Shown here piece after piece: positions 1 to 34,700 of a stretch of DNA of 34,700 nt. Numbering within the stretch: the stretch's first letter is position 1; each line of letters starts with the position of its first letter. The translations under genes and the position numbers were made by a program. The notes below the pieces were generated by a model. That model was given only the letters and a program-made list of their open reading frames with translations, was not told the origin of the DNA and did not search any database. This DNA comes from Actinomycetota bacterium (lineage in GTDB: Bacteria; Actinomycetota; JAUVYG01): NCBI GenBank assembly GCA_030603185.1, contig JAUVYG010000010.1:1-34700 (forward strand), written 5' to 3'.

Positions 1-44
1 AGAAAACAAAAGCGCCGCCTGCCGGTTGTCCGGCGGGCGGCGCT
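1..44 (-). terminator. Rho-independent terminator after the ferredoxin gene
   Basis: On the minus strand a 15-bp stem (arms 30-44 and 11-25, one G-T wobble) with a 4-nt loop follows the ferredoxin stop by 24 nt. The next bases on that strand are TTTGTTTTCT, a U-rich tract. This is a typical intrinsic terminator and closes the minus-strand gene group. Confidence 0.9.
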
Positions 45-68
45 AATTAGTAACCTATTAAAAAGTAA

Positions 69-338
<270 letters not shown>

Positions 339-362
339 TTACTCGCCTTGGACGCGAATGGG

Positions 363-391
363 AGTATACATTCCACGCTCGCTACATGCAA
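363..391 (-). promoter_or_regulatory. Promoter of the ferredoxin gene
   Basis: On the minus strand TTGCAT (391-386) and TATACT (368-363) are separated by 17 nt. The -10 box matches the consensus at 5 of 6 positions. It lies about 45 nt upstream of the TTG start, so the transcript would have a short leader carrying the AAAGGAG site. Confidence 0.5.
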
Positions 392-394
392 TTT

Positions 395-835
395 CTAATC
401 GGCAGTTTCTCTATTCGAGCTTAGTGCGTCCTCTTTCTTCGGGTGCACTGCACTCTGTCCCACCAACGCGATTCCTAGGATGACCAGGCCAACAGCAATC
501 CATCTTGTAGGTTTCACTTGTTCGCCGAGGACCAGCCATGCCATCAGAGTCACCAACAGATAGTTCAGCCCCAAAAAGGGATAAGCGTGTGACAAGTCAA
601 ATCGAGAAAGCACGACCATCCAAAACATTGAGCCCAGTATGAATAAGGGTATCCCGAGCTGGACGTAGGGGTTGGAGGCGACTCCGATAAGAGAATCAAG
701 GGCCCCCGGTGATAGCAGACGGATCTCGCCGACCGAATCCGCTCCGATCTTTAGGACTAGTTGACCGACAACCCCCAGGACCACGCTGCCTGCAATGACT
801 ATCAGGCTCGTACCCATCATCTTTACGGCCCTCAT
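395..835 (-). CDS. Small EamA/SMR-like membrane transporter subunit, second of a pair
   Basis: 146-residue membrane protein with four predicted helices, related to the half-size EamA/ArnE-ArnF-like small transporters. Visible signatures are GQLVLK in helix 1, the segment DLSHAYPFLGLNYLL in the middle, and a last helix starting at TRWIAVGLVILG. The membrane Glu of EmrE-type multidrug transporters is absent from helix 1, so a drug pump is not supported; a lipid-linked sugar or other amphiphile is more in keeping with the family. Its ATG overlaps the stop of the paralogue at 832-1209 (ATGA), which suggests coupled translation and a heterodimer. It ends in a polar tail. Substrate unknown. Confidence 0.8.
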   Translation of the reverse strand: MRAVKMMGTSLIVIAGSVVLGVVGQLVLKIGADSVGEIRLLSPGALDSLIGVASNPYVQLGIPLFILGSMFWMVVLSRFDLSHAYPFLGLNYLLVTLMAWLVLGEQVKPTRWIAVGLVILGIALVGQSAVHPKKEDALSSNRETAD

Positions 836-1209
836 CCGAATACCCCCATCAAAACCACTCCCAGCAGGATGATCCCCACCCCAACCCAGCGAAGATAGTT
901 CACATGTTCCCCTAGAAACAGTCGGGCAGAGAGTGCCACCAGGACGTAATTGAGGCCTAGAAATGGAAAGGCAAAAGATAGATCAGCTCGCGATAATACC
1001 GTGATCCAGACGACCGCGGCAGCCACATACATGGGAATTCCCAGAAGGATCCAGGGCTGCCGTCCCGCGGCCAAGGGCAGAGAAAGGAACTGACGAGACC
1101 AGACGTTGTCAACGACACCCACGCCGTCCATGCCCTTCTTGAGTGCCGTCTGACCAGCGACAGACAACCCTATCCCCAAAAGAATTAGAGGAATGACTCC
1201 GCTATTCAC
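832..1209 (-). CDS. Small EamA/SMR-like membrane transporter subunit, first of a pair
   Basis: 125-residue protein with four predicted helices, clearly paralogous to the next gene: GQTALKKG in helix 1, then DLSFAFPFLGLNYVLVALSA and a closing helix after LRWVGVG. It starts with GTG 15 nt after the hemL stop and has no clear SD, so it is likely translated by coupling from hemL. Such half-size proteins work as dimers, and the two adjacent different copies suggest an obligate heterodimer. The link with hemL is positional only. Confidence 0.8.
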   Translation of the reverse strand: MNSGVIPLILLGIGLSVAGQTALKKGMDGVGVVDNVWSRQFLSLPLAAGRQPWILLGIPMYVAAAVVWITVLSRADLSFAFPFLGLNYVLVALSARLFLGEHVNYLRWVGVGIILLGVVLMGVFG

Positions 1210-1224
1210 AGAATTCGGTTCAGG

Positions 1225-2505
1225 CTAAAGGGTGTTGAGCGCGTGACGGGCCGCCCTGCCGGCGGTGTCCAGATCCTCTTCTGTGTGAGCCAAAGAGATG
1301 AATGCAGCTTCGAATTGTGATGGAGCCAAGTACACGCCGCTCTGAAGCATCGCCTGGAAAAACTCACCGTACCGCTCAGTGTCGGTGCTCTTCGCGCCAT
1401 CGAAGTCCTTGACCTCTTGATCGGTAAAGAATCCGGTGACCAGGGACCCGACCTGATTAACAGTCATCGGTACCCCCGCATCCGCAGCAGCGGTGCGAAG
1501 ATTCTCTGCATATATGCTTCCCATGAGTTCAAGCTGCTCGTAGGTACCCTCCTCGGCCAAAATGTCCAAGGTCGTGATACCCGCGACCATGGCCAACGGG
1601 TTCCCGGACAGCGTTCCGGCCTGGTACACAGAACCTAGCGGTGCGATCATCTCCATGACTTCGGCGCGACCACCAAAAGCTCCCACCGGAAGACCGCCGC
1701 CGATCGTCTTCCCCATACAAGTGAGATCGGGCATTACATTATATTTCTGCTGAGCACCGCCGTAGGCGACACGAAATCCGGTGATGACCTCGTCAAAGAT
1801 AAGTAGTGCACCGTTCAAATCACAGAGATTCCGCAAGCCCTCGAGGAAACCAGGTTCTGGCGGGACGACGCCCATATTGCCAGCAACCGGCTCGACGATC
1901 ACCGCAGCTATCTGCTCGATGTTACTGCCAAAGGCTTCCCGCGCCGATTCGAGATCGTTGTATTTCGCATTAACGGTGTCCTGAGCGGCACCGGGGGTCA
2001 CGCCGGGGCTGTCCGGCAGGCCCAGAGTAGTCACTCCAGAGCCAGCCTGCACCAAAAGTGCGTCAGAGTGACCGTGATAACAGCCCTGGAACTTGAGCAA
2101 CTTGTTGCGACCGGTGAAACCTCGAGCCAATCTGATAGCGCTCATCGTGGCCTCGGTGCCTGAGGACACCATCCGCACTTTCTCCACGGACGGTATGGCC
2201 TCGCACACGCGTCGTGCCATCTCGACCTCGAGCTCGGTGGCAGCCCCGAACGAGGTGCCTTTCTCTACCTGCTCTTTCAGCGCGGCTATCAAGGCCGGGT
2301 GGCTGTGGCCAAGGATCAGCGGTCCCCAGGAACCCAGAAAATCGATGTACTCGACATCATCCGAGTCCCACACATGGGAGCCAGCGCCCCTAGCAAGGAA
2401 CACAGGGTCTCCGCCGACCGCACTGAAAGCACGCACCGGGCTGTTCACACCGCCTGGAATATACTTTTTAGCTTCATCGAATAGGGACTCGCTACGGCTG
2501 ATCAT
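1225..2505 (-). CDS. hemL: Glutamate-1-semialdehyde 2,1-aminomutase
   Basis: PLP enzyme that converts glutamate-1-semialdehyde to 5-aminolevulinate, the last step of the C5 route to tetrapyrroles. The 426-residue length is normal. The N-terminus has the family segment [12 protein letters not shown]. The PLP site is visible as FDEVITGFR (D238) and [16 protein letters not shown] with Schiff-base Lys266. AAGGAG lies 6 nt before the ATG. The enzyme that uses its product, hemB, lies three genes upstream on the same strand, with dcd and fliM between them. A single unit is plausible because spacing is short throughout (56 nt after fliM). Confidence 0.97.
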
Positions 2506-2561
2506 TGTTTCTCCTTGTCTTGGTGAGCTATCTGGTGATTGTTACGGCCCGAGGCCTGATA

Positions 2562-3599
2562 TCAGGTTGTGCCGACCTCAGGACCGACCGACCTCAGGAC
2601 CTGAAAAGCATTCCGCTCGCCCTTGGCCCCGGGTCTTGCGTCAGCAATATGTACATCTCCGGAGAATATCCGAATGGGCACATTCACGTCTTTATCCAGG
2701 CGGATGATATCGCCCTCTTTGAGATCCACCAAGCTAGACAGATCTATCTCGACGTTCCCCAGCTCGGCATGCAACTCGATGGGCACGGCACTCAAGGACT
2801 GACCGATCTCGGTCTGACGATGATGATGGACTCCGGATTGCTGAGAAAGCTCGAGCTGTGCCAGCAATGGCTCAAGCATCGTATGCGGATAACAAATCGA
2901 AAGGGCACCTTCTTCGGTTCCCACTCTTACCTGTAAGACGACAACGAGCACTGACTGCCCCTCGGAGGCGGCCGACACGAATCTAGGTGAGGTCTCGATA
3001 GAAACAAGCTCGGCTGCCAGAGAGTCCTCTTCCTCGGAAGGGGACCATGCACGAGCCAAAATATCCAGGTACCTGTCGAAGATGTGACGCGCTATCGATA
3101 TCTCGATCTCGGTCAGCTCCCTCTTGGGGTCATACGCAACACCGGTACCTCCGAGCATCCGATTCAACAGCGGGAACAAAAGTGTGTGGGACAGCTCGAT
3201 CATGAACTCGCCGTCGTGGCCATCGATCTGGCCGGTTCCGATACATGTTATCGGGTCGAGAGCCTGGATGAACTCTCTGTAGGTGAGTTGATCGACAGCG
3301 GTCAGACCACCATCGACCGGAGTCTCAAGAAGAAGCGAGAAGCTCATGTTGGCACTTCGGAGAAAGCTCTGGTGGACCAGACGAAGACGCTGGACTTCCT
3401 CACGTGAAAGTCGATTGGGATTTCTAAAATCGTAGAATACAACGCCCTGAGGGAGGGCGCCGCCGCCACCGCCACGATTCGACTCCCCAGTGGTTTCGCC
3501 TGCGGGCTCGCCTGACTTGCGCTGCTTTTTTGCCCGCTCTTCCTTACGCTTGGCAAACAGCGCGTCGATCTCTTCTTGCGAGAGTAGATTGTCAGGCAT
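2562..3599 (-). CDS. fliM: Flagellar motor switch protein FliM
   Basis: C-ring protein that binds phospho-CheY and sets the direction of flagellar rotation. The 345 residues show the full architecture: an N-terminal CheY-binding peptide LLSQEEIDALF (residues 5-14), a basic low-complexity linker (about 15-55), a CheC-like middle domain (about 65-245), and a C-terminal SpoA domain (about 265-340) that contacts FliN. It looks intact. The start is an ATG with AGGGGGTGAG just upstream, 17 nt after the dcd stop. No other flagellar gene is in the window. fliM usually sits with fliL and fliN, so its place between dcd and hemL is odd. Confidence 0.92.
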   Translation of the reverse strand: MPDNLLSQEEIDALFAKRKEERAKKQRKSGEPAGETTGESNRGGGGGALPQGVVFYDFRNPNRLSREEVQRLRLVHQSFLRSANMSFSLLLETPVDGGLTAVDQLTYREFIQALDPITCIGTGQIDGHDGEFMIELSHTLLFPLLNRMLGGTGVAYDPKRELTEIEISIARHIFDRYLDILARAWSPSEEEDSLAAELVSIETSPRFVSAASEGQSVLVVVLQVRVGTEEGALSICYPHTMLEPLLAQLELSQQSGVHHHRQTEIGQSLSAVPIELHAELGNVEIDLSSLVDLKEGDIIRLDKDVNVPIRIFSGDVHIADARPGAKGERNAFQVLRSVGPEVGTT

Positions 3600-3616
3600 C
3601 GCTCACCCCCTGCTGA

Positions 3617-4180
3617 TCAGGTGAAGTTCTTATAAGACATACTCGGAGTCGGCTCGGACTGACCCCGGTACTTGGAGCCTAGTTCGTTTGAGCCGTAAGG
3701 AGTATCCACCGGAGTGGACATCCGAAGAAACGATATCTGGCCGATCTTCATGCGGTGGTAAAGAGTGATCGGCAGTTGGGCGACGTTGGACAGCTCAAGA
3801 GTGAGATTGCCCTTCCAGCCCGGATCAACATATCCGGCTGTGGAATGGATCAGCAGACCAAGCCTTCCAAGGGAGCTCTTCCCTTCGAGGCGGCCTACAA
3901 GATCATCAGGCAACTCTACGACCTCAAGCGTCTGCCCTAGGACGAACTCACCGGGGTGCAGGATGAACGGCTCATCGCCTTCCACCGTCACCAGCTCAGT
4001 CAGGTTGTCCATCGGCTTCTTGACGTCGATGTAGGGATAGCGATTGTTGTGAAAGACTCGAAACGTCTTATCCAGACACAGGTCTACGCTGGATGGCTGG
4101 ATGTACTTCTCTTCATAGGGGTCAATACCTATGCGGCCTGCAGCTATCTCTTCTTTGATGCTTCTATCGGAAAGAACCAC
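3617..4180 (-). CDS. dcd: dCTP deaminase, probably bifunctional dCTP deaminase/dUTPase
   Basis: Makes dUMP (or dUTP) from dCTP for thymidylate synthesis. Family motifs are GKSSLGRLG, HSTAGYVDPGW, the catalytic Glu in LTLELSN (about E129), and a C-terminal SKYRGQ...PTPS lid. The motif block closely resembles mycobacterial Dcd, which both deaminates and hydrolyses the triphosphate; the same bifunctionality is inferred here. An upstream GTG at 4213 would overlap hemB by 26 nt. The GTG at 4180 is preferred because AGGAG, which overlaps the hemB stop codon, precedes it and because the protein then begins MVLSDRS as in the family. Predicted length 187 residues. Confidence 0.93.
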   Translation of the reverse strand: MVLSDRSIKEEIAAGRIGIDPYEEKYIQPSSVDLCLDKTFRVFHNNRYPYIDVKKPMDNLTELVTVEGDEPFILHPGEFVLGQTLEVVELPDDLVGRLEGKSSLGRLGLLIHSTAGYVDPGWKGNLTLELSNVAQLPITLYHRMKIGQISFLRMSTPVDTPYGSNELGSKYRGQSEPTPSMSYKNFT

Positions 4181-4187
4181 TTCGCTC

Positions 4188-5180
4188 CTATTGGTTGGGC
4201 CAGTGACCCTCACTGAGCCATCTGGCCACGTCTTTGGCGTGATACGTCAGGATCAGATCGGCCCCCGCACGCTTGAATGAGACCATAGTCTCAAGAACCA
4301 CTTTAGCCTCGTCTATCCACCCGTTGGCGGCCGCAGCCTTAATCATGGCGTATTCGCCACTTACATTATAGGCCGCGACGGGAACATCAGTTACCTCGCG
4401 AACCCGATAAATGACATCCATGTACGAAAGTGCCGGTTTCACCATCACTATGTCCGCTCCTTCGAGCAGATCGAGATCGACCTCAATGAGGGATTCACGG
4501 CCGTTGGCAGGATCCATTTGATAGGAGCGTCTGTCCCCGAAGGCCGGGGTCGAGTCAGCGGCGTCCCGGAAGGGTCCGAAATAGGCTGAGGCGTATTTGG
4601 CAGAGTAGGCCATGATCGGAATGTCTTCGAATCCAGAATCGTCGAGCTGAGAGCGGATGGCGCCGACCCTACCGTCCATCATGTCTGATGGTGCCACAAT
4701 GTCCGCACCAGCCTCGGCGTGGGACAAAGCGGTCTGAGCCAGCAATTCTAGGGTGATATCGTTCTGGACCACTTCGTCCTTGATGACCCCGCAGTGTCCA
4801 TGGCTGGTGTACTCACAAAGACAAACATCTGTGACTACCACCATGTCGGGATGAGTGGATTTGATCCGGCGGATCGCCTCTTGAACGATGCCGTCAGTGG
4901 CGTATGCGCCGGATGCTGCTTCGTCTTTTTCTTCGGGGATTCCAAACAGGATCACAGCCGGGATACCCAGTGCGGTAACCTCGTTCATCTCGGCCTCAAG
5001 CTTATCGAGTGACTGCCGGTAGACTCCGGGCATAGAGGATATCTCTTCGTGGATATTCTCTCCCTCGATTATGAATAGAGGGTAGATGAGATCGTTTACA
5101 TCAAGATTGTTCTCTCGAACCATCCGGCGAAGAGCCGGGGTGCGACGAAGCCTTCTCTGTCTGACAATCGGGAAACTCAC
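4188..5180 (-). CDS. hemB: Delta-aminolevulinic acid dehydratase (porphobilinogen synthase)
   Basis: Condenses two 5-aminolevulinate molecules to porphobilinogen. The 330 residues carry the zinc-site cysteines in [14 protein letters not shown] (C120, C122, C130), so this is the Zn-dependent active-site type. The two catalytic lysines are K195 ([16 protein letters not shown]) and K248 ([11 protein letters not shown]). The start is GTG at 5180 with AGAGGGG about 10 nt upstream. It follows the small acidic-tail membrane protein by 15 nt and precedes dcd by 7 nt, so these are co-transcribed. Confidence 0.97.
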
Positions 5181-5195
5181 GTACGTTCGGCCCCT

Positions 5196-5456
5196 CTAGT
5201 CTCTCTCGAGATCCATTACGCCATCTTCCATGTGCTCTCCCGGAGCGTACTCGTCGTCAGCTTCTTCCTCTTCATCCTCGGCTTCAGCGTCATCTTCATC
5301 CTCGTCGTCATACTCTTCGTCGTCGTAGATAATGCCCTCTGAATCCAGGATATCCAGCACCTCGCGAACATCCCTCCACACCATCATCAGTGCGACGAAC
5401 AGAATAATCGGGAACACGATCGCGGCAATTGCGCCTATAGCTGTTATGACTTCCAA
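5196..5456 (-). CDS. Small membrane protein with an acidic tail, unknown function
   Basis: 86 residues that match no family I recognise. One hydrophobic helix (about residues 5-27) is followed by an amphipathic stretch and then a tail of about 30 residues made almost wholly of Asp and Glu (about 44-70). The start is TTG with AGAGGT 8 nt upstream, preceded by a good promoter. It is the first gene of the hemB-dcd-fliM-hemL run. A single-pass protein with a polyanionic tail could bind cations or basic proteins, but nothing in the sequence decides this. The SD, promoter and tight spacing to hemB argue that it is real. Confidence 0.75.
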   Translation of the reverse strand: MEVITAIGAIAAIVFPIILFVALMMVWRDVREVLDILDSEGIIYDDEEYDDEDEDDAEAEDEEEEADDEYAPGEHMEDGVMDLERD

Positions 5457-5506
5457 CTCTTATTACCTCTCTATATTAGAACTACATGCCTTTTAGCACC
5501 TGATAA

Positions 5507-5535
5507 AGCGTACGTCGTGACTCTTGGAGGGTCAA
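5507..5535 (-). promoter_or_regulatory. Promoter for the hemB operon
   Basis: On the minus strand TTGACC (5535-5530) and TACGCT (5512-5507) are separated by 17 nt. The -35 box overlaps the stop codon of the lipoprotein gene. Transcription would start near 5500, about 45 nt before the first TTG start. Confidence 0.45.
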
Positions 5536-6668
5536 GTGGAGTCCGAGTCCACCCGGTACCAGGATATTGCGGATGGGAGCAGGAAGCCAACGGCCCCTTC
5601 GGGCCGGCCAAAGCTGCCGAGAACCTCCTCGGTCAGGTCGGCAAGTTTGAGTCGTCTTAATTCGCAACCTTCTGAACACACGATGTATGAGACCTCGTCG
5701 CCCTTCGGGGAAACCGAAGCCTGGAATATATGTTGGCCCCGATCCAGACGGTTCAGCAAGCGACTACGATTGTTTGACAGATCCAGGATGCGGAGCTGCT
5801 GAGCGTCGAGAGCCGATTCAGGCGTATACGAATAAAGAAGTCTGTCGTCATCCCCCAGGTCAAGGGGTCTGGGTATGCCGGCCTCACTGAGGCGAGTCAG
5901 TCGTTTGGTTCCGCCCGACTCGATGTCCACCTCGTAGAGTTCTGGCTTTTCTCCTACTTGTCCGTCGCCAAGGTCCTCGAGTCCTGTGACATACCCCCGG
6001 TCACCGCGCAGGGACATCAGGGGTGGAGAAAGGGGGACTATCTCACCGGTGATCTCAGTCACTTCGAGCTTCTGAAAGTCCAGGCTATACATGGTCGGCT
6101 TGGCCTCCACGAAAGTCGATCCGGCCCAGGCGAGCCCTTTGGATGAGTCGAACGAAAGATCGAGGGCCGTGACCAGGTTATCGGTGGGAGGCAACGGAAT
6201 CGGAGCCCCACCCCCACTCCCATCTAAAGCCAACTGGTGGACCAGAATATGGACCGCCCCCGTCTCGGCATCACCTATGAGGCCGGGAATAGCGAATGCC
6301 ATACGCCGCTCGTTGTCAGTGATTGAAGGACCTCCGAAAAAATCAAGATCATCGGTTGGTACCTCGAATGGGAATCGAGCCAGCTCGTTTCCGTCAGGAA
6401 CGCTGATCAGGATCATATCGTGGGCCGACACCAGAACAGCAAGAGTCCCGGTCGAGGAAATAGTCCCCCGAACCACCTCTGTGTCATCAGTCGCGGATTG
6501 AGGGAACAGCAGCGTATCCTCGCTGCCTTCAAGGAGTCGCAACTGACCTTGGTCCACAAACAGTACCCTGGGCTCGAAGTGACGATCGTCCTTATCTGCT
6601 TGACCTGGGCAGCCCGCGGAAACGAGAGCAACTAGAACGATCATGGCCAATAGAAAGAGGCGACTCAA
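5532..6668 (-). CDS. Predicted lipoprotein with beta-propeller-like repeats
   Basis: 378 residues. An N-terminal signal sequence ends in the lipobox VSAGC (Cys19), so the protein should be lipid-anchored outside the membrane. The rest is rich in beta strands with repeats resembling TolB/WD40-like blades, for example LYEVDIESGGTKRLTRL, LRILDLSNNRSRLL and ASVSPKGDEVSYIV. A scaffold or sensor role is possible; no catalytic motif is seen. The start is TTG at 6668, overlapping the UPF0210 stop by 4 nt, with AGGAG 9 nt upstream. It is the last gene of the ACT-UPF0210 operon. The family could not be named more exactly. Confidence 0.8.
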   Translation of the reverse strand: MSRLFLLAMIVLVALVSAGCPGQADKDDRHFEPRVLFVDQGQLRLLEGSEDTLLFPQSATDDTEVVRGTISSTGTLAVLVSAHDMILISVPDGNELARFPFEVPTDDLDFFGGPSITDNERRMAFAIPGLIGDAETGAVHILVHQLALDGSGGGAPIPLPPTDNLVTALDLSFDSSKGLAWAGSTFVEAKPTMYSLDFQKLEVTEITGEIVPLSPPLMSLRGDRGYVTGLEDLGDGQVGEKPELYEVDIESGGTKRLTRLSEAGIPRPLDLGDDDRLLYSYTPESALDAQQLRILDLSNNRSRLLNRLDRGQHIFQASVSPKGDEVSYIVCSEGCELRRLKLADLTEEVLGSFGRPEGAVGFLLPSAISWYRVDSDST

Positions 6669-8059
6669 TTTCCCAGACTCCTAAGAGGAGCTGGTATGCG
6701 GCCACCGCGAGCAATAAAGGCTGAAGAGTCAAACTCGGAGATGGCCATAACAGGACCGCCGCCGAGTAATCCGCCCCACTCGACTTCGTCTCCGACTACT
6801 TTGCCGGGGGCGGGAATGATGCGGACAGCGGTCGTCTTGTTGTTGACCACACCGATAGACATCTCGTCGGCGATCAGGGCGGATAGGGTTGTGGCCGGGG
6901 TGTTCCCGGGCACGATCACCATGTCGAGGCCGACCGAACAAACTGCGGTCATCGCCTCTAACTTATCAAGTGACAATGCTCCGTCGCGGACTGCCTGCTG
7001 CATCGCCAAGTCTTCGCTGATCGGAATGAATGCTCCCGAGAGTCCTCCCTGAGCGGACGTGGCCATAGCCCCGCCCTTTTTCACCGCATCGGTCAATAGG
7101 GACAGAGCGGCGGTGGTTCCTGGGGCGCCGGGGGTGACACCGATCGAGGCCAGGATGTCACCGATACTGTCCCCGGGCGCCGTGGTCGGCGCGAGCGACA
7201 GATCCACGATCCCCTGTGAAACACCAAGGTCGCTCGCGGCAGTCCTGGCCACTAGCTCTCCTGCTCTAGTTATCTTGAAGGCGGTGCGCTTTATCAGATC
7301 GGCGATCTTCTCTAGCGGTTCATCAGCATGATTCTCTAGGACTGATCTGACCACGCCCGGCCCACTGATCCCCACATTGATGACCGCGTCAGCCTCGCCG
7401 ACACCGTGATAGCCTCCGGCCATGAACGGATTGTCCTCGGGAATGTTGGCGAATACGACCAGCTTCGCGCAGCCGAGTCCGTTGGACTCAGCTGTCAGCT
7501 CAGCAGCTTCCTTGATTGCCTCACCCATACGAGCGACTGCATCCATATTGATCCCGGCCTTGGTACTGGCCACGCAGACCGATGAACAGACCCGTTGGGT
7601 GCTTGCGAGTGCTTTGGGTAGAGCAGCAAGGAACCTGTCCTCGGCGCTGGTCACTCCCTTGGAGACCAGCGCACTGAAGCCGCCGATAAAATCCACCCCT
7701 ACATCTGCGGCGGCTTGATCCAAGGCCGCGGCGACTGCTACAACTGCGGCCTCGGCGTCGCGGTCATTCTGAATCGAACCACCGACCGACAAGGCAGGCT
7801 CCAAGAGAGTCGAAATGGCGCTGGTCGCCAGTCGAACATTGACGATGGGAACCCCGAAGTGACTTTCGATCCTGCGAACGGTCGGCACAAGATCGGCTGC
7901 GCGGGAACTAATAATACGGGTGATGTTGTCGCAGACGACATCGATGTCAGGATGAGCGGCGGGGGCTAGGTTCAATCCCAGCGTCACCGTCCGAACGTCA
8001 AGGGAGTGGCTTTGAACCATCTCTACCGTCTCGAGGATCTCCTCGGGACTGATGAACAA
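6665..8059 (-). CDS. UPF0210 (PFL / DUF711) family protein
   Basis: 464 residues, full length for this conserved family of unknown biochemical role. Diagnostic segments are VDFIGGFSALVSKG, VFANIPEDNPFMAGG, HGVGEADAVINVG, DLSLAPTTAPGDSI and the C-terminal GRIPAPLRSL. The family is related to anaerobic-reductase-like folds and is usually coupled to a small ACT-domain protein (UPF0237), which is present here two genes upstream. The start is TTG, placed directly after the stop of the preceding gene with GAGG 6 nt upstream; this gives the usual N-terminus. The function remains unknown, but the partnership with the ACT protein suggests control by a small ligand. Confidence 0.92.
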   Translation of the reverse strand: MFISPEEILETVEMVQSHSLDVRTVTLGLNLAPAAHPDIDVVCDNITRIISSRAADLVPTVRRIESHFGVPIVNVRLATSAISTLLEPALSVGGSIQNDRDAEAAVVAVAAALDQAAADVGVDFIGGFSALVSKGVTSAEDRFLAALPKALASTQRVCSSVCVASTKAGINMDAVARMGEAIKEAAELTAESNGLGCAKLVVFANIPEDNPFMAGGYHGVGEADAVINVGISGPGVVRSVLENHADEPLEKIADLIKRTAFKITRAGELVARTAASDLGVSQGIVDLSLAPTTAPGDSIGDILASIGVTPGAPGTTAALSLLTDAVKKGGAMATSAQGGLSGAFIPISEDLAMQQAVRDGALSLDKLEAMTAVCSVGLDMVIVPGNTPATTLSALIADEMSIGVVNNKTTAVRIIPAPGKVVGDEVEWGGLLGGGPVMAISEFDSSAFIARGGRIPAPLRSLGN

Positions 8060-8389
8060 CTAGAGCCTCACGGTGTGACGTGCTTCTGTGTCTTTGACGA
8101 CATATCTGCGCCAAACGAGCATCAGAACGATCAGGGCGTTCAGAGGTAGAAGAGAAATGAACTCAGTCCCGACCACGACCATCAGCGTCAGAGGGAAGTA
8201 CAGTATCGAGGTGAGCCACTGCGGGCTGGATACTATCGCTTCCGACCAGCCCGTGATCATTATCGGCCCCTCCTCCATGAACCATCTCCAAGCGATGGAG
8301 TGAGTAGGGAGTGACGCTAGGATCCCGAGAGCCCAGGCAGCGATCACGATAATCGGTGTTCTCTTGCTGGTATCTAATCTTGCCTTCAT
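8060..8389 (-). CDS. Small multi-pass membrane protein, unknown
   Basis: 109 residues with one hydrophobic helix near the N-terminus (about 12-30) and a longer hydrophobic region that can form two helices (about 60-98). It ends in a short polar tail. No family recognised. The ATG at 8389 is chosen because it lies 4 nt after the ACT-protein stop; a longer reading frame extends upstream but overlaps that gene. The gene is inserted between the ACT and UPF0210 genes, which are normally neighbours, so its product may bring that pair to the membrane; this is inference. Confidence 0.7.
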   Translation of the reverse strand: MKARLDTSKRTPIIVIAAWALGILASLPTHSIAWRWFMEEGPIMITGWSEAIVSSPQWLTSILYFPLTLMVVVGTEFISLLPLNALIVLMLVWRRYVVKDTEARHTVRL

Positions 8390-8393
8390 GTCA

Positions 8394-8684
8394 TCAAACC
8401 CTATGCATGTATCGGAAGATGTCTTCATGCTGGACCTGCACTTGGACCCCGAGCTTCTCGCCTGAACCGGTGAGAGTCTCTTTAAGGCCATCCAAAGAGG
8501 TGGAGTCTTCATCGATAGACACCAGCATGATCATTGCGAACAGTCCGCTACGAATAGTCTGACTTATATCCTCGATGTTGGCACCGGTTTCAGCCAGAAC
8601 TGACGAGACCTCGGCAACGATGCCCGGTCTGTCCTGTCCTATGACACTTACCACCAATCGAGAGCCGGTCGTCTCGGTAGTCAG
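8394..8684 (-). CDS. ACT-domain regulatory protein, UPF0237 family
   Basis: Small protein made of a single ACT domain. The core LVVSVIGQDRPGIVAEVSSV followed by EDISQTI and MIMLVSID is the UPF0237 signature. Proteins of this family accompany UPF0210 and are thought to sense a small molecule. The start is unclear. A strong GGAGG stands 6 nt before a CTG at 8684, giving 96 residues; the alternative TTG at 8657 has no SD at a useful distance. CTG is therefore preferred. It is the first gene of the four-gene operon ending in the lipoprotein. Confidence 0.85.
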   Translation of the reverse strand: MTTETTGSRLVVSVIGQDRPGIVAEVSSVLAETGANIEDISQTIRSGLFAMIMLVSIDEDSTSLDGLKETLTGSGEKLGVQVQVQHEDIFRYMHRV

Positions 8685-8860
8685 TCTGCGCCTCCGTCCG
8701 TAGGAATAATGCGAACCTAACCATAGGCTAGCGCAACTTATCCTTTTCAGTCCAACCCACACACTGCCGAGATAGCGGGTAGAATCGACAATAGAACGAG
8801 CAGAGCGGTGACCGATTGAATCCTGGAGCAAATCCTGTGCCGAGCGTAGTGCCCCTAGCC

Positions 8861-9028
8861 ATGGGGAATGTGATCAGACTAAAGAAGCCTCACGCCTGCG
8901 GTGGCAACTCATGGGAAGTCACAAAGCTGGGCATGGACATCGGGCTTAAATGCCAGGAATGTGAGCGAGAGATCCGGCTCATCCGGTCCGAGGTCGACCG
9001 TAGATTCCGGGGGTTCATCAAACAATGA
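8861..9028 (+). CDS. DUF951 family small protein
   Basis: 55-residue basic protein with the DUF951 core VIRLKKPHACGGNSWEV, followed by KCQEC. Three cysteines (C13, C31, C34) suggest metal binding or a small beta barrel, but the role is unknown. The ATG at 8861 fits family alignments; a GTG at 8837 has a better SD (GGAG, 9 nt away) and would add eight residues. The stop overlaps the ATG of the VanZ gene (ATGA), so the two are translationally coupled. Confidence 0.85.
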   Translation: MGNVIRLKKPHACGGNSWEVTKLGMDIGLKCQECEREIRLIRSEVDRRFRGFIKQ

Positions 9029-9447
9029 AAGACATCCACTTCAAGCGCTGGATACCTCCTATCGTGTGGATGGGGGTCATATTCCTGCTTTCTTCCATCC
9101 ACGGAGGCGGGGGTGCATATCTGCTTCCCGATTATGTGCTGCATTTTCTGAGCTTCTATGTGCTTGCCACTTTGCTGTGGTGGGCTACTGCCCTTGATTT
9201 CAGTTGGGGCTGGGTGCTCAGGCTGACAGTCCTATTCGTGGTCGCAGTGGGATATGGAGCAACCGACGAGTTCCACCAGTTATTCGTCCCCGGACGTGAA
9301 GCGGCCATTTCAGATATTGCCGCAGACGCAGCTGGCGCCTTCTTCGGCCTGTTCCTGCTAACGCACCCCAGAATGACTTTTTTCCGCTCATGCCTAATGA
9401 GGAAGAAGCCCGCCGGTCAGACCATGGGAGTCAATACCGCCGAATAG
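9025..9447 (+). CDS. VanZ-like family membrane protein
   Basis: 140 residues with four predicted helices. The family signature is clear: DYVLHFLSFYVLATLL, then GATDEFHQLFVPGREAAISDIAADAAGA. The first VanZ was found in teicoplanin resistance, but most members are of unknown role in the cell envelope, and resistance should not be assumed. It overlaps the DUF951 gene by 4 nt. Its 3' end overlaps the end of the opposite-strand eRF1-like gene by 17 bp. Confidence 0.9.
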   Translation: MKDIHFKRWIPPIVWMGVIFLLSSIHGGGGAYLLPDYVLHFLSFYVLATLLWWATALDFSWGWVLRLTVLFVVAVGYGATDEFHQLFVPGREAAISDIAADAAGAFFGLFLLTHPRMTFFRSCLMRKKPAGQTMGVNTAE

Positions 9448-10585
9448 CCGCAACATCCTTTAGGGCCCATGATGGGATATCGTCCGCGACAATCTGAACT
9501 TTGCACCCGCGTCGGAACGCTTCTTGCATCAAGGCGCCCATAAGTTCCACGTGCTCTTCTAGATCTGCCCCACAATTCTGACACCGCTGGCCTGAGGTGG
9601 CGAGATACCCGCACTCATGGCACCGATACCCCTGCACATCCATGTCGCGCAATGTATGATCCCTAACGAAAAGTACTTCCAGACGAGAGTCCCGCATATC
9701 TCTTGTAGCATCCTCGATACCCTGTACGCCCGAGTCAGACTGATCGATAGCTCGCTCAAGATCCCATAGTAATTTCTGGTCGGATTCTCTATTTAGTCGC
9801 TCTACAGATTTACTGACAATACGCTCGAGTTCACTCTCTGCGATATCGACCGAAAGCGAAAGATCGCCCACAATTCGTTGGGTTACATACGGATGAAGCA
9901 GTCCAGTGAACATTGTCCTTACTTCCTCGGGTCCGGCAATAAGAACCGAGTCCCACTTCCGTACATCTAGCACATGGGACGTAACGTTAGAGGCCCTGCT
10001 CAGATGACGATACACATGATCCTCAACATGACGCTGGTACCTCATCTGCGACCAACCACCTTTGTGATGTTTGTTAGGAACTTCGTCTTCGACCACACGG
10101 TCGATCCGCAGCTCGTTGAATCGAAAGGTGTATATTCGCGCGATCTCTTTATTGACCAAAATGATTCCTGTTCCATGCGCCTTGGTGGCAAGTGCTTCGA
10201 GCGCCACCAGGTTAGGCGATCTGCCCACCTCAAACGTATGGGAAACACTCTCATTAACAGGTAGCACCTCGAACAAACCTATCTCGCTACAAACAAAGAA
10301 CAATAGGCTCTTCTCTTTGCCCCTGATATATTGTGTGTCCATCCATTTTGCAATCAGGTCCAGGTCGGAAACCACCGCTTTTCTGTCAGCCGTTTCAAGC
10401 CCGATAATATCCTCTACGTGGGCTTGCGCCTGTCGAACGGTATTGCTTACATCCATCCTGAGCTGATTCTTTCCGATGAACTCATCACCCTCAACGCCGA
10501 GAACGAAACTAACTACTCTCGGACGATCGCATGAGTGCCTTGACAGCTTTTCAGCCGTCTCCTTGATCGAGAAATCCTTCTTCAT
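9431..10585 (-). CDS. Bacterial eRF1-like (baeRF / Vms1-like) protein with zinc ribbon
   Basis: 384 residues related to archaeal/eukaryotic release factor 1 and the Vms1-like group that acts on stalled ribosomes. A middle domain carries HHKGGWSQMRYQRH (GGWSQ at 176-180) where eRF1 has its GGQ peptidyl-tRNA hydrolysis loop; the Gln is kept. A C-terminal domain holds a zinc ribbon with C322, C325, C335 and C338, then an L30e-like segment ending QIVADDIPSWAL. Archaeal aRF1 carries a comparable cysteine-rich insertion. The role is probably ribosome rescue or an RNA-linked stress function. ATG start with GGGGGTGAG upstream. Divergent from the YhaM gene; its stop overlaps the vanZ end by 17 bp. Confidence 0.82.
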   Translation of the reverse strand: MKKDFSIKETAEKLSRHSCDRPRVVSFVLGVEGDEFIGKNQLRMDVSNTVRQAQAHVEDIIGLETADRKAVVSDLDLIAKWMDTQYIRGKEKSLLFFVCSEIGLFEVLPVNESVSHTFEVGRSPNLVALEALATKAHGTGIILVNKEIARIYTFRFNELRIDRVVEDEVPNKHHKGGWSQMRYQRHVEDHVYRHLSRASNVTSHVLDVRKWDSVLIAGPEEVRTMFTGLLHPYVTQRIVGDLSLSVDIAESELERIVSKSVERLNRESDQKLLWDLERAIDQSDSGVQGIEDATRDMRDSRLEVLFVRDHTLRDMDVQGYRCHECGYLATSGQRCQNCGADLEEHVELMGALMQEAFRRGCKVQIVADDIPSWALKDVAAIRRY

Positions 10586-10685
10586 CCCGACTCACCCCCG
10601 TAAGTCAGTTCCGCTCCTATTGCTATTATTCTTGTACCCGTTTTTTCCTGTAGCCCTTCGAAGATGAGAGGGATAGAGTAGGCTC

Positions 10686-11726
10686 ATGAGCATTGTTGAT
10701 GACGTACGGGTCGGAGAGAACGCAACTCTGATCGTCGCAGTTAAAAAATCCGTAGTCAGGCCCACCAAGGCCGGCAAGAAATTCGGTACGGTCGAACTGG
10801 TGGACAGGACCGGATCCCTCCCGGGTGTGGTCTGGGACAACGCTGAGCAGTTCGTGGACGACTGCCCTCCTGGTACTGTCATCCAAGTGACCGGGCCGGT
10901 CATCGAGTTCGACGGTGGACCTCAGATCAACGCCAAGCAGTACCGGGTCATTCCCGAGAGCGAAGTGGATCCGGTCGACTTCCTTCCCGCAAGTGACCAC
11001 GACGTTGATTCCATGTGGACCGAGCTGACCGAGCTCATAGACTCGATCAACAACGAGTGGCTCAAAAGACTTCTCCAAGAGACCGTCCTATCGAATGAAC
11101 TCTCTGACAGCATGCGCAAAGCCCCCGGGGCAATGACTGTCCACCATGACTATGTGGGCGGCCTACTGGAACACACGACATCAGTCGCAGCCCTATGCGA
11201 TGCGGCCGCCCATCACTATCCGAATGTCGACCGAGACCTGGTCGTCACCGGTGGTATTCTTCACGACATTGGGAAGATCGAGGAGTACAGCATCGGGACG
11301 ACGATCGGTTTCACCGACGAAGGACAACTTCTCGGCCATATCGTTCTGGGTGATCGCATAGTCGCTCGGGCGATCGACCGGATCGATGGCTTCCCCGAGA
11401 GACTGGCGCTTCGAGTAAGGCATGTGATCATCAGCCACCATGGCCAGGTAGAATGGGGTTCCCCTAAAGTTCCCGCAACCATTGAGTCAATGATCGTCCA
11501 CCACCTTGAGAACATGGACGCAAAAGTCGCAGTTTATTCATCAGCCAGCCAAGACACACAGGACGGACGATGGACCAAGCCCAAGGGCTACCCTCGTCAA
11601 AGCTTCCTCGTCGAGCCGATAGACTCCGGAAGCATCCCGGCACCTCAAGCGACTCCCGCTCCAGCCCCAGAACCCGCGGCAGTTGAACAAGTCGAGGTCG
11701 AACAAGAAACCTTGGATCTAGGATAG
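10686..11726 (+). CDS. yhaM: 3'-5' exoribonuclease, YhaM family (OB fold plus HD domain)
   Basis: 346 residues. An N-terminal OB-fold nucleic-acid-binding domain (about 5-90) is followed by an HD phosphohydrolase domain with H163 (GGLLEHT), the HD pair 193-194 (ILHDIGKIEEY), HH 251-252 (IISHHGQVEWGSP) and D278 (HHLENMDAK). This is the arrangement of YhaM, which trims RNA 3' ends and can attack single-stranded DNA. A Pro/Ala-rich acidic tail (about 310-346) is extra. No good SD precedes the ATG, but TAGAGT lies 6 nt upstream, as in a leaderless promoter. The ZIP transporter gene follows after 4 nt. Confidence 0.9.
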   Translation: MSIVDDVRVGENATLIVAVKKSVVRPTKAGKKFGTVELVDRTGSLPGVVWDNAEQFVDDCPPGTVIQVTGPVIEFDGGPQINAKQYRVIPESEVDPVDFLPASDHDVDSMWTELTELIDSINNEWLKRLLQETVLSNELSDSMRKAPGAMTVHHDYVGGLLEHTTSVAALCDAAAHHYPNVDRDLVVTGGILHDIGKIEEYSIGTTIGFTDEGQLLGHIVLGDRIVARAIDRIDGFPERLALRVRHVIISHHGQVEWGSPKVPATIESMIVHHLENMDAKVAVYSSASQDTQDGRWTKPKGYPRQSFLVEPIDSGSIPAPQATPAPAPEPAAVEQVEVEQETLDLG

Positions 11727-11730
11727 GACG

Positions 11731-12078
11731 ATGACAGGCGGGGGAACCTTCGCGTTCGCCCTGCTTCTGACCACACTCGCCGGACTTTCCACCATCATTG
11801 GCAGCCTAATAGCTATTTCAGTGAAACGCCCCGGGCCGGCATTCTTGGCGACCGCGATGGGATTCACGGCCGGTGTCATGCTGCTGGTGTCATTCGTAGA
11901 ATTGCTAGCCACCGGAATTGACGGCGCAGGCTTTCTGCCTGCCATGATTGCTTTCTTCCTAGGGTTTATCGCGATCTACCTCATTGATGCCGCCGTGCCC
12001 CACCACTACATTTCCGAAGATGCGCAAGATACGGGACTGGGTAACTCCACTACTTTGGACGTATCCAAACTCAAGTGA
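11731..12078 (+). CDS. ZIP metal transporter, N-terminal part (split by an in-frame TGA)
   Basis: 115 codons encoding the first three membrane helices of a ZupT-like ZIP family divalent metal transporter (about residues 8-30, 36-58 and 68-90) and the cytoplasmic loop (HHYISED...). The frame stops at TGA 12076-12078 after VSKLK. The same frame continues directly with TG then [15 protein letters not shown], the start of helix 4. Intact relatives read LLRTGMLVA here, so the TGA stands where Arg is expected: a C-to-T change of CGA (or A-to-T of AGA) would explain it. Other genes here stop at TGA, so a changed genetic code is not supported. Probably a broken or split gene. Confidence 0.8.
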   Translation: MTGGGTFAFALLLTTLAGLSTIIGSLIAISVKRPGPAFLATAMGFTAGVMLLVSFVELLATGIDGAGFLPAMIAFFLGFIAIYLIDAAVPHHYISEDAQDTGLGNSTTLDVSKLK

Positions 12079-12084
12079 ACTGGG

Positions 12085-12516
12085 ATGCTAGTAGCCATGG
12101 GAATCGCAATCCATAACTTTCCCGAGGGTATGGCGACAATGGGAGCTGCTCTTGCTGATCCTTCACTTGGAATCGCGATCGCTGTGGCAATTGCGATACA
12201 TAACATCCCAGAAGGAATCGCAGTGGCAGTCCCCATCCATGCAGCTACTGGCAGCAAAAAGAAGGCCTTTTGGTGGTCGGCACTGTCCGGTGTCAGCGAA
12301 CCAGTAGGGGCCGGAATCGCTGGACTACTACTGCTGCCTTTCCTGACGGGACCGATAATCGCCATTACTCTTGCCGCTGTCGCGGGCCTCATGGTGTTCA
12401 TCGCTCTTGACGAATTGCTTCCTGCCTCGAGGGAACACGGCCATCATCACCTTTCCATAATCGGAATGCTCACGGGCATGATAGTTATGGCGACCAGCCT
12501 TTACCTGCTCCAGTGA
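12085..12516 (+). CDS. ZIP metal transporter, C-terminal part
   Basis: 143 codons in the same frame as the preceding part, separated only by TGA and two codons. It holds helices 4-8, including both metal-path motifs HNFPEG (helix 4) and HNIPEG (helix 5), and ends with the family segment [16 protein letters not shown]. The ATG at 12085 has no real SD, so separate translation would need reinitiation after the nearby TGA. All metal ligands are in this half, but ZIP proteins need all eight helices, so function depends on readthrough, association of two fragments, or a sequence error. Zinc, iron or manganese are the usual substrates. Confidence 0.8.
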
Positions 12517-12596
12517 TTGGAGTAGCCTTCCTTTGAAGTCTTTAGGTACCACGAGGGCATCTCAGCCCCTCACTTAATAAAGGAGTGCTCACCTAG

Positions 12597-13247
12597 ATGG
12601 GGATCCCCGAACAGATCTTTGCCTTGGTTCTCGCCGCCGCACTCGGCGGAATAGTCGGCTATCAAAGAGAAGCTCTAGATCGACCAGCAGGACTCAGAAC
12701 TCACATGCTCGTATCCCTAGCCTCCGCGCTCATGGCGATGCTCGGTACAGTGATGAGCGGAGATATGGTCGACCAGACCAGGATCGCCGCTGGCGTTGTC
12801 ACAGGAATCGGATTCATCGGGGCCGGTACCATCATCCGCCAGGGCAGTGCAGTCCGTGGTATCACGACAGCCGCCAGTATATTCGCGGTGGCTGGAATTG
12901 GTCTTGCCGCTGGTACAGGGTTCTATGTCGGAGCAGTAGCGGGCACTGTGATCGTCTTCTTGATCCTTTCATACGGCAAGAAGGTGGAAAGTCACTTCAT
13001 CCCCCACAGCACGATCAAACAGATCGCCATCAGGGCATCGAATGAGTCCAACCTAATGGGTCAACTCGAAGAAGTATTCAGACGAAATGGCGGATCGATC
13101 CGCAAAGTCACAGCGGATGAGACAGACGGGGGTCAAGAGGTCACCCTAGTAGTCGAGCTGCGCCTCGCCGCCAGTTCGGATCCGTCTCACCTTCTTCATG
13201 AGATAGGCGAAGTGCCGATTGTCAGCGAGTCGGCTTGGCGCGACTGA
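12597..13247 (+). CDS. MgtC/SapB family membrane protein
   Basis: 216 residues. The N-terminal half has four to five helices with the MgtC signatures GGIVGYQREALDRPAGLRTHML and GIGFIGAGTIIR. The C-terminal part (about 130-216) is a soluble ACT-like domain, as in longer MgtC homologues. MgtC proteins act on membrane ATPase and magnesium or phosphate homeostasis rather than importing Mg2+. The start is an ATG with AAAGGAG 11 nt upstream, a slightly long gap. Placement after a ZIP gene suggests a metal-homeostasis context. Confidence 0.9.
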   Translation: MGIPEQIFALVLAAALGGIVGYQREALDRPAGLRTHMLVSLASALMAMLGTVMSGDMVDQTRIAAGVVTGIGFIGAGTIIRQGSAVRGITTAASIFAVAGIGLAAGTGFYVGAVAGTVIVFLILSYGKKVESHFIPHSTIKQIAIRASNESNLMGQLEEVFRRNGGSIRKVTADETDGGQEVTLVVELRLAASSDPSHLLHEIGEVPIVSESAWRD

Positions 13248-13288
13248 TCAAGCAAATGAAAGTCACCACAAACAACAGGAGGTAATGG

Positions 13289-14089
13289 ATGCCCGAGGCC
13301 GAGATAGGAATATTCGGAGGTTCAGGATTCTATTCACTGCTCGAGGGAGCAGAAGAAGTCACGATCGAGACGCCTTACGGCGCCCCCAGCTCAAGCGTAA
13401 TGCTGGGCGAGATCGCCGGACGCAAGGTCGGGTTCATGGCGCGCCACGGTCTGAAGCATCAGCACCCAGCGCACGCTGTGAACTACCGGGCCAACGTGTG
13501 GGCGATGAAGTCGCTCGGGGTCACCCGGATAATCGGACCTGGTGCCTGCGGTAGCTTACAAAAAGAGATCGCTCCGGGCCATTTCGTCGTCCTCGACCAA
13601 TGGATAGACCGGACCAACGCACGCAAAGACACCTACTATGATGGCCCTATCACCACTCATATCTCAGCGGCTGAACCGTACTGTCCTGAGCTTCGAAGTA
13701 TCGTCGTAGATACTCTGGACGGGCTTGGCTACACCTATCACAAGACCGGAACCCAGGTCGTCATCCAGGGCCCCAGATTCTCGACCATCGCAGAGAGTCG
13801 CTGGTTCTCAGGCCAGGGTTGGCACACCATCGGCATGACCCAGTACCCTGAGTCGATGCTCGCGAAGGAACTGGACATGTGCTACACCGGCATCGCGTTG
13901 GTAACGGATTACGACGCCGGTCTCGAAGACGACCCTGACCTAGAGGCTGTTACTGCCGGCGACGTCCTTGAGGTCTTCCATCAGAACATCGAGCGAGTAA
14001 AACAACTCATTCATAAACTGGTCCCGGCGATCTCAGAGACACGTGCATGCGACTGCGAAAGCTCCAAAGCAAGAGGACGGTTCCTATGA
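13289..14089 (+). CDS. mtnP: S-methyl-5'-thioadenosine phosphorylase
   Basis: 266-residue purine nucleoside phosphorylase-2 family enzyme that splits methylthioadenosine into adenine and methylthioribose-1-phosphate. Seen: GIFGGSGFY (8-15), the phosphate site ARHG (50-53), NYRAN (64-68), QGPRFST (159-165), GMTQ (181-184) and TDYDAG (D206, D208). The last two Asp residues favour 6-amino purines. The segment QYPESMLAKELDMCY resembles the mycobacterial MTA phosphorylase; a hypoxanthine-type substrate cannot be fully excluded. AGGAGG stands 6 nt before the ATG. Its stop overlaps the ATG of the PfkB kinase gene. Confidence 0.9.
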   Translation: MPEAEIGIFGGSGFYSLLEGAEEVTIETPYGAPSSSVMLGEIAGRKVGFMARHGLKHQHPAHAVNYRANVWAMKSLGVTRIIGPGACGSLQKEIAPGHFVVLDQWIDRTNARKDTYYDGPITTHISAAEPYCPELRSIVVDTLDGLGYTYHKTGTQVVIQGPRFSTIAESRWFSGQGWHTIGMTQYPESMLAKELDMCYTGIALVTDYDAGLEDDPDLEAVTAGDVLEVFHQNIERVKQLIHKLVPAISETRACDCESSKARGRFL

Positions 14090-15054
14090 GCGCCATTACA
14101 GTTGTCGGATCAGTTGCACTCGACACAGTCGAGACACCTTTTGGCCAGACGGTCGAGAACCTGGGTGGGGCGGCGGTCTACTTTTCCATCGCAGCCAACC
14201 AATACGCTGACGTAAAACTGGTCGGAGTCGTCGGCAAGGACTTCCCGCAAGAGCACATCAGTCTGCTGACAAAAGCAGGCATTGATACAGAGGGTCTTCA
14301 GGTAGCAGATGGCGATACCTTCCGCTGGTCCGGCCAGTACGAGTACGATCTCAATGTCAGGCACACTCTCGACACCCAGCTCAACGTATTTGCCGATTTT
14401 CACCCCGAGCTTCCCGACCATTACAAAGAGAGCCCGTTCTTGTTCCTGGCCAACATCGATCCCGAACTTCAGCTCGAGGTGCTTGAGCAGGTTGACGCCA
14501 AGTTGACCATGATGGACTCGATGGATTTCTGGATCGAGTCCAAGCGCGACGCGCTAACAGCCGTCATTCAGCGCGTCGACATAGTCATGCTCAACGACTC
14601 CGAGATGAGACAGTATTCAGGTACATACTCACTCGTTGAAGGAGCACGCAAGGTGCTCGAGATGGGACCCACAGCAGTCATCGTCAAAAAGGGCGAGCAC
14701 GGAGCGATACTGGTCACAGAGGACGAAGTGTTCTCCGCGCCGGCCTTTCTTTTCACCGAGGTCAAGGATCCGACCGGCGCAGGCGACAGCTTTGCTGGCG
14801 GGTTCATGGGTTTCTTGGCGCAGCATGACGGTGCGATAGACGGCAGCGCCCTTCGGCGAGCAGTGATCCACGGGGCCGTAGTCGCCTCGTTCACAATAGA
14901 AGAATTCGGCGTCGGCGCTCTTCACAGCATGAGCCTGGTGGATGTGCAGGAAAGATATCGTACCTTCCAACAGCTTATCCATTACGAAGAGCAGTGCCTC
15001 TCGTCTGACCTCTGTCCCCTAAGGACTGGCTCAGGGCTTCCGGACCAAGCGTAA
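14086..15054 (+). CDS. PfkB/ribokinase family sugar or nucleoside kinase
   Basis: 322 residues from ATG 14086, which overlaps the mtnP stop (ATGA) and has AGAGGA 8 nt upstream; a frame-compatible ATG at 14047 lies inside mtnP and is not preferred. Seen: the N-terminal LGGAAVYFSIAAN substrate segment and the C-terminal DPTGAGDSFAGGF with catalytic base about D234. Substrate unknown. The coupling with MTA phosphorylase and the nearby SAM hydrolase suggests a nucleoside or a thio-ribose derivative, but ribose-type sugars fit as well. Confidence 0.88.
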   Translation: MSAITVVGSVALDTVETPFGQTVENLGGAAVYFSIAANQYADVKLVGVVGKDFPQEHISLLTKAGIDTEGLQVADGDTFRWSGQYEYDLNVRHTLDTQLNVFADFHPELPDHYKESPFLFLANIDPELQLEVLEQVDAKLTMMDSMDFWIESKRDALTAVIQRVDIVMLNDSEMRQYSGTYSLVEGARKVLEMGPTAVIVKKGEHGAILVTEDEVFSAPAFLFTEVKDPTGAGDSFAGGFMGFLAQHDGAIDGSALRRAVIHGAVVASFTIEEFGVGALHSMSLVDVQERYRTFQQLIHYEEQCLSSDLCPLRTGSGLPDQA

Positions 15055-15070
15055 GTTTTACGTATTTTTA
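15050..15070 (+). terminator. Possible weak terminator after the PfkB kinase gene
   Basis: CGTAA and TTACG form a 5-bp stem with a 3-nt loop across the stop codon, followed by TATTTTTA. The stem is short and AT-rich, so termination would be partial at best. Confidence 0.3.
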
Positions 15071-15130
15071 TCCAACACAACGGGCATAAAAGGTTGAGTT
15101 GATAGTAAGAGTTCGCAAAGGAGCGACCAG

Positions 15131-15571
15131 ATGAGCTCGACCACTGAGAATAAGACCCAAGAGAAGCTTGTGCGCGACGTCATGCAGCATGGTGTCCCAA
15201 CAGTATCCGAAGAGGCGTCCCTCGCTGATGTCCTAAAGGTATTCACGCTCAACAACACTGCGGCAGTCGTCGTAGTCGATGAGTTCGACGAGAGCAGCGG
15301 AATAGTCACCCAGTCCGACGTGCTAAAAGCATACACGCGAGACAATCGCGAGACCGCCACGGCGGAGGACATCATGACCGACAAGGTATTCACTGCGTCA
15401 CCCGTAGAAAAAGTGTCGGATGCAGTCCGACTGATGCTCGAAAAGGATGTTGAACAGCTAGTTGTCGTCCACGGACACGGGGCGGCTAAGATCGGTCAGG
15501 CTCTTCGACCGGTGGCCCTGTTCACTGCGGCAAACGTCATCTCGTATATGGCTGAGACTACGGAGCAATGA
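15131..15571 (+). CDS. Tandem CBS-domain protein
   Basis: 146 residues consisting of two CBS domains (about 13-70 and 77-137) and little else: VRDVMQHGVPTVSEEASLADVL, then AEDIMTDKVFTASPVEKVSDAV. CBS pairs bind adenosyl compounds such as AMP, ATP or SAM and usually regulate a partner. AAAGGAG stands 7 nt before the ATG. Its end overlaps the SAM hydrolase start by 4 nt (ATGA), so an adenosine-type ligand and control of SAM turnover are attractive, but this is inference. Confidence 0.9.
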   Translation: MSSTTENKTQEKLVRDVMQHGVPTVSEEASLADVLKVFTLNNTAAVVVVDEFDESSGIVTQSDVLKAYTRDNRETATAEDIMTDKVFTASPVEKVSDAVRLMLEKDVEQLVVVHGHGAAKIGQALRPVALFTAANVISYMAETTEQ

Positions 15572-16392
15572 GTAGGCTAATAACCTTTCTGAGCGACTTC
15601 GGGACCTCGGACGAATGGGCCGGGGTCTGCAAAGCGGTGATGCTGGAAAGAGCTCCCAACGTACGTATTGCCGACATAAGCCACGACATACCGCCATACG
15701 ACGTAGGTAAGGGGGCATTCCTTTTATGTGCCGCGGCGTCACATCTTGAACCCGCCATTCATCTGGCTGTGGTCGACCCAGGTGTGGGAACTGAGCGTCG
15801 AATCCTGTGCGTTGAGACCTTACGTGGGGATATCCTTGTGGGCCCGGACAACGGGATCCTGATTCCAGCTGCTGAACGTCTGATGGGCATCCGTGAGGCT
15901 TACGCCGTTGAGAACGAAGACCTATTCAGAAGTCCGGTGTCGCCGACCTTTCACGCAAGAGACATCATGTCTCCGGTAGTGGCCACCCTGGCAGAGGGCA
16001 ATCCACCCTCTATAGTCGGGCCGACTATTCCCCTTGATGACCTAAAACCCGCTCCATGGACCATAGGTTCTTGCCGCAGGGGGCACGCTTCAGCAGAGAT
16101 GATCGAGGTGGACACCTTTGGCTCATGCCACCTGGCAATAGGTATAGACGACGCGGTAGCACAGGGATTTGAGCTCCCACCGCCGGGACAAAAGGTGATG
16201 ATCGAGGGGCCAAAACGACAGGAAAAAGCTATAAGTGCCACTACCTTCGGTGACGCACACAAGGGCGGTCTGCTGGTCATGTGGGACGCTACAGATTTCC
16301 TGACAATCGCGGTCAACCAAGAAAGGGCAGACGAGCGCATGCAGATCGAGGTGGGTGACGAGGTTAAGGTCAGCTTCCCCTCGGACCAGTGA
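15568..16392 (+). CDS. S-adenosyl-L-methionine hydrolase (SAM hydroxide adenosyltransferase, DUF62)
   Basis: 274 residues. Enzymes of this group split SAM with water into adenosine and methionine. The N-terminus LITFLSDFGTSDEWAGVCKAV and VDPGVGTERR are diagnostic. The hydrolase triad Asp-Arg-His is complete: D70, R77 and H129 (TFHARDI), matching the archaeal enzyme with a constant offset. That triad is missing in the related fluorinases and chlorinases, so halogenase activity is not expected. Translationally coupled to the CBS gene; panB follows after 19 nt. Confidence 0.9.
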   Translation: MSRLITFLSDFGTSDEWAGVCKAVMLERAPNVRIADISHDIPPYDVGKGAFLLCAAASHLEPAIHLAVVDPGVGTERRILCVETLRGDILVGPDNGILIPAAERLMGIREAYAVENEDLFRSPVSPTFHARDIMSPVVATLAEGNPPSIVGPTIPLDDLKPAPWTIGSCRRGHASAEMIEVDTFGSCHLAIGIDDAVAQGFELPPPGQKVMIEGPKRQEKAISATTFGDAHKGGLLVMWDATDFLTIAVNQERADERMQIEVGDEVKVSFPSDQ

Positions 16393-16397
16393 CCTTG

Positions 16398-16403
16398 TAT
16401 TCT
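16398..16403 (+). promoter_or_regulatory. -10 element for a leaderless panB transcript
   Basis: TATTCT (4 of 6 consensus positions) lies 8 nt before the panB ATG. The same spacer has no SD-like sequence, so transcription may begin at or just before the ATG. No -35 box is seen. Confidence 0.4.
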
Positions 16404-16411
16404 TCGTAGCT

Positions 16412-17200
16412 ATGGCTAAGGCACATACTGTCCCAGCAATCAAAGACATGAAGGGCGGCACCGAACCCATCGTCGCCCTGACCGCCTACGACCATCCCAC
16501 CTCCAGGATGCTAGACGAGGCAGGGGTCGACGTCATCCTAGTCGGAGACTCTCTGGGGATGGTAGTCCTTGGATATCCCAACACCTTGTCGGTAACCATG
16601 GACGAGATGATCCACCACACTAGAGCAGTGAGTAGAGCCGCTAACCGGGCGCTTGTCGTTGGCGATATGCCGTTCATGTCGTACCAGTCGTCCGAGGACG
16701 ACGCGGTAAAAAACGCCGGAAGATTCCTTGGGGAGGCCGGCGCCCAGGCAGTCAAACTCGAGGGCGCCGGAGACAGTATCCTCGGTATTATCCGTCGCTT
16801 GGTCGAGGTCGGAGTCCCGGTCATGGGCCACCTCGGCCTTACCCCACAATCCGTAAACGCCTTCGGTGGCTTCAAAGGACAGGGAAAAGATCCGGAGTCA
16901 GCCAAGCGCATACAGGAAGAAGCGGTGCGCCTCGAAGAGGTTGGGGCCTTTGCCATCGTCCTTGAATCGATACCGGCTGAGGTGGCGAAAACCATAACCG
17001 AGACCATAGGTATCCCGACCATCGGCATCGGCAGCGGACTGCACTGTGACGGTCAGATACTTGTGACCGAGGATATCCTTGGGCTCACCGAGCAGCCACC
17101 ACCGTTCGCCAAGGCGTACGCGGCGCTTCGCCCTGATGCCCGAAGCGCCGCCGAACGGTACGTGTCTGAGGTCAAAAGCCGGACCTTCCCAGAGGCCTGA
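16412..17200 (+). CDS. panB: 3-methyl-2-oxobutanoate hydroxymethyltransferase
   Basis: Makes ketopantoate, the first committed step to pantothenate and CoA, using methylene-tetrahydrofolate. The 262 residues from ATG 16412 start close to the family core (VALTAYDHPTSRMLDEAGVDVILVGDSLGMV). Further motifs are VVGDMPFMSY, AVKLEGAG, VMGHLGLTPQSVNAFGG and GIGSGLHCDGQILV. A longer frame to 16355 overlaps the SAM hydrolase and adds nothing conserved. No SD is present; see the -10 element upstream. Convergent with cobT, with only 13 bp between the two stops. Confidence 0.96.
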   Translation: MAKAHTVPAIKDMKGGTEPIVALTAYDHPTSRMLDEAGVDVILVGDSLGMVVLGYPNTLSVTMDEMIHHTRAVSRAANRALVVGDMPFMSYQSSEDDAVKNAGRFLGEAGAQAVKLEGAGDSILGIIRRLVEVGVPVMGHLGLTPQSVNAFGGFKGQGKDPESAKRIQEEAVRLEEVGAFAIVLESIPAEVAKTITETIGIPTIGIGSGLHCDGQILVTEDILGLTEQPPPFAKAYAALRPDARSAAERYVSEVKSRTFPEA

Positions 17201-17213
17201 CGGAGTCTGGCTG

Positions 17214-18308
17214 CTACTCTTTAGCCCCTGAAACCCCGGCGTCAGCGAATGTTGCCATCTCTGCCAGGATCTTTGCAGCTGACTGAACAATACTGATGGC
17301 CATCGCTGCCCCAGTCCCCTCGCCCAGTCTTAGTCCAAGGTTGAGAAGTGGCTTGAGCTCCAGGTGATTCATGGCTGTCTTGTGTCCGACCTCGACCGAC
17401 TGGTGGGCCGGGATCAAGTAGCTTTTGGCCTTTGGCTCGATCGCACAGGCCACAAGCGCCGCAGCCCCCGAGATGAACCCGTCTATGACGACCGGTACCC
17501 GGGCCGCGGCGGCTGCCAGGATCACCCCTGCTAGTCCCGCTATCTCAAATCCCCCGACTTTGGCTAATGTATCTATTCCGTCCCGCGGATCAGGTTGATT
17601 CACTGCGATCGCTCGCTTGATGACGTCGACTTTGTTGTTGAGGGCATCGTCATCGATGCCGGTACCCCTACCAGTGACATCTTCGGGTGAGCCTCCGGCA
17701 ATCACAGCGGTGAGCGCCGCGGACGGAGTCGTATTAGCGATTCCCATGTCACCAGTGCCAAATATCTGGACCCCAGCATCGATCTGTTCACGAGCAACTT
17801 CGATGCCAACACACAGAGCCCGAACAGCCTGCTCACGGGTCATCGCGGGGCCTTGGGTCATATTCTGGGTTCCCAATGCCACCTTTTTGGACCTGATCAG
17901 CGGATGCTCCTCGAGCTCAGCTGCAACACCGACGTCGACTACGATGACGTCGGCGCCCACGTGACGTGCCAGCACATTGATACCGGCTCCGCCTCCGATG
18001 AAGGTGAATACCATCTGTGGTGTGACTTCCTGGGGAAATAGACTTACACCTTCCGCAGCGACTCCATGATCCCCGGCCATAACGATGACGGCTGACTTCA
18101 TTGGGGCTTCAGGAATGTCAGTACCGGTGATTCCGGCAAGTTGGATTGAGAGTTCCTCAAGTCGACCAAGGCTGCCAGCCGGTTTGGTCAGAGTACCCTG
18201 CCTGGCACGAGCAGCCTCCATAGCGGACTCGTTCAATGGCCCAATGGCACTACAAACTTGGTCCAGGGTTGCAGCGTCCGTGGTAGAGCTAACGGTGGTC
18301 ATGTTCAT
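17214..18308 (-). CDS. cobT: Nicotinate-nucleotide--dimethylbenzimidazole phosphoribosyltransferase
   Basis: Forms alpha-ribazole phosphate for the lower ligand of cobalamin. 364 residues with TKPAGSLGRLEEL, VMAGDHGVAAEGVS, the segment FGTGDMGIANTTPSAAL and the catalytic Glu330 in LRLGEGTGAAMA. The start is the first ATG (18308), with GGAGG 9 nt upstream; a second in-frame ATG follows two codons later. It is alone on this strand and lies behind a cobalamin riboswitch, so it is made when B12 is low. No other cob gene is in the window, which may mean salvage, or other cob loci elsewhere. Confidence 0.96.
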   Translation of the reverse strand: MNMTTVSSTTDAATLDQVCSAIGPLNESAMEAARARQGTLTKPAGSLGRLEELSIQLAGITGTDIPEAPMKSAVIVMAGDHGVAAEGVSLFPQEVTPQMVFTFIGGGAGINVLARHVGADVIVVDVGVAAELEEHPLIRSKKVALGTQNMTQGPAMTREQAVRALCVGIEVAREQIDAGVQIFGTGDMGIANTTPSAALTAVIAGGSPEDVTGRGTGIDDDALNNKVDVIKRAIAVNQPDPRDGIDTLAKVGGFEIAGLAGVILAAAAARVPVVIDGFISGAAALVACAIEPKAKSYLIPAHQSVEVGHKTAMNHLELKPLLNLGLRLGEGTGAAMAISIVQSAAKILAEMATFADAGVSGAKE

Positions 18309-18316
18309 CTATGCTC

Positions 18317-18372
18317 GCCTCCGATGGAGATAGTGAGGCTGACCCAGAACATGGGTGAAGAAGGCCAGCCTC
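18317..18372 (-). promoter_or_regulatory. Expression platform of the cobalamin riboswitch (SD sequestration)
   Basis: On the minus strand GAGGCTG (18372-18366) can pair with CAGCCTC (18341-18335). The same CAGCCTC can instead pair through GCCTC with GAGGC (18321-18317), which is the SD of cobT. The two pairings exclude each other, the layout of a translational on/off switch. Confidence 0.6.
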
Positions 18373-18384
18373 GTGGTTAATACA

Positions 18385-18540
18385 TCCCAGGTAGGTCTTC
18401 TGACTTAGGTTCGACACGCCGCCACTCCTTCCCGGGGTTTGACCCCAGTGGACTATGTGGAGGCGCTCACCATATACAGCGGCGGGCCCGTGTCGGATTC
18501 GCACCGACTTCCCTGAACCTGGACTATTCAGTTTCCGGAT
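18385..18540 (-). promoter_or_regulatory. Cobalamin riboswitch aptamer upstream of cobT
   Basis: Read on the minus strand the region holds the conserved core GGGAAGTCGGTGCGAATC, then GACACGGGCCCGCCGCTGTA, and near its 3' end the B12-box segment GTCAGAAGACCTACC. These are hallmarks of the cobalamin riboswitch. It ends about 75 nt before the cobT start. Adenosylcobalamin binding is expected to reduce cobT expression. Exact ends are approximate. Confidence 0.95.
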
Positions 18541-18543
18541 AAA

Positions 18544-18572
18544 AAGCTATTCGACGGCAGGAGCTGCGTCAA
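18544..18572 (-). promoter_or_regulatory. Promoter of the cobT riboswitch transcript
   Basis: On the minus strand TTGACG (18572-18567) and TAGCTT (18549-18544) are 17 nt apart. Transcription would start about 7 nt further on, right at the 5' edge of the aptamer. Confidence 0.4.
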
Positions 18573-18614
18573 GTAGCGGTCCACAAGTTTTTTATAAGTG
18601 GCACGCTCAGATGG

Positions 18615-18640
18615 GTTCGGATAGGCTGTGGTTAGGGTAA
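18615..18640 (+). promoter_or_regulatory. Possible SigB/SigF-type promoter of the STAS-RsbW pair
   Basis: GTTC (18615-18618) and GGGTAA (18635-18640) are 16 nt apart, close to the GTTT-N14-17-GGGTAT pattern of actinobacterial stress sigma factors SigB/SigF. It lies about 33 nt before the STAS start. Autoregulation of such modules by their own sigma factor is common; the sequence match alone is modest. Confidence 0.4.
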
Positions 18641-18673
18641 AAAGGGGAAACGTGGCCTGGAAAGGAGTCAGCA

Positions 18674-19018
18674 GTGGAGCTAAAGATCGAGGACGGGAAC
18701 GTTCCTACTATTGACGTCTCGGGGGAAATAGATCACTTTGTGTGCCCCCAGCTCAATGACAAAATAGATGAATTGGCAGCAAAATCCAGCAAGTTGATGC
18801 TGGATTTTTCGAATGTGTCATATCTTGACAGCGCTGGTGTGGCGGCTGTCATATCCGCGATTCAACAGATATCACTCACCGGCGGTTCAGTCGTACTGAT
18901 CGCCGACCATCCCGACGTCGTTCATATTCTGGACCTCGTTGGACTCACATCAGACATTAAGGGGTTCAGGCTTGTTGCTGAACGTGATGAGGCCCTGAAC
19001 ATACTCGAAGCGAGCTAG
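18674..19018 (+). CDS. Anti-anti-sigma factor, STAS domain (RsbV-like)
   Basis: 114 residues forming a single STAS domain. The phosphorylation site segment is SYLDSAGVAAVISA with Ser53. In the partner-switch scheme the unphosphorylated protein captures the anti-sigma kinase and frees a stress sigma factor; phosphorylation by the kinase reverses this. GTG start with AAAGGAG 6 nt upstream. The kinase gene follows after 2 nt. No sigma factor gene is adjacent. Confidence 0.92.
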   Translation: MELKIEDGNVPTIDVSGEIDHFVCPQLNDKIDELAAKSSKLMLDFSNVSYLDSAGVAAVISAIQQISLTGGSVVLIADHPDVVHILDLVGLTSDIKGFRLVAERDEALNILEAS

Positions 19019-19020
19019 GC

Positions 19021-19431
19021 TTGAGCGTCTCCGCTCACAATCGCACCTGGATCTTCACTAGCAAGGGTGAGTGCCTGAGCGCGATTCGAAGCCTGGCAGA
19101 GGATGCTGCCCAGGCATGTGGTTTCGATGAAAAAATCGTCTTCGCCATCAAAGTCGCCATAAGCGAGGCTGCCGCGAACGCCATCGAGCATGGCTCGCCA
19201 AAAGGTGAAGAAGACACGATCCAGGTTGAGATCAGTTGCTCCATCGACGACATGACGGTGAGAATAAAGGACAACGGGTCGTTCCAAAGGAAAAAAGCCA
19301 CTGAGAACGATCACCTGTCCACAAGAGGTCGCGGCATATATCTCATCACTGCGCTCATGGATAGTGTTTCCATTCAGGAAAGCTCAGCTGGTACATTAAT
19401 ATCAATGAGCAAGAACAGACTGGATCCCTAA
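19021..19431 (+). CDS. Anti-sigma factor serine kinase, RsbW-like HATPase
   Basis: 136 residues of the GHKL ATPase fold. The N box is KVAISEAAANAIEHG, the G1 box IKDNG, and the G2 box STRGRGIYLI. Such kinases bind a sigma factor and phosphorylate the STAS partner encoded just upstream. TTG start 2 nt after the STAS stop, so the two are coupled. RNase D follows after 8 nt, so all three may be co-transcribed and link RNA processing with the stress response. Confidence 0.9.
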   Translation: MSVSAHNRTWIFTSKGECLSAIRSLAEDAAQACGFDEKIVFAIKVAISEAAANAIEHGSPKGEEDTIQVEISCSIDDMTVRIKDNGSFQRKKATENDHLSTRGRGIYLITALMDSVSIQESSAGTLISMSKNRLDP

Positions 19432-19439
19432 AAGTTTTG

Positions 19440-20624
19440 ATGATCGCTGAGACAACCACCTACATCGATAACCAAGATGCGCTTATAGATTTTGTTTCCA
19501 TACTATCTAGGGCCGAAGCTTGTGCTATCGACACAGAATTCGTTTGGGAGCGCACTTACTCTCCGGCTCTCGGATTGATTCAGATCGCAACTGAGTCCCA
19601 GATCGGCCTCATCGATCCCCTAGCAGTTTCGGACCTTTCGGTCCTACGACCCATACTCGAGGACCCAAGCATCGTGAAGGTGTTCCATGCGGCCGGTATG
19701 GACATTCCGATCCTCAGAGATTCCGTCGGGTGCATTCCATCCCCCGTTTTCGACAGCCAGATCGCCGCAGCCTTCCTGGGTATCGGAAGTCAGGTCTCAT
19801 ACAGTTTCTTGGTCGATCACTATCTTGATGTAACGCTAGAAAAATCCGAGACCATCACCGACTGGGTGAGGCGCCCGCTGACCGACAAGCAGATCAAATA
19901 CGCGGCTGAGGATGTCCACTACTTGATCAGAGTCTACGGCAAACTGATTAGCGAGCTGGAAGGTCGCGGCCGACTTGAATGGGCCGAGGAAGAATTCCTC
20001 GGACTGATCAATCCTGACAAATACTCCGATACCGATCCTGCGGAACTCTTCTGGAACGTCAAACGTGCCGGAAGTCTACCCGGCAGAGACCTAGTGATAC
20101 TGCGAGAGATGACCATCTGGAGGGACAAGGAGGCTCGTCGGAGAGACCTTCGACCTCAGTTCATCATCCGCGATGAGGCTCTCGTCGATATCGCCAAATC
20201 ACGACCGGCATCAACTCAGAGACTTTCTAGCATACGGGGAGTCGGCGACCGAGTACTTGCCCGATATGGGCATACCCTGATCGAACTGGTCAACAAGGGG
20301 GTCAATGCGCCCGATGATCAGTGGCCCACACCGCGACCGAGAAAACGTATCTCTCCCCTAAAAGCCGCGGCCTCCGATCTTGCTTGGGCATCGATCGTTT
20401 CAAGGGCGGTGGAGGCAGAGATCGCTCCGGATCTTCTGGCAACAAAGAGTGAGCTCAAGAATCTGGTCGAGGTATACCCAGAACTCAACGGCAGCAAGTT
20501 CAGAATGATGACCGGTTGGCGCAAAGAGATCATCGGCGAACAAGTACTTCAGGTGATGGCCGGAGAGCTCGCAGTAGGTGTACACCCAAAGACGGGCGTG
20601 TTCTTCGTGAAGTCTTCTACCTAG
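19440..20624 (+). CDS. rnd: Ribonuclease D
   Basis: 394-residue 3'-5' exoribonuclease for tRNA and stable RNA maturation. The DEDD-type exonuclease domain shows Exo I as AIDTEF (D31, E33), Exo II in VFHAAGMDIPIL, and Exo III in KYAAEDVHYLIRVY with the Tyr of the DEDDy class. An HRDC domain follows (about 205-285, VDIAKSRPASTQRLSSIRGVGDRVL). A second helical stretch completes the normal length. TTG at 19437 directly precedes the ATG at 19440; ATG is chosen and neither has a clear SD. Likely co-transcribed with the anti-sigma pair. Confidence 0.93.
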   Translation: MIAETTTYIDNQDALIDFVSILSRAEACAIDTEFVWERTYSPALGLIQIATESQIGLIDPLAVSDLSVLRPILEDPSIVKVFHAAGMDIPILRDSVGCIPSPVFDSQIAAAFLGIGSQVSYSFLVDHYLDVTLEKSETITDWVRRPLTDKQIKYAAEDVHYLIRVYGKLISELEGRGRLEWAEEEFLGLINPDKYSDTDPAELFWNVKRAGSLPGRDLVILREMTIWRDKEARRRDLRPQFIIRDEALVDIAKSRPASTQRLSSIRGVGDRVLARYGHTLIELVNKGVNAPDDQWPTPRPRKRISPLKAAASDLAWASIVSRAVEAEIAPDLLATKSELKNLVEVYPELNGSKFRMMTGWRKEIIGEQVLQVMAGELAVGVHPKTGVFFVKSST

Positions 20625-20675
20625 TATCTGACTCACAGACTTTCATTCTTTGATCCGCACCTGCTTTGCTGTGGG

Positions 20676-20704
20676 AAAAAAGAAAAGACGGCGGAAAACC
20701 GCCG
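20676..20704 (-). terminator. Rho-independent terminator for the MMPL gene
   Basis: On the minus strand the stem CGGCGG/CCGCCG with a TTTT loop is followed by TCTTTTCTTTTTTCCC. It lies about 150 nt past the MMPL stop; the U tract is on the minus side only. Confidence 0.75.
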
Positions 20705-20723
20705 CCAATAAAAGGGCAAAAGG

Positions 20724-20782
20724 TAACGGCACCTTGCGGCTTGCGAGGGGGGTGCGGGGAGGGGTGCCTTGGGGTGCCGTTA
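20724..20782. repeat. Inverted repeat enclosing a G-quadruplex motif
   Basis: A perfect 10-bp inverted repeat (20724-20733 TAACGGCACC and 20773-20782) encloses a loop of 39 nt. Inside and overlapping its right arm is a canonical four-run G4 motif on the plus strand: G6-TGC-G4-A-G4-TGCCTT-G4 (20747-20774). The heptamer GGGGTGC occurs three times here, and related GGGGTGT copies follow at 20801 and near 20823. It lies in the spacer between convergent rnd and the MMPL gene, which otherwise holds no gene. Confidence 0.7.
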
Positions 20783-20853
20783 ATGGAATCCTATCACACA
20801 GGGGTGTCCTGTCAAGCGCTATGGGTGTCCGTAGAACACCTTAGAGCTTTACT

Positions 20854-23145
20854 CTAATGCTTCCCTGGGCGTGCAGGTAGCGGGGGTTTTGCCCACTTGG
20901 GAGCCCACCAGTTCCATTTCCCCATCAGTTTCATGGTCGACGGTACCGCGAGAGCGCGTATTACAGTTGCATCCACCAGTATCGCAAAGGCCAGACCCAC
21001 CCCTAGGGCCTTGATGAACACAATATCGGTCAGCGCGAAGGATCCGGTTACGATCACGACAATGAGAGCGGCGCTGGTGATGATGCGCCCTGTCTTTTCG
21101 AGGCCTAAGGCGACAGCTCCGGTGTTGTCTCCAGTTTCCAGGTAGGCCTCGCGAACCCGGGAAAGAAGGAATATCTCGTAGTCCATAGAGATGCCGAATA
21201 GAGTCGAAAACATTACGATCGGCAGAAACGCATCCACATGCCCGGTCGCAGTAAAGTCCAAGACCCCACTGAACATTCCCTCCTGAAACACCAGGACCAT
21301 CACGCCAAAGCTCGCGATAATACTAAGAGTGTTCATTACCACTGCTTTGAGAGGCAGGAATACCGACCTGAACAGAATGAACAGAACTACGTATGTAAGG
21401 CCGAATACCATCGCGATCGCGTAGGGAAAGACCCCGTACAGTCGGTCGATGAAGTCCGTGACTCCGGCGGTGAATCCACCCACGTAGATCTCTCCGCCAG
21501 GAAACTCCATCTCTCTAAGTGACTCAACCACCTCTTTGGCCCGGTCATTGATGGCATCATCAGTGTCCAAGATGACCCTCATCACGGTCACATCATCTTT
21601 TGTCGTCCGCTCAATGGTCTTCGCAAGAGCTGGCTGGGCCGCCACTGCCGCGTCATCTTGAAGCAAACCCCGATACTCTACTGCAGAAGAAAAAGTAGGA
21701 ACGAGTGTCGTATAGCTCTCGACCCTCTTGATCCGATCGTCCTGGCGCACTTGCTTGGTGAACTCGAACATCCTCTCAATGTTCTGGCTGGACAAGGCGT
21801 CCCCTTCGGTCTGTATGACCAGGAATACGGGGAACAACTCCTCTTCTCCTACCTCCTCAGCCAGAATCTCAAAGCCCTCACGCGACTCGATTCCTTGAGG
21901 CAGAGTATTGGCGTCGGGAACAGACACGTCGATGCGGGTCACCGGAAAGGTCAAAACGACGACCGCAACGGTTACCATGGCTAGAATCGGGATCGGAAAG
22001 CGCATGACCCAGTGGGCGATCCGCTTCCAAAACCATCCCTCTTTCACGGATTCCTTTTCAGGCCCCCCAGACCTTCTGAACCAGCGGTTGATACTCAACC
22101 TGTCGATCCGATGACCAAGGGTCGCCAGGGTCGCTGGAAGCAAAGTCAAGGCTGCTAGAACCGAGAAAACTACGACTGTCATGCCACCGATTCCCATGGA
22201 CTTCAGATTCATAAAGGGGAATATCAGTAGGCCGGATAGTCCGATGAAGACCGCCACGCCCGAAAAAGCGATGGATCGACCGGCGGTCTCGACCGAAGTG
22301 GTTATCGAGTCCTTGATCGCTTCTGGCGGCAAGTCGCGCAGATGATTAAGGCCCAACCGCTCAAGCCGTTTGTACAGCTCTTCCCGGAATCGGCTGACCA
22401 TCAGAAGTGAGTAGTCGATACCGATGGCCAAACCGAGCATTGTCGCCATGTTCAGTACAAAGATGGACATGTCGAAGACGCCAGCCAATAGATATATGGC
22501 AGTGAGTGCGGATGAGACGCTCACAAAACCCACAAGGACCGGCATGCCGGCCGCAATGACTGTCCCGTAGACGAACAGGAGGACAAGGAGCGAAAGCGGG
22601 AAGGCCGTTCGCTCCGCGTCTATCAGATCACTCTGGCTCACCTCCTCGATGTCGTTGTAGATGGCCGGATCCCCGGTGAGAAGCATCGTAAGGGGGCCCG
22701 GCTCAAGCTGCTCCCGGATCTGCGGGAGCAGCTGTTTTACATCGTCGGCCGACAGCGGGAACTCCACCACAGCAAAGGTGGTGTGGCCATCTTCGGATAT
22801 CAGATTCGGATCGCGCGCGTTGTTGTACTGGATGATGGATCCGACCTCGTCGATCTGATCCAAGCCCTCGAGCGCCGCGAGCTGAGCGTCAATAAACCGC
22901 TGCTCATCGGCCTTCCACTCGGGATGACTGAAAACGATCTCGAGAGCGGAGCGCCCTCCACCAAGCACCTCACGATTCAGCTGACCAGATTGGTATGACT
23001 CACTTTCCGTATCCTCAAAGCCACCGGTCACCAGGACGCTGGCGACTTTGGGGGCGAAGAAGAGTGAGACGATGAACAATACGATCCAGGCCAGAATGAC
23101 CAGGCCACGATATCTGAATGTCATCTCTCCGATAGCTCGAAACAT
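20854..23145 (-). CDS. MMPL family (RND superfamily) exporter
   Basis: 763 residues with the two-fold MMPL architecture: one helix, an outer domain, a five-helix bundle, then the same again. The two repeat motifs are GLAIGIDYSLLMVSRFREEL and GISMDYEIFLLSRVREAY; the Asp-Tyr pair in each is part of the proton path. Relatives export lipids or other hydrophobic compounds; the substrate is not known here. ATG 23145 is chosen because the typical N-terminus MFRAIGEMTFRYR starts there, although the frame stays open to 23202. No SD; a TACCAT element 6 nt upstream suggests a leaderless mRNA. Divergent from tsaE. Confidence 0.92.
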   Translation of the reverse strand: MFRAIGEMTFRYRGLVILAWIVLFIVSLFFAPKVASVLVTGGFEDTESESYQSGQLNREVLGGGRSALEIVFSHPEWKADEQRFIDAQLAALEGLDQIDEVGSIIQYNNARDPNLISEDGHTTFAVVEFPLSADDVKQLLPQIREQLEPGPLTMLLTGDPAIYNDIEEVSQSDLIDAERTAFPLSLLVLLFVYGTVIAAGMPVLVGFVSVSSALTAIYLLAGVFDMSIFVLNMATMLGLAIGIDYSLLMVSRFREELYKRLERLGLNHLRDLPPEAIKDSITTSVETAGRSIAFSGVAVFIGLSGLLIFPFMNLKSMGIGGMTVVVFSVLAALTLLPATLATLGHRIDRLSINRWFRRSGGPEKESVKEGWFWKRIAHWVMRFPIPILAMVTVAVVVLTFPVTRIDVSVPDANTLPQGIESREGFEILAEEVGEEELFPVFLVIQTEGDALSSQNIERMFEFTKQVRQDDRIKRVESYTTLVPTFSSAVEYRGLLQDDAAVAAQPALAKTIERTTKDDVTVMRVILDTDDAINDRAKEVVESLREMEFPGGEIYVGGFTAGVTDFIDRLYGVFPYAIAMVFGLTYVVLFILFRSVFLPLKAVVMNTLSIIASFGVMVLVFQEGMFSGVLDFTATGHVDAFLPIVMFSTLFGISMDYEIFLLSRVREAYLETGDNTGAVALGLEKTGRIITSAALIVVIVTGSFALTDIVFIKALGVGLAFAILVDATVIRALAVPSTMKLMGKWNWWAPKWAKPPLPARPGKH

Positions 23146-23151
23146 CCGCCA

Positions 23152-23161
23152 ATGGTACGCT
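23152..23161. promoter_or_regulatory. Overlapping divergent -10 elements for MMPL and tsaE
   Basis: TACCAT on the minus strand (23157-23152) lies 6 nt before the MMPL ATG. TACGCT on the plus strand (23156-23161) lies 7 nt before the tsaE ATG. The two hexamers share the central TA base pairs. Neither gene has an SD, and only 23 bp separate the two start codons, so both transcripts are probably leaderless. Confidence 0.5.
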
Positions 23162-23168
23162 TCTTGCC

Positions 23169-23642
23169 ATGCCACTGCCAACCATCCTGTCCAATGGACC
23201 AAATAACACCCAAGAGCTGGGCGCGAAGCTTGCTCGCCTCGTAGTAGACGGCGACGTTTTGCTGCTCTGTGGAGACCTAGGCGCAGGAAAGACCTGTCTG
23301 ACCAAGGGTTTGGCCACCGGGCTGGGCGTAGAAGACACCGTTATCAGCCCGACGTTCGTGCTCTTTCGCGAGTACAGCGGCCGAATTCCGTTATTCCACA
23401 TCGATCTCTACCGCGGATCGGACGATACCTATCTAGAGACTGGCGCAACGGATGTAGCCGGAGTCACCGGCGTCACGGTTGTTGAGTGGGGTGATCACAT
23501 CGAGGAGCTCATGAAGCGTTCCTTCGTGGATCATCTGGTCGTCAGGATCAACATCGGCGATGACGAGACATCTCGTGAACTGGTACTCGAGCCGCATGGC
23601 ACCAGATCTGCCCAGCTAGCAAAGGCGTGGTCGGAATCCTAA
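23169..23642 (+). CDS. tsaE: tRNA t6A37 biosynthesis ATPase TsaE
   Basis: 157-residue P-loop ATPase required for the threonylcarbamoyl modification of adenosine 37 in ANN-decoding tRNAs. Walker A is GDLGAGKT (35-42). Other family segments are ISPTFVLFREY, FHIDLYR and VVEWGDHI. The ATG lacks an SD and has a -10-like TACGCT 7 nt upstream. First gene of the run tsaE-tsaB-rimI/tsaD, which makes the whole complex except TsaC. Its stop overlaps tsaB by 16 nt. Confidence 0.95.
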   Translation: MPLPTILSNGPNNTQELGAKLARLVVDGDVLLLCGDLGAGKTCLTKGLATGLGVEDTVISPTFVLFREYSGRIPLFHIDLYRGSDDTYLETGATDVAGVTGVTVVEWGDHIEELMKRSFVDHLVVRINIGDDETSRELVLEPHGTRSAQLAKAWSES

Positions 23643-24382
23643 TAGCTTCCTTCGACTCATCCACCGAGCGGATCAGCATGGCTCTGAACCTATACGAGAA
23701 CGGGACTATCGCGCTCCTCGCGAGCGAAGATGTTGAGGCACGGCGCTACTCGGAAGTGATAATCGGGCTCCTTGAGGGTCTACTGTCGAAAAACGATCTC
23801 GGACCCAACGACATCGACGCCATTGCGGTAGGCATCGGTCCGGGTTCGTTCACCGGGTTGCGCGTTGGCGTTTCCACCGCCCGAACGCTGGCCCAGGTGC
23901 TTGATGTTCCACTGGCGGGTGTGCCCTCAGTAGAAGCCCTTCTGGCTACGGCTCAAGAGCAGCAGATCCGGGGAACCATCATCCCGGCCCTTGATGCTCA
24001 TAGGGGCCAGGTCTACGCTTGCCCTCCCATGACCGAGGGGGTCAGCTCACTGGCTCCAGAGTTAATGGATATTCCTGCATTTTTCGATCTAGTCAGGACC
24101 ACTTCCGAAAATGAAAAACAGGTCACCGTGGTCGGAACTGGTTGTGAGCTGCTTCATCGGTCGGATGACACAAAGCTCGCGGCTCACTGTACAGACCGCG
24201 AGATCCTCCGCAGGCCGGCGGCCACCCATATTGCCGCATGCGCCGCCGATGTCCTCTCTCACTTAGACAACAGAAGTCTGTTCAAGGTCGAACCGCTCTA
24301 CTGGCGTCCTGCTGACGCTTTGACCCTCAAAGAACGACAAGAACGAAGAAAGCTATCTCAGAAGGAGGGAGCTAACCAATGA
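23627..24382 (+). CDS. tsaB: tRNA t6A37 biosynthesis protein TsaB
   Basis: 251 residues of the ASKHA fold that dimerises with TsaD. Seen: IASFDSSTERISMAL at the N-terminus and the segment GIGPGSFTGLRVGVSTARTLA. GTG 23627 is chosen because it places the first strand correctly; it overlaps tsaE by 16 nt and has only AAAGGC ahead. Its stop overlaps the rimI-tsaD ATG by 4 nt. Confidence 0.94.
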   Translation: MVGILIASFDSSTERISMALNLYENGTIALLASEDVEARRYSEVIIGLLEGLLSKNDLGPNDIDAIAVGIGPGSFTGLRVGVSTARTLAQVLDVPLAGVPSVEALLATAQEQQIRGTIIPALDAHRGQVYACPPMTEGVSSLAPELMDIPAFFDLVRTTSENEKQVTVVGTGCELLHRSDDTKLAAHCTDREILRRPAATHIAACAADVLSHLDNRSLFKVEPLYWRPADALTLKERQERRKLSQKEGANQ

Positions 24383-25899
24383 CGGACAAAGCCGACCTCC
24401 CCGAGATAGTCATCGATCGAATGACCGAGAGCGATCTGCACCAGGTCATTCGGATAGAACGAGCCTCCTTTCCCACCCCTTGGACAATCGAGCTGTTCCA
24501 TAGCGAGCTCACAAATCCGCTCTCGAGATACTGGGTGGCGCGATCCGAGAACAAGGTTGTCGGATATATCGGGATCCTGGTCGTGCCCGCTGACGGACAG
24601 ATCACCACATTCGCGGTCAATCCTGATCACAGGCTGCAGGGAATCGGGACCAAGTTGCTCGAATTCGCCCTCTCGGTCGCTGTCAGCTGGGGATTGAGCG
24701 CTGTCACGCTAGAGGTTCGAGAAACCAATCTTGAGGCACAAATTCTCTACAGAAGCTTCGGTTTCGAGGAGCTTGGGCTGCGAGAAGGTTACTACGCCGA
24801 GATCAACGAGAACGCAGTGGTCATGGGAGTCGCCAATCTACAGGATCCAAAGGTGTGGTCTCGTTTCCACAAAGAAGAGTTGTTGGGACAGCAAAGGGAA
24901 CTGATACTCAGCGTAGAGACCTCCTGTGACGAGACGTCGCTCGCGCTTATGCGCGGAGGTGTTGAGGTCATCGCCTCCCTGGTCTCATCCCAGATAGAAC
25001 TGCACACCGAGTACGGAGGCGTGGTCCCCGAACTGGCAGCGCGCAGACACCTCGAACAACTCAACCCTCTTTTGGATGAGCTGATGAATGATGCCAAGGT
25101 GAGCTGGTCTGACATTGATGCCGTTGCTGTAACACTGGGCCCCGGACTGGTTATCGCTCTTCTGGTAGGAGCGGCAGCCGGAAAGGCGATTGCGTTCGCC
25201 AACGGTGTGCCTTTGATCGGACTGAACCATCTCGAAGGCCACATCGCCGCAAACTACATCTCTCATCCCCACCTAGAGCCGCCAGCGCTGGCCCACTTGA
25301 TGTCCGGCGGCCACACCATGCTCATCCATATGAAAAATAAGGGTGACTACGAGGTGATTGGCCAGACGGTGGATGACGCGGTCGGCGAGGCGTTCGACAA
25401 AGTCGGAGCTATGCTCAACCTTGGATATCCCGGAGGACCCGCCATAGACAGGTTGGCCGCAAATGGAGACCCAACCGCTTACCCACTTCCCCGAGCGATG
25501 GCTCACTCCAAGAACTATGACTTCAGCCTCTCCGGCCTAAAGACCGCGGTGAGAACACTGATCGAAAAAGAGGAGAAGCGTGGCGTGATCATAAACGTCC
25601 CAGACCTCTGCGCATCATTCCAAGCAGCAGTGTTCGACGTTCAGATAGCAAAGGCTCTAAAGGCCGCTAAGGCTCTTGGCCTTAAAGACATCCTGCTATC
25701 AGGAGGAGTCGCCGCCAATACCTATCTGCGAGCCCAATACTCGATCCGTGCAAAAGAAAAGGGCGTCAAGGTCTATGCGCCGCCACTCTCACTTTGCACG
25801 GACAATGCCGTAATGATGGGAGTAGCAGCGCACTGGAAGTACGTAGAACAGGACTTCATCAACTACGAGGCTGCAGTCGATCCGAACATGAAGCTATAA
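24379..25899 (+). CDS. tsaD: RimI-TsaD fusion: N-acetyltransferase joined to t6A transferase
   Basis: 506 residues in one frame. Residues about 8-152 are a GNAT acetyltransferase of the RimI type, with the acetyl-CoA loop in NPDHRLQGIGTKLL (81-94) and the terminal LYRSFGFEELGLREGYY; RimI acetylates the N-terminus of ribosomal protein S18 or related targets. Residues about 173-506 are TsaD: LILSVETSCDETS, the metal ligands H284 and H288 (NHLEGH) and D475 (CTDNAV), and LSGGVAANTYLR. TsaD transfers the threonylcarbamoyl group to A37. GGAGGGAGC precedes the ATG. rimI is often the neighbour of tsaB and tsaD; here the two are fused. Confidence 0.95.
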   Translation: MTDKADLPEIVIDRMTESDLHQVIRIERASFPTPWTIELFHSELTNPLSRYWVARSENKVVGYIGILVVPADGQITTFAVNPDHRLQGIGTKLLEFALSVAVSWGLSAVTLEVRETNLEAQILYRSFGFEELGLREGYYAEINENAVVMGVANLQDPKVWSRFHKEELLGQQRELILSVETSCDETSLALMRGGVEVIASLVSSQIELHTEYGGVVPELAARRHLEQLNPLLDELMNDAKVSWSDIDAVAVTLGPGLVIALLVGAAAGKAIAFANGVPLIGLNHLEGHIAANYISHPHLEPPALAHLMSGGHTMLIHMKNKGDYEVIGQTVDDAVGEAFDKVGAMLNLGYPGGPAIDRLAANGDPTAYPLPRAMAHSKNYDFSLSGLKTAVRTLIEKEEKRGVIINVPDLCASFQAAVFDVQIAKALKAAKALGLKDILLSGGVAANTYLRAQYSIRAKEKGVKVYAPPLSLCTDNAVMMGVAAHWKYVEQDFINYEAAVDPNMKL

Positions 25900-25903
25900 G
25901 GGT

Positions 25904-26041
25904 CTAGGCGTTCCAGACCATTGCTGGCACAGCGGAGTGCTCATGGTCGTCACCGTCATCGTGGTCATCGCCTTCGCCACCTGAACAGCCAGCCGCAATC
26001 AGCACTCCGGCGAACATGAGAGCTAGTAGCATCTTTTTCAC
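25904..26041 (-). CDS. Tiny His/Asp-rich lipoprotein
   Basis: 45 codons, starting at GTG 26041 with AAGGAGG 8 nt upstream; an ATG two codons earlier (26047) is only 2 nt from the SD and less likely. The product begins KKMLLALMFAGVLIAAGC, a lipoprotein signal with lipobox IAAGC (Cys19). The mature part is only about 27 residues and contains a run of Asp and His (GDDHDDGDDHEH), suitable for binding divalent metal. It resembles the linker of the lipoprotein at 31498. It lies tail to tail with rimI-tsaD (4 nt between stops) and head to head with the antiporter gene. No family known to me. Confidence 0.7.
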   Translation of the reverse strand: MKKMLLALMFAGVLIAAGCSGGEGDDHDDGDDHEHSAVPAMVWNA

Positions 26042-26103
26042 AGTCATTACCTCCTTATTCCTAGCTACTATCGGAATCCTGGCCTCTAAGGTTTACTGAA
26101 CGG

Positions 26104-27219
26104 ATGGAAACTCTTACCCTGCTGATCGTTGTGGCCTCAATCCTGCTGGCCAGCATGGTCGCGGTCGAACTTGGGATATCCGTCGCGATCGTCGAGATAC
26201 TGCTCGGTGTTGTTGGTGGCAACTACTTCGGGATCGAGTCGGTCTCGTGGCTTGAAATTCTAGCCGGACTTGGAGCGATGGTCCTGGTGTTCCTGGCTGG
26301 CACCGAGATCGATCTCCCATCCCTCAAGGGCCGGTGGAAACAGACGGCCTTACTGGGCGGCTCCTCTTTCTTCCTGCCTCTTATCGGAATGACCGTCCTG
26401 CTCGGTGTAGTGATAGGTTGGCAGTTCGAAGCAGCCCTATTGGGCGGCATCGTACTATCCACCGCCTCGGTGGCGATCACCTTCACAGTCTTGACAGAGT
26501 CTGGGTTGTTGGACCACCCGACCGGCAAGTCGCTGATAGCCGCGACCTACCTGACCGACCTGTTGGCTGTGATCGCACTGTTCCTGATATTCATCGAGGT
26601 GACTCCGGACTTCATCATCTTTGTCGTAGGGTCCGTCGCTATCGTGGCTCTCGCTCCCGTTCTGGCGGGCAAGTTCTTTCGCAGGTACGGCAATCGAGTG
26701 GTAGAGCCCGAGATCAAAGCGGTCATCTTTATGTTGGTGCTCTTAATGGTCCTCGGAGAGATGGGAGCCGCGCAGGCGGTCCTTCCCGCGTTCCTGCTAG
26801 GCATCGCTTTGTCCGGTCACTACTTCCACCACAGACTAGAGAAGGACCGCCTACGCGTAGTGGCCTTCGCATTCCTCACCCCCTTCTTCTTCTTTAAAGG
26901 AGGACTGAACATCTCACTGAACGCGCTCTCATCCTCACTCGGTATCATTGCCGCGCTGTTTCTCGCAAAATCCGTGTTCAAAGCTGTCGCAGTCTATCCG
27001 ATCGCCCACAGGTTCATGGAGCGGGACGCCATTTACACCACCTTAATACTCACGGCCGGGCTTACATTCGGAACCATCGGTGCAGTATTCGGAGCAGAGG
27101 CCGGGATAATCGACGGGTCCCAGTTCTCGATCCTGATGGGGGTCGTATTACTCACAGCGATCGTCCCAGCGGTTCTTGCACAACGACTTTTTTCTCCCCA
27201 GGCTGTGGACAAACACTAG
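26104..27219 (+). CDS. Monovalent cation/proton antiporter, CPA2 family
   Basis: 371 residues, almost all membrane, with about 11-12 helices. Family segments are VEILLGVVGGNYFG, the helix GAMVLVFLAGTEIDL, ALLGGIVLSTASVAITFTVL and ATYLTDLLAVIALF, where the Asp is the likely proton or cation site. No C-terminal TrkA-N domain is present, so this is the short Kef-like or NapA-like form. The ion (Na+ or K+) is not shown. No SD; TAAGGT lies 11 nt before the ATG. The last codons overlap a DnaA-box-like sequence, probably by chance. Confidence 0.88.
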   Translation: METLTLLIVVASILLASMVAVELGISVAIVEILLGVVGGNYFGIESVSWLEILAGLGAMVLVFLAGTEIDLPSLKGRWKQTALLGGSSFFLPLIGMTVLLGVVIGWQFEAALLGGIVLSTASVAITFTVLTESGLLDHPTGKSLIAATYLTDLLAVIALFLIFIEVTPDFIIFVVGSVAIVALAPVLAGKFFRRYGNRVVEPEIKAVIFMLVLLMVLGEMGAAQAVLPAFLLGIALSGHYFHHRLEKDRLRVVAFAFLTPFFFFKGGLNISLNALSSSLGIIAALFLAKSVFKAVAVYPIAHRFMERDAIYTTLILTAGLTFGTIGAVFGAEAGIIDGSQFSILMGVVLLTAIVPAVLAQRLFSPQAVDKH

Positions 27220-27277
27220 CCACAGGGCACAGATGAGCCACTACCTGCAGGAGCATCGCTGAGCCGCCCCTCTAGCC

Positions 27278-27319
27278 TGTGGATGCTGTGGACAAATCTG
27301 TTGAAAACTTTGTGAAAAA
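27278..27319 (+). repeat. Cluster of DnaA-box-like nonamers upstream of groES
   Basis: Four same-strand nonamers resemble the reverse of the DnaA box (TGTGNAWAA): TGTGGATGC (27278, two mismatches), TGTGGACAA (27287, one), TGTTGAAAA (27299, one) and TGTGAAAAA (27311, none). The last three are spaced exactly 12 bp apart. A further TGTGGACAA is at 27204 inside the antiporter gene. The remaining part of 27220-27330 shows no gene. Confidence 0.45.
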
Positions 27320-27331
27320 TCAAACTCCTAC

Positions 27332-27361
27332 TTGATATTCCTCCCGATTCTTGGCTAAATA
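27332..27361 (+). promoter_or_regulatory. groESL promoter
   Basis: TTGATA (27332-27337) and TAAATA (27356-27361) are 18 nt apart. The start point would fall at the left edge of the CIRCE operator, so repressor binding would block it. Confidence 0.45.
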
Positions 27362-27366
27362 CATCC

Positions 27367-27393
27367 TTGGCACTCTAATGAGGTGAGTGCTAA
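27367..27393 (+). promoter_or_regulatory. CIRCE operator (HrcA binding site)
   Basis: TTGGCACTC, nine bases, then GAGTGCTAA: the CIRCE inverted repeat with a single change from the usual TTAGCACTC. It lies 48 nt before groES. HrcA repression of groESL, relieved by heat, is expected. Confidence 0.95.
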
Positions 27394-27441
27394 TTCAAGT
27401 ACATCTACCTGCGTGAAAGCGCAAAAGGAAAGGAGGCAAGC

Positions 27442-27729
27442 ATGGGCATCAAGCCACTTGCAGACCGTGTAGTCCTAGAACCTGTGGAAGAAGAGACCGT
27501 AACAGCGTCAGGGCTGGTTCTTCCCGACACAGCTAAAGAAAAGCCACAGCAGGGCAAGGTTATCGCTGTTGGACCAGGAAGTCTGGACGACAACGGCAAT
27601 CGTTCCGCTCTCGAAGTCAAAGAGGGTGACATCGTCATCTATCGCAAGTACGGCGGTACTGAAGTCAAGCAGGACGGTACCGAGTACCTGATCGTAAGCG
27701 AGGACGACATCCTCGCAATAGTCGACTAG
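27442..27729 (+). CDS. groES: Co-chaperonin GroES
   Basis: 95-residue subunit of the heptameric lid of GroEL. Normal length and motifs: [12 protein letters not shown] at the N-terminus, the mobile loop ([18 protein letters not shown]), and [24 protein letters not shown] precedes the ATG. Regulated through the CIRCE element upstream and co-transcribed with groEL, whose ATG is 25 nt away. Confidence 0.98.
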
Positions 27730-27733
27730 TTAA

Positions 27734-29396
<1,663 letters not shown>

Positions 29397-29398
<2 letters not shown>

Positions 29399-29437
29399 CA
29401 ACGGTTCAACCGTTGTTCCCCGCCACGTGAACGTGGC
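29397..29437 (+). repeat. Two tandem hairpins directly after groEL
   Basis: AACAACGG/CCGTTGTT (29397-29417, loop of 5, beginning inside the stop codon) and GCCACGT/ACGTGGC (29422-29437, loop of 2). Neither is followed by a U tract. They may protect the 3' end of the groESL mRNA or assist the terminator that follows. Confidence 0.7.
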
Positions 29438-29441
29438 TGAT

Positions 29442-29477
29442 AAAGCCCGGGTCGAGCACTGCTCGACCCGGGCTTTT
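29442..29477 (+). terminator. Rho-independent terminator of groESL
   Basis: A perfect 17-bp inverted repeat (29442-29458 and 29460-29476) whose GC-rich stem ends in CTTTT. Very strong stem; it closes the groESL operon. Confidence 0.93.
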
Positions 29478-29550
29478 GCCGTTCTGCAGCCGTCCAATAA
29501 TTGCGATAGGATACTAGGGCACCCCTAATGACCATGAAAAGAAAGCTTTG

Positions 29551-30861
29551 ATGTCTGAAGACAGCAACGAGAACCCGCCAGTAGATCCACCCGAATCCAC
29601 TGAAATAGCTCCTAACGACACCGATATGAATCCCGACGAGCCTACTGAACCACCGAACAAGGTAGGCGGCACCTCCCCCTGGACCATCCTGATGGCAGGG
29701 TTCATCGGCGCACTTATCGGAGTGATCGTGGGTGCCTTCGTCACCACATCGATCATTCAGCAGATGCTTCCGAGCAATCTGCTTCGAACATCTGAACGCC
29801 CCACCGACACCTCGGTCGAGGGGCTGACCGCCGCCTCGGGGATCGTCATCGATGTGGCCGAAAAGGTCTCATCATCCGTGGTCAATATCAGCTTCATGAA
29901 CGAGGGTGACTTTTCACTCGGCGGTCAGGGTTCGGGCGTCATATTCCGCAGTGACGGCTACATCCTCACCAACGCACACGTGGTAGTGGACGCCACAGAG
30001 ATCGTGGTCACCCTCCCCGGTGGCGAAGACGCGGTCGGAGTCCTTCTCGGACTCGACGTTGACAACGATATCGCAGTTGTAAAAGTGGATCGCACCGGAC
30101 TACCGGCCGCGACATTCGGCACCGCCGCAGACCTTAGAGTGGGCGAATTGGCTGTGGTCGTGGGCTCACCATTCGGCCTAGACCTCTCGGTGACCGCGGG
30201 TGTCATAAGCGCGCTGTCTCGAAATGTCAGCGCCTCAGATTCGAACACTCCCCTTAAGACATTGACCAATCTGATTCAAACGGACGCCTCTATTAACCCT
30301 GGTAACAGCGGCGGCGCACTGGCCAACCACGAAGGCAAAGTCGTCGGTATCAATACTCTTATATTCACTACCAATGGAAGTGGACAAGGTATCGGGTTCG
30401 CCATTACTTCAGACCATGCGCTCAAACTTGCCGAAGAGATCATCGAGACCGGTACTACCACGGCGCCATATATCGGCGTCTGCATCTCAGACGTAGACCC
30501 TGCTGAATCCGAGAGGCTGGGGGCTAGCAAGGGTGCTCATATCACTCAAACCCTCGAGGGCAGTCCCGCAGAGGACTCGGACCTTCAGGCTGATGATGTG
30601 ATAACGCTTGTGGACGAAGTGGCCATAGGCGGAGCATCCGAATTGATCGCCGAGGTCCGCAAGCACTCTGTGGACGATGTTCTCGAGATCGACTTTGCCC
30701 GCGAAGGTGAGTCGCTGGATACCACCGTCACGCTTGGTGACAAGCCAGAAGATGGTCCGGTCTGCTCCAACTTCTTCAATGACCTACTGGATGATGACGA
30801 GGACGGTACGCCTGACGCGCTGGATAACGACGGGATCGAACTTCCACCTAATCACCCCTAG
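29551..30861 (+). CDS. HtrA/DegP-like membrane-anchored serine protease with PDZ domain
   Basis: 436 residues. A Pro/Asp/Glu-rich cytoplasmic tail (1-40) precedes one helix (about 44-70) and an extracellular S1C trypsin-like domain with the catalytic triad H143 (TNAHVV), D173 (VDNDIAV) and S253 (NPGNSGGAL). A PDZ domain follows (about 315-400). The protein ends in an Asp-rich segment DDDEDGTPDALDNDG, which looks like a calcium-binding thrombospondin type 3 loop and is unusual for this family. Such proteases degrade misfolded envelope proteins. ATG 29551 is chosen over TTG 29548. Its place behind groESL fits protein quality control. Confidence 0.92.
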   Translation: MSEDSNENPPVDPPESTEIAPNDTDMNPDEPTEPPNKVGGTSPWTILMAGFIGALIGVIVGAFVTTSIIQQMLPSNLLRTSERPTDTSVEGLTAASGIVIDVAEKVSSSVVNISFMNEGDFSLGGQGSGVIFRSDGYILTNAHVVVDATEIVVTLPGGEDAVGVLLGLDVDNDIAVVKVDRTGLPAATFGTAADLRVGELAVVVGSPFGLDLSVTAGVISALSRNVSASDSNTPLKTLTNLIQTDASINPGNSGGALANHEGKVVGINTLIFTTNGSGQGIGFAITSDHALKLAEEIIETGTTTAPYIGVCISDVDPAESERLGASKGAHITQTLEGSPAEDSDLQADDVITLVDEVAIGGASELIAEVRKHSVDDVLEIDFAREGESLDTTVTLGDKPEDGPVCSNFFNDLLDDDEDGTPDALDNDGIELPPNHP

Positions 30862-30862
30862 G

Positions 30863-30871
30863 TAGTATGCT
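30863..30871 (+). promoter_or_regulatory. -10 elements for a leaderless DUF6941 transcript
   Basis: Two overlapping candidates, TAGTAT (30863-30868, 9 nt before the ATG) and TATGCT (30866-30871, 6 nt before it). No SD is present ahead of this gene, which agrees with a leaderless mRNA. No -35 box seen. Confidence 0.4.
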
Positions 30872-30877
30872 TCTTAA

Positions 30878-31264
30878 ATGCGAAACACTCTTGCACTAGT
30901 TTGCGACTCAGCCAATATGACCGCCGACGGAAAACTCAACATCCTCGGGGTCTTTTCTGAGGTCAGGGCTCACCGATTCCCTGCTACCCACGCGACGATG
31001 ACCATTGTGCTCAAGTTCAACAACATATTGGGGGACGAAGGAGAAATGCTCCTTACCGGAAGGTTCTTGGACTCTGATGGGGGCGAGACAATCACGCCGA
31101 TCAAAATGCCGGTGAATCTGGGTCAGGGGCATGATGAGGCAGTATCGATCATTAACATCTCAAGTCTGGAATTCCCTGGTGTGGGCGACTACTGCTTTGA
31201 GATCAGCTCCGGAGAAGAGTACCTAGCTTCGGTCCCCATCAAGGCTCGATCCATAGAAGACTAG
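30878..31264 (+). CDS. DUF6941 family protein
   Basis: 128 residues, predicted mostly beta strand, with the family opening ALVCDSANMTADGKLNILGVFSEV and a conserved FPATHATMTIVLKF. Soluble, no signal peptide. Function unknown; the fold may be a small C2-like or immunoglobulin-like sandwich, but this is a guess. The ATG lies 16 nt after the HtrA-like gene with no SD. The opposite-strand terminator at 31262-31305 overlaps its stop codon. Confidence 0.82.
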   Translation: MRNTLALVCDSANMTADGKLNILGVFSEVRAHRFPATHATMTIVLKFNNILGDEGEMLLTGRFLDSDGGETITPIKMPVNLGQGHDEAVSIINISSLEFPGVGDYCFEISSGEEYLASVPIKARSIED

Positions 31265-31305
31265 AAAAAAGAACGGCCTGGGTCGTTCGCAATCGACCCA
31301 GGCCG
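31262..31305 (-). terminator. Rho-independent terminator of a short minus-strand transcript
   Basis: Perfect 12-bp stem (31274-31285 and 31294-31305, CGGCCTGGGTCG on the plus strand) with an 8-nt loop. On the minus strand it is followed by TTCTTTTTTCTA; on the plus strand there is no U tract. The only candidate gene it can serve is the small ORF at 31316-31402. Confidence 0.8.
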
Positions 31306-31315
31306 CCTGTTCAGG

Positions 31316-31402
31316 TCACCGACCGCATCCAGCACACCAGCCATTTGCAGTAAGACCGTCCGACTTGTCGTACTTTAGCCAATTCCTTAGCTCTCTAAAC
31401 AA
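31316..31402 (-). CDS. Small peptide of 28 residues with CxxC motif, unknown
   Basis: TTG start at 31402 with GGAG 9 nt upstream, an open frame of 28 codons and TGA at 31316-31318, followed 11 nt later by a minus-strand terminator. The N-terminal half is basic and amphipathic (MFRELRNWLKYDKSDG) and the C-terminus reads NGWCAGCGR, a Cys-x2-Cys motif. A metal site, a redox pair or a precursor peptide are possible; no family recognised. It is divergent from the lipoprotein at 31498, with a 95-bp spacer. SD and terminator support it, but the short length leaves doubt. Confidence 0.5.
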   Translation of the reverse strand: MFRELRNWLKYDKSDGLTANGWCAGCGR

Positions 31403-31422
31403 TCAATTTATCTCCAAATACT

Positions 31423-31451
31423 GTGACAACTCGACCACAAAGGGATATGAA
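31423..31451 (+). promoter_or_regulatory. Promoter of the His/Asp-rich lipoprotein gene
   Basis: GTGACA (31423-31428; 5 of 6) and TATGAA (31446-31451; 4 of 6) are 17 nt apart. The start point would be near 31458, giving a leader of about 40 nt with the GGAGG site. Confidence 0.45.
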
Positions 31452-31497
31452 TAAGGTTAATCGGAGAAATTAAGCAGCTTACCTATCTGGAGGATGT

Positions 31498-32004
31498 ATG
31501 AAGAAGTTCTGGTTCTTGCTCGTGGCGATCCTGGTGCTCTCACTGGGTCTGATCGCAGCCGGTTGTCCAGCAACTGACGACAACAGCAATGGTACCGAGG
31601 CAGAAGAGCATGACGATGACCACGATGACGACGACGAGGACGAACATGATGACGATGATTCGAATGAATCAGCGGATTCTGACGCAGATACCACAGGTGC
31701 ACCTTCCATCTCGATAACCGTCCCCGAGAGCGGAAGTGAAGTCGCTGGTCCGGACGTTGAAGTCACAACCGAGGTCGAGGCATTCGAGGTCGTCAACAAG
31801 CCTGGCGAGGAAGCAGCGGAGGGCGAAGGCCATATTCACTGGAACGTGGATGGTGGACTCGACACTCCTACCTATGAGGCTGAGTTCACCGTTACTGACC
31901 TTGGAGCCGGTGAACACACGATCCAGGCAAAGCTACACAACAACGACCACACCCTCTACGAGGGAGCTGACACAGCAGAGGCGACAATAACCGTTACCGA
32001 GTAG
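31498..32004 (+). CDS. Lipoprotein with His/Asp-rich linker and DUF4399-like beta domain
   Basis: 168 residues. Signal sequence with lipobox LIAAGC (Cys23). Residues about 34-66 are almost only Asp, Glu and His (EEHDDDHDDDDEDEHDDDD), a likely divalent-metal-binding linker. A beta-rich domain follows (about 68-168) with GEGHIHWNVDGG and AGEHTIQAKLHNNDH, conserved His-containing loops that resemble DUF4399-type domains. GGAGG stands 4 nt before the ATG. Surface metal capture or buffering is plausible, not shown. The acid-rich linker and the tiny lipoprotein at 25904 look alike. Confidence 0.82.
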   Translation: MKKFWFLLVAILVLSLGLIAAGCPATDDNSNGTEAEEHDDDHDDDDEDEHDDDDSNESADSDADTTGAPSISITVPESGSEVAGPDVEVTTEVEAFEVVNKPGEEAAEGEGHIHWNVDGGLDTPTYEAEFTVTDLGAGEHTIQAKLHNNDHTLYEGADTAEATITVTE

Positions 32005-32041
32005 CGTATTCGGGGCCCAAAAAGGCTCTGAGGCGAGCTCG

Positions 32042-32071
32042 TTGACATAGGTATTTCGCGGGTGATAGGAT
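32042..32071 (+). promoter_or_regulatory. Promoter of the guaB3-guaA leader
   Basis: A perfect TTGACA (32042-32047) and TAGGAT (32066-32071) are 18 nt apart. Transcription would start near 32078 and pass through a structured leader into guaB3. Confidence 0.6.
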
Positions 32072-32081
32072 TAGCCAATTT

Positions 32082-32124
32082 ACCGCATAGAAATGTTGAG
32101 AGGCCGGTTTTGACCGCATAGAAA
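32082..32124 (+). repeat. Two 12-bp direct repeats in the guaB3 leader
   Basis: ACCGCATAGAAA occurs at 32082-32093 and again, identical, at 32113-32124 (31 bp apart). A small hairpin CGGT/ACCG spans 32105-32116. They lie between the promoter and the terminator, so they are transcribed and could be binding sites or alternative pairing partners. Confidence 0.65.
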
Positions 32125-32130
32125 GAATCT

Positions 32131-32190
32131 AAGACCCCCAGACGCCTAGCGAGGCACAAAGCCCTGCTAGAAGCGCTGGGGGTCTTTCTT
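32131..32190 (+). terminator. Terminator or attenuator upstream of guaB3
   Basis: An 11-bp stem AAGACCCCCAG/CTGGGGGTCTT (32131-32141 and 32176-32186), extended inside by CGC/GCG and CTAGC/GCTAG pairs, is followed by TTTCTTTC. It sits 110 nt after the promoter and 45 nt before guaB3. It may end a small RNA, end the lipoprotein mRNA, or act as an attenuator. Confidence 0.8.
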
Positions 32191-32234
32191 TCAAAGCGAC
32201 TCGAACCCAAAACAGAGAGGAGCGAATCAGGCAC

Positions 32235-33395
32235 GTGGAAGAGATTCAAATAGGAATGGGAAAGTCCGCGCGACGAGCATACGGTTTTGACGATATCGCC
32301 ATCGTTCCGAGCCGACGAACTCGCGACCCGGAAGACATCGATATTTCTGCCAATCTCGGACCGATCAAGCTTGATTTGCCCATGCTTGCTTCTGCGATGG
32401 ATGGTGTTGTCAGCCCAGAGACCGCCATATCCATCGGTAAGCTAGGCGGAGTCGGAGTCCTGAACCTAGAAGGTATATTCTCAAGGTACGAGGACGCTGA
32501 CGAGGTACTAGAAGAGATCGCGGCCGCAGGCAATGAATCGGCCACCCGAGTCATGCAGCGGATCTATGACAAACCACTTCGTGAAGACCTGATGGTCAAG
32601 CGAATCAAAGAAATAAAGGCATCCGGGGTCACCGTAGCGGCCTCCCTCACACCTCAGAGAGTGCAGCAGCACTATCAGCTCGCACTGGACGCTGGCCTTG
32701 ACCTACTGATCATCCAAGGCACGGTCGTAAGCGCCGAGCACGTATCAACAGTGGTAGAGCCCCTGAACATCAAGAAGTTCGTTTCCGAACTATCGATTCC
32801 TGCAGTCGTAGGCGGCTGCGCATCGTACTCTACGGCCCTCCATCTCATGCGTTCCGGCGCGGTCGGCGTGCTTGTCGGGGTCGGTCCTGGTGCTGCATGC
32901 ACCACCAGAGGTGTTCTGGGTATCGGCGTTCCTCAAGCAACCGCTATTGCAGACGCGGCGGCAGCTCGCATCCGTCATCTTGAAGAGACCGGCGAGTATG
33001 TGAACGTGATCGCTGACGGTGGAATGCGCAACGGGGGCGACGTATCAAAGGCAATCGCCTGTGGCGCTGACATGGTCATGATCGGCTCTCCTCTGGCCAA
33101 GGCCAAAGAAGCTCCGGGTCGTGGATATCACTGGGGAATGGCCACATTCCACCCGACTCTTCCAAGAGGAACAAGAGTCAAGACCGCGACCATCGGAACT
33201 CTGGAAGAGATTCTGATCGGGCCGGCTCATGAGAATGACGGGTCACTAAACCTGATGAACGCACTTAAGACTTCTATGGCGACCACCGGCTACGAGAACA
33301 TCAAGGCCTTCCAAAAGGCCGAAGTGATGGTCGCTCCCGCGCTGCAGACCGAAGGCAAGCAGTTGCAGCGCTCCCAGCACGTCGGCATGGGCTAA
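32235..33395 (+). CDS. guaB3: GuaB3 family IMP dehydrogenase-related protein
   Basis: 386 residues of a (beta/alpha)8 barrel without the paired CBS domains of classical GuaB. The catalytic loop reads [31 protein letters not shown] with the active-site Cys, followed by [12 protein letters not shown] and [19 protein letters not shown]. The N-terminus [24 protein letters not shown] is typical of GuaB3, which is found in actinobacteria and cyanobacteria. GTG start with AGAGGAG 12 nt upstream. It lies directly before guaA, so a role in GMP synthesis or its control is expected, although the GuaB3 reaction is less well established than that of GuaB. Confidence 0.94.
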
Positions 33396-33405
33396 GGGGG
33401 CCAAA

Positions 33406-34700
33406 ATAACCAACAAAGATTTAGAGACCATTCTTGTATTGGATTTTGGGGCTCAGTACGCCCAACTTATCGCGAGACGAGTACGTGAGTGCAAGGTCTA
33501 CTCTGAAATAGTCCCTGCTGACATCTCGGCAGCCAAGATCAAGGAGAGGGCGCCCAAGGGAATCATTCTGTCGGGCGGTCCAGCCAGTGTCTATGAGTCG
33601 GGCGCACCGGAGATCGATCCAGGTCTATTCGAGCTTGGAATACCGATCCTCGGCATTTGCTACGGGATGCAGCTGATGGCCAAGACCCTTGGCGGAAATG
33701 TTGCACATAACGACGTTGCTGAGTACGGCCACACACCCTTTAGCACGATGGGTTCATCTCCCCTACTCAAAGAGCTGCCCGAGCAGTACGACGTCTGGAT
33801 GAGTCACAGAGACGGAGTGGACAAGGCTCCTGATGGATTCTCAGTGATCGGGAAGACCGAATCCACGCTGATAGCGGCCATGCACAATATTGAAAAGGGC
33901 TTATATGCAGTCCAATACCATCCCGAGGTCGGCCATACCGAGCACGGGATTGATGTGCTCAAAAACTTTCTGTATGACGCCTGCGATTGCCTACCCAGTT
34001 GGACCAGGCTATCCATCATCGAGGAAGCAATCGAAGGAATTCGTAGGCAAGTCGGCGACAATCGAGCTATCTGCGCCCTTTCAGGCGGAGTTGACTCGTC
34101 AGTGGCAGCCCTACTCTTGCAGCGTGCAATAGGCGACAAGCTGACATGCATCTTCGTCGACCATGGTCTACTTCGACATGGCGAGGGTGAAGCTGTCGAG
34201 TCGACCTTCCGTGAGCATTTCAAGATCGACCTCATTCACGTAAAGGCTCAGAAGGAATTCTTGGATGCTCTGGCCGGGGTAACCGATCCAGAGAAGAAAC
34301 GTAAGATCATCGGCGAGAAATTCATTCGCACCTTTGAAGCAGAAGAAAAGAAGATCGATGACGCGAAGTTCCTTGTGCAGGGCACGCTGTACCCCGACGT
34401 GATCGAGAGTGGCACCAAGAGTGCTGCAAAGATTAAAACTCATCACAACGTAGGCGGTCTACCTGACGACATGGAATTCGAACTGGTTGAACCTCTAAGA
34501 TCATTGTTCAAAGACGAGGTGCGTGCAGTTGGGGAAGAGCTCGGTCTTCCCGATGAGATCACTTGGCGCCAACCGTTCCCCGGACCAGGTCTGGCTGTCC
34601 GCATCATCGGAGATATCACCCAGGAGCGCTTGGACACTCTCCGTGCTGCCGATGCTATTGTGATCGACGAGATCAAAAAAGCTGGCCTCTATCGTGAGAT
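33406..34700 (+). CDS. guaA: GMP synthase (glutamine-hydrolysing), 3' end outside the window
   Basis: Converts XMP to GMP. Visible: the glutamine amidotransferase domain with Cys85 (GICYGMQ), H172 and E174 (YHPEVGHTE); the ATP pyrophosphatase domain with the PP-loop ALSGGVDSS; and part of the dimerisation domain ([14 protein letters not shown]). About 431 codons are present of the usual 510-530. No ATG, GTG or TTG in this frame precedes the first conserved strand [20 protein letters not shown] stands 5 nt before ATA 33406, so ATA is the likely start; the next TTG (33439) would remove that strand. It follows guaB3 by 10 nt. Confidence 0.95.

Follow-up and report, generated by a model that had tools for sequence, protein, structure and literature searches.

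The window analyzed here is the whole 34,700-nt stretch from an Actinomycetota bacterium. From position 23169 to its end, every predicted gene lies on the plus strand. In order, the genes around the hairpin considered below encode a Na/H exchanger, GroES, GroEL, a DegP-like protease, a DUF6941 protein, an Asp/His-rich lipoprotein, an IMPDH-like protein, and a protein with a glutamine-amidotransferase domain at its beginning. The DUF6941 gene (30878-31264, plus strand; Pfam PF22091, E = 1.9e-26) and the lipoprotein gene (31498-32004, plus strand) are separated by a gap of 233 nt, in which this hairpin is located. If the lipoprotein gene has its own transcription, a promoter for it would be expected in the AT-rich part of this gap (31400-31490). 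The nearest relatives of the IMPDH-like protein are from Actinomycetota (Thermoleophilia, Acidimicrobiia, and others), and the relatives of the DUF6941 protein within the phylum share 25-35% identity with it. Members of the DUF6941 family turn up in few genomes of the phylum (14 of 397 at E 1e-5), and the source genome encodes two divergent paralogues, one in the window and one at 8409-8762 of genome contig C50 (G000:C50). Elsewhere in the window, a single frame (24379-25899) fuses a RimI-like GNAT acetyltransferase domain to TsaD, and the minus strand carries a cobalamin riboswitch at 18373-18537 (Rfam RF00174, 100 bits).

Via inverted-repeat and folding analysis we identified an intrinsic-terminator hairpin at 31272-31307 that faces the minus strand. 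The stem has 12 perfect base pairs (arms 31274-31285 and 31294-31305), 14 with an extension, and encloses a loop of 8. Its minus-strand fold reaches -29 kcal/mol versus -13 ± 2.7 kcal/mol for shuffled sequences (z -5.8), and a U-tract read from the sequence, CTTTTTTCTA (31262-31271), adjoins the stem on the minus strand only. Both hallmarks of an intrinsic terminator are thus present: a GC-rich stem more stable than its shuffles, and a U-tract directly after it. The first-pass annotation had described a strong minus-facing terminator in a region whose genes all lie on the plus strand, and this description holds. Of all minus-facing terminators detected in the window, this hairpin is the strongest. 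On the plus strand it folds to -27.4 kcal/mol, and the tail on that side, CCTGTTCAG, has only 3 T. Other hairpins occur nearby. GroEL has its own at 29442-29476, and its stem shares the core GGGTCG/CGACCC with the hairpin at 31274-31305, by duplication or by chance. A strong terminator is also predicted 3' of the lipoprotein gene (32120-32200; -44.8 kcal/mol, z -8.7); it is branched and very stable, and was overlooked by a short-loop scan.

We surveyed perfect hairpins with stems of 8 bp or more across 1.43 of the 1.81 Mb of the source genome (141 stretches; 0.81 Mb in a first pass), using genes called roughly with a home-made hexamer model. The survey recovered 49 such intergenic hairpins, and nearly all of those with U-tails are oriented with the sense of a neighboring gene. 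Between codirectional genes, most strong hairpins have sense U-tails and are located 20-50 nt after the stop codon. Only three hairpins in such gaps have antisense tails, two of them weak (5 of 8), and the hairpin in the window is alone among the 49 in having a strong tail (7 of 8) directed against both neighbors. A tail this strong occurs at random intergenic positions with a frequency of 0.0016, so about 0.08 would be expected beside 49 hairpins. It is reasonable to conclude that the terminator is more than a chance arrangement and truly faces the minus strand, despite the rough gene calls. Two hairpins in divergent gaps were considered and set aside. One (L216:2837) lies 43 nt behind a minus-strand gene and would serve that gene. 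The other (L161:2189), initially taken for a terminator without a gene, belongs to a T-box leader at L161:1935-2203 on contig C50 (75 bits, E = 1.5e-16) whose terminator spans 2189-2215. The frame downstream of this leader is presumably a threonine-synthase-like gene. With an Rfam gathering score of 93, the leader is missed at the default cut-off in the source lineage.

Directly ahead of the terminator on the minus strand is a 28-aa open frame, MFRELRNWLKYDKSDGLTANGWCAGCGR (31402-31316), with a TTG start. GGAG, a putative Shine-Dalgarno-like word (31412-31415, minus strand), is found 9 nt upstream of the TTG, and the frame stops 8 nt ahead of the hairpin stem. The frame is therefore present as originally reported, GGAG-N9-TTG included. 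With an in-frame TGA immediately before the TTG, the frame is already at its maximum length. That length is not beyond chance for the region. Among shuffles of the gap, 63% carry a minus-strand frame of 28 aa or more, and 13% carry one with a Shine-Dalgarno-like word; in the source genome, 25 of the 48 antisense strands of 150-400-nt gaps hold a frame of such length. The hexamer score of the frame (0.09 per codon) is non-discriminating at 28 codons, as gene pieces of that length score 0.376 ± 0.204 and intergenic frames score -0.08 ± 0.215. GC content at codon positions 1, 2, and 3 is 0.46/0.54/0.50, versus 0.60/0.43/0.60 in genes, and GC3-GC2 is -0.04 (over 28 codons only) versus +0.18 in genes.

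Homology searches returned no relative of the peptide. No homologue was detected in 397 genomes of the phylum, a set that includes no other member of the source's own class. Matches at E ≤ 1 (E per genome) occurred in 82 of these genomes, the best at 0.01, and the matches at E 0.01-1 are fewer than the several hundred that chance allows; those alignments that were read appear unrelated. There was no match in the PDB, phages, NCBIfam, or PHROGs, and plasmids yielded only four matches at E 2-7, none of them a homologue. Membership in DUF1289 (PF06945) was considered and rejected, as the peptide scores 13.2 bits over 11 residues against a gathering cut-off of 27 bits. Reading past the stop codon, as for a DUF1289 pseudogene, raised this to just 14.3 bits. 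At the DNA level, the 397 genomes gave only matches of 19-31 nt to the locus. The ones that were inspected lie within, or on the strand opposite to, long unrelated frames, among them frames that we take to encode ATP synthase beta, DnaK, and a glycosyl hydrolase. IMG/VR and GTDB contigs were also searched for relatives sharing synteny, with DUF6941 as bait, and nothing near came up. With the IMPDH-like gene as bait, 80 actinobacterial loci were recovered (about 70-75% identity), and not one of them carries DUF6941 or the lipoprotein. The 28-aa frame is probably a chance reading frame, and the earlier proposal of an undescribed small-protein gene is not borne out: its length is that expected by chance, it lacks clearly gene-like codons, and it has no homologue anywhere searched.

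The orientation of the terminator makes a short minus-strand transcript plausible. To that extent the idea of a separate minus-strand unit stands, but the 28-aa frame as its purposeful content does not. The locus has no Rfam family above gathering score, and ahead of the terminator the minus-strand RNA is no more stably folded than its shuffles (z -0.7 to -0.9). A scan for promoters returned no minus-strand sigma-70-like site at the locus. A weak candidate for a bidirectional -10 element is TAAGGTTA (31452-31459), in which TANNNT words overlap on the two strands. The corresponding starts would be at about 31464 (plus) and 31447 (minus), 17 bp apart. The starts of bidirectional promoters lie 7-25 bp apart, but 87% of shuffles contain some pair, and because TANNNT words are expected by chance in an AT-rich stretch, the start site is a guess. 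Bacterial promoters with a nearly symmetric -10 element commonly support divergent transcription, which often yields antisense noncoding RNA, and the near symmetry of -10 elements is why firing in both directions is common (PMC10268837, PMC12825309). In a synthetic Escherichia coli system, terminators with strong antisense activity protect a gene against an antisense promoter located behind it (PMC4731013). Short frames are pervasively translated in Mycobacterium tuberculosis (PMC9094748).

Potentially accounting for these features, the one-way, minus-facing terminator behind the degP-DUF6941 pair may end antisense RNA arising in the promoter region of the lipoprotein gene, the most likely explanation, to which we give roughly even credence. 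We infer here a minus-strand transcript, its start, and the limitation of antisense transcription as the purpose of the terminator. The AT-rich gap before the lipoprotein gene (about 31400-31490) would fire both ways, and polymerase traveling backward would produce roughly 130-185 nt of RNA and be released at about 31265 before running antisense into DUF6941 and degP. Such an RNA would most likely be noncoding or incidentally translated, and the 28-aa frame within it would be there by chance. If ribosomes do engage the 28 codons, this would be a case of the pervasive short-frame translation described for M. tuberculosis.

A counterpoint to this guarding role is that the stem also sits where a sense terminator or 3' stabilizer of DUF6941 would be expected. 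The hairpin could thus serve mainly the plus strand, as the terminator or 3'-end stabilizer of the degP-DUF6941 mRNA, with the preceding A-run (the minus-strand U-tail) a coincidence or the hairpin weakly bidirectional. Its perfect stem lies 10 bp past the DUF6941 stop codon, the gap holds no second inverted repeat of 12 nt or longer, and its plus-strand fold is nearly as good as the other. However, the T-poor plus-strand tail sets it apart from the genome's other strong hairpins in codirectional gaps, mostly sense-tailed and farther behind the stop codon, and the opposite tail would arise by chance at only 0.16% of positions; we regard this explanation as unlikely. Somewhat less probable still is a regulatory function for the minus-strand RNA, as a small RNA ending in a terminator of its own. 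A length of about 130-185 nt from the possible starts to the U-tract and the lack of a recognizable gene in front of the terminator are consistent with it, whereas the missing Rfam match, the shuffle-like folding of the upstream part, and the yield of only short DNA matches in or opposite unrelated frames argue against it.

Two further alternatives give the frame a coding past or present. It could be the relic of a lost convergent minus-strand gene, of which the last codons and the terminator are left and the remainder was deleted. A stop codon followed after 8 nt by the stem resembles a normal gene end, and the frame terminates in a zinc- or redox-like CxxC. That spacing is nevertheless shorter than the 20-50 nt usual for sense terminators in this genome, and a similar C terminus is absent from the 397 phylum genomes, from NCBIfam, and from Pfam above cut-off, so that a relic seems improbable. 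It appears very improbable that the 28-residue CxxC peptide truly exists as a small protein specific to this lineage. Its Shine-Dalgarno-like word, its position just ahead of a real terminator, and its W-C-x2-C-G-R end with a weak DUF1289 likeness speak for it; chance frames of such size are usual in the region, however, its hexamer score falls between those of genes and intergenic frames, its codon-position GC is unlike that of genes, its TTG directly follows an in-frame stop, and the searches of genomes, families, structures, plasmids, and phages found no homologue. More broadly, there is little reason to expect either a lineage-specific metal or redox (CxxC) microprotein or a small regulatory RNA expressed from a minus-strand unit of its own. 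Such a unit would adjoin the gene for an Asp/His-rich lipoprotein that perhaps binds metal.

Overall, the terminator is real and its orientation unusual, the peptide gene is unsupported, and the locus is ordinary. If release of antisense RNA is indeed the role of the hairpin, it would provide a tidy example, from an uncultured lineage, of a one-way terminator protecting codirectional genes against backward transcription. It would also be a reminder that an open frame is not a gene just because a terminator follows it. Should the peptide prove real, it would rank as an orphan microprotein, and its interest would stay modest until relatives turn up.

Several features of the locus can be compared with known systems. 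The peptide resembles DUF1289 (PF06945) via a GWCxGCGR stretch within the 11 matched residues, although it reaches half the cut-off and lacks the remainder of the 47-position profile. Like the spurious short ORFs of actinobacteria, as in the pervasive translation of M. tuberculosis (PMC9094748), the frame is short, led by a Shine-Dalgarno-like word, without clearly gene-like codons, and on a probable RNA; the source organism belongs to a different class of the phylum, and the frame is known here from its sequence alone. With its GC-rich stem of 12-14 bp, loop of 8, and U-rich tail, the hairpin is built like other intrinsic terminators, yet it faces against both flanking genes and has no recognizable gene ahead of it. 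Finally, although the backward RNA is in our case predicted from the DNA sequence only, the arrangement of a codirectional gene pair, an AT-rich gap, and TANNNT words on both strands is like that of bidirectional promoters that produce divergent or antisense noncoding RNAs (PMC10268837, PMC12825309).
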